A stretch of DNA of 64,000 bases from Methylobacterium organophilum (lineage in GTDB: Bacteria; Pseudomonadota; Alphaproteobacteria; Rhizobiales; Beijerinckiaceae). Of this stretch, positions 1 through 64,000 are shown piece by piece; the first letter of the stretch is position 1; each line of letters opens with the position of its first letter. The notes under the pieces are model-generated. The model did no database searches, was not told the origin of the DNA, and saw only the letters and a list, made by a program, of their open reading frames with translations. The DNA lies in the NCBI RefSeq assembly GCF_022179465.1, contig NZ_BPQV01000005.1, positions 186,001-250,000 of the forward strand. Direction: 5' to 3'. The translations under genes were made by a program, and so were the position numbers.

Positions 1-2
1 CG

Positions 3-2444
3 GCCAAGGTCGAGTTCCACTACGAGATGAAGGTGAGCCGGGTCGCCGAGGCCCCGCGCATCACCAAACCCTTCTCCGACGCGGTCTGGACGGCCATGGA
101 CGCCCTCGGCGCGCGGGTCGATGCCGATCTCGCCGCCCAGGACGTGCGCCTGACCATGGGCGGCGAGCCGACCTTCGTCTCGGTGGACGACTTCCAGTCG
201 CCGGAATGGAACACCGCCGCGGTCGGGCCCACCAAGCGCGGGCTCGCCGACCAGCTGATCCGCCGCCTGCGCGATCGCTTCGCCCCGGGCGGGCTCCTGC
301 ATTACGGCCAGGGCAAGTGGTATCCCGGCGAGAGCCTGCCGCGCTGGGCCTTCGCCCTGTACTGGCGGCGGGACGGGCAGCCGATCTGGAAGGATCCCGC
401 GCTGATCGCCGCCGAGAACGGCCCGCGCGCGGCGACCGTCGAGGATTCGCACCGGCTGATCGAGGCCCTCGCCAAGCGCCTCGGCCTCTCCGGCTTCGCC
501 TTCCCGGCCTACGAGGACAGGGACTATTGGGAGGCGCGGGAGGCGGAGCTTCCCGTCAACGTCACCACCGCCGCGGTCCATAGCGGCAGCGCAGAGACCG
601 ATGCGCGCTTCGCCCGGGTCTTCGGCCGGGGGCTCGGCAACCCGGTCGGCTACGCCCTGCCGCTCGCGAGCCTCGCGGTGGCCGAGGGACGGCGCTGGAT
701 CTCCGAGCGCTGGGTCTTCCGCCGCGGCGGCGCCTTCCTCACCCCCGGCGATTCCCCCCTCGGCTTCCGCCTGCCCCTCTCCGCGCTGCCCTACGTGCCG
801 CCGGGCTCCTATCCCTATTACTTCGCGCAGGATCCCCTGGAGGCGCGGGGCGATCTGCCGGAGGCGTGCTTCAGCGACGGCAAGGGCGGGCCGGACCGCG
901 GCAACGGCGCCGGCATCGAGGGCGTGGCCGTGCGCACGGCGCTGGCCTGCGAGGCCCGGGACGGGGTGCTGCACGTGTTCATGCCGCCGCTGGAGCGGGT
1001 CGACGAGTATCTGGAGCTCGCCGGCCATCTCGAGGCGGCCGCGGCCGCGATCGGCCGGCCGATCCATCTCGAGGGCTACGAGCCGCCCTACGACCCGCGG
1101 ATCAACACCATCAAGGTCACCCCCGATCCCGGCGTGATCGAGGTCAACGTGCACCCGGCCGCCTCCTGGCGGGAGGCGGTGGACATCACCACCAGCCTCT
1201 ACGGCGAAGCCCGCCAGACCCGGCTCTGCGCCGAGAAGTTCATGATCGACGGGCGCCACACCGGCACCGGGGGCGGCAACCACGTCGTGCTCGGCGGCGT
1301 CACCCCGGCCGATTCGCCCTTCCTGCGCCGGCCCGACCTGCTCAAGAGCCTGGTGCTCTACTGGCAGCGCCATCCGAGCCTGTCCTACCTTTTCGCCGGC
1401 CTCTATGTCGGCCCGACGAGCCAGGCCCCGCGCATGGACGAGGCCCGCCACGACGGCCTCTACGAGCTGGAGATCGCCCTCGCCCAGGTGCCGGGGCCGA
1501 ACCAGCCCAACATCCCGCACTGGCTGGTCGACCGGCTGTTCCGCAACATCCTGGCGGACGTCACCGGCAACACCCACCGGGCCGAGATCTGCATCGACAA
1601 GCTCTACAACCCGGACAGCCCGACCGGCCGCCTCGGCCTGCTCGAGTTCCGCTCCTTCGAGATGCCGCCGGATGCCCGGATGAGCCTCGCCCAGCAGCTC
1701 CTGCTGCGGGCGCTCGTCGCCTGGCTCTGGCGCGAGCCGCAGAGCGGCGGCTGTGTCCGCTGGGGCACGGCGCTCCACGATCGCTTCATGCTCCCCCATT
1801 TCCTCTGGGCGGATTTCCTGAGCGTGCTGGAAGACCTGAACCGGGGCGGCTACGCTTTCGATCCCGTCGCCTTCGCCGCGCAGCACGAGTTCCGGTTCCC
1901 CGTGTTCGGGCGTGTCGAGCATGGCGGCGTCGGGCTGGAGCTGCGGCAGGCGCTGGAGCCCTGGCACGTCCTGGGAGAGGAAGGCTCGTCGGGGGGCACG
2001 GTGCGCTACGTCGATTCCTCGGTCGAACGGCTGCAGGTCAAGGTGGAGGGCTTCGTGCCCGGCCGCCACGTCATCGCCTGCAACGGCCGCCGCCTGCCGA
2101 TGACCGGCACCGGCGCGAGCGGCGAGGCCGTGGCCGGCCTGCGCTTCAAGGCCTGGCAGCCCGCCTCCTCCCTGCACCCGACGATCCCCGCCCACGGGCC
2201 GCTCACCTTCGACATCCTCGACACCTGGAGCGAGCGCTCGATCGGCGGCTGCCGCTACCACGTCGCCCATCCGGGCGGGCGCAACTACGAGTCCTTCCCC
2301 GTCAACGCCTACGAGGCGGAGGGCCGGCGCCTCGCCCGCTTCGAGGCGATCGGCCACACCCCGGGCCGGGTGGCGATGCCGGCGGAGGAGCGGACGTCCG
2401 AGTTCCCGCTCACCCTCGACCTGCGCACGCCCGCCCCGCGATGA
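3..2444 (+). CDS. DUF2126 (COG4196) transglutaminase-family protein, 5' end outside window
   Basis: This is the C-terminal ~813 residues of a protein whose family normally runs to about 1,100 residues with a transglutaminase-like N-terminus. The frame is open to the first base of the window, so the first internal ATG (27) is unlikely to be the start. The visible part matches the DUF2126/COG4196 region, with conserved stretches such as [23 protein letters not shown] and [11 protein letters not shown]. The stop overlaps the next start as ATGA (2441-2444), so translation is probably coupled to the ATP-grasp gene. Known context: COG4196 proteins co-occur with ATP-grasp/alpha-E proteins and a small transglutaminase in predicted peptide-synthesis or protein-modification loci. 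The biochemical role is unproven; the family assignment is firm. Confidence 0.85.
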
Positions 2445-4975
2445 GCCCCCTGGACGCGCTGGCCTTGCAGGATCCGCCGCTCTTCGACCCCGCGGGCGAG
2501 GCGGGCGCGCGCCTGCGCCGCTGGACGGAGGGCTATCTGCGCCGTCCGGGCGTCGTCGACGAGATGCTCGACGCGGGCGGCGGCCTGCGCGGGGCCTGGC
2601 CGCGCGTCCTCGCCCGGCTCGCCGCCCTGGAGGAGGGGGAGGTCGCCGCCCGCTTCCTCTCGGCGGGGCGGCATATCCGCGACGCCGGCATCTCCTACCG
2701 GGTCTATGGCGACAAGCGCGAGCATCCCTGGCCCCTCGGCTCGATGCCGCTGGTGATCGATTCCGCGGACTGGGCGGAGCTCTCCGCCGGCATCGTCCAG
2801 CGCGCCGAATTGATGGAGCGCATCGTCGCCGACATCTACGGCGAGGGCCGGCTCGTGGCCGAGGGCCTGCTGCCGGCGGCCATCGTGGCGGGCAGCCCGG
2901 AATTCCTGAGGCCCCTGCACGGGGTCGCCGCCCCGGGCGGGCGCTTCCTGCGCCTCTACGCGGCCGATGTCGGCCGCGGCCCGGACGGGCGCTGGCGCGT
3001 GCTGGCCGACCGCACCCAGGCGCCCTCCGGCCTCGGCTATGCCCTGGAGAACCGGATGGTGCTCGGCCGCGCCTTCCCGGACCTGTTCTCCGACCTCTTC
3101 GTCGAGCGCCTGCCGGCCTTCTTCCAGGCCTTCCGCGAGAGCCTGGCCGTGGCCTGCGCCCGCTCGGACCCGCGGATCTGCCTGCTCACCTCCGGCCCCT
3201 ATTCCAGCACCTATGTCGAGCAGGCGGCGCTCGCCCGCTATCTCGGCTTCCTCCTGGTGGAGGGCGACGACCTGATCGTGCAGGACGGGCTCGTCCATGT
3301 CCGCACCGTCGCCGGATTGAAGCGGGCGGACGCGATCTGGCGGCGCATCGATGCCGACTATCTCGACCCGCTGGAGCTGCGCTCGGATTCCCGCCTCGGC
3401 ATCCCCGGCGTGCTGGAGGTGCTGCGCCGGGGCGACGTGGTGATCGGCAACATGCCGGGCTCCGGCGTGGTCGAATCCGGCGCCCTCGCCCCCTATCTGC
3501 CGCGCCTCGCCCGGCGGCTGATCGGCGAGGACCTGCGGCTCGCGGGCCCGCCCGCCTGGTGGGGCGGCGACCCGGAGGGCCTCGCCCATATCCGCGCCCA
3601 TCTCGACACCCTGACGCTGCGCCCCGCCGCCACCCCCGTGCGCGGGGCCGGGCGCGACGCCATCCTGGCGCCGCAGGCCCTGGAGGCGGCCCGGGCCGAG
3701 GCCCTGTCCGCCCTGCTCGACCGGCCCTTCGACTGGGTCGGGGAGGAGGCCGCGCCCCTCTCCACCATGCCGGCCTGGGACGGGGACCACCTCGTGCCGC
3801 GTCCCTTCGTGATGCGCGTCTTCGCCGCCGCCACGCCGGAGGGCTGGCGGGTGATGCCGAGCGCCTTCTGCCGGACCGCCGAGAACGAGGGCGACGACCC
3901 GATCGAGATGCGCGCCGGCATCAAGTCGGCCGATGTCTGGGTGCTGGCCGACGCCCCCGTGGATTCGCCGCCCCTCCTCGCCACCACCGCCCCGCGCATC
4001 CGCCGCATCGCCGGCCACCTGCCGGCCCGGGCCGCCGACAACCTGTTCTGGTTCGGCCGCTATCTGGAGCGGGCCGAGGCGGTGATCCGTCTCGTCCAGG
4101 TCCATCTCGGCCATTTCGGCAACGCCGTGGTCGGCGACAGCTGCGGCGAGTCGGGGGCGCCCACCGCCCTGCGCATCCGCGCCCTGCTCGACGAGTGGGA
4201 ATCGGTGAGCGCGCCCGATTTGCCCCCCGCCGCCCTGGCGCAGGAGGCCCTGAGCGGGCGCACGATCGGAGGCTCGGCCCTCAGTCACCTGCTCTCGGCC
4301 CGGCGCTGCGCCGCCTCCCTGCGGGAGCGCATGCCCGCCGAATCCTGGCGGGCGCTGACGGACCTGCGCGACATCCTCGATTTCGGCGAGGCCTGGGAGC
4401 CCTCCGAATCCCAGCTCTTCGGCCGGGCCGAGCGGGCGCTGAGCCACTTCGCCGCCCTGTCCGGGCTCGCCCAGGAGAACATGAACCACGCCGCCGGCTG
4501 GCGCTTCCTCGACATGGGCCGGCGCATCGAGCGGGCGATCAACACCTGCACCTTCGCCCTCGCCTTCGCCGGGGAGGCGGCGCGGGCCGAGGATCTCGGC
4601 GTGCTGCTGGCGCTGGCCGATTCCCAGATCTCCTACAGCGCCCGCTATCTCGCCGGGGTCTCCCGCGACGCCGTCTGCGACATGGTGATGCTCGACCCCT
4701 ACAACCCCCGCTCGGTCGCCTTCCAGATCGAGGCGGTGGTACGCCATCTCGATGCGCTTCCCGCCTTGCGCGCCGACGGGCTGATCGAGCCGCAGCGCCG
4801 GCTCGCCCTGCAGCTCGCCACCCGCTTCGAGACGGCGGCGGCGAGCGAGCTGGACGGGGCGACTCTCGCCGAGCTGGGCAGCGCGATCGAGGCGCTGGCC
4901 GATGCGGTGGCCGGCCGCTACTTCCCCCGGGGCCTCGACGCCCTGCGGCCCGAGAAGCTGACCGGCCTCGCGTGA
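2441..4975 (+). CDS. Circularly permuted ATP-grasp (DUF404/DUF407) fused to alpha-E domain (DUF403)
   Basis: An 844-residue protein starting at the ATG that overlaps the upstream stop. Residues ~50-480 match the circularly permuted type-2 ATP-grasp family (COG2308), with [16 protein letters not shown] near the N-terminus and [16 protein letters not shown] later. Residues ~525-840 match the helical alpha-E domain (COG2307), beginning [20 protein letters not shown]. Many genomes carry these as two genes; here they are one polypeptide. ATP-grasp enzymes of this clade are predicted to form peptide-like amide bonds, possibly with alpha-E as partner, but no substrate is established. The gene sits between the DUF2126 gene and a transglutaminase, with ATGA and GTGA overlaps on its two sides, which argues for one co-translated functional unit. 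Confidence 0.85.
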
Positions 4976-5871
4976 TCTACACCCTGCGCCATCTGACGAG
5001 CTACCGCTACGCCAAGGCGGTCCGCTACGCCCACTGCACCCTGCGCCTCCAGCCCCGGGACGGGGAGGGCCAGCGCGTGCTCGCGAGCGAGATCGCGATC
5101 ACCCCGGTCCCGCGCAGCCGGGTGCTGCGCCGCGACTTCTTCGGGCTCGATTTGGTCTCCCTCCTCATCGACGAGCCGCACAAGGAATTCGCGGTGGAGG
5201 CCACCTCCCGCGTCCTGGTGGAGCGGCCGCCCCTGCCCGACCCGGATTCCGGCCCGAGCTGGGAGCGCGTGCGCGACGCGGCGCTCGCCGCCCCCCGCCT
5301 CGATGCGCAGGGACCCGCCCATTACCTGTTCCCCAGCCCACGGGTGCCCCTCGTCCCCGCGGTGACGGACTATGCCCGGGCGAGCTTCACGCCCGGCCGC
5401 CCCCTCTACGGCGCCGCCTACGACCTGATGCTGCGCATCCGCGCCGATTTCCGCTTCGACGCCCGGGCGACCAGCGTCAGCACGCCGCTCGCCGAGTCCT
5501 TCGCCCTGCGGGCCGGGGTCTGCCAGGACTTCGCCCATGTGATGATCGCGGGGCTGCGCGGCCTCGGCCTGCCGGCGGCCTATGTCAGCGGCTACCTGCG
5601 CACGCGGCCGCCGCCCGGCACGGCGCGCCTGCGCGGGGCCGATGCCAGCCACGCCTGGGTCTCGGTCTGGTGCGGCCCGGGCCCGGAGGGCCTCGGCTGG
5701 ATGGGCCTCGACCCGACCAATGCCTGCGGCGTGCGCGACGACCACATCGTGGTCGCCCGCGGCCGCGACTACGGCGACGTCGCCCCGATCGACGGCATCG
5801 TCTCCTCCTCCGGTGCCCAGCGCCTGCGCGTGGAGGTGGACGTGGTGCCGGAGGACGAATTGGTGGCGTGA
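4972..5871 (+). CDS. Transglutaminase-like cysteine protease family protein (COG1305)
   Basis: A 299-residue protein. The GTG start at 4972 overlaps the previous stop as GTGA and gives the typical family N-terminus ([12 protein letters not shown]). An N-terminal bacterial transglutaminase domain with beta-rich character is followed by the catalytic core: Cys184 in GVCQDFAH, His227 in ASHAW and Asp247 in GLDPTN, the full papain-like triad. It is predicted cytoplasmic, with no signal peptide. As the third gene of the coupled cluster with DUF2126 and ATP-grasp/alpha-E genes, it may cleave or transfer a peptide product made by the ATP-grasp protein. That role is inference from neighbourhood; the enzyme family is clear from the triad. 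Confidence 0.87.
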   Translation: MIYTLRHLTSYRYAKAVRYAHCTLRLQPRDGEGQRVLASEIAITPVPRSRVLRRDFFGLDLVSLLIDEPHKEFAVEATSRVLVERPPLPDPDSGPSWERVRDAALAAPRLDAQGPAHYLFPSPRVPLVPAVTDYARASFTPGRPLYGAAYDLMLRIRADFRFDARATSVSTPLAESFALRAGVCQDFAHVMIAGLRGLGLPAAYVSGYLRTRPPPGTARLRGADASHAWVSVWCGPGPEGLGWMGLDPTNACGVRDDHIVVARGRDYGDVAPIDGIVSSSGAQRLRVEVDVVPEDELVA

Positions 5872-5875
5872 ATCT

Positions 5876-6460
5876 TCACGCCGGCGCCGGCCGCTGCGCG
5901 ATGTTCAGCCGCTCCAGGGCCTGGGCGATCTCCTCGTGCAGGCGCCAGTGGCAGGCGCCGGAGGGCAGGGGCGGGCCTTCCTGGATCGCGCTGGCGACCG
6001 CCGAGATCCGCACCGGGGCGCCGTCCTCCCGCCGGGGCAGGGTCAGGCTCAGGACCTCCGCCAGGGTCTCGCCGAAGGCGGCGTAATGGGCATGGGCCGC
6101 GCAGACGCTGTTCCAGCCGCCGGCCTCGGCCAGGGCGTCGGAGGAGAGGATGCGCTCCGGCGCGGCCGCATGGGCGACGAGCATCCGGCGCAGCCGCCCC
6201 TCGGGCGGGTTCCGGGCGAAATGAGCGACGTATTCGTCGGCGGTGCCGACCTCGGGCGCCCGGCGCTGGGCCTCGGCGGGGTCGTTCTGGCGGTCGATCC
6301 AGGCGCGGGCCGCGTCGGCCGCTCCCTCGACGCTGGCGCTCTCGAAACGCTCCCGGGTGGCGAGCCGGTCGCCGCGATAGACCTGTGCGGCGGCCCGGCC
6401 CCTGAGCACCGCCGCGATGATGCGGTGGTCGCGATGGGTGAGATCGAGCTTAGTGCTCAC
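5876..6460 (-). CDS. Hypothetical protein, 194 residues
   Basis: Convergent with the transglutaminase gene, only 4 bases between the stops. The start is GTG at 6460, supported by a GGGGAG ribosome-binding motif about 9 bases upstream; it gives MSTKLDLTHRDHRIIAAVLRGRAAAQVYRG. The product is a soluble, mostly helical protein with no signal peptide or membrane segment and one His/Ala-rich stretch (AAHAHYAAFGE). I do not recognise a family. Codon usage has the strong G/C third-position bias of its neighbours, and the compact frame fills the space left by the convergent neighbour, so it is probably a real gene of the core genome rather than a shadow. Confidence 0.6.
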   Translation of the reverse strand: MSTKLDLTHRDHRIIAAVLRGRAAAQVYRGDRLATRERFESASVEGAADAARAWIDRQNDPAEAQRRAPEVGTADEYVAHFARNPPEGRLRRMLVAHAAAPERILSSDALAEAGGWNSVCAAHAHYAAFGETLAEVLSLTLPRREDGAPVRISAVASAIQEGPPLPSGACHWRLHEEIAQALERLNIAQRPAPA

Positions 6461-6860
6461 GCGCCGGACTCCCCGCGGCAGAGGAGACGACGGGTCAGGC
6501 GGGCGCAGGGCGGCGGAAGCGCGCAGGTCGGGCCGATCGCCGCCGGCATCCCTGCGCGCGCTTGACTATGCGGAATAAGCAGCGCGCGGAACAGCTGATG
6601 GCGAAGATGCTTTGACGACATGATCATGAAGATAGGCGCCCCATGATCTGCCCTGTGTGCAGGAGCACACGTGCTCGTTGCGCGAAGATAATCCCTGTAT
6701 TCAAAATGGACTTTGGACTGCGCAGAAAAGCGGCAGACAAGTCCGCATCGCCCGCGGCCACTCGCCCCCGGTGGATTTCCGGCGCCCGATGGCCTAATCC
6801 GCCAGTCCCAGCGCGACCCGCTCGAAGAAGGGCCGCGGGATTTCGAGGGAGCGCGGAGCC
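6461..6860. promoter_or_regulatory. Divergent intergenic region with overlapping inverted repeats
   Basis: About 400 bases without a convincing gene, between a leftward hypothetical gene and the rightward ACP operon. The middle (6560-6720) is clearly more AT-rich than its surroundings, as expected for promoters. It contains GTGTGC-AGGA-GCACAC (6655-6670) overlapping GAGCAC-AC-GTGCTC (6663-6676), so the same GCAC bases can pair with either side. These could be operator or attenuator elements for the ACP operon; no regulator gene lies next to them. Confidence 0.4.
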
Positions 6861-7124
6861 TTGGCTCAGACGGCGTCAGAGGTGCGCGAGGCGATCTTCG
6901 CCTTCATCGCCGCCCGCAATCCGACCCTGCCGCCGGGTTCGGTGACGGGCTCGACCTCCCTCGTCACCAGCGACGCCCTCGACTCGATCGGCATCCTCGA
7001 CCTGATGATGGAGCTCGGCGACCGCTTCGGTGTCGAGATCGACGAGGACTCGTTCGAATTGTCGAATTTCGAGAGCGTCGATGCCCTCGCCCTCTACATC
7101 GACGACCGGCGCTCCGGCGACTGA
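6861..7124 (+). CDS. Acyl carrier protein of an aminoacyl-ACP (exosortase-A-associated type) module
   Basis: An 87-residue acidic protein with the carrier-protein fold signature ALDSIGILDLM, where Ser42 is the expected 4'-phosphopantetheine attachment site. The start is taken as TTG at 6861 because it sits behind a GGAG motif and gives a full-length helix 1 (MAQTASEVREAIFAFIAARN); no ATG is available in a suitable position. It is followed after 6 bases by an AMP-forming ligase and then a PLP decarboxylase, the same trio as in exosortase-A-linked polysaccharide loci and similar in logic to BtrI/BtrJ/BtrK of butirosin synthesis. It probably carries an amino-acyl group loaded by the neighbouring ligase; this is inferred. 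Confidence 0.85.
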   Translation: MAQTASEVREAIFAFIAARNPTLPPGSVTGSTSLVTSDALDSIGILDLMMELGDRFGVEIDEDSFELSNFESVDALALYIDDRRSGD

Positions 7125-7130
7125 CCCTTC

Positions 7131-8726
7131 ATGGCCCCGAGCCTGCTCCACCACCTCCTCGAAGGCGAGGCCTGCGCCGCGCAGCGCGTCGCGGTGGTCG
7201 AGGGCGCGCGCGAACTCACCTACGGGGCCTATCGCGACGCGGTGGCGGCCTTGGCCGAGCGGCTCGCCGCGGCCGGGCTCGCCCCCGGGGACCGGGTGGC
7301 CCTGTTCCTGCCGAAATCCATCCCCGAATGCGTCGCCCTCTTCGCCGTCAGCGCGGCGGGCGGCGTGGTGGTGCCGATCCATCCGGCCCTGCGCCCGCGC
7401 CAGGTCCACCACATCCTGGCCGATTGCGAGGCGCGCGTCCTCGTCACCGACGCGGCCCATCATGCCGCGCTCGAGGGCGCCCTCGACGATCTGCCCGGCC
7501 TGACGCTCCTCGTCGGCGAGGATGTCCGCCGGGGGCCGCCCGCGCCCGGCCCCGCCCAGGCCGGGCCGGAGGGGCTCGCCGCCATCCTCTACACCTCCGG
7601 CTCCACCGGCCTGCCCAAGGGCGTGATGCTGAGCCACGCCAACCTGCTCGCCGGCACCCGCATCGTGCGGACCTATCTCGGCATCGGCCCGGAGGAGCGC
7701 ATCCTCTCGGTGCTGCCCTTCTCCTTCGATTACGGGCTCAACCAGCTCCTCACCAGCGTGGAGCAGGGGGCGCGCATCGTCCTGCAGAACGTGCGGCTCG
7801 GCGACGACGTGGTCCGCGCCATCGAGACCCACCGCATCACCGGGCTGGCCGGAGTGCCGACGCTCTGGACCCTGCTCACCCGCGCCGCCCCGCGCCTCGC
7901 CAAGGCCGATCTGTCGAGCCTGCGCTACGTCACCAATTCCGGCGGGGCGCTGCCCGTGGCGACGGTGGCGCGCCTGCGTGCGGCCCTGCCGCACACCCAG
8001 GTGGTGCTGATGTACGGCCTCACCGAAGCCTTCCGCTCCACCTATCTGCCGCCGGCCGAGATCGACGCCCGGCCCGATTCCATCGGCCGCGCCATCCCCG
8101 AGACGGAGATCTTCGCGCTGACCGCGGACGGGCATCGCGCCGGCCCGGGCGAACCCGGCATCCTGCATCACCGCGGGCCCACGGTGTCGCTGGGCTACTG
8201 GAACCGCCCCGAGGACACCGCCCGGGTGCTGGTGCCCGACCCCTTCCCGCCGCCGGGCGAGGAGCCGGGCCTCGTCTGCCGCTCGGGCGACCTCGTGGTC
8301 GCCGACGCGGAAGGCTATTTCCGCTTCCTCGGCCGCGAGGACGGGATGATCAAGACGCAGGGGTTCCGCGTGAGCCCCAGCGAGGTCGAGGCGGCCCTGA
8401 TGGAGACCGGGGCCTTCGGCGCGGCGGCGGTGATCGGCCTGCCCGATCCCGGCCTCGGCCAGCGCATCCACGCCATCACCGTGCCGGCGGAGGGCCGGGG
8501 CGAGGGGAACGGCCTCGACGTGATGCAGCACCTGCGGGCGGTGCTCGCGCCCCATCTCGTGCCCCGGGCCATCGAGAGCGTGAGCGCCCTGCCCACCACC
8601 CCCAACGGCAAGGTCGACTACAAGCGGCTCGCCGCCGAGCGCGTCGCCGCCCAGACCCAGGCCGAGGCCGCCCAGATCGCGGCCCACGAGGCCTCCCGCG
8701 CCGAGCGCCGGCCCGTCGATGCCTGA
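7131..8726 (+). CDS. AMP-forming acyl/aminoacyl-ACP ligase (exosortase-A-associated family)
   Basis: A 531-residue ANL-superfamily adenylating enzyme. The ATP-binding P-loop-like motif YTSGSTGLPKG lies at residues ~153-163, MYGLTEAF is the A5 region, SGDLVVADAEGYFRFLGREDGMIK covers A7-A8 in two parts, and Lys494 in PNGKVDYKRL is the catalytic C-terminal lysine. It should activate a carboxylate as an adenylate and transfer it to the pantetheine arm of the adjacent carrier protein. It resembles the TIGR03098-type ligases found with exosortase A, but no exosortase gene is in this window. Its stop overlaps the decarboxylase start by 8 bases. Substrate is not determinable from the sequence; an amino acid such as glutamate, ornithine or lysine is the likeliest by context. 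Confidence 0.87.
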   Translation: MAPSLLHHLLEGEACAAQRVAVVEGARELTYGAYRDAVAALAERLAAAGLAPGDRVALFLPKSIPECVALFAVSAAGGVVVPIHPALRPRQVHHILADCEARVLVTDAAHHAALEGALDDLPGLTLLVGEDVRRGPPAPGPAQAGPEGLAAILYTSGSTGLPKGVMLSHANLLAGTRIVRTYLGIGPEERILSVLPFSFDYGLNQLLTSVEQGARIVLQNVRLGDDVVRAIETHRITGLAGVPTLWTLLTRAAPRLAKADLSSLRYVTNSGGALPVATVARLRAALPHTQVVLMYGLTEAFRSTYLPPAEIDARPDSIGRAIPETEIFALTADGHRAGPGEPGILHHRGPTVSLGYWNRPEDTARVLVPDPFPPPGEEPGLVCRSGDLVVADAEGYFRFLGREDGMIKTQGFRVSPSEVEAALMETGAFGAAAVIGLPDPGLGQRIHAITVPAEGRGEGNGLDVMQHLRAVLAPHLVPRAIESVSALPTTPNGKVDYKRLAAERVAAQTQAEAAQIAAHEASRAERRPVDA

Positions 8727-10008
8727 GGGGCCGAGCCTCGCCGAGCGGCTGGTCGCGGCGCATTTCCCCTATGCCGAGGGCAAGCTCCGGGCGGGGGGCG
8801 TCGACGTCGCGGCGCTGGCCGAGGCCCACGGCACGCCGCTCTTCGTCTACGATGCCGGGCTGATGCGGGCGACCTACCGCGCCCTGCGCATGGCCATGCG
8901 CGGCTTCGCGGAGGTGGTCTATTCGGTAAAGGCCAACCCGAACCCGGCGGTGATCGCCGTGTTCCGGGAGGAGGGGGCCGGCGCGGAGATCGCCTCCGGG
9001 GCCGAGTTCGCCGCGGCGTTGCAGGCCGGCGTCGCCCCCAGCGACATCCTCTTCGCCGGCCCGGGCAAGGGCGCGGCGGAGCTGGAGCGGGCGGTCGCGG
9101 CGGGCATCGGCGAGATCCATCTGGAGAATGCCGAGGAGGTCGAGCGCCTCTCCGCCATCGCCACCCGGCTGGGGCGCCAAGTGCGCGTCGCGATCCGGGT
9201 CAATCCGGACGCCGCCGCCCAGGGCGGGGCGATGCGCATGGGCGGCAAGCCCTCGCCCTTCGGCTTCGACGAGGAGGATCTCGACACGGCCATCGACCGG
9301 GTCGAGGCCGCCCCCGGCCTGGAGCTGACGGGCCTGCATCTCTTCGCCGGCACCCAGACCCTCCAGGCGGCCACGCTGCTGACCCAGTGGCGCCACGGCC
9401 TCGGTCTCGCCGCCCGCCTCGCCGGCCGGATCGGGCGCCCCCTCCACACGATCGATCTCGGCGGCGGCCTCGGCATCCCCTATTTCTCCGGCGATTCCCC
9501 CCTCGACCTGGCCGAGCTCACGGCCGGCCTCGACGCCCTCCGGGCCGAGCGGGACGCGATGAAGCTCGGCGGCGCCCGCATCCTGCTGGAGCCGGGGCGC
9601 TATCTCGTCGGGCCGGCGGGGCTCTACGTGGCCCGCCTGCGGGCGGCCAAGTCCTCGCGCGGCCAGCATTTCGCCATCACCGACGGTGGCATGCACCACC
9701 ACCTCGCCGCCTCCGGCAATCTCGGCCAGGTGGTCAAGCGGGACTTTCCCCTGGTCCCGGTCGCGGAGCGGGCAGGCGCGGCGCGCCGGCCCTGGACCGT
9801 CACCGGCCCCCTCTGCACGCCCCTGGATATCCTGGCCCGGGCCGCCCCGCTCCCGGAGCTGCGGGAGGGCGACCTCGTCGCCGTGCTGCAATCGGGCGCC
9901 TACGCGCTCACCGCCAGCCCCACCGACTTCCTCTCCCATCCCACCCCGGCGGAAGTGCTGGTGGAGGGGGGACAGGCCCGGGTGATCCGCGCGCGGGCGG
10001 GCGATTGA
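8719..10008 (+). CDS. PLP-dependent decarboxylase, alanine-racemase fold (exosortase-A-associated / BtrK-like)
   Basis: A 429-residue fold-III PLP enzyme of the LysA/ornithine-decarboxylase superfamily. Lys71 in VVYSVKANPNP is the Schiff-base lysine, DLGGGLGIPY is the phosphate-binding glycine loop, ILLEPGRYLVGPAG contains the conserved glutamate, and Cys366 in GPLCTPLD is the catalytic cysteine. LysA proteins have GPxCES at this last site, and the TPLD variant is typical of the TIGR03099/BtrK-like group. The ATG at 8719 overlaps the ligase stop by 8 bases. With the carrier protein and ligase it most likely decarboxylates a carrier-bound amino acid to an amine-terminated acyl group. The end product and acceptor are unknown. 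Confidence 0.86.
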   Translation: MPEGPSLAERLVAAHFPYAEGKLRAGGVDVAALAEAHGTPLFVYDAGLMRATYRALRMAMRGFAEVVYSVKANPNPAVIAVFREEGAGAEIASGAEFAAALQAGVAPSDILFAGPGKGAAELERAVAAGIGEIHLENAEEVERLSAIATRLGRQVRVAIRVNPDAAAQGGAMRMGGKPSPFGFDEEDLDTAIDRVEAAPGLELTGLHLFAGTQTLQAATLLTQWRHGLGLAARLAGRIGRPLHTIDLGGGLGIPYFSGDSPLDLAELTAGLDALRAERDAMKLGGARILLEPGRYLVGPAGLYVARLRAAKSSRGQHFAITDGGMHHHLAASGNLGQVVKRDFPLVPVAERAGAARRPWTVTGPLCTPLDILARAAPLPELREGDLVAVLQSGAYALTASPTDFLSHPTPAEVLVEGGQARVIRARAGD

Positions 10009-10045
10009 GGGGAGGGCGGCCGCGCCCATCGCGCGACCGAGCGCC

Positions 10046-10840
10046 TCAGCCGTCGGCGAGTTCCACGGTCACCGGCACGTGGTCGGAGGGCTTTTCGAGG
10101 CCGCGCAGGGCTTTCTGCACCGAGACCGAGACGAGGCGGTCGGCAGCCTGGGGCGAGAGCAGGTGGTGGTCGATGCGGATGCCGAGATTCCGCTGCCAGC
10201 TTCCGGCCTGGTAGTCCCAGAAGGTGTAGAGGCCCGCCCGCGGGTCGCAGGCGCGCAGGGCCTCGGTGAAGCCCTCCGCGAGCAGCGCCCGGAAGGCGCG
10301 GCGGGTTTCGGGCAGGAACAGCGCGTCCTGCGTCCAGGCGGCCGGGTCGGCGGCGTCCTCGGGGGCGGGGATCACGTTGAAGTCGCCGGAGAGCACCAGG
10401 GGCACCTCTGTCTCCATCCGGGCGCGGGCGTGGCGCCGCAGCCGCTCCAGGAAGGCGAGCTTGTAATCGTATTTCGGCCCCGGGGCCGGGTTGCCGTTGG
10501 GCAGGTAGATCGAGGCGATCCGCACCGGGGGAACGCCCTCGCCCTGCACCACCGCCTCGATGTAGCGGGCCTGCTCGTCGTCCGGGTCGCCGGGCAGGCC
10601 CCGCAGCACCTCGTCGTAGGCCAGCGGCGCCCGCACCAGCAGGGCGACACCGTTATAGGCCTTCTGCCCCAGGGCCTCGACGGCGTAGCCCGCCGCCTCG
10701 ATCTCGGCCCGGGGAACGCCCGCCTCCTGGCATTTCAGCTCCTGCAGGCAGACCACGTCCGGCTTCTCCTGGGCGAGGAAGTCGAGGAGGTGGCCGGTCC
10801 GCTGCTTGATCGAGTTGACGTTCCAGGTGGTGATCCGCAT
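10046..10840 (-). CDS. xthA: Exodeoxyribonuclease III
   Basis: A 264-residue AP endonuclease/3'-5' exonuclease of the EEP superfamily, cytoplasmic. Catalytic motifs in order are NVNSI (metal-site Asn), LQELKC (Glu), SGDFNV (Asp/Asn) and SDHVPV (Asp/His) near the C-terminus. Length matches the family (~260 residues). It acts in base-excision repair by cutting at abasic sites and removing blocked 3' ends. It is convergent with the decarboxylase gene and divergent from the ceramidase-family gene, so it is probably transcribed alone. Confidence 0.95.
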   Translation of the reverse strand: MRITTWNVNSIKQRTGHLLDFLAQEKPDVVCLQELKCQEAGVPRAEIEAAGYAVEALGQKAYNGVALLVRAPLAYDEVLRGLPGDPDDEQARYIEAVVQGEGVPPVRIASIYLPNGNPAPGPKYDYKLAFLERLRRHARARMETEVPLVLSGDFNVIPAPEDAADPAAWTQDALFLPETRRAFRALLAEGFTEALRACDPRAGLYTFWDYQAGSWQRNLGIRIDHHLLSPQAADRLVSVSVQKALRGLEKPSDHVPVTVELADG

Positions 10841-10951
10841 GGCCTGTCCCGCGTGGCCCCGCCCCGGGCGCCGGCGGCCCCGTCATCGGGCCTTCGCGTC
10901 GCCCTGGCAAGCCGACGCGTCGATCGAGGACGGGACAGGCGGGGCTCTTCC

Positions 10952-11629
10952 ATGGACGCTTCCTGGTTCGAGCCGGTGCGCGCCTATTGCGAGCGCCAGG
11001 ATGCCGGCTTCTGGGCGGAGCCGCTCAACGCGGTCTCGAACGCCGCCTTCCTCGTCGCCGCGGCGCTGGCCTGGCGGCGGGCGCGGGGCGACGCCCCGAC
11101 CCGGGCGCTGAGCCTGCTCGTCGGCGTGGTCGGGATCGGCTCCTTCCTGTTCCACACCTTCGCCGACCGCTGGTCGATGCTCGCCGACGTGATCCCGATC
11201 GGGCTCTTCATCTACGCCTATTTCCTCTTGGCCCTGCGCCGCTTCCACGGCTTCGGCCCCGTCGCGGGCTTCGCGGCGACGCTCGCCTTCGCCGCCTTCT
11301 CCTTCGGTCTGACGCCGGCCCTCGACGCTCTGACCGGGCGCTCCCTGGCCGCGCTCAGCAACGGCTCGATCGATTACCTGCCGGCCCTGCTGGCGCTGTT
11401 CGGCGTCGGGGCGCCGCTGCTGGCCTCGGGGGAGGAACGGCGGCGCCGGGCCGGGCGCGCCCTTCTGGGGGCGGGCGCCCTGTTCGGCCTCTCCCTCGTC
11501 TTCCGGACGACGGATGTGGCGCTCTGCCCGGTGCTGCCCACGGGGACGCACCCGCTCTGGCATCTCTGCAACGCCGCAGTCCTGTTCTGGCTCGTCCAGG
11601 CGGCCCGAAGGTTTCGGTCGAGAAATTGA
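10952..11629 (+). CDS. Ceramidase-family (CREST superfamily) seven-helix membrane protein
   Basis: A 225-residue integral membrane protein with about seven hydrophobic segments. Motifs fit the alkaline ceramidase/CREST family: WAEPLNAVSNAAF near the N-terminus, a conserved Ser-x3-His-x3-Asp set in GSFLFHTFADRW, and the paired histidines of HPLWHLCNA near the C-terminus, which would bind zinc. Known relatives hydrolyse amide or related bonds in lipids; the bacterial substrate is unknown. The start at 10952 gives MDASWFEPVRAYC; upstream in-frame codons overlap xthA on the other strand and are rejected. Monocistronic by layout. Confidence 0.8.
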   Translation: MDASWFEPVRAYCERQDAGFWAEPLNAVSNAAFLVAAALAWRRARGDAPTRALSLLVGVVGIGSFLFHTFADRWSMLADVIPIGLFIYAYFLLALRRFHGFGPVAGFAATLAFAAFSFGLTPALDALTGRSLAALSNGSIDYLPALLALFGVGAPLLASGEERRRRAGRALLGAGALFGLSLVFRTTDVALCPVLPTGTHPLWHLCNAAVLFWLVQAARRFRSRN

Positions 11630-11693
11630 TTGGTCGCACCGCGAGGGGGGCGGGAGGCTGCTGGCTGCGCGAGAGGACGAAACGGGCAGGGAA

Positions 11694-11799
11694 GATCGGA
11701 AACCGATCATCCAGGCGCCAACCACAGATTGTGATCGCTACAATCCAGAACAGATTATTAACTGCCGAAACCTTATGAGAACTTCGATAAGCTTATGAG
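11694..11799 (+). promoter_or_regulatory. Promoter region of the globin chemoreceptor with two dyads and a direct repeat
   Basis: AT-rich leader just upstream of the receptor. It holds GATCGG-AAA-CCGATC (11694-11708), GATTGT-N7-ACAATC (11727-11745) and two copies of CTTATGAG (11772-11779 and 11792-11799, the second overlapping the start codon). The two dyads look like operator sites. The first CTTATGAG copy opens a 7-codon frame that ends at once, so the second copy's ATG is the real start. Confidence 0.4.
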
Positions 11800-13141
11800 G
11801 ACGGTCGTGCAGGACACCATTCAGATCTCGGAACGCCTCGCGTTCCTCGGCATCGATGCCCGCGCCCGGCAGGACCTCGTCGCTCTCTGGCCGCTGATCG
11901 AGCCGGCTCTGCCGCAGGTCCTCGAGCAGTTCTACGTGAAGCTGCGCGGCGTGCCGCAGCTCGCCGCCCTGCTCGGCGACCACCAGAGCCGCCTCGTCTC
12001 GGCGCAGTCGAACCACTGGAAGCGTCTGTTCTCGGGCAACTTCGACGCGGATTACGTCGCCGGCATCCGCCGCATCGGCCTCGTCCACCACAAGATCGGC
12101 CTGGAGCCGCGCTGGTATATCGGCGGCTACGCCTTCGTCCTGAACGCCCTGGTCGCGCATCTCTCCGCCGGCCATCGCTTCAACGGCCGGGCCCTGGCCG
12201 AGCGCATCGCCGTGCTCAACAAGGCGGTGATGCTCGACATGGACTTCGCCATCTCGATCTATCAGGAAACCCTGGTGGAAGAGCGCCAGAAGCGCGGCGC
12301 CCTGCTGTCGGAGGCGGTGGCGACCTTCTCCGAGTCCGTCGGCGAATCCCTGCGCGTCTCCGAGCAGGCGAGCGGGGTGCTCTCGAACAGCGCCCACGCC
12401 CTCGACGGCGCCACCGCGAACGCCAACGCGCTCGCCGGCGCGGTGATGGGCGCGGCCGAGCAGACCTCCGCCGACATCCAGACCACCGCCGCCGCCGCCG
12501 AGGAGCTCGCCTCTTCCGTCAAGGAGATCGGCCAGCAGGCGACCGCCTCCGCCGAGGTGGCGAGCCGCGCCGTCGAGACCGCCGAGCGCACCCGGGAATC
12601 GGTCTCGAGCCTGACCGCGCAGGCCGAGCAGATCGGGCAGGTGATCGAGCTGATCAGCCAGATCGCGAGCCAGACCAACCTGCTCGCCCTCAACGCCACC
12701 ATCGAGGCCGCCCGGGCGGGCGCCGCCGGCCGCGGCTTCGCCGTGGTGGCGAGCGAGGTGAAGACCCTAGCCGAGCAGACCGCCCGCGCCACCACCGAGA
12801 TCGGCAGCCGCATCGCCGCGATCCAGAAGGCGACCCAGCAGAGCGCCGGCGACATCCAGGAGATCGCCCGGGTGATCGGCGACGTGAACGGCATCGCGAC
12901 CGCCATCGCCGCCGCGGTGGAGGAGCAGGAAGCGGTCACCCGCGAGATCGCGGCGACGATCCAGCGGACCGCGGGCAGCACCCAGACGGTGGCCCGCTCG
13001 ATCGAGGAGCTCGGCGGCTCGACCCGCACGGCGACGGACGCCGCCGGCCAGGTCGGCACCGCCCGCGCCACCCTCGATCAGCAGATCGCCCGCCTGCGCC
13101 AGGACATCGATACCTTCCTCGCCCGCGCCCGGGCGGCCTGA
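11795..13141 (+). CDS. Globin-coupled methyl-accepting chemotaxis protein (aerotaxis-type)
   Basis: A 448-residue soluble receptor without membrane segments. Residues ~10-165 are a sensor globin; the probable proximal haem ligand is His98 in [18 protein letters not shown], matching the HemAT pattern. Residues ~170-445 are the cytoplasmic signalling domain with the highly conserved hairpin ([18 protein letters not shown] and [16 protein letters not shown]). It should bind haem and O2 (or NO/CO) and control CheA in the chemotaxis pathway. No C-terminal CheR/CheB-docking pentapeptide is visible. It is convergent with Mn catalase 54 bases downstream, so it forms a single-gene unit. Confidence 0.92.
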
Positions 13142-13195
13142 GGACCGGCCAGGCACGGAGCGAGACCCCGCGCCCGGCCCCTTCGTTCCCGCCGC

Positions 13196-14053
13196 TCAGG
13201 CGATCTGCTCGGATTGCGCGCCGCTGTCGGGCCGGGCCGGGCCCAGCACCGGCTCCTCGCCCATGGGCTGGTTCTTGAACACGCTGAACTGGCCCTTGCC
13301 GTCGAGGGAGGGGCCATGGGTCCAGCGGCCCTCCGGGGGCGGGGAGCCGTCCGCAGCCGTGGCGAAGAAGTTGTAGTTGAACTTCTCGTGCTCCTTGCTC
13401 TGCGGGAAGGAATTCGGGATCGGCAGGGCGCCGGCAGGGCCGCCGAGTTCCTCGATCACCGCGAGCCACTGCTCCTGGTGCATCGTGTCCCGGGCGATCA
13501 TGAAGTGCAGCATGTCCCGCATGCCGGCATCGTTGGTCGCGTTGAACAGGCGCACCGCGAGCGTGCGCCCCGTCGCCTCGGCGGCGACGTTGCAATACAT
13601 GTCCGCGGCGAGGTTCCCGCTCGCGTAGATGTGGCTCATGTCGAAGGGCACGCCCTCGCTGTTGGCCGGGAAGGCGGCCATGCCGGTCGAGAGGATGTGC
13701 CGGTGCAGCATGCCCTCGATGAGATGGCGCGGGTTCTCACCGCCCATCACCGCGCCCACCACCGTATCCGTGGCGCTGGCCTCCTGCACCTTGCTCGGGG
13801 CCGTCTCGAGATTCATCGCCACCGCGGTCGCCAGCATCTCGATATGGCCGATCTCCTCGGTCGCGGTGTTGAGCAGCATGTCGCGGTATTTCGTGGTCGG
13901 CCCGCGCGAGCCCCAGGCCTGGAAGAAGTACTGCATGCAGACGCGGATCTCGCCCTCGACACCACCGATGGCCTGCTGAAGCATGCGCGCGAAGACCGGA
14001 TCGGGGCTCTCGACCTTCACAGGATATTGCAGGCGCTTGTCGAAATAATACAT
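13196..14053 (-). CDS. Manganese catalase
   Basis: A 285-residue ferritin-like dimanganese catalase that disproportionates H2O2 without haem. Metal-ligand motifs are visible: Glu35 in GVEGEIR, Glu67/His70 in TEEIGHIEML, a Glu in NVAAEATGR and His residues in MLHFMIARDTMHQEQW. The N-terminus MYYFDKRLQYPVKV is typical. The C-terminal tail is Pro/Gly-rich and variable, as in other members. It is cytoplasmic. The region upstream contains a 9-bp hairpin and a direct repeat that may regulate it. Mn catalases in this order of bacteria are usually stress-induced, but I could not find a clean GGAAC-type promoter in the leader. Confidence 0.95.
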   Translation of the reverse strand: MYYFDKRLQYPVKVESPDPVFARMLQQAIGGVEGEIRVCMQYFFQAWGSRGPTTKYRDMLLNTATEEIGHIEMLATAVAMNLETAPSKVQEASATDTVVGAVMGGENPRHLIEGMLHRHILSTGMAAFPANSEGVPFDMSHIYASGNLAADMYCNVAAEATGRTLAVRLFNATNDAGMRDMLHFMIARDTMHQEQWLAVIEELGGPAGALPIPNSFPQSKEHEKFNYNFFATAADGSPPPEGRWTHGPSLDGKGQFSVFKNQPMGEEPVLGPARPDSGAQSEQIA

Positions 14054-14104
14054 CGTCGCGTTCCTCGCGCTTGTTGATCGCCGGGTTGACGGAACTTTTC
14101 AGAT

Positions 14105-14145
14105 CTTGGCGAAACTTGGCGGATGCTCTTCGGGAGGCATCCGCC
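14105..14145. promoter_or_regulatory. Hairpin and direct repeat upstream of Mn catalase
   Basis: Two copies of CTTGGCG (14105-14111 and 14115-14121) precede GGCGGATGC (14118-14126) which pairs perfectly with GCATCCGCC (14137-14145) across a 10-base loop. The element lies 50-95 bases upstream of the catalase ATG on its transcribed side, so it could be an operator or leader hairpin. Confidence 0.35.
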
Positions 14146-14436
14146 GGTGCCCGGGAAACCGGCTCTGCCGAAGGTTGTTCAGCCGCCACGCGCGCTTTTT
14201 GATGTGACGCGTCTTTGTCGCGCCCCATCGATGGGAGAGGCTTCTCCGGCACGCCTCCGGGCGGGGATGGGGCGGTTTCCTTGCGCCCCCCGCCAAATCG
14301 TTGCAGAAGGACGGCGCTCTCCCGAGCGCGGCCGCTCGCAGGCCGCCGGCACGTCAAGGGACCTTCGGAACGGCCCCGGCCCGCGCCGATGCGCGGGGAC
14401 GCGGCCCTTTCAACGGTGGAGCCATCCGGTCGAGCC
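14146..14436. other. Divergent intergenic region between Mn catalase and hom
   Basis: Together with 14054-14145 this makes a 383-base gap between divergent genes. Short open frames are present on both strands but have no recognisable product and no ribosome-binding site. I see only GC-rich sequence that presumably includes the hom promoter. Confidence 0.4.
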
Positions 14437-15774
14437 ATGACGCACGAGCCCGTGAAGCAGACCCTTCGCCTCGGCATCGCCGGCCTCGGCACCGTCGGCG
14501 CCTCCGTCGTCCAGATGATCGCGCGCCGGGCGGACGCGCTCGAAGCCGCCATCGGCGCGCCGATCCGCGTGACCGCCGTCTCCGCCCGCGACCGCCACCG
14601 CGACCGCGGCGTCGATCTCTCGGGCCTGACCTGGTTCGACGATCCGGTGGCGCTGGCCACCGCCTCGGAGGTCGATTGCGTGGTCGAGCTGATCGGCGGC
14701 GCGGACGGGGCGGCCAAGGCCGTGGTCGAGGCGGCGATCGGCACCGGCAAGCACGTCGTCACCGCCAACAAGGCGCTGCTCGCCCGCCACGGCGCCGCCC
14801 TGGCCCGGGCGGCCGAGGCGCGCGGCGTGGCGCTGGCCTACGAGGCCTCCGTGGCCGGCGGCATCCCCGTCATCAAGGCCCTGCGCGAGGGGCTCGCCGG
14901 CAACGCGGTCAGCCGCGTCTACGGAATCCTCAACGGCACCTGCAACTACATCCTCAGCCGCATGGAGGCCGAGGGCCTGACCTTCGAGGCCTGCCTCAAG
15001 GACGCGCAGGCGCTGGGCTATGCCGAGGCCGACCCGACCTTCGACGTCGAGGGCTTCGACACCGCCCACAAGCTCTCCATCCTCACGAGCCTCGCCTTCG
15101 GCGTGGAGATCGACGCGGAGGGCGTCTCGGTCGAGGGCATCTCGGCCATCCAGCCCCTCGATCTCGCCATGGCGGACGAGCTCGGCTACCGGATCAAGCT
15201 GCTCGGCGTGGCCCAGCTCACCGAGGCGGGCATCGAGCAGCGGGTGCACCCGACCATGGTGCCCAAGGCCTCCGCCATCGCCCAGGTCATGGGCGTGACC
15301 AACGCCGTCACCATCGATGCGGACGCGGTCGGCGAGCTGACCCTGATCGGCCCCGGGGCCGGCGGCAACGCCACGGCCTCCGCCGTCGTCGCCGACATCG
15401 CGGACGTGGCCAGCGGCCTGAACCGCCCGGTCTTCGGCCGGCCGGTCGACCGGCTCTCCCCGCCCCGCCGGGTCGAGATGCAGCGCCACGAGGGCGGCTA
15501 CTATGTCCGCCTCACGGTGCATGACCGCCGGGGCGTGGCCGCCGGCGTCGCCACCCGCATGGCCGAGCGCGAGATCTCCATCGAGAGCATCGTGCAGCGC
15601 CGCCTGGAGAAGGACGCCTCGAGCGATCCGCATGGCCGTTCCGGCCGGCCGGTGCCCCTGGTGCTGATCACCTACGCGGCGACCGAGGGGAACATCCGCG
15701 CCGCCCTCGACGCCATCGCCGCCGACGGGCTGCTGGCCGAGACGCCCCAGCTCATCCGCATCGAGCGGGAGTGA
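14437..15774 (+). CDS. hom: Homoserine dehydrogenase
   Basis: A 445-residue NAD(P)-dependent enzyme converting aspartate semialdehyde to homoserine for threonine and methionine synthesis, cytoplasmic. The N-terminal Rossmann motif GLGTVGASVV (residues ~12-21), the catalytic core with GILNGTCNYIL and EGFDTAHK, and a C-terminal ACT domain (YYVRLTVHDRRGVAAGVATRMA) suggest feedback control by threonine. The ATG at 14437 gives the usual short N-terminus; the longer open frame upstream is GC-rich shadow. It is followed 230 bases later by glpX, an order typical for Rhizobiales. Confidence 0.96.
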   Translation: MTHEPVKQTLRLGIAGLGTVGASVVQMIARRADALEAAIGAPIRVTAVSARDRHRDRGVDLSGLTWFDDPVALATASEVDCVVELIGGADGAAKAVVEAAIGTGKHVVTANKALLARHGAALARAAEARGVALAYEASVAGGIPVIKALREGLAGNAVSRVYGILNGTCNYILSRMEAEGLTFEACLKDAQALGYAEADPTFDVEGFDTAHKLSILTSLAFGVEIDAEGVSVEGISAIQPLDLAMADELGYRIKLLGVAQLTEAGIEQRVHPTMVPKASAIAQVMGVTNAVTIDADAVGELTLIGPGAGGNATASAVVADIADVASGLNRPVFGRPVDRLSPPRRVEMQRHEGGYYVRLTVHDRRGVAAGVATRMAEREISIESIVQRRLEKDASSDPHGRSGRPVPLVLITYAATEGNIRAALDAIAADGLLAETPQLIRIERE

Positions 15775-16004
15775 GGCGAGGGCCGTGGCCGGCGTTTCCC
15801 TCCCGGGGGATGCTGGTTTTTCCACGGCATCGCCCCCATGCTGCAGGCCCTTGATTCTGCACGCCGTTCGACGCGGGCCGGGGCGCGCGGGGCCGCGCAG
15901 GATCCTGCCCCTGCGGCGCGCGCCTGGAAAAAGGCTTCAGGATCGGTGAGACCGGGGGATCCGCGGCGCGAAGAACCGCGGCTTGGCCCAGGGAAGGACA
16001 CGAG

Positions 16005-17000
16005 ATGGCGGCGGTCGAGAGCGGGATCTTCAGCGGCGGCACGGCCCGCGGGCTGACCCTGGAGCTGGTGCGCGTGACCGAGCAGGCGGCCATCGCCGCC
16101 GCCCGCCTGCGCGGCCAGGGCAAGGAGAAGGAGGCCGACCAGGCCGCCGTCGACGCCATGCGCGCCGAGCTCGGCCGGCTGCCCATCGCCGGCACGGTGG
16201 TGATCGGCGAGGGCGAGCGCGACGAGGCGCCGATGCTCTATATCGGCGAGTCCCTGGGCACGGGGGAGGGACCCGAGGTCGACATCGCCGTCGACCCCCT
16301 GGAGGGCACCACCCTCTGCGCCAAGGACATGCCGGGCGCCATCGCCGTGATGGCGATCGCCGAGAAGGGCAGCCTGCTCGCGGCCCCCGACGTCTACATG
16401 CAGAAGATCGCCATCGGCCCCGGCTATCCCCCCGGCACGGTCGATCTCGACGCGAGCCCCGCGGAGAACATCACGGCGCTGGCCAAGGCCAAGGGCGTGA
16501 AGCCCTCGCAGATCACCGCGATCATCCTCGACCGGCCGCGCCACATCGACCTGATCGCCGCGGTGCGGGCGACGGGGGCGGGCATCCGCCTGATCTCGGA
16601 CGGGGACATCGCCGCGATCATCCACTGCACCAAGCCGGACGAGACCGGCGTCGACATCTATATGGGCTCCGGCGCCGCCCCCGAGGGCGTGATCGCGGCC
16701 GGGGCTCTGCGCTGCATCGGCGGCCAGATGCAGGGCCGGCTGATCCTCGATTCCGCCGACAAGCGCGCCCGCGCCGCCAAGATGGGCATCACCGACCCGA
16801 ACAAGAAATACGAGATGCACGACATGGCCCGGGGCGACGTGATCGTCGCCGCCACCGGCGTCACCGACGGCGCCCTGCTCGCCGGCGTGCGCTTCCGCCC
16901 CGGCCGGCTCGAAACCGAGACCGTGGTCTACCGCTCCAACACCGGCACCGTCCGCCGCATCGCCAGCGAGCACCGCCTGCGGGACGAGGTGGAAGGGTAG
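16005..17000 (+). CDS. glpX: Class II fructose-1,6-bisphosphatase
   Basis: A 331-residue GlpX-family phosphatase releasing the C1 phosphate of fructose-1,6-bisphosphate (in some organisms also sedoheptulose bisphosphate). Metal and substrate motifs are VIGEGERDEAPMLYIGE, DPLEGTTLCAKDMPGA and DSADKRARAAKMGI. The start has a GGGAAGG motif about 8 bases upstream. It lies downstream of hom. In a methylotroph it would serve gluconeogenesis. In related genomes I recall recJ following glpX; here a low-GC island follows instead. Confidence 0.96.
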   Translation: MAAVESGIFSGGTARGLTLELVRVTEQAAIAAARLRGQGKEKEADQAAVDAMRAELGRLPIAGTVVIGEGERDEAPMLYIGESLGTGEGPEVDIAVDPLEGTTLCAKDMPGAIAVMAIAEKGSLLAAPDVYMQKIAIGPGYPPGTVDLDASPAENITALAKAKGVKPSQITAIILDRPRHIDLIAAVRATGAGIRLISDGDIAAIIHCTKPDETGVDIYMGSGAAPEGVIAAGALRCIGGQMQGRLILDSADKRARAAKMGITDPNKKYEMHDMARGDVIVAATGVTDGALLAGVRFRPGRLETETVVYRSNTGTVRRIASEHRLRDEVEG

Positions 17001-17651
17001 GGCGGCGCGGCCTGCCGCAGGAATCTGCGGCGGCGGCGGAGCAGCGTCCTTCCAGGGACGAAAGCCGGTGAGCGCGCGGGCGAGTCGAAGCGCTTTCGCG
17101 AAAGGCTTGGTCCACCTCCTGTCGGCCCCAACCAAGAGGCGGCCGGCGTGCCGACTTTGGAGAGAAGCCAGAGACTTGGCGGGACACCCTGTTACGACAA
17201 ACGGAGCGAAGCTCCTGCCAGGGCAGCGAAGGTCTGTTCAGGGGGAAGGCAGTTGCTCGAATGTTGGGTGCCGTGAGTCAGGAAGGCGCCATGATCCGAC
17301 CTGGGCCCGACAGGCGCTGAACCGCCGCTCCCGACCCTTCGCCGACCCTCGGAAGGTCCGCTTTCCGCTCGTTCGGCGGACGGTGATCTACGACCGAAAT
17401 GGGCGGTTTTCTGCCGGTCCGCTTCCGAGCGGCGCAGGTTTGGAGCAGATATCGCCGTTCCGCTCGCTCCCGACCCTTCTCAGAACTACAGCAGGTCCGG
17501 TTGCGAACAGGCTAATTGGGGCGCGAGACCGGACCTACGGCAACCGATTTCGTCACGCTTGAGCACACAGCGGGCGAAATCCTGAAATTGCCCGACATCG
17601 CGGCTGCGGACCATCAGGGGTCGGGCGTTCCTAACATACGGAGACAGTTCC
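17001..17651. repeat. Gene-poor left flank of the low-GC island with degenerate repeats
   Basis: About 650 bases with no credible gene. The 14-mer GCTCCCGACCCTTC occurs at 17327-17340 and 17466-17479, each followed 10-16 bases later by a variant of AGGTCCGNTT, so this is a diverged partial duplication. The style (GTCCGCTTTCC, CGGTCCGCTTCC, GACCCTTC) resembles short dispersed intergenic repeats I know from Rhizobiales. CGTTCGGCGGA (17370-17380) recurs on the other side of the island at 19942-19952. An open frame of 164 codons (17068-17562) has no family features and is treated as spurious. Confidence 0.45.
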
Positions 17652-18023
17652 TCACTTTTTGGCGCCCTTAGTATCTTGGATGAACCACCGACTTTCGTGA
17701 TAAGCACTCTGAAACCCGTGATATCGACTATGGAATGCCTGGAGCGCCCCTTCAAATTGCGCCATCACTAACACGGCATCGCTATACTGCGGCAGCGTCT
17801 CATCGTCTAACAGGTCTAGATATTTGTGCCCCTGCTCGCCATCCAGCAGTTCGATGACATCTTGGAGAATTCTATTCAACATCTTGACTTTGGCCGCACT
17901 AAGGGCCGCGTCAGGTTTCTTTTTGCCGAGATCCTTCAGCTCCCTGAAGAGGCCGTTGAACGGCTCGATGAGAGCATCATAGCCATTCGCCTTATCCTTG
18001 GTCGTATAGAAGTGTGCTGGCAT
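17652..18023 (-). CDS. Small hypothetical protein B of the low-GC cassette
   Basis: A 123-residue soluble, helical protein, third gene of a leftward cassette. Its ATG overlaps the stop of the preceding gene as TAATG (18021-18025), which indicates translational coupling. It resembles the product of that preceding gene: both have KxKxLNxxLxD, then DD-x2-LPxxSD and AQF/AQY-E-x-L in the same order and spacing, so the two are diverged paralogs. No catalytic motif, signal peptide or membrane segment is visible. Base composition is far lower in GC than the housekeeping genes. Function unknown; a structural partner or regulator of the nuclease-like first gene is a reasonable guess. Confidence 0.72.
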   Translation of the reverse strand: MPAHFYTTKDKANGYDALIEPFNGLFRELKDLGKKKPDAALSAAKVKMLNRILQDVIELLDGEQGHKYLDLLDDETLPQYSDAVLVMAQFEGALQAFHSRYHGFQSAYHESRWFIQDTKGAKK

Positions 18024-18409
18024 TATTTTTTCTCGCTTATCTTTTTGGGCGGAGCTGTTCTTATTTTCTCGCTACCCGGCAGATTATAAACCCATCTTCC
18101 CATGTCAATTTTGATATTGTCAGCTCTTAATCGCTCAAGTTCCTCTAGATATTGAGCTAGGATAAATGTAACATCACTATTTGATGGCAGGTCGTCATCA
18201 TCAAAACGCTCGAACCCTTCGACAGGTTTATAAGCATTCCCCAGAACCAGATTGGCATCACTCAATGCGCCGTTCAGAAATTTAAGCTTGAACTTATTGA
18301 CCGCGTCGTTCGGACTCTTCCGCGCCAGCGCAGTCACTTCTCTATGCAGGCCCTCGATCTGACCGCTGATCTTCTCAAGAGCCTCAATCCGTTCGCGTGT
18401 TATCGACAT
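18023..18409 (-). CDS. Small hypothetical protein A of the low-GC cassette
   Basis: A 128-residue soluble, helical protein; the N-terminal half (ERIEALEKISGQIEGLHREV) looks coiled-coil. The start is placed at 18409 because GGGGTG lies 5-6 bases upstream and the ATG follows the previous stop by only 2 bases; an ATG at 18424 inside the upstream gene would add five residues. It is paralogous to the following gene (shared KLKFLN...D, DDDDLPSNSD and AQYLEEL blocks). It is the second gene of the cassette and has the same low GC. I recognise no family. Confidence 0.72.
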   Translation of the reverse strand: MSITRERIEALEKISGQIEGLHREVTALARKSPNDAVNKFKLKFLNGALSDANLVLGNAYKPVEGFERFDDDDLPSNSDVTFILAQYLEELERLRADNIKIDMGRWVYNLPGSEKIRTAPPKKISEKK

Positions 18410-18411
18410 GT

Positions 18412-19785
18412 TCACCCCGGACATTTTCTTCTAAACTCTATATAAGATCGCTTCAATATATCAAGCGGCGCACGCTGCTTACTCTCAAAAACTTCGACCA
18501 TCTGCTCGATATCGACATCCGTCAGCGTGATAATGCTCCGACGCTGGCCAGACCACAGATCCACCGTGCTCTCCATGCGAGCCTTTTTCAAAGGCGAGCG
18601 TGTCACCAGAACCCCGAATTTGCCCAGACTGTCTGTGAGGTATCGGTTCAGCTGGTCAATATGCTGTCGTTCAACCTGGGCGACATTCTTCATTTCGAAA
18701 ACGATCTGACGGCTACCATAGTCGTTGAATATTTCCCGCAGAAACGGATCCTGCTGCCCATTGTACATAATTAGGTCGCGGATCGTTACGCCGCTGTCCG
18801 TGCGGCTTTGGGCAGCGGCAAAGTCGAGATGTGGGTACAGCATTGAAGGAAGGAGCTGGCACATCACATCTTCGTATTTCCGGTCCGCGCCGTCGCCCTT
18901 GCCGGTTGGCAGTTTTTTCAGGTCCGCCAGCTTCCGCCGCGCTGATAAGACCGGGATCTGTGTAAACAGCGGATCGGACGTACAGTCATCGCAGGTGCGC
19001 TCCTTCTCCTTGGTATAGGCGTCAATGACCCCATAATTTTCACGGTTGAAGTTCAGAACTTTGACTTTGTCAAGCTTCTCGCCGGCGTGCGCGACATCAT
19101 CCTGAGGACAGTGGTTCTTGAAATAGTCGTCGTATGATATCCACGGGACGAACCGCAGCCATCGTTTCGGAACCAGCATGATCGGAATGCCGGTTTCCGG
19201 GTTGGATGGCAGCATAACGCCGTTCTCCGTCCTGAACTCCTGGTCCCGGTAGCTGTAAACCTGAAGCCCGTCGTGTGAAACAAGCGGAATCCCAAGTTCC
19301 TGGCAACGGTCTCTAGTAAAGTCGATCAGGAATGATTTGAGGAAGCTGCAGGCGAAATCGCTGATGCGGTCCTTAGAGATACCATCGACATAGAATTGGA
19401 GCTCTTCGAAGTGGCGGAAGCCACGTTGGTTGTACTGTGGGATCGATTCGAAGAGCGTTAATATTTCATCGGCTTTGGCTGGTCCGATACGTTTCCCCGT
19501 TCTGGTCGCGGATGACCCCAGTCCGACTTCAGCGCACTCGGACGAGATGATTAGGGCCCTTCGGGCTTCTTCGCGGCGCCCTGCCTTCGTCAGATAGCCA
19601 AGGTGATTGAAGGCGTTGATCAGCGACGTGTGGAGTGCCTGATCCTGTTGGGACGGTGACCGCCAGAGCAGGAACGGATCGACGTAGAGGGGGATGTCCT
19701 CGTTGAAAAACGGGATCGCGAAATCCAAGGTCGATTGCGGAGTGGCGATCCCGTAGTGATCGGTAAGGCGTGGATTGATCAGCAT
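18412..19785 (-). CDS. PD-(D/E)XK-type nuclease-like protein of a low-GC three-gene cassette
   Basis: A 457-residue soluble protein, first gene of the leftward cassette. The start at 19785 (MLINPRLTDHYGIATPQS) is preferred because the 49 further codons upstream look non-coding. The N-terminal two thirds are unrecognised (FFNEDIPLYVDPFLLW; DGISKDRISDFACSFLKSF). A CxxC pair (CDDC, ~265-268) precedes the C-terminal domain. That domain carries the ordered pattern of a restriction-endonuclease-like fold: Glu305 (KYEDVMCQ), Asp337 (TIRDLIMYN), Glu364-x-Lys366 (IVFEMKN) and Gln378 (HIDQLNRYL). Low GC content and insertion among housekeeping genes suggest horizontal transfer. A DNA-targeting defence role is inference. 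Confidence 0.78.
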   Translation of the reverse strand: MLINPRLTDHYGIATPQSTLDFAIPFFNEDIPLYVDPFLLWRSPSQQDQALHTSLINAFNHLGYLTKAGRREEARRALIISSECAEVGLGSSATRTGKRIGPAKADEILTLFESIPQYNQRGFRHFEELQFYVDGISKDRISDFACSFLKSFLIDFTRDRCQELGIPLVSHDGLQVYSYRDQEFRTENGVMLPSNPETGIPIMLVPKRWLRFVPWISYDDYFKNHCPQDDVAHAGEKLDKVKVLNFNRENYGVIDAYTKEKERTCDDCTSDPLFTQIPVLSARRKLADLKKLPTGKGDGADRKYEDVMCQLLPSMLYPHLDFAAAQSRTDSGVTIRDLIMYNGQQDPFLREIFNDYGSRQIVFEMKNVAQVERQHIDQLNRYLTDSLGKFGVLVTRSPLKKARMESTVDLWSGQRRSIITLTDVDIEQMVEVFESKQRAPLDILKRSYIEFRRKCPG

Positions 19786-20012
19786 CTTAGGGCCGATTCT
19801 ACCACATGCGGGGCGCGAGATGCTCAGACCGCAAGCATTTCTCCCCAATCGGTTGTGAACCTGTGCGACAGCTGCTTGACTGGCCCCGCTCAACGTCCGC
19901 TTGAGGGGCGGGCGCCAACTTCGGCTTTCCACCCGATCCAGACGTTCGGCGGAAGCAGGTCGAATGTCCGCAAGGGGTCAAAACTAGACGCGCTGGCACG
20001 CCTCACCCCATA
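19786..20012. repeat. Right flank of the low-GC island
   Basis: No gene is supported. The stretch 19885-19990 has repeat-like sequence (CGTCCGCTTGAGG, CTTTCCACCCGATCCAGACG, AATGTCCGCAAGGGGTC) in the same style as the left flank, including the shared 11-mer CGTTCGGCGGA at 19942-19952. It presumably also contains the promoter of the cassette, just upstream of 19785. Confidence 0.4.
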
Positions 20013-20049
20013 AAAAATCCGGCCCCACGTCCTGCGGGGCCGGATTTTT
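20013..20049. terminator. Bidirectional rho-independent terminator
   Basis: A perfect 14-bp stem, AAAAATCCGGCCCC pairing with GGGGCCGGATTTTT across a 9-base loop (20027-20035). The A-run on one side and T-run on the other make it work in both directions. It would terminate the leftward small secreted protein gene and insulate it from the island. Confidence 0.9.
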
Positions 20050-20085
20050 CGTCGTGCGCCCGCGCGGGGCGCGATGTGCCGAGCC

Positions 20086-20292
20086 TTAGCGGTGGGCCGG
20101 GCGGTGGGTGACCGTGCCGGTGGCGGTGACGTCGCGGCTCGGCTGGGTCTGGGCGACGGCGGTGCCGGAGACCGTGCCGCCGGAGACGGCGGCCTGGGCG
20201 GCGATGCCGGCCGGGGCGGTGTAGCTCTGGGCGAAGGCCGGGGTGGCGGCGGCCAGCGAGAGGGCGAGGGCGGCGGAGGCGATGCGGGTCAT
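20086..20292 (-). CDS. Small secreted protein, 68 residues
   Basis: The precursor has a clear Sec signal peptide ([22 protein letters not shown], written here in two parts: [13 protein letters not shown] and AAATPAFAQ) with AxA-type cleavage after residue ~21. The mature part is about 46 residues, rich in Thr, Ser, Ala and Val, and ends in THRPAHR. The start at 20292 has GGAG 7 bases upstream; an ATG four codons earlier overlaps that motif and is less likely. The gene is followed by a strong terminator at 20013-20049. Function unknown. Confidence 0.7.
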
Positions 20293-20564
20293 GAGGGGCT
20301 CCATTCTGGTCGTCGTGGTGCGGCCCGGTGGCTGTCGCCGTGGCCGTCATCCGATGAGCGGTATCTGGGCCTCGCCCCCGCGCCGGAACAGCGGAATAAA
20401 TTCGATCGAACCGTTCGAGAATTTCGAAAAGCCGCCGCGCCGGCGTCTCCACGCGGGCCTCGTGCCGGGAGGGGGCGGCCGGCGTTTTCGGAATCGGGAT
20501 GCTGCGGCCGGGCGGATCCGCGCAGCCCATCGCGCCCGGGCCGCGGCGCGCTATAAGGGGGGCG

Positions 20565-22229
20565 ATGCCGATCTCCGCCGACACCGCGCCCGGGCGCGCC
20601 GACGCCCTCCTCTCCGTCGAGGACCTTTCGGTCGCCTTCCGCACCCGCGGCGGCGACAGCCTCGCCGTCGACCGGGTCAGCTTCGCGATCCGGCCCGGGC
20701 AGACCGTGGCGCTGGTGGGCGAATCCGGCTCCGGCAAGTCGGTCACCGCCCTCTCGATCCTGCGGCTCCTCGACGGGGCGGCGCATCACCCGGGCGGGCG
20801 CATCCTGTTCAAGGGCCGCGACCTGCTCGGCCTGCCCGAACGCGACCTGCGGCAGGTGCGCGGGGCCGACATCACCATGGTCTTCCAGGAGCCCATGACC
20901 TCGCTCAACCCGCTGCACACGATCCAGCGGCAGATCGGCGAGGTGCTGGCGCTGCATCGGGGCCTGAGCGGCCGCAAGGCCCGGGCCCGCATCCTCGAAC
21001 TGCTCGACCTCGTCGGCATCCGCGATGCCGAGCGGCGGCTCGGCGCCTATCCGCACGAGCTCTCCGGCGGCCAGCGCCAGCGGGTGATGATCGCCATGGC
21101 GCTCGCCTGCGAGCCCGACCTGCTCGTGGCCGACGAGCCGACCACCGCCCTCGACGTGACGGTGCAGGCCCAGATCCTGGCGCTGCTCGCCGACCTGCAG
21201 AAGCGGCTCGGCATGGCCATGCTGTTCATCACCCACGATCTCGGCATCGTCCGGCGCATCGCCGACCATGTCTGCGTGATGCTGCGCGGGCGCATCGTGG
21301 AGGCCGGCCCGGTGGCCGAGGTGTTCGGCCACCCGCGCCACGAATACACGCAGCGCCTGCTCGCCTCCGAGCCCACCGGCCGCGCCAACCCGGTGCCGGA
21401 GGCGGCCGAGCGGCTGGTCGAGGCCGGGCCGATCAAGGTCTGGTTCCCCCTGAAGACCGGGCTGCTCCGGCGGGTGACCGGCCACGTCAAGGCGGTCGAC
21501 GGGGTCAGCCTGCGGGTGCGGGCGGGGGAGACCGTGGGGGTCGTCGGCGAATCCGGCTCGGGCAAGACCACCCTCGGCCTCGCCCTGCTGCGCCTGACCC
21601 GCAGCGAAGGGCCGATCGTCTTCCTCGGCCGGGCCATCGAGGCCCTCGGCCCCGGGGCCATGCGGCCCCTGCGCCGGCACATGCAGGTGGTCTTCCAGGA
21701 TCCCTACGGCTCCCTGTCGCCGCGCATGTCCGTGGGCGACATCGTCGCGGAGGGCCTCGAAGTGCAGGGGCTGGTGCGCTCCAAGGCCGCCCGTCGGGCG
21801 TCCGTGGCCAAGGCCTTGACGGATGTGGGGCTCGACCCGGCCGCCATGGATCGCTACCCGCACGAATTCTCCGGCGGCCAACGCCAGCGCATCGCCATCG
21901 CCCGGGCCATCGTGCTCGAGCCTCGCTTCGTCGTGCTCGACGAGCCGACCTCGGCGCTCGACCGCTCGGTGCAGGCCCAGATCGTGACCCTGCTGCGCGA
22001 CCTGCAGCGGGAGCGCGGCCTCGCCTATCTCTTCATCAGCCACGACCTGAAGGTGGTGCGCGCCCTCTCGAACTACGTGCTGGTGATGCAGAACGGGAAG
22101 GTCGTCGAGGAAGGACCGGCCGCGGAGATCTTTTCCGCGCCGAAGACCGAGTATACCCGTGCCCTCTTCGCCGCCGCCTTCGAGATGGAGGCGGACGCCC
22201 TCGCCGAGGCCGAGCCGCTTCCGGCCTGA
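20565..22229 (+). CDS. yejF: Tandem ABC transporter ATPase of the dipeptide/oligopeptide (YejF) type
   Basis: A 554-residue protein made of two fused ABC ATPase modules. Module 1 has Walker A GESGSGKS (~residue 50), signature LSGGQRQRV and Walker [14 protein letters not shown]. Module 2 has GESGSGKTT (~residue 330), FSGGQRQRI and [11 protein letters not shown]. The ATG at 20565 follows AAGGGGGG and precedes [10 protein letters not shown]. YejF-type proteins energise import of peptides or related solutes with YejA (binding protein) and YejB/YejE (permeases). None of those partners lies next to it here, so it is either an orphan or serves permeases encoded elsewhere. deoB starts 11 bases downstream. 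Confidence 0.9.
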
Positions 22230-22240
22230 GACCCGTCACG

Positions 22241-23461
22241 ATGCCCCGTGCTCTCTTGATCGTCCTCGATTCCGTCGGCATCGGCGGAGGCCCCGATGCC
22301 GCCCGCTACGGCGATGCCGGCGCGGACACGGTCGGCCACATCGCCGAATGCTGCGCGGTGGGCGGCGGCGACCGGGCCGGTCTGCGCGCCGGCCCCCTGT
22401 GCCTGCCGAATTTGGCCGCCCTCGGCCTCGGCCTCGCCTGCGAGGGCGCCACAGGCCGCCTCCCCCCGGGCCTCGCGCCCTCGGGCGCGGTGCAGGGCGC
22501 CTACGGCCACGCGGTCGAGACCGCAGCCGGCAAGGACACGCCGTCCGGCCACTGGGAGATCACCGGTCTGCCGATGCGCGAGGATTGGGGCCATTTCCCC
22601 GACACACAGCCCGCCTTCCCGCCCGAGCTGGTGGCGGCCCTCGTCGAACAGGCCGGCTTGCCCGGTATCCTGGGCGACCGGCACGCGGCGGGCACCGCCG
22701 TCATCGAGGCCTTCGGCGAGGAGCACCTGCGGACGGGCAAGCCGATCTGCTACACCTCCGCCGACAGCGTCTTCCAGATCGCCGCCCACGAGGACGCCTT
22801 CGGGCTCGCGCGCCTCTACGAGACCTGCCGCATCGCCCGGGACCTCTGCGACGCGTACCGCGTCGGCCGCGTCATCGCCCGGCCCTTCCTCGGCAGCGAC
22901 CGGGCGAGCTTCCGCCGCACGGCGAACCGGAAGGACTTCTCCGTCGCGCCCCCCGCCGACACGCTCCTCGACCGGCTCGCCGCCGAGGGGAGGGCCGTGG
23001 TCAGCGTCGGCAAGATCGGGGACATCTTCGCCCACCGCGCCACCGGGCAGGAGATCAAGCCGGCGGGCAACGCCGCCTGTCTCGACGCCGCGCTCGGCGC
23101 CTTCACCGCCCTGCCGGAGGGCGGCCTCGTCTTCCTCAACCTCGTGGATTTCGACACGGAGTATGGCCATCGCCGCGACGTGCCGGGCTATGCCGCCGCC
23201 CTGGAGGCCTTCGACGCCCGAGTGCCGGAGATCCGCGCCCTCCTGCAGGACGGTGATCTCTGCCTGATCACCGCCGATCACGGCAACGACCCGACCTGGC
23301 ACGGCACCGAGCATACCCGCGAGCAGGTGCCGATCCTCGCCTTCGGCCCCGGCCTCGCCCCGGCCGCACTCGGGTGCCGGGAGAGCTTCGCCGATATCGG
23401 CGCCTCGGTCGCGGCACATCTGGGAATTCCGCCGCTGCCGGCGGGCCGCTCCTGGTGGTGA
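22241..23461 (+). CDS. deoB: Phosphopentomutase
   Basis: A 406-residue metal-dependent enzyme of the alkaline phosphatase superfamily that interconverts (deoxy)ribose-1- and -5-phosphate in nucleoside salvage; cytoplasmic. Conserved motifs are [16 protein letters not shown] at the N-terminus with the first metal Asp, [13 protein letters not shown] with the phospho-acceptor Thr, and [14 protein letters not shown] and [19 protein letters not shown] with metal-binding Asp/His residues. The start is 11 bases after the ABC ATPase stop, so co-transcription is likely although no functional link is obvious. Confidence 0.96.
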
Positions 23462-23470
23462 GCGGCTCCC

Positions 23471-25066
23471 TCAATACGCGTTCTCGGTCTTGAAGAGCGC
23501 GAAGGGCGTGGTCAGCAGGATCTGGAGGTCGAAGGCGACCGACCAGTTCTCAATGTAATAGAGGTCGTGCTCCACGCGCCGCTGCAGCTTCTCCGAGGTG
23601 TCGGTCTCGCCGCGCCATCCGTTGATCTGCGCCCAGCCGGTGATGCCGGGCTTGACCTTGTGGCGAGCGAAATAGCCGTCCACGACCTGATCGTAGAGGG
23701 TGTTGGCCGCCTTGGCCTGGAGGGCGTGAGGCCGGGGACCGACCAGCGACAGGTTGCCCTTGATGACGTTGAAGAGCTGCGGCAACTCGTCGAGCGAGGT
23801 CTTGCGGATGAAGCGCCCCACCGGCGTCACCCGCGGGTCGCCCTTGGTGACGAGCTTCGCGGCGGTGGCGTCGCCCTGGTCGACATACATCGAGCGGAAC
23901 TTGAAGACCTCGATCAGCTCGTTGTTGAAGCCGTAGCGCTTCTGCCGGAACAGCACGGGCCCTCGCGAGGTCAGTTTCACCGCGATCGCCACCGCGATCA
24001 TGATCGGGGAGAGCGCGAGCAGCATCGCGAGCCCGACCACGCGGTCGAACACCGTCTTGGCGATCACGTCCCAATCGGCCAGCGGCTTGTCGAACACGTC
24101 GAGGAGCGGCACCGAACCGAGATAGGAATAGGCCCGCGGACGCAGGCGCAGCTTGGTCGCATGCGCCGAGAGGCGGATGTCGATCGGCAGCACCCAGAGC
24201 TTGGCGAGCATCTGCAGGATGCGCGCCTCCGCCGAGATCGGCAGGGTGAAGACGATCAGGTCGAGCCGGGCTCGGCGGGCATAGGCAACGAGATCGCTGA
24301 CATTGCCGAGCTTGGGATATCCGGCGACCACATCCGAGGAACGGTTGTCGCCGCGGTCGTCGAACACGCCCACGATGCGGATGCCACTCTCCTCCGAGGC
24401 GTCGAGGGCACGGATCAGTTCCTCGGCCGCAGGGCCGCCGCCGACGATGGCGGTGCGGCGGTCGAAGCGGCCCCGGCGCATCTGGTCGGTCACGAACAGG
24501 GCGAGGGCGAGCCGGCCCGTGAGCAGCAGGGCGAGGCCGCAGACATAGAAGCTGCCGAGCCAGATCCGGGAGTAGTGGTCGGCGATCTTGGCGAGGAACA
24601 GGGCGGCCGCGACCAGCAGGAAGGTCAGCGTCCAGCCGGCGACGAGCTTGACCGCGCTCTTGGCGAAGCCGCGGAAAGCACCGAGACGGTAGAGGCCGCC
24701 CGCCTGGAACAGCCCGACCGCGATGAGCGCGATCCCGAAGATCGCGGAGAGATAGCCTATCCCGAACGGCACCGCGTCCCCGAGCACGAGGACCTTCACG
24801 CCTGCGCCGAACACGGCGATGAGGGCGAGTTCGGCCACGCGCACGATGCCGGCCAGCACCACGGACGAGAGCAGGGGCCCCTTCGGCATGGGGGCCAGGG
24901 CCTCGGCGGGGGCAACAGCGCTCGGAGGCGGGGAGCCCGCCCGCCCCTCCGAGAAGACTTCCCCGAACCCATCGCCCCTCGGAAGGGGCACCACGCCGGA
25001 ATCGGCGCGGACGGCACCGGGCTCGCCGGCGACTTTCAGGAGGTCACGGACGTCGAAGGCGCTCAT
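23471..25066 (-). CDS. Undecaprenyl-phosphate glucose phosphotransferase (WcaJ/polyprenyl phosphotransferase family)
   Basis: A 531-residue inner-membrane enzyme that starts polysaccharide repeat units by moving a hexose-1-phosphate to undecaprenyl phosphate. After a Pro/Gly-rich N-terminus there are about four membrane segments (~65-175), a CoA-binding-like Rossmann domain ([13 protein letters not shown]), a fifth hydrophobic segment and the C-terminal sugar-transferase domain with [47 protein letters not shown] and a closing ENAY. The start at 25066 ([11 protein letters not shown]) is preferred over a longer frame beginning inside the neighbouring gap. It is last in a leftward series after the export lipoprotein and glycosyltransferase genes. 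Confidence 0.92.
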
Positions 25067-25145
25067 GGCCGTCTTCCAAAATACCCGGCGGGGCTCATTC
25101 CCACTCCCCGCACCACAATGATTGCAGCGGTCGCTCTCGGAACGC

Positions 25146-26459
25146 TTAACGGCCCGCCGCCTCGAAGGCCGCGTGCCCGGACGGGAGGGCAACGGCGCGG
25201 GCCCGGGCCTGGAAGGCCGCCGCGTAACCGGAGAGCACGTCCGCTCCCATCCGCTTCATCGAGAAGCGCGTCCTGACGGAAGCGCTCAGGCGCTCGGCCT
25301 CGGCGGCGCGAACCTCCGGCGCCTGACGCAGGATCGCATCGATGGCGACCGCCAGCGCGGCGGAGTCCCGTGGGGGCACGAGGGGATGGTCGGTGCCGGC
25401 GAAGATCTCCGGCACACCGCCGACATGGGTCGCCACCAGCGGCTGACAGGCGGCCGCCGCCTCCAGCACGACGTAGGGCAGGGATTCGGCCAGCGAGGGC
25501 ACCACCATCACCCGGCCCCGCGTCAGGACGGGGCGGATCGGCTGGGGCGGCTCGAAGGTCACGGCGTCGGCGAGCCCCAGGCGCTCCGCCTGGGCAGCGA
25601 GGAGCCCCGCGTCCGGCCCGGATCCGACCAGGAGGAGCGAGAGGGAGCGGCCGGCGGCCCGCAGGGACGCCACGGCCTCGAGGAGGTAGGGAATGCCCTT
25701 CGCCTCGCGCAACTCGCCGATATAGACGAGGTCGTACGGCTCGACCGCGCGCTCGACGGGGGCGAACTCGCTCTCGGCGATGCCGTTATGGACGATCCGC
25801 GTGAGCCGGGCGGGTCCCCCGGCATAGGCGCGGTGACGCCCGGCCACATACTCGCTCTCGAACAGGAACACGTCGGTGCGCCGGGCGAGCAGCCCTTCGG
25901 CGGCCATGTAGAGCTTATGCAGGGGCGTGCCCGGCTTGTAATTGTAGCTGCCGCCATGGGGCGTGTAGGCGCGGATCAGGGGGCGGGTACCGGGCTCGAC
26001 GGGGCAGGCCCGGGCATAGACGCCGCCCTTGGCGCCGTGGCCGTGCAGCACCGTCGCGCCCAGAGCCTCGGCATGGGCCGCCACCGCGAGCATGTTTCGC
26101 AGGTCGGTGACATGCGGATTGCGCCGCATCGGCAGCCGCTTCACGCCGAGGGCGAGACTGGGACCGAGCTCGTCGAGGGCGCGCGCCGCCCGTTCGGCGC
26201 CCGTCGAGGCATCGCAGACGATGCCGACAGCATGCCCGGCCTCCGCCTGCAAGCGAGCCAAGTCCATCACGTGCCGGAACAGGCCGCCCACCGGCGCGCG
26301 GAACACGTGCAGGATGCGATGACGCTCGACGGATGCGGCGCCGCTGCCGGACAGAGTCTCCGCATGGATCGGGGCGGCGGGGAGGGGGCTCAGACTGGCG
26401 ACCACGGGGAGGGCTCCGGCGGCAAGTTCGCGGCGCGGATCTCTGAGCCGGCCCCTCAC
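25146..26459 (-). CDS. Glycosyltransferase family 4 (group 1)
   Basis: A 437-residue GT-B glycosyltransferase. The N-terminal acceptor domain starts at HRILHVFRAPVGGLFRHV (~47-64). The C-terminal donor domain has YIGELREAKGIPYLLEA, PSLAESLPYVVLEAAAACQPLVATHVGGVPE in two adjoining motifs (including the E-x7-E type active site), consistent with retaining nucleotide-sugar transferases. It starts at GTG 26459; about 45 residues precede the fold and may be poorly conserved. It lies between the Wza-like lipoprotein and the WcaJ-type gene in the same direction, so it probably builds the repeat unit of the exopolysaccharide. Sugar specificity cannot be read from the sequence. Confidence 0.88.
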   Translation of the reverse strand: MRGRLRDPRRELAAGALPVVASLSPLPAAPIHAETLSGSGAASVERHRILHVFRAPVGGLFRHVMDLARLQAEAGHAVGIVCDASTGAERAARALDELGPSLALGVKRLPMRRNPHVTDLRNMLAVAAHAEALGATVLHGHGAKGGVYARACPVEPGTRPLIRAYTPHGGSYNYKPGTPLHKLYMAAEGLLARRTDVFLFESEYVAGRHRAYAGGPARLTRIVHNGIAESEFAPVERAVEPYDLVYIGELREAKGIPYLLEAVASLRAAGRSLSLLLVGSGPDAGLLAAQAERLGLADAVTFEPPQPIRPVLTRGRVMVVPSLAESLPYVVLEAAAACQPLVATHVGGVPEIFAGTDHPLVPPRDSAALAVAIDAILRQAPEVRAAEAERLSASVRTRFSMKRMGADVLSGYAAAFQARARAVALPSGHAAFEAAGR

Positions 26460-26492
26460 GGGGCGGTGCAGGATCGCGGCGTTCGATCGCCA

Positions 26493-26621
26493 GCCACCCT
26501 GGGTGGCAAGGATGGTCGAGCCGTTAAGGGGACCGGCCGCAAGGTCGCACCGTCCCCAGAGGAGGGCCGGACAGGGCTGGTTTCGCCCCGCGTGGTGACG
26601 GCTGCGTTAAGGGCAGCCGTC
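26493..26621. promoter_or_regulatory. Dyads and CGTTAAGG motifs between glycosyltransferase and export lipoprotein genes
   Basis: This 229-base gap (26460-26688) contains a perfect palindrome GCCACCC-T-GGGTGGC (26493-26507), the motif CGTTAAGG at 26522-26529, and GACGGCTG-N9-CAGCCGTC (26597-26621) whose loop contains a second CGTTAAGG (26605-26612). The reverse complement CCTTAACG appears twice more upstream of the Wzz-like gene. This suggests a shared regulator of the locus, or a leader hairpin for the glycosyltransferase gene. Confidence 0.4.
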
Positions 26622-26688
26622 GAATTGCGCCGATCTCCGGAGCGCTCCGCGCCGACCTGAAACCGGTTCAGTGCCCGTGAGCTTGGCC

Positions 26689-27273
26689 CTAGAAGAAGCG
26701 CTCCTTGATGACGATGGTGTCGCCGGGGCGGACGGGATAGCTCATCGGCACGATACCGTTGACGAGGCCCTCAGGCCCCGCGCCGGGACGGGTCAGCACG
26801 GCATAGTCGCGGGCGGCGCGGGGACCGAAGCCCTGCGCGATCGCGACCGCAGTCTCGACGGTCATGCCGTTGACGTAGGGGTACTGGCCGGAGGTCGTGA
26901 CCTCGCCCAGTATGTAGAAGGGTCGGTAGGCGTCGACCTCAACCGTAACGTGCGGCTCGCGCACGAAACCCGCCGCGAGCTTCGCCTCGATCGCCCGCGC
27001 CGCCTGGGCCGTGCTCTGGCCGCCGACGACGACCGTGCCGATCAGCGGCATGGCGATGCGGCCGGCGCCATCGACGGCGTAGATGTTGGACAGATTGTCC
27101 TGGCCGAACACGATCACCCGCAGCCGGTCGCCGGCGGCGAGGGTGTAGCGGGCGCCGATCGATCCGGTTCCGGTGGCGTCCAGCTCGTCCGTGCGGAAGC
27201 TCGGACGCAGGCAGCCGCCGAGCGCCAGGGTCGAGGTGAGGGCCAGGAGAAGAGCGCGCCTGTGCATCGCCAT
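26689..27273 (-). CDS. Polysaccharide export lipoprotein (Wza-like, Poly_export/SLBB)
   Basis: A 194-residue outer-membrane lipoprotein. The signal peptide ends in the lipobox LALGGC, lipidated at Cys21. A polysaccharide export domain follows (YTLAAGDRLRVIVFGQDNLS) with VDGAGRIAMPLIGTV, then an SLBB-type segment (FYILGEVTTSGQYPYVNGMTVETAVAIAQGF). The protein is shorter than E. coli Wza (~380 residues), as usual for alphaproteobacterial members. It should form the outer-membrane exit pore for the polymer. It is divergent from the Wzz-like gene and probably heads the leftward transcript with the glycosyltransferase and WcaJ-type genes. Confidence 0.92.
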   Translation of the reverse strand: MAMHRRALLLALTSTLALGGCLRPSFRTDELDATGTGSIGARYTLAAGDRLRVIVFGQDNLSNIYAVDGAGRIAMPLIGTVVVGGQSTAQAARAIEAKLAAGFVREPHVTVEVDAYRPFYILGEVTTSGQYPYVNGMTVETAVAIAQGFGPRAARDYAVLTRPGAGPEGLVNGIVPMSYPVRPGDTIVIKERFF

Positions 27274-27378
27274 CGCCGAGGAGAGGGTGTCTAGGGCCCA
27301 GACCTAAGCGCTCATGGTTAATGAACCCTCACCCGAGGCCGCTCCGGCGCATCGGGCGCCTCGTCCGAGACCTCCGCC

Positions 27379-27403
27379 CCTTAACGGCCGGTCAACCTTA
27401 ACG
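27379..27403. promoter_or_regulatory. Two CCTTAACG direct repeats in the divergent export-lipoprotein/Wzz promoter
   Basis: CCTTAACG occurs at 27379-27386 and 27396-27403, starts 17 bases apart, in the ~200-base divergent promoter region. The same octamer (opposite orientation) occurs twice at 26522-26612. A TTAA-containing octamer is rare in this GC-rich sequence, so the recurrence is a plausible regulator site. Confidence 0.45.
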
Positions 27404-27470
27404 CTCTCTAATGGCCCAAACCGGTCGGTCTGCTCGGGCCGGTTGCCCGCTCCGCGTCGAAGATCCAGGC

Positions 27471-29924
27471 ATGCCCCGTTCGATCAACCTGACGACCGAT
27501 CCGACGCCGCCCGCCTTCGCCCGAGGCGGGGAGGGCGAGGGGCTCGCCCTGTCGCAGCTCGCCCGCGTCCTGCGCCGGGGCTGGGCCTTCATCGCCGTCC
27601 CCACCCTGGCCGTCGCCCTCGGGGCGGGCGTGTTCGTGCAGACGGTGTCGCCGCGCTATACCGGCGAGGCCAAGCTGATCCTGGAGAGCCGCGACCCGGC
27701 CTTCGCCCGCAACGCCGCCGAGCGCAACGAGCAGAACACGCCCATCGACGAGCAGGCGGTGGCGAGCCAGGTGCAGGTCGTGATGTCCCGCGACCTCGCC
27801 CGCGAGGCGATCCGCCGGCTCAAGCTCGTCGGCAATCCCGAATTCGATCCGGAGGCGAGCAGCCCGGGCCCGGTCAAGAGCTTCCTGATGATGCTCGGCA
27901 TCGTCGCGGCCCCGAGTGAGCGCGCGGCCGAGGACCGCATCCTCGACACCTATCTCGACCACCTGCTGGTCTATCCGGTGGGCAAGTCGCGCATCCTGGC
28001 CGTCGAGTTCAAGGCGAAGGACGCGGCGCTCGCCGCCGAGGCCGCCAACACCGTGGCCGAAGTCTACATCGCCTCCCTCGCAGCGGCCGCCGTCGACACG
28101 GCCCGCTACGCCTCGACCTGGCTCGGCACCAATGTCGAGGCCCTGCGCAAGCGCGTGGCCGAGGCCGAGGCGCGGGTCGAATCCTACCGGGCGAGCCATG
28201 GCCTGATCGGCGCCGGCAGCACCGGCACCCAGCCGCTCAGCGCCCAGCAGCTCTCCGAGCTGTCGAGCCAGCTGTCCCAGGCGCGCACCATCAAGGCGGA
28301 TCTCGGCGCCCGCGTCAGGATGCTCAAGGAGATGATCAAGGAGGGCCGGGCCTTCGAGATCCCGGACGTGGCCAACAACGAGCTCATCCGGCGCACCATC
28401 GAGAGCCGGATCACCCTGCGCTCGCAGCTCGCCCTGGAATCGCGCACGCTCCTGCCGGCCCATCCGCGCATCAAGGAACTCAAGGCTCAGCTCGACGACC
28501 TCGAGACGCAGATCAAGGCGGCGGCCGAGCGCATCGTGCGCACCCTGGAGAACGACGCCAAGATCGCCGGGGCCCGGGTGGAGAGCCTGCAGGCGGCGGT
28601 CGACGGGCAGCAAACGGTGGTCGCCCAGGGCAACAGCAGCGAGGTCGAGCTGCGGGCGCTGGAGCGCGAGGCCAAGGTCCAGCGCGAGCAGCTCGAATCC
28701 TATCTCGCCCGCTACCGCGAGGCCGCCGCGCGCGACGCCGGGAATGCGAGCCCCGCCGATGCCCGCATCGTCTCCCGCGCCGTGGTGCCGGAGCTGCCCT
28801 CCTTCCCCAAGAAGCTGCCGATCCTCGCCTTCGCGACGCTGCTCGCCCTGCTGCTGTCCGCGGGCGGCGTGGTGGCGCGCCATCTCCTGACCACGCCGGG
28901 CGGCCCCGGCGGCGGCCGGCGCCGGCTCACGGAGAGCGATCTGGAGGCCTGGGAGGCGGACGAGACCGCCCCGGACCGGGGGCGCCTGGCCTATCCGGAG
29001 CCGCTGCCGCCGACGCGCCGGCCCGATTCCCCTGGCTTCGCGCCGGCCTTCGCACCGATGCCCGCGGCGGCCGAGCAGACCGCCGCCAGCGCCGAAACCG
29101 CCTCGCACGGCTCCGAAGCCGGCTCCGAAGCCGTCGCAAAAGTCTCCCAAGCCGTTTCGCGAGGCTCCGAAGCCGTCTCGCAGGCGGTCGCGGCGGCGGC
29201 GGCGATGCTGCCGATCGCACCGCCCACCTCCCAGGCCCCGCCCCGCAAGCCCCCCCCCGCCGCCAAGACACAACCGCACGTTAGCGCCCCGGACAGCGCC
29301 TACGAGCTCGACGCCCTGCTCGCCCGCCTCGACGGCGTCGCCGTCGAGGCCGGCCATTGCCTGCTCGTGATCGAGACCAAGCCGGAGCGGGAGGGCGGCC
29401 TGTTCGACGTCCTGTCCCGGACCCTGGCGAAGCGCGGCAGCACCCTGACCCTCGATCTCGAGGGCAAGGCCGCGGGCAAGCGGCGGCCGGGCCTGACCGA
29501 TCTCGTGGCGGGGGAGGCGGGGTTCGGCGACATCATCCAGGCCTTGCCCGGCTCGCGGCTCCACGTCGTCGGGCGGGGCATCCTCGACCCGCAGGTGCTG
29601 GTGGAGGAGCCGCAGGGCCTCGCCATCGGCTTCAACGCCCTGGCCCAGGCCTATGACTGGGTGGTCTGCCGCCTGCGCGTCGCGGACGCCCAGGCCGGAA
29701 ACGCCCTCTGCACGGCGGTGGCCGCCTGCATGGACACGGTGGTGATCGCCTCGAACGCCGCCGCCGACGATCCGGGCCTCGTCGCCCTCTACGGGCTCGC
29801 CGAGGAGAGCGGCGCCCGGCAGATCCTGGTCGCCCGCGACAACATCCCGGCGCCGGCCCCGCGCCGGTCCCGCTCCCAGCCGGCGACGGCGCAGCAGGAA
29901 CTGCCCCTGCGCCGATCGGCCTGA
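27471..29924 (+). CDS. Wzz-type chain-length/export protein with degenerate C-terminal BY-kinase domain
   Basis: An 817-residue inner-membrane polysaccharide co-polymerase. A short cytoplasmic N-terminus precedes TM1 (GWAFIAVPTLAVALGAGVFV, ~37-56); a long periplasmic coiled-coil region follows (~60-440); TM2 is ~443-463. A low-complexity linker with GSEAVSQAV-like repeats (~535-585) leads to a C-terminal domain (~620-800) that looks like a CpsD-type tyrosine kinase. In that domain the Walker A position reads IETKPEREGG, with no GKS/GKT, and no tyrosine cluster ends the protein, so it is probably a pseudokinase. The ATG at 27471 is chosen over 27411. It is divergent from the Wza-like gene. Confidence 0.87.
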   Translation: MPRSINLTTDPTPPAFARGGEGEGLALSQLARVLRRGWAFIAVPTLAVALGAGVFVQTVSPRYTGEAKLILESRDPAFARNAAERNEQNTPIDEQAVASQVQVVMSRDLAREAIRRLKLVGNPEFDPEASSPGPVKSFLMMLGIVAAPSERAAEDRILDTYLDHLLVYPVGKSRILAVEFKAKDAALAAEAANTVAEVYIASLAAAAVDTARYASTWLGTNVEALRKRVAEAEARVESYRASHGLIGAGSTGTQPLSAQQLSELSSQLSQARTIKADLGARVRMLKEMIKEGRAFEIPDVANNELIRRTIESRITLRSQLALESRTLLPAHPRIKELKAQLDDLETQIKAAAERIVRTLENDAKIAGARVESLQAAVDGQQTVVAQGNSSEVELRALEREAKVQREQLESYLARYREAAARDAGNASPADARIVSRAVVPELPSFPKKLPILAFATLLALLLSAGGVVARHLLTTPGGPGGGRRRLTESDLEAWEADETAPDRGRLAYPEPLPPTRRPDSPGFAPAFAPMPAAAEQTAASAETASHGSEAGSEAVAKVSQAVSRGSEAVSQAVAAAAAMLPIAPPTSQAPPRKPPPAAKTQPHVSAPDSAYELDALLARLDGVAVEAGHCLLVIETKPEREGGLFDVLSRTLAKRGSTLTLDLEGKAAGKRRPGLTDLVAGEAGFGDIIQALPGSRLHVVGRGILDPQVLVEEPQGLAIGFNALAQAYDWVVCRLRVADAQAGNALCTAVAACMDTVVIASNAAADDPGLVALYGLAEESGARQILVARDNIPAPAPRRSRSQPATAQQELPLRRSA

Positions 29925-29959
29925 GACCGCTTCCGCACGATCGCAGCGGCCGCCGGCCT

Positions 29960-29990
29960 CTCCTCGCTCCTGGGCGCCAAGCGCGAGGAG
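29960..29990. terminator. Hairpin between convergent Wzz-like and GNAT-like genes
   Basis: CTCCTCGC (29960-29967) pairs perfectly with GCGAGGAG (29983-29990) across a 15-base loop, in the 69-base gap between convergent genes. There is no T-run, so it is only a possible terminator. Confidence 0.35.
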
Positions 29991-29993
29991 GCG

Positions 29994-31208
29994 TCAGCGG
30001 GTCCTGAGACGGCGCAGGCGCTGCACCGCGGCGAGCAGGCGGGGCGAGCGCTTGATCCGGCGCCGGGCCTCGAGCCGCCCGAGCGCGATCCAGGCATGGG
30101 CGCGGCCGGCGAGCGTCACCGGGATGATGCGCTCCACGAGCTCGATGGTCTCGTCGCAGGTATTGGCCTTGTAGCGGGCCTCGCCCACGCCGAGGTCGAA
30201 GGCGTGCCGCCCGGCCTCGGTCTGCTGGCCGATCAGCTTGGACAAAAGCAGGTCGCCCGGGCTCGACCGGCCAATCTCGGGATCGGGATCGAACGAGGTC
30301 CAGATGCCGCTGAAGCGCCGGGCGTCCACCGCCCCGCCGAAAGTGGCGAAGACCCGTCCCGAGGCCTCGGCCACCAGCGCATGGACCTCGATCGCGGGGA
30401 CGCGCCCCGGCGCGATCCGGGTCGCCGCCTGCACGAAGCGGCGGGCCGCCGGGTCGGCATAGGGATCGGGGACCCCCATCGCGGCGAAGCGCGCCGCCTT
30501 CTGCGCGAAGAAGGCGTCGAGGATGGGGTCGACCATCTCCTGCGTCGTCGCGACCCGGTGCAGGATCGGCCCATGCGCCTCGACGAGCTTGCGCTCCTTG
30601 GCCCGCAGCTTCTTGCGGGCGTCGCCGCTGAAGGCGCGCTTGAGCGTCGCCTCCGCATCGGGGCCCAGGCGCATGCCATAGGCGTCGCTGGGGCAGGGAT
30701 GGCCGCCGGCGCTCAGGGGATTGGGCATGCCGTCGAACACCCGCGGCTGGTGGTCGAGCAGGAAGAGGTCGATGCCGCCCGCGCGGCCGGCGGCGACCAG
30801 GGCCGCGGTCAGGCTCTCCGGCACGAGGGCGGCAGCCTCCGCGCAGGCGAAGAACGGCATGTGGAAATTGGCGTGCTTGGCGCCGACGACGCGGGCGGTG
30901 CTCACCCCATGGGCGCGCGAGACGGTCAGCGGCAGGATCGCCCGCGCCCGCCCGCGGGCATCGCGCAGGACGATCACCCGCAGCCGCCCGGCCTGCGCCT
31001 GCGGATCGGTGCCGAGCTCCGTCTCGACGAAGGCCCTGACCCAGTCGAAGCGCTGATAGGGGGTGGCGAAGGGGGCGGCCTCCGCCTCCAGGGCGCGCCA
31101 GACCGGCTCCACGCTCGCGAGCGACCGGTGCAGCTCCGGCACGAGATCGCGGTCGCTGCGCTCCAGCATCGTCGTCGATCCCATGAGTTGCGTCGCGAGT
31201 GCTGTCAT
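29994..31208 (-). CDS. GNAT-fold acyltransferase (CelD/BcsL-like, BioF2 acetyltransferase domain)
   Basis: A 404-residue soluble protein of the CelD/BcsL-like GNAT group common in polysaccharide loci. The N-terminal half contains TPYQRFDWVRAFVE and LRVIVLRDARGRARAILPL; the C-terminal half has the second GNAT-like unit (DPEIGRSSPGDLLLSKLIGQ; FDLGVGEARYKANTCDE), a region conserved in FemAB/CelD relatives. The protein probably transfers an acyl or aminoacyl group to the exopolysaccharide or a precursor. It is convergent with the Wzz-like gene and divergent from the deacetylase gene. The substrate is unknown; family confidence is good. Confidence 0.83.
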   Translation of the reverse strand: MTALATQLMGSTTMLERSDRDLVPELHRSLASVEPVWRALEAEAAPFATPYQRFDWVRAFVETELGTDPQAQAGRLRVIVLRDARGRARAILPLTVSRAHGVSTARVVGAKHANFHMPFFACAEAAALVPESLTAALVAAGRAGGIDLFLLDHQPRVFDGMPNPLSAGGHPCPSDAYGMRLGPDAEATLKRAFSGDARKKLRAKERKLVEAHGPILHRVATTQEMVDPILDAFFAQKAARFAAMGVPDPYADPAARRFVQAATRIAPGRVPAIEVHALVAEASGRVFATFGGAVDARRFSGIWTSFDPDPEIGRSSPGDLLLSKLIGQQTEAGRHAFDLGVGEARYKANTCDETIELVERIIPVTLAGRAHAWIALGRLEARRRIKRSPRLLAAVQRLRRLRTR

Positions 31209-31377
31209 GGCCGTCCTCCGGGTCGCCCACCCGCCCCCCGCGATCTAGCGGCCCGGCCCTGAAGCGGCGGTTGATAGCAGCCGCCCCGCCGCGGCTTCCG
31301 CGGGGCATGGGTAACGAATGCTTTTCGCCTGCCCGCTAGGCTTAAGCCTTCGCGCCGGGATCGAAGTCGGGATCGCC

Positions 31378-32424
31378 ATGCTGTCGTCGCGTCACCGCCA
31401 CCGGCTCTTCCGCGCGGGCTTCGCCGCGGTGCGCGCCCTCGGGGCCGACCGCTGGCTCGCCCCCGCCGCGCAGGGCCGGGGGGTGATCCTCACCTTCCAC
31501 CACGTGCGCCCCGAGCCCCCGGGGGGCTTCGCGCCCAACGCCCTGCTCGCGATCACGCCCGGCTTCCTCGACCGGACGCTCGGGCAGCTGAAGGCCCGCG
31601 GCTTCGACCTGATCGGCCTCGACGCTTTGCCCGACCGGCTGGCCGGGGGGAGCGACCGGCCCTTCGCCGTGCTGACCTTCGACGACGGCTACCGCGACAA
31701 CGTTGTGCATGCCGCCCCCGTGCTCGCCCGGCACGGCGCCCCCTGGACGCTGTTCGTGACGACGGGCTTCGCCGACGGGACCGGGCGGCTCTGGTGGATC
31801 GAGCTGGAGCGGGCGGTCGCCGCCCTCGACCGGGTGAGCGCCGCCGGCCTCGACCTGCCGGCCCGGGACGCCGCGGAGAAGACGCGGGCCTTCGACACGC
31901 TCTACCGCCTGCTGCGGGCGGGACCGGAGGAACAACTGCGCGCCACCATCGCCGATCTGTGCCGGCAGGCGGGGTTCGCGCCCGGAACCCTCGCCCGCGA
32001 ACTCTGCCTCGGCTGGGACGAACTGCGCCGCCTCGCGGCCGATCCGGCACTCACCATCGGCGCGCACACGCTCACCCATCCGATGCTCGCCAAGCACCCG
32101 GCCGAGACCGCCCGCCGGGAGATGGCGGAGAGCCGCGCCCGGATCGCGGCGGAACTCGGCCGGCCGGTGCGCCACCTCTCGTTCCCCGTGGGCGATCCGA
32201 CCTCCGCCGGCCCGCGGGACTTCGCCCTCGCCCGCGATCTCGGCTTCGAAACGGCGGTGACGACGCGACCGGGCCACCTCTTCGCCGCCCATGCCGGGCA
32301 TCTCCACGCCCTGCCGCGGGTCTCGGTCAACGGCCTCCACCAGACCGAGGCCGCGCTCGCGAGCCTGCTCTCGGGCGTGCCCTTCCTCGCCTGGAACCGG
32401 GGCCGCCGGGTGAATGTCGGCTAG
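31378..32424 (+). CDS. Polysaccharide deacetylase family protein (NodB/CE4)
   Basis: A 348-residue protein with a carbohydrate-esterase-4 core. Motif 1 is LTFDDGYRDN (catalytic base and metal Asp), motif 2 is IGAHTLTHPML (metal-binding His residues), and LSFPVGDPT is in the motif 3 region. VILTFHHVRPE lies near the N-terminus. No clear signal peptide is visible from the chosen ATG (31378), which is preferred over 31318 because it gives a basic N-terminus typical of relatives (MLSSRHRHRLFRAGF). It probably removes N-acetyl groups from the exopolysaccharide or its lipid-linked precursor. It is divergent from the GNAT-like gene and closes the locus. Confidence 0.88.
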   Translation: MLSSRHRHRLFRAGFAAVRALGADRWLAPAAQGRGVILTFHHVRPEPPGGFAPNALLAITPGFLDRTLGQLKARGFDLIGLDALPDRLAGGSDRPFAVLTFDDGYRDNVVHAAPVLARHGAPWTLFVTTGFADGTGRLWWIELERAVAALDRVSAAGLDLPARDAAEKTRAFDTLYRLLRAGPEEQLRATIADLCRQAGFAPGTLARELCLGWDELRRLAADPALTIGAHTLTHPMLAKHPAETARREMAESRARIAAELGRPVRHLSFPVGDPTSAGPRDFALARDLGFETAVTTRPGHLFAAHAGHLHALPRVSVNGLHQTEAALASLLSGVPFLAWNRGRRVNVG

Positions 32425-32454
32425 GGCGGAACCCCGCGGCAGAGTGACGGACGA

Positions 32455-33009
32455 TCAGCGCCCGTCCGCGCAATCGGCGAGCTTCCCGAGCGCTTTCGCC
32501 GCCCTCTTGTAGGGGAAGGACTCGACGCGGGTCCTGCCCTCGAACGGATAGGCGAACGTGATCGTCCGGGCCTTGGCGAGGCGTGCGAGGGTGGCCGAGG
32601 CCTCCCCGTTCTCGACGGCGACCAGGTAACCGTCCTCTCCCGCGCCGCTGATCGGGGTGTTGACGTAGGCGGCCTGCACCGCCGCCGCATGCGCCTTGTC
32701 GCCGTCGAACCACACGCGCATCGTCGCCTGCTTCTGCCCGCTCGGAATGGGCACCGGGATCCCGTAGGAGAACTGCTTCCGACCGGCATCCAGGGTGAGG
32801 TACAGGTAGAAGTCCCCCTCACGGGCCCAGGTCGCCTCGCAATACAGGACCTTGCGCCCCGCCTCGTCCGATGCGACGCGCCGAATGCCCCAATCGTCCA
32901 CTTGGGCGTAATAATCGAAATACTCGCCGGAGGGCAGCTTCTCCGCCGCCGCCGCGGCGCCGCTCGTCAGCATGGCGAGACAGCACAGCGTTGCCCACCC
33001 GATCCGCAT
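32455..33009 (-). CDS. Secreted hypothetical protein, 184 residues
   Basis: A Sec signal peptide (MRIGWATLCCLAMLTSGAAAAA) with cleavage near residue 22 precedes a ~160-residue periplasmic domain. That domain has aromatic-rich beta-type sequence (EYFDYYAQVDDWGIRR, FYLYLTLDAGRKQFSYGIPV) and two cysteines (YCEATW, DCADGR) that could form a disulfide. I recognise no family with confidence; the layout loosely recalls invasion-associated IalB-like proteins. It is convergent with the deacetylase gene and preceded by an AT-richer 240-base promoter region, so it is probably transcribed alone. Confidence 0.68.
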   Translation of the reverse strand: MRIGWATLCCLAMLTSGAAAAAEKLPSGEYFDYYAQVDDWGIRRVASDEAGRKVLYCEATWAREGDFYLYLTLDAGRKQFSYGIPVPIPSGQKQATMRVWFDGDKAHAAAVQAAYVNTPISGAGEDGYLVAVENGEASATLARLAKARTITFAYPFEGRTRVESFPYKRAAKALGKLADCADGR

Positions 33010-33247
33010 GATCCCAGCCCTCGCGCCTGCGCCGGCCGCTGCGGCGGTCCGCCCCGCGGCAAAGCTTGGCCTTGAGCTAGGTTTTTCGAAGATTCACGTC
33101 AACGGCTGTTCTGACGATCCGCGTCATGGAACGATCTTTATCGCGGCCATGACTTTCGTCGCGCGACACGGCACGCAATTCTTATTGGCGCCTTGCGGAT
33201 CTCACCCGGCCCGATTGCGTCGGGCCGGCGGCCCGGCGCGGCGTCCC

Positions 33248-33682
33248 TCAGCGGTGACGGCGGTAGCGGCGCCGGCCCGAACCCGACTCCGCGGCGTCAT
33301 CGCCCCCGACGGTGAAGCTCGCCACCTGCCGCCCGCCGCGGCGGGTGTAACGGCCCCGGCGGCCGCGCCGGCCGGTCTCGATCACCGGCTCCTCCACCGC
33401 GGGGATGCCGGCGATGGTGGATCCCGTGGCGGTCGAGGCGGGATCGGCGCTCGCGGTCGCGCCGCCGGTGTTGAGCGTCGGCGTCGCCACCGGCGGCGCG
33501 CTCGGCAGGCCGTCGCCCCCGGCGACGTTCTTGGCGGGGGGCCCGAACATGGCGAGGCACTGATTGTAGGCGAGGTCGTTCTTCAGCCGCTCGCATTCCC
33601 CGACCGATCGCGGTGTCCCCTGGCCGAGGGCCCCGGTCGCGACCAGGCAGGCGAGGAGGCCGAAGGGGAGGGGGCGTGGCAT
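33248..33682 (-). CDS. Secreted hypothetical protein with basic C-terminus
   Basis: A 144-residue protein with a short signal peptide (MPRPLPFGLLACLVATGALG), a small conserved Cys-containing segment (SVGECERLKNDLAYNQCLAMFGPP), a Pro/Ala/Thr-rich spacer and a strongly basic Arg/Gly tail (GRRGRRGRYTRRGG; RRRYRRHR). The two cysteines could pair in the periplasm, and the basic tail could bind nucleic acid or envelope polyanions; both are guesses. No family recognised. The compositional bias makes database annotation difficult, but the signal peptide and Cys-containing core argue for a real gene. Confidence 0.6.
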   Translation of the reverse strand: MPRPLPFGLLACLVATGALGQGTPRSVGECERLKNDLAYNQCLAMFGPPAKNVAGGDGLPSAPPVATPTLNTGGATASADPASTATGSTIAGIPAVEEPVIETGRRGRRGRYTRRGGRQVASFTVGGDDAAESGSGRRRYRRHR

Positions 33683-33884
33683 GAAGGGGGCGCGACCTTG
33701 GGGGAGAGCATGCGGCCGGGAACCGGGCCGCGAAAGCCTGGCATTTTGGAGACCATCCGCCTTCTCGCTCCCGAGTGCGGCAAAAAAACGGGAGCCCCGC
33801 GGTTCCGGTCGCTCGCACCGGTCTTCAGGGCGTCTTTACTTTCCCATCCGGGGCGGCGCGGTGTTCCCGCCTCCGGAACCGGCC

Positions 33885-34097
33885 TCAGGCCGGATCGTCC
33901 GGGCGCTCCATCCAGCGGATCAGGGGCATCAGCGGGAAGATCCAGGCGATGCCGAGGATCGAGTAGAGCAGCGCCTGCACCAGGGGCGGGGTCTGGGAGA
34001 TCCGGCTGTCGGCGAGCGCCATGGCGAGGGGCGCGTAGACCGTGACGAAGGCGAGGATGCCGAAGGTCCCGACCAGGGTCCGGGTGCGACGCCGCAT
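33885..34097 (-). CDS. DUF2842 small membrane protein
   Basis: A 70-residue protein with two membrane segments (LVGTFGILAFVTVYAPLAMAL and LVQALLYSILGIAWIFPLMP) ending in the typical LIRWMERPDD. This matches the alphaproteobacterial DUF2842 family. The ATG at 34097 is preferred: GGTGGA lies ~8 bases upstream and the start removes 57 residues of non-conserved frame. It is divergent from ctaA, next to which DUF2842 genes are often found. Function unknown, possibly linked to respiratory membrane assembly by context only. Confidence 0.8.
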   Translation of the reverse strand: MRRRTRTLVGTFGILAFVTVYAPLAMALADSRISQTPPLVQALLYSILGIAWIFPLMPLIRWMERPDDPA

Positions 34098-34222
34098 GAA
34101 CTTTCCACCCCAAGGCTCGGACGGAGCGGGCAGACCAGGCCCGACCTCCCCCGCGTTGCGCTCCCGCCCGGCCCTGCCGTAAGGGGTCGCCGGCCCCCGT
34201 GCTCGGGGGCGGCAGCGAGACG

Positions 34223-35392
34223 ATGCGGCAGACCATGAGACCGTTCGCCCCCGGCGCGCAAGGCGCATCCGAGATCCCGCCGGCGCCCGCGGCCGAGGCG
34301 CGCGCCCGGCGCGGGGTGCGCGCGTGGCTCTATCTGCTGGCGCTGCTCGTGGTGGCCATGGTCGCGGTCGGCGGGGCGACGCGCCTCACCGGCTCCGGCC
34401 TCTCCATCACCGAGTGGCGGCCAGTGACCGGGGCGATGCCCCCCCTCTCGGCGGCCGACTGGACGGCGGAGTTCGAGAAGTATCGCGGCACGCCCCAGTA
34501 CCGCATCCTCAACGAGGGCATGGGGCTCTCCGACTTCAAGACGCTCTACTGGTGGGAATGGGGCCACCGCCTGCTCGGGCGCATCGTCGGGCTGGTGTTC
34601 TTCCTGCCCTTCTTCTGGTTCCTGTGGCGGCGGGCGCTGAGCGGCCGCCTGCTGCTGGGCCTGCTCGGCCTCGGGCTGCTCGGCGGCCTGCAGGGGGCGA
34701 TCGGCTGGATCATGGTCGCCTCGGGGCTGCAGCCGGGCATGACCGCGGTGGCGCCCCTCAAGCTCGCCCTGCACCTGACCACCGCCTCCCTGATCCTGGC
34801 CGGCCTCGTCTGGCTCGCCGCGGGCCTGCGTGGGCAGGCGCTGGCCCCGGCCCCGGCGCGGATCCGCGTCGGCGCCTGCGCGCTCCCCGTGCTGGTTCTG
34901 GTCCAGATCTTCCTCGGCGGCCTCGTCGCCGGCTCCAAGGCGGGCCTGATCTACAACACCTGGCCGGACATGGACGGCGTGTTCGTGCCCGCCGCCGACG
35001 CCCTGTTCGCGATCAAGCCCCTCATCGAGAACTTCGTCGACAACGTCACCCTGGTGCAGTTCAACCACCGCCTCGCGGCCTATCTCGTCGTCCTCGTCGC
35101 CCTGCTGCACGCCCTCGACGCCCGGCTCTCGGGCCAGAGCGGCGCGGCGGGCCGGGCGGCCGGCATCGCCGCCCTGGCGCTGGCCCAGGCGGGGCTCGGC
35201 ATCGCCACGCTGCTGCTCCAGGTGCCCCTCTGGGCGGCGCTCTGCCATCAGGTCTTCGCCATGGCCGTCCTCGTGATGGCGACCGTGCATGCCCGGCTGA
35301 GCCGCGGCGTCGGACCGGCGGCCTCCACGGGCCGCGCGCCGACCGGCCCGGCGGAGGTGCCCTTCGGCTTCGAGGCCCTGGCCGGGCGCTGA
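34223..35392 (+). CDS. ctaA: Haem A synthase
   Basis: A 389-residue COX15/CtaA protein with eight hydrophobic segments, oxidising the C8 methyl of haem O to give haem A for aa3-type cytochrome oxidase. Haem-ligand histidines are visible in WEWGHRLLGR, LALHLTTAS, QFNHRLAAYLV and ALCHQVFAMAVLVMATVH. GGATRLTGSGLSITEWRPVTG is the conserved first loop (in two motifs). The ATG at 34223 gives MRQTMRPFAPG; 34235 is an alternative. It is divergent from the DUF2842 gene. Confidence 0.94.
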   Translation: MRQTMRPFAPGAQGASEIPPAPAAEARARRGVRAWLYLLALLVVAMVAVGGATRLTGSGLSITEWRPVTGAMPPLSAADWTAEFEKYRGTPQYRILNEGMGLSDFKTLYWWEWGHRLLGRIVGLVFFLPFFWFLWRRALSGRLLLGLLGLGLLGGLQGAIGWIMVASGLQPGMTAVAPLKLALHLTTASLILAGLVWLAAGLRGQALAPAPARIRVGACALPVLVLVQIFLGGLVAGSKAGLIYNTWPDMDGVFVPAADALFAIKPLIENFVDNVTLVQFNHRLAAYLVVLVALLHALDARLSGQSGAAGRAAGIAALALAQAGLGIATLLLQVPLWAALCHQVFAMAVLVMATVHARLSRGVGPAASTGRAPTGPAEVPFGFEALAGR

Positions 35393-35447
35393 GGGCCGCC
35401 CGGGCGACGGAAACGGCGGGAACCCCCTCTCCGGACAGCTTTTTCCG

Positions 35448-35474
35448 GCCGCGCTCTTCAAAATCGAGCGCGGC
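35448..35474. terminator. Perfect 9-bp hairpin between ctaA and a small ORF
   Basis: GCCGCGCTC (35448-35456) pairs with GAGCGCGGC (35466-35474) across the AT-rich loop TTCAAAATC. It lies ~55 bases after the ctaA stop. There is no T-run, so it could be a factor-dependent terminator, an mRNA-stabilising hairpin or an operator for the next gene. Confidence 0.4.
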
Positions 35475-35532
35475 TGTGATGGAGTGCGCAGCCGGAAGCC
35501 CGGTCGCCCGGCGCATCGGGTCCGGAGCCGTC

Positions 35533-35757
35533 ATGACAGGCATCGACGTGGTCTTCCTGGCACCCGACGGCGCGAAGGCCGGCCTGATGCGCAGGACCAT
35601 CTCCTTCCGCCCCGGCGAGTCGGTGCCGCGCATCGGCGAATGCGTCATCCTCGATTTCGGTGCCGAGCCGGTGCGCTGGACGGTCGAGGACGTCGCCCAT
35701 GTCTTCGAGAACGATCAGCACGGCATCGCCGTGAAGCTGGCCCTCCCGGACCGGTAG
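35533..35757 (+). CDS. Small hypothetical protein, 74 residues
   Basis: A compact soluble protein, MTGIDVVFLAPDGAK at the N-terminus and VFENDQHGIAVKLALPDR at the C-terminus, with a regular alternation of hydrophobic residues suggesting a small beta-barrel or beta-sheet domain. The ATG lies behind GGAG (spacing ~6). I recognise no family. It stands alone between ctaA and the formate dehydrogenase operon. Coding bias and a sensible ribosome-binding site support it, but length limits confidence. Confidence 0.6.
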   Translation: MTGIDVVFLAPDGAKAGLMRRTISFRPGESVPRIGECVILDFGAEPVRWTVEDVAHVFENDQHGIAVKLALPDR

Positions 35758-35840
35758 CCCCCGCCGCCCTGGGCCGAGGGGAGGGGAACGGCCTCCCACG
35801 GGGGCGGAACGGGCTTGCGTCATGCACATGACAAGCCCGC

Positions 35841-35863
35841 ATCTGGTGTATGGCATACCAGAT
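35841..35863. promoter_or_regulatory. 23-bp dyad upstream of the formate dehydrogenase operon
   Basis: ATCTGGT-N9-ACCAGAT, a perfect 7-bp inverted repeat; its centre (35848-35858) is itself a perfect palindrome GTATG-G-CATAC. It lies ~155 bases upstream of fdsG in an AT-richer leader. LysR-type regulators bind interrupted dyads of this size, and a LysR gene ends the operon region, so this is a candidate binding site. Confidence 0.5.
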
Positions 35864-36015
35864 CATCGGCAAAACCGTTCCGATTGCAGGCTGTTTTCCG
35901 TCGAACCACCCCGCTCAACAGGAATTATCTGTCAGGCGACCGGAGCGCTTGATTGCATTCGGCGTTGGACTTTGGTCCATTCGCCTTAGAAAAAAACCAA
36001 TCTGGGTAGGAAATT

Positions 36016-36489
36016 ATGGCCAGTCCCGAGCCATGGAGCGCCACGCGCGCCGCAGGGATCGTCGCCGAGCACCAGCATCTCGAGGGTGCGACGCTCCCGA
36101 TCCTGCATGCCCTGCAGGAGACCTTCGGCTATGTCGACGAGGGCGCGATCCCGCTGATCGCGGACGCGCTGAACCTCTCCCGCGCCGAGGTGCATGGCTG
36201 CATCTCGTTCTACCATGACTTCCGCAAGGCGCCCGCCGGCCGCCACGAGGTCAAGCTCTGCCGGGCCGAGGCCTGCCAGGCGATGGGCTCGGCCAAGCTC
36301 CACCGGGAGATCCTGGAGCGCCTCGGCTGCGGCTTCCACGAGACCACCGCCGACGGCAACGTCACCGTCGAGCCGGTCTACTGCCTCGGCCTCTGCGCCA
36401 ACGGCCCCGCCGCCCTCGTCGACGGCGAGCCGATCGCGAACCTGACCGCCGACACCCTCGAGGCCGCACTGACGGAGTCCCGTCAATGA
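36016..36489 (+). CDS. fdsG: NAD-dependent formate dehydrogenase gamma subunit (NuoE-like)
   Basis: A 157-residue cytoplasmic iron-sulfur subunit homologous to NuoE. The [2Fe-2S] ligands are in CRAEACQAMG and CLGLCANGP (Cys-x4-Cys and Cys-x3-Cys). It passes electrons within the soluble formate dehydrogenase FdsGBAD, the enzyme that oxidises formate to CO2 with NAD+; the same locus is called fdh2 in Methylorubrum. The start has AGGAAATT just upstream. Its stop overlaps the fdsB start as ATGA. Confidence 0.95.
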   Translation: MASPEPWSATRAAGIVAEHQHLEGATLPILHALQETFGYVDEGAIPLIADALNLSRAEVHGCISFYHDFRKAPAGRHEVKLCRAEACQAMGSAKLHREILERLGCGFHETTADGNVTVEPVYCLGLCANGPAALVDGEPIANLTADTLEAALTESRQ

Positions 36490-38045
36490 GCACCAAGATC
36501 TACGTTCCCCAGGATGCGGTCGCGCTGGGCCTCGGCGCCAACCGCGTCGCCCGTGCCCTGTTCAAGGGCGCCGAGACCCGCGGCCTCGACGTCGAGATCG
36601 TGCGCACCGGCTCCCGCGGCCTGTTCTGGCTGGAGCCCATGGTGGAGGTCGCGACCCCGCAGGGCCGCATCGCCTACGGCCCGGTCAAGGCCTCCGACGT
36701 CGACGCCCTGCTCGATGCCGGCCTCGTCGCGGGCGGCACGCACGCCCTGCGCCTCGGCGACCCGGAGGAGATCCCCTTCCTCAAGCGCCAGCACCGCATC
36801 ACCTTCCACCGCTGCGGCGTGGTCGACCCGGTCTCCGTCGAGGATTACCGGGCCCATGGCGGCTATCGCGGCCTGGAGGCCGCGCTGAAGCTCGAGGCCG
36901 ACAAGATCGTCGAGCAGGTGCGCGAGTCCGGCCTGCGCGGCCGCGGCGGCGCCGGCTTCCCCGCGGGCATCAAGTGGAACACGGTGATGCTCGCCAAGGC
37001 GGACCAGAAATACGTGGTCTGCAACGCCGACGAGGGCGATTCCGGCACCTTCGCCGACCGCCTGATGATGGAGGGCGACCCCTTCAACCTGATCGAGGGC
37101 ATGACCATCGCCGCGGTCGCGACGGGGGCCACCCGCGGCTACATCTATTGCCGCTCGGAATATCCGCAGAGCGTGCGCACGCTCGCCGATGCCATCGCCA
37201 ACGGCGTGAAGGCCGGCGTGCTCGGCGACAACATCCTGGGCTCGGGCAAGAGCTTCCACCTCGAGGTGCGGATGGGCGCGGGCGCCTATATCTGCGGCGA
37301 GGAGACCTCCCTGCTCGAGAGCCTGGAGGGCAAGCGCGGCATCGTGCGGGCCAAGCCGCCGATCCCGGCCCTGAAGGGCTTCCTCGGCAAGCCCACGCTC
37401 GTCAACAACGTGATGACCTTCACGGCCGTGCCGTGGATCCTGGAGAACGGCGCCAAGGCCTATGCCGATTACGGGATGGGCCGCTCGCTCGGCACGCTGC
37501 CGATCCAGCTCGCCGGCAACGTCAAGCAGGGCGGCCTGATCGAGTACGCCTTCGGCATCACCCTGCGGCAGGTGATCGAGGAGTTCGGCGGCGGCACCCG
37601 CTCCGGGCGCCCGGTCCGCGCGGTGCAGGTCGGCGGGCCGCTGGGGGCCTATTTCCCCGACGCGTTGCTCGACACGCCCCTCGACTACGAGGCGATGGCG
37701 GCCAACAAGGGCCTCGTCGGCCATGGCGGCATCGTGGTCTTCGACGACACCGTCGACATGGCCCAGCAGGCCCGCTTCGCCTTCGAGTTCTGCGCCGCGG
37801 AATCCTGCGGCAAGTGCACCCCCTGCCGGATCGGCGCCACCCGCGGCGTCGAGACCATGGACAAGGTCATCGCCGGCATCCGGCCCGAGGCCAACCTGAA
37901 GCTCGTCGAGGACCTCTGCGAGGTCATGACCGACGGCTCGCTCTGCGCCATGGGCGGCCTGACGCCGATGCCCGTGATGAGCGCGATCACCCATTTCCCC
38001 GAGGATTTCAGGCGTGCGGGCGATCTCCCCGCCGCGGCCGAGTGA
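36486..38045 (+). CDS. fdsB: NAD-dependent formate dehydrogenase beta subunit (NuoF-like, FMN/NAD)
   Basis: A 519-residue NuoF-like diaphorase subunit. The N-terminal ~120 residues form a thioredoxin-like domain without the usual cluster-binding cysteines. The flavin/NADH site is in RGRGGAGFPAGIKW and CNADEGDSGTF, and GAGAYICGEETSLLESLEG follows. The C-terminal [4Fe-4S] site is ESCGKCTPCRIG. It takes electrons from the iron-sulfur chain and reduces NAD+. Coupled to fdsG by an ATGA overlap; fdsA starts 10 bases downstream. Confidence 0.96.
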   Translation: MSTKIYVPQDAVALGLGANRVARALFKGAETRGLDVEIVRTGSRGLFWLEPMVEVATPQGRIAYGPVKASDVDALLDAGLVAGGTHALRLGDPEEIPFLKRQHRITFHRCGVVDPVSVEDYRAHGGYRGLEAALKLEADKIVEQVRESGLRGRGGAGFPAGIKWNTVMLAKADQKYVVCNADEGDSGTFADRLMMEGDPFNLIEGMTIAAVATGATRGYIYCRSEYPQSVRTLADAIANGVKAGVLGDNILGSGKSFHLEVRMGAGAYICGEETSLLESLEGKRGIVRAKPPIPALKGFLGKPTLVNNVMTFTAVPWILENGAKAYADYGMGRSLGTLPIQLAGNVKQGGLIEYAFGITLRQVIEEFGGGTRSGRPVRAVQVGGPLGAYFPDALLDTPLDYEAMAANKGLVGHGGIVVFDDTVDMAQQARFAFEFCAAESCGKCTPCRIGATRGVETMDKVIAGIRPEANLKLVEDLCEVMTDGSLCAMGGLTPMPVMSAITHFPEDFRRAGDLPAAAE

Positions 38046-38055
38046 GGAGGCGTTC

Positions 38056-40911
38056 ATGACCCTCATCAAGGAAATCGACTACGGCACGCCGATCCGCGTC
38101 GCGGAGCAGACGGTGACGCTGACCATCGACGGCGAGAGCGTGACGGTCCCCGCCGGCACCTCCGTGATGGCCGCGGCCATGCATGCCGGCACCAAGATCC
38201 CGAAGCTCTGCGCCACGGATTCGCTGGAGCCCTTCGGCTCCTGCCGCATGTGCCTCGTGGAGATCGAGGGCCGGCGCGGGACGCCCGCCTCCTGCACCAC
38301 CCCGGCCGAGAACGGCATGGTCGTGCACACGCAGACCGACAAGCTGCACCGCCTGCGCAAGGGCGTGATGGAGCTCTACATCTCCGACCACCCCCTCGAC
38401 TGCCTGACCTGCGCCGCCAACGGCGATTGCGAGCTGCAGGACACGGCGGGCCAGGTCGGCCTGCGCGACGTGCGCTACGGCTATGACGGCGACAACCACG
38501 TCAAGCCGTCCTCCGACCGCTACCTGCCCAAGGACGAGTCGAACCCCTACTTCACCTACGACCCGTCGAAGTGCATCGTCTGCAATCGCTGCGTGCGGGC
38601 CTGCGAGGAGGTCCAGGGCACCTTCGCCCTCACCATCGCCGGCCGCGGCTTCGATTCCCGCGTGGCCTCCGGCCCGACCAACTTCATGCAGTCGGAATGC
38701 GTGTCCTGCGGCGCCTGCGTCCAGGCCTGCCCGACCGCGACCCTTCAGGAGAAGACGGTCCACGAATTCGGCCAGCCCGAGCATTCGGCCGTGACCACCT
38801 GCGCCTATTGCGGCGTCGGCTGCGCCTTCAAGGCGGAGATGCAGGGCGACAAGGTCATCCGCATGGTGCCCTACAAGGGCGGCAAGGCCAACGAGGGCCA
38901 TTCCTGCGTGAAGGGCCGCTTCGCCTACGGCTACGCCACCCACAAGGACCGCATCACCAAGCCGATGATCCGCGAGAAGATCACGGATCCGTGGCGCGAG
39001 GTCTCCTGGGAGGAGGCGATCAACCACGCGGCCTCCGAGTTCAAGCGCATCCAGGCCAAGTACGGCAAGGACTCGGTCGGCGGCATCACCTCGTCCCGCT
39101 GCACCAACGAGGAGGCCTACCTCGTCCAGAAGCTGGTGCGCGCCGCCTTCGGCAACAACAACGTCGATACCTGCGCCCGCGTCTGCCACTCGCCGACCGG
39201 CTACGGCCTGATGTCGACGCTGGGCACCTCCGCCGGCACCCAGGACTTCAAGTCGGTCGAGAATTCCGACGTGATCCTGGTCATCGGCGCCAACCCGACC
39301 GACGGCCACCCGGTCTTCGGCTCGCGCATGAAGAAGCGCCTGCGCGAGGGCGCCAAGCTGATCGTGGCCGATCCGCGCCGGATCGACCTGGTGAAGTCGC
39401 CCCACATCAAGGCCGACTACCACCTGCCGCTCAAGCCCGGCTCCAACGTCGCCTTCATCAATGCCTTCGCCCACGTGATCATCACGGAAGGGCTGATCGA
39501 CGAGGCCTATATCCGCGAGCGCTGCGAGCTCGACGCCTTCGAGGTCTGGGCCCGCTTCATCGCCGAAGAGCGCAACTCGCCGGAGGCGGCCGAGGCCGTG
39601 ACCGGGGTCGACCCGCAGGCGATCCGCCAGGCCGCCCGCCTCTACGCCACCGGCGGCAACGCGGCGATCTATTACGGCCTGGGCGTGACCGAGCACAGCC
39701 AGGGCTCGACCATGGTCATGGGCATGGCCAACATCGCCATGGCCACCGGCAATATCGGCAAGGTCGGTGCCGGCGTGAACCCGCTGCGCGGCCAGAACAA
39801 CGTGCAGGGCTCCTGCGACATGGGCTCGTTCCCGCACGAGCTCACCGGCTACCGCCACGTCTCGGACGACGCCACCCGCGAGAGCTTCGAGGCGATCTGG
39901 GGGGCCAAGCTCGACAACGCGCCGGGCCTGCGCATCACCAACATGCTCGACGAGGCCGTCGATGGCACCTTCAAGGGCATGTACATCCAGGGCGAGGACA
40001 TCGCCCAGTCCGACCCCGACACCCATCACGTGACCTCCGGCCTCAAGGCCATGGAGTGCATCGTGATCCAGGACATCTTCCTGAACGAGACCGCCAAATA
40101 CGCCCACGTCTTCCTGCCGGGCGCCTCGTTCCTGGAGAAGGACGGCACCTTCACCAATGCCGAGCGGCGCATCAGCCGCGTGCGCAAGGTGATGGCCCCG
40201 CTCGGCGGCTACGGCGATTGGGAGGGCACGATCCTGCTCGCCAAGGCCCTCGGCTACGAGATGAACTACAGCCACCCTTCCGAGATCATGGACGAGATCG
40301 CCCGGCTGACCCCGAGCTTCACCGGGGTCTCCTACGCCAAGCTCGACGAGCTCGGCTCGATCCAGTGGCCGTGCAACGACAAGGCCCCGAACGGCACGCC
40401 GATGATGCATGTCGACCGCTTCGTGCGCGGCAAGGGCAAGTTCATGATCACGGAATACGTGGCCACCGACGAGCGGACCGGCCCGCGCTTCCCGCTGATC
40501 CTGACCACGGGCCGCATCCTGTCGCAGTACAATGTCGGCGCGCAGACCCGCCGCACGGAGAACTCGCGCTGGCACGAGGAGGACGTGCTCGAGATCCATC
40601 CCTTCGACGCCGAGCCCCGGGGCATCGTCGACGGCGATCTCGTCTCCCTGGAGAGCCGCTCCGGCGACATCGCCCTCAAGGCGAAGGTCACCGAGCGGAT
40701 GCAGCCCGGCATCGTCTACACGACCTTCCACCACGCCAAGACCGGCGCCAACGTCATCACCACCGACTACTCGGACTGGGCCACGAACTGCCCGGAATAC
40801 AAGGTGACGGCGGTGCAGATCCGGCGCACGAACCGGCCCTCCGACTGGCAGGCGAAGTTCTACGAGGAGGACTTCTCCCTCACCCGGATCGCCCAGGCGG
40901 CCGCGGAGTAA
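38056..40911 (+). CDS. fdsA: NAD-dependent formate dehydrogenase alpha (catalytic, bis-MGD Mo/W) subunit
   Basis: A 951-residue catalytic subunit. The N-terminal NuoG-like part holds a plant-type [2Fe-2S] cluster (FGSCRMCLVEI), a His/Cys3 cluster (DHPLDCLTCAANGDCEL) and two [4Fe-4S] clusters (CIVCNRCVRACEE; CVSCGACVQACPT). The molybdopterin domain begins with a fourth type, CAYCGVGCAF. Cys377 in CARVCHSPTGYG is the expected Mo/W ligand, with the neighbouring catalytic His378, so this is a Cys rather than a selenocysteine enzyme. GAGGAGG lies 5 bases before the ATG at 38056, which is preferred over 38014 inside fdsB. It oxidises formate in the last step of C1 catabolism. Confidence 0.97.
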   Translation: MTLIKEIDYGTPIRVAEQTVTLTIDGESVTVPAGTSVMAAAMHAGTKIPKLCATDSLEPFGSCRMCLVEIEGRRGTPASCTTPAENGMVVHTQTDKLHRLRKGVMELYISDHPLDCLTCAANGDCELQDTAGQVGLRDVRYGYDGDNHVKPSSDRYLPKDESNPYFTYDPSKCIVCNRCVRACEEVQGTFALTIAGRGFDSRVASGPTNFMQSECVSCGACVQACPTATLQEKTVHEFGQPEHSAVTTCAYCGVGCAFKAEMQGDKVIRMVPYKGGKANEGHSCVKGRFAYGYATHKDRITKPMIREKITDPWREVSWEEAINHAASEFKRIQAKYGKDSVGGITSSRCTNEEAYLVQKLVRAAFGNNNVDTCARVCHSPTGYGLMSTLGTSAGTQDFKSVENSDVILVIGANPTDGHPVFGSRMKKRLREGAKLIVADPRRIDLVKSPHIKADYHLPLKPGSNVAFINAFAHVIITEGLIDEAYIRERCELDAFEVWARFIAEERNSPEAAEAVTGVDPQAIRQAARLYATGGNAAIYYGLGVTEHSQGSTMVMGMANIAMATGNIGKVGAGVNPLRGQNNVQGSCDMGSFPHELTGYRHVSDDATRESFEAIWGAKLDNAPGLRITNMLDEAVDGTFKGMYIQGEDIAQSDPDTHHVTSGLKAMECIVIQDIFLNETAKYAHVFLPGASFLEKDGTFTNAERRISRVRKVMAPLGGYGDWEGTILLAKALGYEMNYSHPSEIMDEIARLTPSFTGVSYAKLDELGSIQWPCNDKAPNGTPMMHVDRFVRGKGKFMITEYVATDERTGPRFPLILTTGRILSQYNVGAQTRRTENSRWHEEDVLEIHPFDAEPRGIVDGDLVSLESRSGDIALKAKVTERMQPGIVYTTFHHAKTGANVITTDYSDWATNCPEYKVTAVQIRRTNRPSDWQAKFYEEDFSLTRIAQAAAE

Positions 40912-40964
40912 GGTCCCCGGACCGGACGAAGCGCTCCTCCCCCCCGCGAGGGGAGGGGCCGCCT

Positions 40965-40984
40965 CGCGCGGGACGTCCCGCGCG
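40965..40984. repeat. Perfect 20-bp palindrome in the fdsA-fdsD gap
   Basis: CGCGCGGGAC immediately followed by its reverse complement GTCCCGCGCG. It lies in a 95-base gap between two subunit genes of one enzyme. Nearby CCCCCGCGAGGGGAGGGGC resembles sequence at 41370-41400 after fdsD (CCCCCTTGTGGGGAGAGGGGC, then CCCGCGCGAG), which suggests a dispersed extragenic palindromic element present twice. Confidence 0.5.
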
Positions 40985-41006
40985 GGGGCGACGACACGAC
41001 ACCCGC

Positions 41007-41312
41007 ATGAGTCCCGAGGCGATGAGCGCGACGAATTCCAACGACAAGCTGGTGCGCATGGCGAACCAGATCGCCGCCTTCTTCCGCTCCTATCCGGAAG
41101 ACGAGGCCGTGGCCGGCATCCACAAGCACATCGTGGCCTTCTGGACCCCGAAGATGCGCCGGGACCTCGCGGGCTATGCCGACGCGGCCGGCGACCGGCT
41201 CGACGCCCTCGTCCACAAGGCCCTGACCGAGGAATCCACCTCGGAGAGCCCGATCCGCCCGGCGACCCGCAATCCGCAGCTCGTCGGCGAGGGCGCCAGC
41301 GACGCGGGCTGA
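41007..41312 (+). CDS. fdsD: Formate dehydrogenase delta subunit
   Basis: A 101-residue protein with the FdsD-family signature: LVRMANQIAAFFRSYPEDEAVAGIHKHI (in two parts MANQIAAFFRSYP and AVAGIHKHI) followed by FWTPKMRRDL. It is the small accessory subunit of FdsABG-type formate dehydrogenase, thought to help maturation or cofactor handling. An alternative ATG is at 41022. Unlike in many operons it does not abut fdsA; a GC-rich palindromic element lies between them. Confidence 0.9.
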   Translation: MSPEAMSATNSNDKLVRMANQIAAFFRSYPEDEAVAGIHKHIVAFWTPKMRRDLAGYADAAGDRLDALVHKALTEESTSESPIRPATRNPQLVGEGASDAG

Positions 41313-41540
41313 GGCGGGGCCGCCTTTCAAAAGGTGTCCGAACGCTCTCCGGTCGCGCGCCTTTCCTCGCCCCCTTGTGGGGAGAGGGGCATCCCGCGCG
41401 AGCCGCTCCCATCCGCCGGAAACGGGCCGACAGCGTTTGGCCGCCGTTCCGATAGGAAGCTTCTCCCTTGAGCGCGGCCGCCGGGCGGCCTACCACCGCT
41501 GGGGCGCGGCCCTCCCGGGCCCGAGAGGGGACTCGGCGCC

Positions 41541-42476
41541 TTGATCGACAAGCTGGAATTCCTGCTGGCGCTCGCCCGGGAGCAGCATTTCGGCCGCGCG
41601 GCCGAGGCCTGCGGCGTGACCCAGCAGACGCTCTCGGCCGGGGTGAAGAACCTGGAGGAGCGCTTCGGCGTGCGCCTCGTGCAGCGGGGCTCGCGCTTCC
41701 AGGGCTTCACCCACGAGGGCGACAAGGTGCTGGCCTGGGCGCGCCGCATCGTGGCCGACACGCGGGCGATGCAGGAGGACGTGGCGGCCCTGCGGCGGGG
41801 GCTCGCCGGCCATCTGCGCATCGCCGCGGTGCCGACCGCCCTGCCGATGGTGGCCGCCCTGACCACGCCCTACCGGGCGCGCTACCCGGACGTGCGCTTC
41901 ACCATCGATTCCACCACCTCCTCCGACATCTTCTCGCTGCTCGAGAATCTCGAGGCCGATGCCGGGCTGACCTATCTCGACAACGAGCCCCTGGGCCGCG
42001 TCACCGCCGTTCCCCTCTACCGGGAGCGCTACCGCCTGCTCACCGCCGCCGGCGGCCCCTACGACGACCGCTCGCACGTGACCTGGGCGGAGGTGGCCAA
42101 GATCCCGCTCTGCCTGCTGACGCCGAACATGCAGAACCGGCGCATCATCGACCAGCAATTGCGCGAGGCCGGGGGCGAGCCGGCGCCGAGCCTCGAATCG
42201 AACTCGATGATCGTGCTGATGACCCATGTGCGCACCCTGCGCTGGGCCAGCATCATGCCGGCGATCCTCGCCGACGCCCTCGGCCCGACGGAGGGGGTGC
42301 GCTCGATCCCGATCGTGGAGCCGGACCTGGAGCACACAATCGGCCTCGTCGCCGCCCGGCGCGACCCGATGACGCCGATGGTGACGGCCCTGATCGGCAT
42401 CGCCCGCGGCGTCGCCCGCAGCCTCGACGGGCACGATCCGGACCGGGACTTCCTGCACGGCACGCCCGGCCCCTGA
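41541..42476 (+). CDS. LysR-family transcriptional regulator, probable regulator of the fds operon
   Basis: A 311-residue LysR protein: N-terminal winged helix-turn-helix (EQHFGRAAEACGVTQQTLSAGVKNLEE, in two parts HFGRAAEACGVTQQ and TLSAGVKNLEE) and a C-terminal periplasmic-binding-like effector domain (LRIAAVPTALPMVAAL). It begins with TTG at 41541, giving MIDKLEFLLALA, the usual length before the helix-turn-helix; GAGGGGA lies ~10 bases upstream. It follows fdsD in the same direction, while in several other bacteria the fds LysR gene is upstream of the operon. The dyad at 35841-35863 is a candidate target. It is convergent with cynS. Confidence 0.9.
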   Translation: MIDKLEFLLALAREQHFGRAAEACGVTQQTLSAGVKNLEERFGVRLVQRGSRFQGFTHEGDKVLAWARRIVADTRAMQEDVAALRRGLAGHLRIAAVPTALPMVAALTTPYRARYPDVRFTIDSTTSSDIFSLLENLEADAGLTYLDNEPLGRVTAVPLYRERYRLLTAAGGPYDDRSHVTWAEVAKIPLCLLTPNMQNRRIIDQQLREAGGEPAPSLESNSMIVLMTHVRTLRWASIMPAILADALGPTEGVRSIPIVEPDLEHTIGLVAARRDPMTPMVTALIGIARGVARSLDGHDPDRDFLHGTPGP

Positions 42477-42509
42477 GGGACCGGGCGCGACGCGGCGATA
42501 GCGGGAGGC

Positions 42510-42998
42510 TCAGCTCTCCTTGAAGCCGTATTCCGGCACGCCGTCCTCGTTGCCGTAATACTTGTAGGGCAGGAACTTGCCCGAGAGGTTCATCTTCACC
42601 CGGTCGCCCTTGTTGTTGGGCTCGCGCTCCATGGTCATGTTGAAGTCGATCGCCGACATGATGCCGTCGCCGAATTCTTCCTGGATCAGCTCCTTCCAGG
42701 TGGTGCCGTAGACCATGACCAGCTCGTAGAAGCGGTAGATCAGCGGGTCGGTCGGCGGCATCTGCGGAATCGAGCCGCGATAGGGCGCCTCGTTGAGCAT
42801 GCGCTCCTCGGCCTGGCTCAGGCCGAACAGCTCGGCGGCCTTCTTCGCCTGCGCCTTGGGCAGCTTCATCTGGCCCATGCAGGCGGCGGTGATCAGGATC
42901 GGCGAGATCCCGCCGATCTCCTCCTGGATGTATTTCCAGGTCCAGCCCTTCTCCCGCTTGATGTCGAGAAGCTTCTCCGTGAGGTCTTCACGCTTCAT
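42510..42998 (-). CDS. cynS: Cyanate hydratase (cyanase)
   Basis: A 162-residue enzyme converting cyanate plus bicarbonate to CO2 and carbamate (then ammonia). Catalytic residues are visible at Arg89 and Glu92 (IYRFYELVMVYG) and Ser115 (GIMSAIDFN), the same spacing as Arg96, Glu99 and Ser122 of the E. coli enzyme. The N-terminal helical domain is complete. The ATG at 42998 gives MKREDLTEKLL, preferred over a longer frame to 43064. No cyanate transporter or cynR is adjacent. It is convergent with the LysR gene. Confidence 0.97.
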   Translation of the reverse strand: MKREDLTEKLLDIKREKGWTWKYIQEEIGGISPILITAACMGQMKLPKAQAKKAAELFGLSQAEERMLNEAPYRGSIPQMPPTDPLIYRFYELVMVYGTTWKELIQEEFGDGIMSAIDFNMTMEREPNNKGDRVKMNLSGKFLPYKYYGNEDGVPEYGFKES

Positions 42999-43083
42999 GG
43001 GGTTTCCGTCCCTACGCATCATCTGTCGACAGGCCGGCGAGACCGGCTCTTCCGCGGCGTGCAAGTTTGCAGCCAGCAGGGTC

Positions 43084-44307
43084 TCAGTCGACGAGGGCGG
43101 CGTAGGTGAGCACCCGCAATTCCCGCCGGAGCGGCAGGGCCGAGGAGGGGATGAGCTGGGCGAGCAGGACCACGGCGAGATCCTCGGCCGGGTCGATCCA
43201 GAAGGAGGTGCTGGCGAGCCCGCCCCAGGCGACCTCGCCCGGCGTGCCCACGATCTGGGCCCGGGCCGGGTCGAGCATCACCGAGAAGCCGAGGCCGAAG
43301 CCGATGCCCGTGTAGGAGGATTCCGAGAAGCGCGGCTGGCCCATCGCCGCGAGATCGCCGGGCAGGTGGTTCATGAGCATCAGGTCGACGGTCTTGCGGC
43401 CGAGGAGCCGCACCCCGTCGAGGCTGCCCCGGTTCAGGACGAGCCGGCAGAAGCGCATGTAGTCGGCCGCCGTCGAGACGAGGCCGCCCCCGCCCGAGGC
43501 CACCGGCGGCGGCGCGAGGAAGCGGCTGCCGACCGCGTCGTCATAGACCTTGAGCCGGCCGTCGCGGCCGAACACGTAGTTCGCGGCGAAGCGCCCGTGC
43601 TTCGCCTCCGGCACGGAGAAATCGGTGTCGTGCATGCCGAGGGGCGCCAGGATGCGCGTGCGCATGAACGCGGCGAAGTCCATGCCCGAGAGCACGGCGA
43701 CGAGATGCCCGAGTACGTCGGTCGCCACCGAGTAGTTCCACTCCGCCCCCGGCTGGGCCAGGAGCGGCTGGCGCGCCACCCGCGCCACCAGATCCGCCAG
43801 GGAATGCTCCGAGGCCTGGAAGTCGATGCCGTGGATCCGGTAGAGGGCGTCGACGAGGGTCGCCTCCATGAAGCCGTAGGTCAGGCCGGCGGTGTGGGTG
43901 AGGAGGTCGCGGATCGTGATCGGGCGCAGGGCCGGCTCGGTCTCGAGCTTCACCCGGTTGCCGCCGGTGGCGACGCGCATCTCGGCGAAGTCCGGCAGGT
44001 AGCGGGCGAGGGGATCGTCGAGCTGGAAGCGGCCCTCCTCGTAGAGCATCAGCACCGCGAGGGAGGTCAGCGGCTTCGTCATCGAGTAGATGCGGGTGAT
44101 CGTCTCCGCGGTGAACGGCTTGCCGCGGGCGATGTCCGCCATGCCGTGGGCGCGGAAGAAGGCCGTCTCGCCCCGGCGGGACAGCATCACCGAGAGGCCG
44201 GCGAGCCTGCCCGTCTCGACGTAGCGCCGCATCCAGGCATCCACGCGCTCCAGCCGCTCGGGGCAGAGCCCGAGGCTCCGGGGGTCGCTCACCGTGATCT
44301 CGGCCAT
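43084..44307 (-). CDS. Serine hydrolase of the beta-lactamase/esterase (class C-like) family
   Basis: A 407-residue penicillin-binding-fold hydrolase. The nucleophile motif Ser-x-x-Lys is in RIYSMTKPLTS (~92-102), the Tyr motif is EWNYSVATDVLG, and GGGLVSTAADYMRF is conserved in EstB/EstY-type esterases. No signal peptide, so it is probably cytoplasmic and more likely an esterase than a true beta-lactamase. The ATG at 44307 (MAEITVSDPRSLGL) is chosen over a longer frame. It is divergent from otsB. The substrate is not evident. Confidence 0.88.
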   Translation of the reverse strand: MAEITVSDPRSLGLCPERLERVDAWMRRYVETGRLAGLSVMLSRRGETAFFRAHGMADIARGKPFTAETITRIYSMTKPLTSLAVLMLYEEGRFQLDDPLARYLPDFAEMRVATGGNRVKLETEPALRPITIRDLLTHTAGLTYGFMEATLVDALYRIHGIDFQASEHSLADLVARVARQPLLAQPGAEWNYSVATDVLGHLVAVLSGMDFAAFMRTRILAPLGMHDTDFSVPEAKHGRFAANYVFGRDGRLKVYDDAVGSRFLAPPPVASGGGGLVSTAADYMRFCRLVLNRGSLDGVRLLGRKTVDLMLMNHLPGDLAAMGQPRFSESSYTGIGFGLGFSVMLDPARAQIVGTPGEVAWGGLASTSFWIDPAEDLAVVLLAQLIPSSALPLRRELRVLTYAALVD

Positions 44308-44495
44308 TCGTCTCGTCCTCGCGGCACGCTCGCGCCGCACGCATGGGCGATGCCGGCGCGCAGGGTCAAGACGGCGCCGCCGCCGCGAGTGGGCTCGGGC
44401 GCTTGACGCCGGCATGCCGGCGCGGCTTCCCGAACGGACGGCCGCCCTAGATGGGGGAGGCCGACCTGCACGGCCGCGACCCCGGGAGTTTCCGC

Positions 44496-45251
44496 GTGAC
44501 GACGAGCGACGCCTTCGCCCTCTTCCTCGACTTCGACGGCACCCTGGTCGAGATCGCCCCGCGGCCGGACGCGGTCCGCGTCGATCCGGCCCTGGTGCCG
44601 ACCCTGGAGCGCCTGCGGACGCGCCTCGGCGGGGCGCTCGCCATCGTCACCGGCCGCCCGATCGCCACCATCGACGATTTCCTCGCCCCGGCCCGCTTCG
44701 ACATCGCCGGCCTGCACGGCGTCGAGCGCCGCCTGGCCGGCACGACCAGCGGCGGCCGGCCGGAGGACCATCCGGACCTGCGCGCCGGCGTCGAGCGGCT
44801 CAAGCGCGAGACCGCGCCCCTGGCGCAGGTGCTGATCGAGGACAAGGGCGCCTCCGTCGCCGTGCATTGGCGCCTCGCCGGCGAGGCGGAGGCGGGCCGG
44901 GCGCAGGCTCTCGTCAGGACGGTCGCCGCCGATCTCGGGGCGACCTACCGGCTCCAGCTCGGCAAGGCGGTGGGGGAGATCCTGCCCGCCAGCGCCACCA
45001 AGGGCCACGCCATCCGCGCCTTCGGCGCGGCGGCCCCCTATGCGGGGCGCCGGGCGATCTTCCTAGGCGACGACAAGACCGACGAGATCGCCTTCGCCAG
45101 CGTGAACGCGGATGGCGGCGTCAGCGTGCGCGTCGGCGACGAGGAGACCGGGGCGCAGCGCCGCCTCGCCTCGCCCGCGGCCGTGCGCGCGCTCCTCACG
45201 GACTGGGCCGACGGGGCGCCGATCGATCCCGAGGCGCTCCCGCCCGCCTGA
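44496..45251 (+). CDS. otsB: Trehalose-6-phosphate phosphatase
   Basis: A HAD-superfamily phosphatase producing trehalose, an osmo- and desiccation protectant. Motif I is FLDFDGTL (DxDGT), IVTGRP is motif II, KGHAIRAF carries the motif III lysine and FLGDDKTDE is motif IV. The start is uncertain: GTG at 44496 has GGGAG 7 bases upstream and gives 251 residues, while ATG at 44451 would give 266 but has no ribosome-binding motif. otsA is not adjacent, so the synthase must be elsewhere. It is divergent from the serine hydrolase gene. Confidence 0.9.
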   Translation: MTTSDAFALFLDFDGTLVEIAPRPDAVRVDPALVPTLERLRTRLGGALAIVTGRPIATIDDFLAPARFDIAGLHGVERRLAGTTSGGRPEDHPDLRAGVERLKRETAPLAQVLIEDKGASVAVHWRLAGEAEAGRAQALVRTVAADLGATYRLQLGKAVGEILPASATKGHAIRAFGAAAPYAGRRAIFLGDDKTDEIAFASVNADGGVSVRVGDEETGAQRRLASPAAVRALLTDWADGAPIDPEALPPA

Positions 45252-45373
45252 TCGCGGTTTCCGAGGCGGCACGGCGGCCTTCGCGGGGCGGGATTCGCCC
45301 GTCGCGAAAATTGTATCCATTCCATGCTGCGCCGCATTCGTCACAGCGCGGGCGCACGAATAGCCGGCAGATC

Positions 45374-45411
45374 TTGCGACGCAACAATCTTCGCTGTCCG
45401 CGACGCAACAA
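45374..45411. promoter_or_regulatory. TTGCG-A-CGCAA palindrome and direct repeats upstream of hppA
   Basis: The 295-base gap before hppA contains GCGACGCAACAA twice (45376-45387 and 45400-45411). The first copy is part of an 11-bp palindrome TTGCG-A-CGCAA (45374-45384). The surrounding ~100 bases are AT-richer than average, so this is probably the promoter-operator region of hppA; no other gene is supported in the gap. Confidence 0.4.
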
Positions 45412-45546
45412 CAGCGTTTGCGCTTCCCGCTGAACTTCGGCAAGCTAGGCAGGCTTCTTGAGGGAGGAGCGCCCGAAACCGAGCACCCACGTCCCGTGGC
45501 CGTCCGGCCAAGCTCGGCAATCACAACCAAAATCCAAGGACGAGGA

Positions 45547-47694
<2,148 letters not shown>

Positions 47695-47720
47695 CGGCCC
47701 GCGCCGCGCCCGACGAAGAG

Positions 47721-47755
47721 AACCCCGCCGCGGTGGCCCGCGGCGGGGTTCTTTC
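47721..47755 (+). terminator. hppA terminator hairpin
   Basis: A perfect 13-bp stem (47721-47733 with 47738-47750, closing loop TGGC) beginning AACCCCGCCG and ending CGGCGGGGTT, followed by CTTTCG. It lies 27 bases after the hppA stop; because the next gene is convergent, it may terminate both. Confidence 0.8.
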
Positions 47756-47779
47756 GTCAGGGGACGCGACCGACCGGGA

Positions 47780-48016
47780 TCAGTCGCAGCTCTCCTTGGT
47801 GACCGTCTTGCGGTCGCCCATGTCGTTCTCCTTCGAGACCGTCTTGCTGGCGCAGCCATCCGAATGCTCGCGGCGCTCGACGGTGGTGGAGGAGGTGGTC
47901 GCCGGGCGGTCGACCACGACGCCCTCGTCGCGGTGGATCACGGTGGTCTCGGCGAGGGCGCCCGAGGCGCCGAATAGGGTGAGGGCCGCGGCAGCGAAGA
48001 GACGATTCTTGCCCAT
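47780..48016 (-). CDS. Small secreted protein under a probable sigma-EcfG promoter
   Basis: A 78-residue precursor with a signal peptide (MGKNRLFAAAALTLFGASG, cleaved after ALA). The mature ~55 residues are polar (VVDRPATTSSTTVERREHSDGC) and contain two cysteines, one at the C-terminal SCD. The ATG at 48016 has a perfect GGAGGA at 5 bases, so the longer frame to 48079 is rejected. The promoter element at 48050-48075 places it in the general stress response. Function unknown. Confidence 0.75.
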   Translation of the reverse strand: MGKNRLFAAAALTLFGASGALAETTVIHRDEGVVVDRPATTSSTTVERREHSDGCASKTVSKENDMGDRKTVTKESCD

Positions 48017-48049
48017 GAATTCCTCCAAAGGGGTGGATTCATCGCGAGC

Positions 48050-48075
48050 AACGGCGAAACAAACGAGAGCGTTCC
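48050..48075 (-). promoter_or_regulatory. GGAAC-N17-CGTT promoter (sigma-EcfG type)
   Basis: On the minus strand GGAAC (48075-48071) and CGTT (48053-48050) are separated by exactly 17 bases, matching the alphaproteobacterial general-stress consensus GGAAC-N16/17-CGTT. It lies ~35 bases upstream of the small secreted protein ATG, which is a sensible distance. Confidence 0.7.
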
Positions 48076-48113
48076 ACAACGTGTGGTAGCGGCTCGTGAT
48101 GGGGGTTACGCCC

Positions 48114-48593
48114 TCAGGACAGGCCGCGCTCGCGCCGCAGGCGCATCACCGCCCGGTCGAGGGCGCCGAGGAAGGCCGAGCGGTCCTGGCGCGAGAACGG
48201 CTTCGGGCCGCCGGTGACCAGGCCGGCCTCGCGCAGCTCCTGCATCAGGTTGCGGGTCGCCAGCGCCATGCCGACCGAGGATTCGCTGAAGGGCTTGCCG
48301 TTCGGCGCCAGGGCCACGGCGCCGGCCTTCACGCAGCGGCTCGCCAGGGGCACGTCCGCGGTGATCACGATGGCGCCGGGGCCGACCCGCTCCGCGATCC
48401 AGTCATCCGCCTCGTCCAGCCGGTCGCCGACGACCACGCGCTCGATCCAGGGCTCGCGCGGCAGGTTCATGAAGGCATTGGCGACGACGTAGACGTGCAG
48501 CCCGTAGCGGGCCGCCACGCGGAAGGTCTCGTCCTTCACCGGGCAGGCATCGGCATCGACGTAGAGCGCGATGGGCGGCCCGTGATCCGTCAC
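48114..48593 (-). CDS. UPF0178/DUF188 (YaiI/YqxD) family protein
   Basis: A 159-residue protein of the DUF188 family, with the PIN-like signature [12 protein letters not shown] near the N-terminus, [18 protein letters not shown] and the basic/Gly-rich [18 protein letters not shown] segment. The Asp cluster suggests a metal-dependent nuclease-like fold, but no activity is established. It starts at GTG 48593. It lies 27 bases downstream of glyS in the same direction, so the two may be co-transcribed. Confidence 0.88.
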
Positions 48594-48620
48594 ACTACGC
48601 GATTCCCCGCATCATCCACC

Positions 48621-50795
48621 TCAGCCCTCGATCCGCGAGAACTCGGCCACCTCGCGGGTGGCCGCGCGCAGGGCGTTGAGGAGCAGGAGGCGGTTGCGGC
48701 GCAAGGCCGGATCCTCGGCGTTCACGGTGACCTTCTCGAAGAAGGCGTCGACCGGCGCCCGCAGCCGCGACAGCGCCCGCATCGCCCCGGCGAAATCCTC
48801 GGCGGCGACCGCCGCGGAGGCTTCCTGGCGCGCCGACGCCAAGGCCTCGGCCAGCGCCCGCTCCTCCGGCTGCCCGGAGGCGGCGAGCGCCGCGTCGGGC
48901 GCGGCATCGTAGGCGACGCCGTCCTTCTTCTCCTCGATGCGCAGGATGTTGGCCGCGCGCTTGTAGCCGGCGAGGAGGTTCTTGCCGTCGTCGCTGCCCA
49001 GGAACTCGCCCAGGGCCGCGACGCGGCGGACGACGAGCAGCAGGTCGTCCTGACCGGGCAGGGCGAAGACGGCGTCGATCAGGTCGTGGCGCGCGCCCTG
49101 GTCGCGCAGATAGACCTTGAGGCGGTCGGCGAAGAAGGCGAGGAGATCCTTGGCCCGCGGATCCACGAGGTCTCCCTCGAACGCGGCCGCATCGAGTGCC
49201 TCGTCCCCGGACAGGGTGAGGGCGACGGCGAACTTGCCCGGCAGCCCATCGAAGGCATCCCAGATCGGGCCGTCCAAGAGCGACAACCGCAGCTCGTTCT
49301 CGAGGATCAGCCGGATGACGCCGAGGGCGGCGCGGCGCAGGCCGAACGGATCCTTGCTGCCCGTGGGCTTCTCGTCGATCGACCAGAAGCCGGCCAGGGT
49401 ATCGAGCTTGTCGGCGAGCGCCACCGCCACGGAGACGATGTCCTTCGGCACGCGATCGCTCGGGCCGAGGGGCTTGTAATGCTCTTCGATGGCCGCCGCG
49501 ACGCGTGGATCTTCGCCCTGAAGGGTCGCGTATTTCCGGCCCATCAGGCCCTGCAACTCCGGGAACTCCCCGACCATCTCGGTGACGAGATCGGCCTTGG
49601 CCAGCCGTGCCGCACGCTCGACAGGAGCGGTGTCGTAGTGAACATCGATCTCAGCGGTGATCCGGCGCGCCAGCTTGGCGATGCGCGCGATCCGCTCGCC
49701 CTGCGTGCCGAGCTTCTCGTGGAAGACGATGGCGTCGAGCTTCGGGAGGCGGTCCTCCAGCTTGGTCGCCTTGTCGGTCTCCCAGAAGAACTTCGCATCG
49801 GAGAGCCGGGCGCGGACCACGCGCTCGTTGCCCGCGGTGATCGCCGCGCCGCCATCCGAGGCGACGAGGTTCGAGACGAGGATGAAGGCCGGGGCCAGTT
49901 CCTCCGAGCCGCTCCTGCGCAGCACAAAGCATTTCTGGTTGGCGCGGATCGTCGCCCGGATCGCCTCGGCCGGGATCTCCAGGAAGCGCGGGTCGAAGGA
50001 GCCCATCAGCACCACCGGCTTCTCGACCAGGCCCGCCACCTCCTCGAGCAGGCCCTCGTCCTCCACGAGGTCGAGGCCGCGGGCGAAGGCGAGATCCTTG
50101 GCGTCGTGCAGGATGATGTCCTTGCGCCGGTCGGCGTCGAGGATCACGTGGGCGCGCTCCAGGGCCTGGACGTAATCGTCGAAGCGGCGCACCTCGATCG
50201 GGCCGGGCGCCAGGAAGCGGTGGCCGCGGGTGGTGGTGCCCGCCGCGATGCCGTCGACCGAGAACGGCACCACCTCCGGCGTCTCCGTCTCCGGGCCGAA
50301 GGTGGCCACGATCGATTGCAGCGGACGCACCCAGCGCAGCGCCCCGGGCTGGGCCGAGGCCGCGCCCCAGCGCATCGATTTCGGCCAGGGGAAGCTCTTG
50401 ACGATGCCCGGCAGGATCTCGGCCAGCACGTCCAGCGTCTCCCGGCCCGGCCGCTCGATCACCGCGAGGTAGAATTCGCCCTTCTTCGGGTCGGTGACCG
50501 TGGTGGCCTGGTCGAGGCTGTCGAGCCCCGCGCTCTTCAGGAAGCCCTGAACCGCCGCCTCCGGCGCGCCGACGCGGGGACCGCGCCGCTCCTCCCGCAC
50601 CGCCTCGCCCCGGGCCGGCAGGCCGGCCACATGCAGCGCCAGCCGCCGCGGCGTCGCGAAGGCCTTGGCGCCCTCGTAGAGGAAGCCGCGCTCGACCAGC
50701 GCGTCGGTGACGAGCTTCTTCAGATCCTCGGCCGCGCGCCGCTGCATGCGGGCGGGGATCTCTTCGGAGAGGAGTTCGAGAAGGAGGTCAGGCAT
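48621..50795 (-). CDS. glyS: Glycyl-tRNA synthetase beta subunit
   Basis: A 724-residue beta subunit of the bacterial alpha2beta2 glycyl-tRNA synthetase. The N-terminus [18 protein letters not shown] is characteristic; conserved HD-like and anticodon-binding regions follow ([17 protein letters not shown] near ~475). It works with GlyQ to charge tRNA-Gly. glyQ usually lies directly upstream of glyS; here the upstream gene is a PhoX-type protein, so glyQ is not adjacent in this window. GGAG/AAGGAGG motifs precede the ATG. Confidence 0.95.
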
Positions 50796-50859
50796 AGGCG
50801 CGGGAATAGCCGCCCGTCCGGGCGGCGTCGAGACGGGAGATGATCCGACCTGCGACGGT

Positions 50860-52767
50860 TCAGCCGATCCGTCCGCCGCCCGTCCGGGTCACCGCCACCA
50901 CCGAGGGCCGGGGCGGCACGCCGTCCGCGAAGTCGGGCCAGCGGGTGGAGGGTTTCTCGTAGCTGCCGAGCGCGCCCTCCTCGTCGGGCTCGCCGGGATG
51001 CTGGACGGCCACGAAGAAGGTCTCGTCGTCCGGCGTGAAGCAGGGGCCGCACATCTCGGCGCCCACCGGCACCTGCAGGAAGTGGCGCGCGGTGCCCCGG
51101 CGCGGCCCCTCCGTCTCGATCGCCCAGATGCCGTCGGCCCGGCCCGTGGCGCGGCGGTTGTTGCCGTCGGTTGCGATCCAGAGGCGGCCCCGGCCGTCGA
51201 AGGCGCAGTTGTCGGGCATGCCGAACCAGCCATCCGCCGTGGTGCGCGGCGAGAAGGTCGCCTTCACCTCCGGCTTGGCGGGATCGCCGCACTGGATCAT
51301 CACCTCCCAGCGGAAGGTCTCCGCGGTCTGGTCGCCGCCATCCGGCGTGATCTCGATGACGTGGCCGAAGAGGTTCAGCGGCCGCGGATTGGCGGCATCG
51401 ACCTGCTCGGCCGTGCGCTTCGCGTTGTTGGTGAGCATCACGTAGACCCGCCCGGTCTTCGGATTGGCCTCCATGTCCTCGGGCCGGTCCATCGGCGTGG
51501 CGCCGAGGAGCTTGGCCGCGCGGCGGGTCTCGATCAGCACGTCGGCCTGGGAGTCGAAGCCGTTGCCGGCATCGAGCCCGTTCCGGCCATGAACGAGGGG
51601 CAGCCAGCGCCCGGTCCCGTCGGCCTCGAACCGGGCGACGCTGAGGGTGCCGGAATCGAGGAGATCGGCATTGCCGGCCCGGTCCGGGGCGACCCTGGCC
51701 GCGCTGACGAAGCGGTAGACGTGCTGGAAGCGCTCGTCGTCGCCGAGATAGACGACGTAGCGCCCATCCGCCGCGGTGATGCCGGCCGCGCCCTCGTGCC
51801 GGAAGCGGCCGAGCGCCGTGCGCTTCTTCGGGGTCGAGGCCGGATCGAAGGGATCGATCTCCACGACCCAGCCGAATCGGTTGGGCTCGTTCGGCATCTT
51901 CGCGAGGTCGAAGCGCGGATGGAAGCGGCCCCAGCCGTATTGGGGCGTGCCCATGGTCATGCTCTTGGCGTTGCGCGCCTCCGCATGGCCCTCGGGCAGG
52001 GCGCCGAGGAAGTAGTAGGGGAAGTTCTCCTCGCCCGAGAGCCAGGTGCCCCAGGGGGTGACGCCGCCGGAGCAGTTGTTGATCATGCCCTCGACCCGCC
52101 GCCCGGTCGGGTCGGCCTCGGTGACGAGGCGGGGATGGCCCGCCGCCGGCCCGGTGAGGGCGATCGGCGTCCGCGCGGTGATGCGACGGGTATAGGGGGA
52201 GCCTGGAACCGGGCGCCACCGACCGTCCTCGCGGCGGATCTCCACCACCGAGCCGCCATGGGCCGCCATCTCGATCGCGACCTGATCCGCGCCGATGCCG
52301 GCGATCACGCCCTTACGGTCGGCGGCGTTCAGCCCGGGGAACATCAGCTCGGCATTGGTGTATTCGTGGTTGACCACGAGCAGGCCGCGCGCGGCGCTGC
52401 CGTCGAGGGTAATGAAGCCCACGAAGTCGTTGTTGTAGCCGAATTGCCGCTCCTGGCGCTCCGCGCTCTGGGCCGCGGGGTCGAAGGCCGGGGCATCGGG
52501 AAAGAGCGGGTCGCCCCAGCGCAGCAGGACCTGGGATTCGTAGCCCTCGGCCACATGCAGATGCCCGTCGATGCCGGCGGGAAGCTCGGGGAAGTCGAAG
52601 GCCGGGGTCTCGGCCGGGGCTTCGGCCGCGGCGGCGGGGCCGGACAGCGCCTCGGGGCCGATCCCGGCGGCGAGGGAGGCGGCCAGCGCACCGCGCATCA
52701 GGTCGCGCCGGGAGAAGCGGCGGGCGATCACCGCGTCGAGGCTCGGGGCGGCTTTCGGGTCGGACAT
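50860..52767 (-). CDS. PhoX/DUF839 family protein with Tat signal
   Basis: A 635-residue protein of the PhoX-like alkaline phosphatase (DUF839) family. The twin-arginine signal [18 protein letters not shown] (residues ~19-36) suggests export in folded form to the periplasm. Family motifs include [37 protein letters not shown] and [21 protein letters not shown] (in parts), matching calcium/iron-binding PhoX proteins. It should release phosphate from organic esters. No Pho box was located. The ATG at 52767 is chosen over 52794 because GATGAGG lies just before it. Confidence 0.9.
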
Positions 52768-52887
52768 CGCGGCCTCATCTCCGATCGGGTTCAAGCCCGG
52801 CGCTAAAGCCGCCGCATGTCGCTCCGATGACGCTCCGACGACGCCCCCCGCGCCGGCTCGGCCGAGGGCCGGTGCACGGCGGGCATG

Positions 52888-52917
52888 AAAAAACCGCCCG
52901 GCCAGGAGCCGGGCGGT
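52888..52917 (-). terminator. Rho-independent terminator of the outer-membrane beta-barrel gene
   Basis: A 10-bp stem (52893-52902 with 52908-52917, arms ACCGCCCGGC and GCCGGGCGGT) with an A-run at 52888-52893 on the plus strand, which is a T-run in the transcribed minus orientation. It lies ~50 bases past the stop of the beta-barrel gene. Confidence 0.85.
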
Positions 52918-52966
52918 CTCGTCGAGATCGACAGCGGGGCGCCGCGCGGCGCCCCGATGCGCGAAA

Positions 52967-53908
52967 TCAGTACTTGCGGACCAGCGGGGCCGGGGCCGGA
53001 GCCGCGGCGGGGGCCGGGGTGTAGAGCGGGGCGATGATGCGGAACCAGCCGTCCGTGCTCTCCGAGACGCCGGCCGAGGTCACGACGTCGCGGGCGACGT
53101 AGGCCTGCACCGTGAACGGCCCGAAGTCGTAGCCGATGAGGCCACCGAGGGCGAAGCGGCCACCGCGACCGACGCGGCCGCCGAGGACGCCCAGACCGGC
53201 CGGGAAGGTGATCGCGTTCGGGTCGAGGTTGACGGTGCCGTAGCCGATGGCGCCGATCTCGAACTTGCCGAACTTCTTGGTCGCGGTCAGGTCGAGGTTG
53301 AGCGCGTCCGAGATGCCGACCGGGCCGAAGAAGGCGGGGATGCCGTTCGGGCCATCGAAGCGGCCGGGAGTGTCGTAGAAGTTGTAGGTCAGGTTGGCGG
53401 TCAGGTTCCAGCCGTCGCCGGTGTAGCTGATCGCGCCGCCGGCACGGTAGGTGTTGGAGGCCAGGATGTTGAGGCCGCCGCCGCGACCGGCGTTGAGCTC
53501 GTTCAGGTAGGTACCGAACAGGACGCTGACGCCGATGTTGCCGCCGAGGTCGAACGCCCAGATGCCGCCGATGAAGGTGCCGACGTTGATCGAGGTGTCA
53601 CGGCCGCCGGCAGCGCGGCTGAAGGTGAACACGGTCGGCGGAGCGACGGCGAGCTCGATACGGCCGCCGAAGGGCGTCCAGGGGGTCGACCACAGCAGGA
53701 TCGGAATGTTCACCGCGGTGTCGACCGCCGCGTTGTCCTGGCTGCGGTAGGTGAAGGTGTTGATGGCGTAGACGCCTTCCGGAAGCGGGGCGCCGGTGGC
53801 GAGACCGACCTGCTCGCCGGGGACCGTGGTCGTCTGGGCCTGCGCGGCCGTGGCCGTCATACCGGCCGTGAGCGCGAAGGCGCCCGCGGCGAGCCAGTTC
53901 TTCATCAT
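52967..53908 (-). CDS. Outer-membrane beta-barrel (MetA/SphA-like transporter) protein
   Basis: A 313-residue exported protein: signal peptide ending TAAQAQ (~24), then a beta-strand-rich region (GVYAINTFTYRSQDNA, NLTANLTYNFYDTPG, IGAIGYGTVNLDP) and a Pro/Ala-rich C-terminus ending LVRKY, where the penultimate aromatic pattern is unusual. It resembles the phenol-degradation MetA/SphA-like (PF13557) porin family. Tandem ATGs at 53908/53905 follow GGGAAGGAACC. A strong terminator and a TTAA-N7-TTAA site upstream suggest an abundant, regulated gene. Its transported substrate is unknown. Confidence 0.8.
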   Translation of the reverse strand: MMKNWLAAGAFALTAGMTATAAQAQTTTVPGEQVGLATGAPLPEGVYAINTFTYRSQDNAAVDTAVNIPILLWSTPWTPFGGRIELAVAPPTVFTFSRAAGGRDTSINVGTFIGGIWAFDLGGNIGVSVLFGTYLNELNAGRGGGLNILASNTYRAGGAISYTGDGWNLTANLTYNFYDTPGRFDGPNGIPAFFGPVGISDALNLDLTATKKFGKFEIGAIGYGTVNLDPNAITFPAGLGVLGGRVGRGGRFALGGLIGYDFGPFTVQAYVARDVVTSAGVSESTDGWFRIIAPLYTPAPAAAPAPAPLVRKY

Positions 53909-54430
53909 TTTCTGGTTCCTTCCCAAGGATTTCAGGCGACCGCCCCGTAGCCCCCGTCGACTTCAGCCGAACTTTTCCCGTCCGTACTGCCAGCGCCGGG
54001 CGCCCCCTTACGGCCCCACCTCAAGTCTCAACGTCGGGAACTATTCTACACTGCGCTCCGGAATGACAGGGCGTTGCCTGCAATCTCGGCAGTTCGGAAC
54101 CTACCGTTGCGCAAAAGTCGCATTTTTGCGGCGCCGCAACAGGGGCTTAACAAAGAGTTAAGCATACTTAGTCACCGGGCGGTCCACTTGTACGGCCCGC
54201 ACTTCCGGCAAAATACCACATGAAGCTCAGCCGTTTGGCGCAAGACGCGCGGGCGCCTGCGGCGACGTCGTGGCGCGCTCCCGGCGCCGTCCGGCGGCGA
54301 GCCCCGGCAACAGCCTGCCCCGCCCGTGACCAGGCCGCGCCCGGGTCACGCCCGGATCACACGGGTTCCCCGGTTCGAATCGCCCGGCGCCCGACAACCG
54401 GAACGCGAAGATCCGGTCCCGCGATTCGCC
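53909..54430. promoter_or_regulatory. Regulatory region upstream of the beta-barrel gene, with hairpin CGCAAAA-N7-TTTTGCG
   Basis: A 522-base gap between two leftward genes; no credible ORF. The 54040-54220 part is AT-richer than the neighbours. It contains CGCAAAA-N7-TTTTGCG (54110-54130) and the TTAA-N7-TTAA site annotated separately. The remainder toward uvrA is GC-rich and I see nothing else in it. Confidence 0.45.
54146..54162. promoter_or_regulatory. Candidate CtrA site TTAA-N7-TTAA
   Basis: CTTAAC-AAAGA-GTTAAG is a perfect dyad and contains TTAA (54147-54150), seven bases, TTAA (54158-54161), the canonical full CtrA-binding pattern of alphaproteobacteria. It lies ~240 bases upstream of the beta-barrel gene. 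Confidence 0.45.
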
Positions 54431-57427
<2,997 letters not shown>

Positions 57428-57905
57428 GGGGCGGATCGGTCTGTTGCAGGCAGGCCCGGGGCGGCGCCATGCAGCGCCTGACGCCCGGTCCGTCAGGGCG
57501 GGCAACGGTCGTGCCGTGGGAATCGTCGACGCGGAAGATGGCCCTCGAGCGTCGGGGTACCACTAGAACGAAACGGAAACGACGGCAACTTCCTGCCGCG
57601 GGCGCAGCGACGGGTCGCTCCGGCCCTCGGCATTCGGGGCGATGGAGGGGTCCGGAAGCGGCGGCGCGCCCGGAGACGCGGCCGCGCACCGCATCGCAGG
57701 CGGAATGGTCCCGGAGGGGTCGGGCGGCCCCCTCCGAGGGCCCGCGCCGCATTTTTCGAGACAAATGCGAGCGACCAAATTTACAACCGTTAAGTGCATA
57801 AATGCTGGCGCCTTTGCATGAAATTTAAGCAGAGGCCGAACTTCGAAAGTTTTGTTTTACGCCGGCTGGCCAGGATCCCGCGCATCCTCTTCGGACTGAG
57901 TCTCC
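57428..57905. promoter_or_regulatory. Divergent intergenic region between uvrA and NIT chemoreceptor
   Basis: A 478-base gap. The right third (57760-57900) is AT-rich and presumably holds the chemoreceptor promoter, with a small dyad GCAT-AA-ATGC near 57797. The SOS-like box is described separately. Short minus-strand frames at 57563-57799 lack ribosome-binding sites and family features. Confidence 0.4.
57566..57580 (-). promoter_or_regulatory. Near-consensus alphaproteobacterial SOS (LexA) box
   Basis: GAAC (57566-57569), seven bases, AAAC (57577-57580); read toward uvrA it is GTTT-N7-GTTC. The alphaproteobacterial LexA box is GTTC-N7-GTTC, so one base differs. Its position upstream of uvrA, a classical SOS gene, supports it. 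Confidence 0.45.
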
Positions 57906-59954
57906 ATGCGCTTCCTGTCGTCGCTTCGCGCCCGCATCGTCGCGGTCGCCCTCGTTCCCTGTCTGGCCTTCGCCGCTGTGGCCGCCCTGTCCGTGTCCGA
58001 GCATCGGGCGCAGAGCGCGGAAATGGGGCGGCTCGAAGCCCTGGTCGCCCTGGCCGGCCGGATCAGCGCCTTCGTGCACGAGGCGCAGAAGGAGCGCGGC
58101 GCCTCGAGCCTCTATCTCGGCTCGAAGGGCACCCAGTTCGCCGCCGAACTCGCCGCCCAGCGCAGGCTGACCGACGAATCGCGGGAGGGCGTCGCCGGCG
58201 CCCTCGCGGCGACCGGCGAGGCCGGGCTCGGCGCCGGCTTCCGCGGCAAGGTCGAGGCCCTGCGCACGGGCCTGTCCACCATCGCGGCGCACCGCAAGGC
58301 CGTCGACGGCCTGAACCCGAGCCCGGCCCAGAACCTCGCCGCCTACACCGGGGTGATCGACCAGGCCCTCGCCCTGGTCCGCGAGATCTCCCAGAACGCC
58401 TCCGATCCCGGGATCGGCGCGCGGACCGCCGCCCTGTCCGCCTTCCTGTCGCTCAAGGAATTCGCCGGCCAGGAGCGGGCGGCGGCCTCGGCGGTCTTCG
58501 CCTCGGGCAGCCTCGACCTCGCCGGCGCGCACCGGCTCGCCACCCTCAGGGCCAACCAGGACACCTATGCGGGCCTGTTCCGTGCCGGCGCGACGCCGGA
58601 GCAGGCCGGCTGGCTCGATGCCGCCGAGGCGGGGGAGGGCGCGCGCGAGGTGGCGCGGCTGCGCGGCATCGCCCTCGCCACGATGCCCGGCCAGCCGCTG
58701 GCCTTCACGGACGCCAAGACCTGGTTCGCCCGCGCCACGCAGCGCATCGATGCCCTGAAGGGAATCGAGGACCGGCTCACCGCCGAGCTCGCCGCCCGCG
58801 CCGCCGCGGTGCACGGGGAGGCCGATGCCGATGTCCGGCTCTGGGCGCTGGCCGGCCTCGGCACGCTGCTGCTCTCCGGGCTCCTCGCCTTCGGCCTCGG
58901 CACCGCCATCGCCCGGCCGATGGGCCGCATGGCCGGGATCCTCACCGCGATCGGCCGGGGCGAGACGCAGGTGGCGATTCCCGCCGGCGGCCCCACCGAG
59001 CTGCGGGCCATCGCCGCCGCCGCGGAGGCCTTCCGCGAGAGCGTCGCCGAGCGCGCCCAGGCCCGCGCCGCCCAGGAGGCGGCCGAGGCGGCGCATGCGG
59101 CGGATCGGCGGGCGGCGATGATGGGTGTCGCGGAGGGCTTCGAGGCCCGCATCGGCGGGATCGTCCAAGCGGTCTCGGCCGCCGCGCGGCAACTCGAAGC
59201 CGCCGCCGAAGCCATGAGCGTGGCGGCCGGGGACACGTCGAGCCTCAGCAGCGCCGTCGCCGAGGCCTCCGCCCGGGCCGCCGCCTCCTCGGACACGGTG
59301 GCCGCGGCCACCGAGGAGCTCTCCACCTCGATCCACGAGATCTCGTCCCAGGTCGCCGCCTCGGCGGAGGTCGCCGGCGTGGCGGAGCGGGAGGCCGGCG
59401 CCATGGCCGGGGAGGTGCACCGCCTCGCCGAGGCCGCGGGCAGCATCGGCGAGATCGTCGGGCTGATCTCCCAGATCGCCGACCAGACCAACCTGCTGGC
59501 GCTGAACGCCACCATCGAGGCCGCCCGCGCCGGCCCCGCGGGACGCGGCTTCGCCGTGGTCGCCGCCGAGGTGAAGGCGCTGGCCAGCCAGACCGCCCGG
59601 GCGACGGAGGAGATCGGCGCCAAGGTCGCCGAGATCACGACGACGACGGGCAGCTCGGTCGCCGCCATCGCCGGCATCGGCGAGGTGATCCGCCGGCTGT
59701 CGCGGATCTCGACCGACATCGCCGCGGCGGTGGAGCAGCAGGGCGCGGCGACCGCCGAGATCGCGCGGACCACCGCCGAGACCTCGGAAGGCACCCGCAC
59801 GGTCTCCGAGAGCATCGCCGGGGTGAGCGCGGCCGCCGGGGCGGCGAGCGCCGGCTCCGCCCAGGTCCTGTCCGCGGCGGGCGACCTGTCCCGCCAGGCG
59901 GCGGCCCTGCGGGAAGAGGTCGACGGCTTCCTCGCGCAAGTCCGGGCAGCCTGA
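57906..59954 (+). CDS. Methyl-accepting chemotaxis protein with NIT (nitrate/nitrite-sensing) domain
   Basis: A 682-residue transmembrane receptor. TM1 is ~9-30, TM2 ~312-334. The periplasmic part (~50-305) matches the NIT domain, with [19 protein letters not shown] as its hallmark and [13 protein letters not shown] as the second repeat's equivalent. A HAMP domain follows TM2 ([17 protein letters not shown]). The signalling domain (~410-680) has the hairpin [19 protein letters not shown] (~518-536) and [14 protein letters not shown]. It should report a periplasmic small anion, probably nitrate or nitrite, to CheA. No docking pentapeptide at the C-terminus. It is divergent from uvrA and convergent with the RND adaptor. 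Confidence 0.92.
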
Positions 59955-59988
59955 GCGGACGGCCTGAGGCGAGGGGCCCCGCGCCCCC

Positions 59989-61191
59989 TCAGTGCCGCGC
60001 CTCGCCGGCGGCGGGTTCGCCCTGGATGGAGGTGACCGCGGCCTCGGCCTTCGTCACCATCAGGTTCTGGCGCATGCTCTGGAGATGGTCGACCACGACC
60101 ATCGCCCCGGGCTCCAGGCCCTGGAGCACCGCCGTGCTCTCGCCGTAGCTGTCGCCCACCTCGATCGGCGTCATGTGGACCCGGCCCGCCTCGTCCACGG
60201 TCCAGACCACCTGCTGGTCGAGCTGGGCCGAGAGGGCGACGGTCGGGACCAGGAGGCGCTCCTGCTGCCCGACCTCGACGCGGGCGCGCACGAAGCGGCC
60301 GGGCAGGTAGCGCTCGTCGCCGTTCTCGACGAGGGCCTGGATCAGTCGTCGCCCGGTGCGGGGATTGAAGCGGTTGTCGAGCTTGTAGATCCGCGCCTCC
60401 CGCACGGGGCGGTGACGCAGGTCGAGGAGCTGGACCCTGGCGCGGTCCTCGGCGAGCGCGACCCGCACCGCCTCGGCATCCTCGGCCGAGAGCGCCATCT
60501 GGACGTCGATCGGATCGACCTGCACCACCGAGGCGAGGCGGGTCTGGTTCTCGATCACCATGTCGCCGATATTGACGAGCGACAGGCTGGAGCGGCCGTC
60601 GAAGGGCGCGCGCACCACGGCATAGTCGAGGTTCAGCCTCTCCCGGGCGATGGCGGCCTCGGCCTCCTGCAGCCTGGCGGCGGCGGCGGCGCGGTTCGAT
60701 TCGTTCTGCTGGGCGCGCTGCTCGGTGGCGAAGCCCTTGTCGGCGAGCTGCTCGGTGCGGTTCACCTCGGCCTCGGCGAAATCGAGGGTGGCCTTGGCCT
60801 GGTCGCGCAGGGCCTGGGCCGATTTCAGCGCCACCTCGAAGGGCCGCGGATCGATCCGGAACAGGACGTCGCCCGTCTTCACGTGGCCGCCGGGCTCGAA
60901 GGGCCGCTCGACCACGATGCCGGTCACCCGCGCCTGGAGTTCGGCATCCCGCGGCGAGAGGATGGTGCCAGTATATTCGAAGGCCACCGGCACCGCCTGC
61001 CGCGACGCGCGGACCACCTTCACGGCCAGCACCGGCTCCTCCTTCGCCTTGGGCCGGGCACGGGTCTCGACCTTGAGGTGATGGGCGAGGAAACCGGGAA
61101 TCGGGTGGCCCGCCCCCCACCAGGCCCCGCCGGCGAGGCCGAGGGCGCCGACGGCGAAGCCGGCGATGACGAAACCGAGCCCTGAGCGCAC
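59989..61191 (-). CDS. RND efflux periplasmic adaptor (membrane fusion protein)
   Basis: A 400-residue HlyD/AcrA-type adaptor. The GTG at 61191 is chosen because GGGGAG lies 6 bases upstream and it puts the N-terminal anchor (GFVIAGFAVGALGLAGGAWW) right after the start; longer frames run into the divergent pump gene. The order is N-terminal anchor, barrel-sandwich (VPVAFEYTGTILSPRDAELQARVTG), alpha-hairpin (ALRDQAKATLDFAEAEVNRTEQLADKG in parts), beta-barrel and membrane-proximal domains. It links an RND pump to an outer-membrane channel; the pump gene is divergent instead of downstream. No outer-membrane factor gene in the window. Confidence 0.9.
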   Translation of the reverse strand: MRSGLGFVIAGFAVGALGLAGGAWWGAGHPIPGFLAHHLKVETRARPKAKEEPVLAVKVVRASRQAVPVAFEYTGTILSPRDAELQARVTGIVVERPFEPGGHVKTGDVLFRIDPRPFEVALKSAQALRDQAKATLDFAEAEVNRTEQLADKGFATEQRAQQNESNRAAAAARLQEAEAAIARERLNLDYAVVRAPFDGRSSLSLVNIGDMVIENQTRLASVVQVDPIDVQMALSAEDAEAVRVALAEDRARVQLLDLRHRPVREARIYKLDNRFNPRTGRRLIQALVENGDERYLPGRFVRARVEVGQQERLLVPTVALSAQLDQQVVWTVDEAGRVHMTPIEVGDSYGESTAVLQGLEPGAMVVVDHLQSMRQNLMVTKAEAAVTSIQGEPAAGEARH

Positions 61192-61360
61192 CCGCTGCTC
61201 CCCGACCTGCTGCGCGGCGCCCCGCCCCCGCGGGCCGCCCGGCGCCGGACAGGGAACACGCGGGAAAGGGAGACGTTGCACGCGAGGCTTGGCCGATCCG
61301 CGCAGTCCGCGCCGCGTCCCGGGACAGGCTCGACACCCGCAGGGGAGCCGGCGCCCGCGC

Positions 61361-64000
61361 ATGTTCGCCACCTTCGTCGACCGGCCGATCCTCGCGGGCG
61401 TGATCTCGGTGATCATCACCACGATCGGCCTCGTCGCCGGGCTCACCCTGCCGGTGGCGCAATATCCCGACATCGCCCCGCCGATCGTCAACATCCAGGC
61501 GACCTATCCCGGCGCCTCCGCCCAGCAGGCCTACGAATCGATCGCGATCCCCCTGGAGCAGGAGATCAACGGCGCGCCCAACCTGATCTACATCCAGTCG
61601 ACCTCCTCGACCGACGGCAGCGTCTCGGTGGATGCGACCTTCGAGGTGGGCTCCAACCTCGACGCCGCCGCCGCGGAGGTGCTGACCCGGTCGAGCCGGG
61701 CCGAGGCCAAGCTGCCTCAGGCGGTGCGCGACCAGGGCCTGGAGATCCAGAAATCCTCCCGCCAGCGCCTCGGCAACGTCGTGCTCTATGCCGACGAGGG
61801 CACCGGCTTCGACGAATTGTTCCTGGCGAACTACGCCGAGACGCAGGTGATCAAGCCCCTGCGGCGGGTCACCGGCATGGGCCGCATCCAGAACTTCTCG
61901 AACATGCGCTACGCCATGCGCATCTGGCTCGACCCGGCCCGGATGGAGGCGCTGGGCCTGGCGACCGAGACCGTGCTCCAGGCGGTCCAGGCGCAGAACG
62001 CGCAGATCACCACCGGCTCGCTGGGCAAGCTGCCGATGGACCGGGCGACGCCCTTCGAAGTGCAGCTCGTCACCAAGGGCCGGCTGGTGAAGCCGGAGGA
62101 ATTCGCCAACATCGTCCTGCGGGCCAATCCCGACGGCTCGGTGGTGCGGGTCTCGGATGTGGGCCGGGTCGAGCTCGGCTCCGAGCAATACGGCGTCACC
62201 TCGAATTTCGACGGCAAGCCCTCGGCCACGCTCGGCATCTTCCAGAACCCGGACGCCAACGCCGTCGAGGTGATGAACGGGACGCGCGCCACCATGGCGG
62301 AGCTCGCCCGGCGCTTCCCCCCGGGCCTGCACTACAAGATCGCCCTCGATTCCACGGAGTTCGTCAAGGAGGCGATCTTCGAGGTGGTGCGCACGCTGAT
62401 CGAGGCGATCGCCATCGTGATCGTGGTCACCTTCGTCTTCCTGCAGAACTGGCGGGCGACGCTGATCCCGACCATCGCCGTGCCCGTGGCGCTGATCGGC
62501 ACCTTCGGGCCGATGGCGCTGCTCGGCTTCTCCTTCAACACCCTGAGCCTGCTCGGCCTCGTCCTGGCGGTCGGCCTCGTGGTCGACGACGCCATCATCG
62601 TGGTGGAGAACACCGAGCGCCTGATGGCGGAGGGCCTGGAGCCCAAGCCCGCGGCGCGGGAGGCGGTCAACGAGGTCGGCGGCCCGGTCATCGCCACGAC
62701 CCTGGTGCTCGCCGCCCTGTTCGTGCCGGTCGCCTTCATCCCGGGCCTGACCGGCCAGCTCTACAACCAGTTCGCGCTCACCATCGCGATCTCGGTGCTG
62801 ATCTCGGCCGTCGTCTCCCTGACCCTGACGCCGGCGCTCTGCGGCCTGCTGCTGCGCCCGCACGAACGGACGCGGCATCCCTGGTGGCTGCGACCGCTCG
62901 ACGGGTTCAACACGGCGCTCGACGGGGCGGCCCGCTTCGTCGTGGCCGCGATCGGGCTGCTCGCCCGGCACGTGGTGCTCACCCTCCTCGTCTTCGCCCT
63001 GTTCGCGGGGGCGACCGTGCTGCTGCTCCAGCAACGGCCGACCGGCTTCGTGCCGGAGGAGGACCAGGGCTATCTCTACGCGGAGGTGGCGATGCCCCTC
63101 GGCGCCTCGGTGCAGCGCACGGAGGCGATGAATGCCCGCTTCGGCGCGGCGTTGCGCGCCCGCGACGACGTCGACCACACCATCGGCGTGAGCGGGCGCA
63201 GCTTCCTCGCCGACACCGTCGCCCCGTTCTACGGCTTCAACATCCCGGTCATGAAACCCTGGGACGCGCGCACGACCATGGTCAACGACCTGATCGCGGA
63301 GATGGAGACGCGCTTCAAGAACGACCCGGACGGGCAGGTGCGCATCGCCAATCCCTCGCCTCTGCCGGGGCTCGGCACCCGCGGCGGCCTGACCCTGGAG
63401 ATCCAGGACCGCTCCGGCAATGGCGGGCTCGGGCTTGCCAGGACCGCCAACGACTTCGTCGCGAAGATCAAGGCGCTGCCCGGGGTGAGCGGCGCCACGC
63501 CGACCACGGATTGGGGGGTGCCGCAGATCCGCCTCGACATCGACCGGGCCAAGGCCGAGCAGCTCGGCGTGCCCCTCTCCCGGCTGTTCGAAGCCCTGGG
63601 CACCTATGTGGGCTCGAGCTTCGTCAACCTCTTCAACCGCTTCGGCTTCGTCTACCAGGTCTATGTGCAGAGCGAGGCCTCGGGGCGGCGCCAGTTCCAG
63701 GACCTGGAGGCGCTGACCGTGCTCAACGTGGAGGGCCAGCCCGTGCGGCTCGGCTCCCTGGTCCAGCCGCATTTCACCACCGGGCCGACGGCGGTCCTGT
63801 CCTACAACACCTACCCGGCGATCGAGGTGGCGGTGACGATCGACCCGAGCTCCAGCTCCGGCACGATCATCGAGGCGGTCGAGCAGCTGGCGGGGGAATT
63901 GCCGAGCAGCTTCTCGATCGAGTGGACCGAGGTCGCCTACCAGGAGAAGATCGCCGGCAACTTCGCGCCGATCATCTTCGGGCTCGGCGTGTTCATGATC
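61361..64000 (+). CDS. RND efflux inner-membrane pump (HAE1 family), 3' end outside window
   Basis: The first 880 codons of a protein normally ~1,040 residues; the frame stays open to the window end. The N-terminus MFATFVDRPILAGVIS is followed by the porter domain (PPIVNIQATYPGASAQQ) and TM4 with the proton-relay Asp pair in AVGLVVDDAIIVVENTER, a hallmark of HAE-RND pumps. GQLYNQFALTIAISVLISA is TM6-like. AGGGGAG lies ~13 bases before the ATG. It exports hydrophobic compounds using the proton gradient. It is divergent from its likely adaptor, with a ~170-base shared promoter region; no regulator gene is adjacent in the window. Confidence 0.93.
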   Translation, partial: MFATFVDRPILAGVISVIITTIGLVAGLTLPVAQYPDIAPPIVNIQATYPGASAQQAYESIAIPLEQEINGAPNLIYIQSTSSTDGSVSVDATFEVGSNLDAAAAEVLTRSSRAEAKLPQAVRDQGLEIQKSSRQRLGNVVLYADEGTGFDELFLANYAETQVIKPLRRVTGMGRIQNFSNMRYAMRIWLDPARMEALGLATETVLQAVQAQNAQITTGSLGKLPMDRATPFEVQLVTKGRLVKPEEFANIVLRANPDGSVVRVSDVGRVELGSEQYGVTSNFDGKPSATLGIFQNPDANAVEVMNGTRATMAELARRFPPGLHYKIALDSTEFVKEAIFEVVRTLIEAIAIVIVVTFVFLQNWRATLIPTIAVPVALIGTFGPMALLGFSFNTLSLLGLVLAVGLVVDDAIIVVENTERLMAEGLEPKPAAREAVNEVGGPVIATTLVLAALFVPVAFIPGLTGQLYNQFALTIAISVLISAVVSLTLTPALCGLLLRPHERTRHPWWLRPLDGFNTALDGAARFVVAAIGLLARHVVLTLLVFALFAGATVLLLQQRPTGFVPEEDQGYLYAEVAMPLGASVQRTEAMNARFGAALRARDDVDHTIGVSGRSFLADTVAPFYGFNIPVMKPWDARTTMVNDLIAEMETRFKNDPDGQVRIANPSPLPGLGTRGGLTLEIQDRSGNGGLGLARTANDFVAKIKALPGVSGATPTTDWGVPQIRLDIDRAKAEQLGVPLSRLFEALGTYVGSSFVNLFNRFGFVYQVYVQSEASGRRQFQDLEALTVLNVEGQPVRLGSLVQPHFTTGPTAVLSYNTYPAIEVAVTIDPSSSSGTIIEAVEQLAGELPSSFSIEWTEVAYQEKIAGNFAPIIFGLGVFMI

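Follow-up and report, generated by a model that had tools for sequence, protein, structure and literature searches.

A low-G+C three-gene cassette

The locus lies within a window of 64,000 nucleotides, the whole stretch of Methylobacterium organophilum DNA analysed here, and has the following layout:

17652-19785, minus strand: cassette of three ORFs in the order A-B1-B2
18412..19785, minus strand: gene A (PDC-M36A), 457 aa, two modules; PDLC04597, E 3.9e-227, residues 2-456
18916..19785, minus strand: N-terminal module of A, about residues 1-290 (approximate boundary)
18412..18942, minus strand: C-terminal module of A, predicted PD-(D/E)XK nuclease, about residues 282-457, with E305, D337, E364-x-K366 and Q378
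18023..18424, minus strand: gene B1 (PDC-M36B type 1), 133 aa; PDLC04599, E 1.3e-49
17652..18023, minus strand: gene B2 (PDC-M36B type 2), 123 aa, paralogue of B1; PDLC04600, E 7.1e-39; separate clade, support 100/100

As described in the first-pass annotation, the three genes run leftward with coupled starts. The start of A at 19785 agrees with the N-terminus of its relatives; an alternative start of B1 at ATG 18409, which gives 128 aa and lies near the B1 ORF starts of several relatives, leaves a 2-base gap to A, whereas ATG 18424 would overlap A. B1 and B2 are joined by a one-base TAATG overlap. The G+C content of the cassette is 0.45-0.56 (500-base windows) against 0.67-0.77 per kilobase in the 64-kb window outside 17001-20000, and third-position values are 0.66, 0.49 and 0.61 in A, B1 and B2 versus 0.97, 0.95 and 0.94 in three flanking ORFs. 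Both the depressed G+C content and the insertion between housekeeping genes had been read from the DNA and are borne out, the flanking ORFs resembling by eye housekeeping genes and not a defence island.

Two minor features flank the cassette. The G+C-rich sequence that separates glpX from the cassette (17286-17504) resembles scattered sites in sister genomes and has a single 40-base match elsewhere in its own genome; it may be a dispersed repeat. On the other side, two perfect 14-base inverted arms enclose a 9-base loop (20013-20049), with T following on the minus strand; by eye this looks terminator-like behind a small ORF (20086-20304), but the terminator scan, which allows loops of up to 8, does not list it.

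The cassette belongs to the PDC-M36 family and is widely scattered

All three proteins match PDC-M36 models in PADLOC-DB 2.0.0, A as PDC-M36A over its full length and both small proteins as PDC-M36B. The cassette is thus a member of an already catalogued phage-defence candidate family, from which we found no difference, and because of these three matches the earlier description of the system as undescribed has to be given up. Pfam and NCBIfam yield only sub-cut-off hints at about residues 359-401 of A, among which that to PDDEXK_3 is nuclease-like, and the three PHROGs families matched below E 1e-5 have no known function. According to PMC12988326 (its reference 15), PDCs originate in the 'guilt-by-embedding' preprint of Payne et al. 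2024 (doi 10.1101/2024.01.29.577857).

Co-occurrence of the three genes had been anticipated, and A-B1-B2 are found in this order in 19/19 loci (the window counted) that have a complete A and sufficient contig beyond it; the contrary outcome, homologues never found together, did not occur. Since 18 other loci share this gene set and its order, the cassette is more than a chance arrangement. A scan of genome_contigs returned 12 homologous loci (62-68% identity in the best segment) from alphaproteobacteria, a gammaproteobacterium, Geobacter/Desulfuromonadales, Chloroflexi, Poribacteria and one further bacterium; B1 and B2 lie behind A in 11 of them, the exception being L009, whose contig breaks off within B1. 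IMG/VR adds 6 loci on contigs classed as viral: L049, L050, L052 and L053 hold A and both Bs (the L052 B1 ORF being short, 105 aa, E 1e-25), L054 has both Bs and an A cut by the contig start, and L051, where the A frame ends after 429 codons, is uninformative on the B genes because the contig stops 116 bases on. All three genes are also borne by plasmids of Methylobacterium (L056) and Leptolyngbya (L057, two records matching at the same place being counted once) and by genome G301. Finally, only residues 2-116 of A are matched on a Falsihalocynthiibacter plasmid (L058:7251-8345), where they adjoin a PaeR7I-type restriction-modification pair; this is an M36A remnant.

Across 398 genomes of the phylum, an A-like match occurs in 15 and A is matched over its length in 2, the window's own genome and G301; B-type genes are found in exactly these 2 of the same 398 genomes, both times with A. 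Exactly two B matches per genome are present in 5/5 homologous genomes searched whole. Transfer of the cassette between distant bacteria, in line with its first description as a small transferred unit, is supported. M36 is absent from all 36 other same-genus genomes searched, 2 of which hold a distant A-like match. This absence and the isolation of the cassette amid housekeeping-like genes would also fit a decayed passenger, no longer working in its own genome; with three intact frames, the catalytic set present and gene coupling preserved, we judge such decay very improbable.

A predicted PD-(D/E)XK nuclease module

Motif and predicted fold agree in supporting a PD-(D/E)XK nuclease core in the C-terminal module of A, as had been proposed from the sequence; the contrary outcome, a predicted structure without this core, did not arise. 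Glu305, Asp337, Glu364, Lys366 and Gln378 lie at the positions first read and are invariant in 18/18 M36A rows; among distant A-like proteins, D337, E364, K366 and Q378 are conserved in 14/14 and E305 in 11/14. Both hallmarks of the superfamily, a conserved catalytic D...(D/E)xK set and a predicted core fold, are found. The confidence of the A model is moderate, with a mean pLDDT of 67 against 48-58 for the remaining four models; searched with Foldseek alone it finds nothing better than E 0.001, and RNA polymerase subunit RPB5 accounts for several of the top-ranked rows. The nuclease module recurs in other settings: L036 (688 aa) has it behind a different N-terminal part, and in L045 (184 aa) it stands nearly by itself. 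A CDDC pair (residues 265-268), earlier singled out as a feature, is unsupported because it is not conserved in the family, the first Cys occurring in 1/13 rows, the window's own.

The predicted fold of the C-terminal module is FokI/R.BspD6I-like, with 10-11% identity between A and these Type IIS enzymes, which have a PD-(D/E)XK cleavage domain, in the fold alignment. A differs from them in that its cassette lacks a methylase; its N-terminal module, modelled at low confidence and barely sampled by the fold rows, is matched to no recognition domain. Shedu (SduA, DUF4263) is a single-gene system; A (P0001) has no match to any SduA model at E <= 1. The methylase gene expected of a Type II restriction-modification system is absent from the cassette, none of the three proteins matching a methylase family; the flanking ORFs between 15500 and 22500 were checked for one by eye only, and some relatives do have methylases nearby.

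The N-terminal module also occurs on its own

No Pfam family is found above cut-off on the N-terminal module, nor on the four free-standing proteins scanned. Its residues D30, P37, E83, G90, G97, D139, S142, D143, P193, P206 and K207 are invariant in 18 rows (6 M36A and 12 distant). The 12 full-length distant A-like proteins (L034, L035, L037-L044, L046 and L047) follow the same two-module plan; these single-gene proteins have both modules and the catalytic set as in A, but share only 20-25% identity with it and have no B partner that we could find.

The module is, in addition, encoded alone on plasmids of Acinetobacter baumannii, Bacillus amyloliquefaciens, Lacticaseibacillus and Rhodococcus (314, 315, 283 and 301 aa; L106:2980-3924, L107:3004-3951, L108:942-1793 and L109:3956-4861). 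D30, D36, E83, G90, G97, D139, S142 and D143 are retained in 4/4 of these, whereas P37, P193 and K207 are not retained in all four. The proteins are too short for a nuclease module; a few tail residues align to nuclease columns, and we take these to do so by chance, including the E and K of the Rhodococcus tail that fall at 364 and 366. With three further genes (303, 345 and 287 aa; L120:2285-3196, L121:3989-5026 and L122:3995-4858), seven free-standing proteins of 283-345 aa are found on plasmids of Proteobacteria, Firmicutes and Actinobacteria. In the plasmid collection, 86 records match the Bacillus N-module protein, 48 of them from Staphylococcus, a count that includes the Bacillus query itself and three M36 records.

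Because D30, D36, E83, D139 and D143 are retained also in the four free-standing plasmid proteins, the N-terminal half may be catalytic or metal-binding. A tentative, and on balance doubtful, extension is that it represents an unrecognised family which plasmids in three phyla carry as a gene of its own and which, within a two-module nuclease, acts as sensor or first active site; M36 would have added an obligatory B1-B2 heteromer as a switch, giving a methylase-free defence architecture with a candidate sensing principle.

B1 and B2 are ancient paralogues

The first-pass annotation counted the genes correctly, a nuclease with two small proteins, but missed the paralogy of the latter. In a tree of 33 B proteins, 16 B1 and 17 B2 are split by one branch (support 100/100), recovered in 100% of 200 bootstrap trees; the tree took in the window, genome_contigs and IMG/VR loci and left out L009, L048, L056, L057 and the short L052 B1. 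Computation thus shows that B1 and B2 are paralogues of ancient origin and that both accompany A as a fixed set: where the PADLOC library calls both small proteins B, the tree separates two fixed types. A single old duplication with both copies retained suggests an obligatory B1-B2 heteromer. B1 is modelled (pLDDT 91) as a bundle of three helices plus a short hairpin, and structure searches returned no informative relative. We found no description of the two-type B arrangement or of the free-standing N-module; since the literature search covered PDC, PADLOC and Shedu only, absence from print is not claimed for either.

Tight coupling of the genes, two small partners alongside A and the presence of the cassette on plasmids (L056, L057) and viral-classed contigs would also suit a toxin-antitoxin or addiction unit, in which A is a DNase toxin and B1/B2 the antitoxin, retained for stabilising mobile elements and not for blocking phages. 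This we consider rather unlikely: no B homologue is found in 13/13 genomes with distant A-like proteins, so the nuclease plan needs no antitoxin of B type.

Genomic neighbourhood and proposed function

Named defence genes lie within about 7 kb in at least 6 of 12 homologous loci:

L005: DUF262-type and AbiE genes on the downstream side and, judged by eye, hsdM/hsdS immediately upstream
L009: an AbiE gene immediately upstream
L010: HEC-05 and a methylase nearby
L011: HEC-03B-like gene nearby
L012: methylase nearby
L013: PDC-S20-like gene nearby

Across loci, the pool of 136 neighbours also includes GmrSD, an N6-methylase and an EcoO109I-type endonuclease. The contrast with 11 arbitrary stretches, an unmatched control, is in the expected direction but only suggestive, because at least one of these, perhaps two, held defence genes too; the association with defence first proposed is accordingly upheld as to the neighbours of relatives, and not as to a firm excess over background.

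On two plasmids from different phyla, M36 is directly behind umuC-type (and umuD) error-prone polymerase genes (L056:6931-7962, Methylobacterium, an IMS/DUF4113 protein; L057:6160-7843, Leptolyngbya, umuDC by record annotation). This position, and the N-terminal module encoded alone on plasmids, could point to a nuclease of DNA repair or mobile-element maintenance instead of a defence system; as umuC-type neighbours were noticed, by eye, in these 2 loci only, and neighbours from restriction, AbiE and other PADLOC families are more frequent, we hold that role to be improbable.

We therefore favour, as the probable reading, a complete, horizontally acquired copy of PDC-M36 whose nuclease defends against foreign DNA under B1-B2 control. 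B1 and B2 would pair as a heteromer, bind A and hold or license it, while the N-terminal module of A would sense a foreign-DNA or infection cue; once released or recruited, A might cut the DNA of the invader or, if the response is abortive, that of the cell itself. As the cassette is without a methylase, self-protection would come from B control or from the cue, not from host methylation. Neither a paper naming PDC-M36 nor a functional test of it was found in the literature searched, and the window holds a complete copy of this catalogued candidate, whose active site, two-partner logic and independent N-terminal module are now specific enough for testing. Were the N-terminal module to prove a general plasmid-borne sensor or enzyme, plasmid biology would be linked to phage defence.

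Several further neighbours were noted among relatives. In Ruegeria (L003:6111-7525) and on a viral contig (L051:3157-4543), seemingly the same small gene pair lies upstream of M36 by eye, the L003 pair having no Pfam family above cut-off. The 184-aa nuclease-only relative of the M36A C-terminus (L045:6812-8196) is directly behind a gene that looks TIR-like by eye, with no family call. Among distant single-gene A-like proteins, one (L040:7462-9060) lies amid genes resembling, by eye, Type I restriction-modification, and the gene of another (L039:6001-9288) adjoins an AIPR (abortive infection) gene (Pfam PF10592, E 6e-38).
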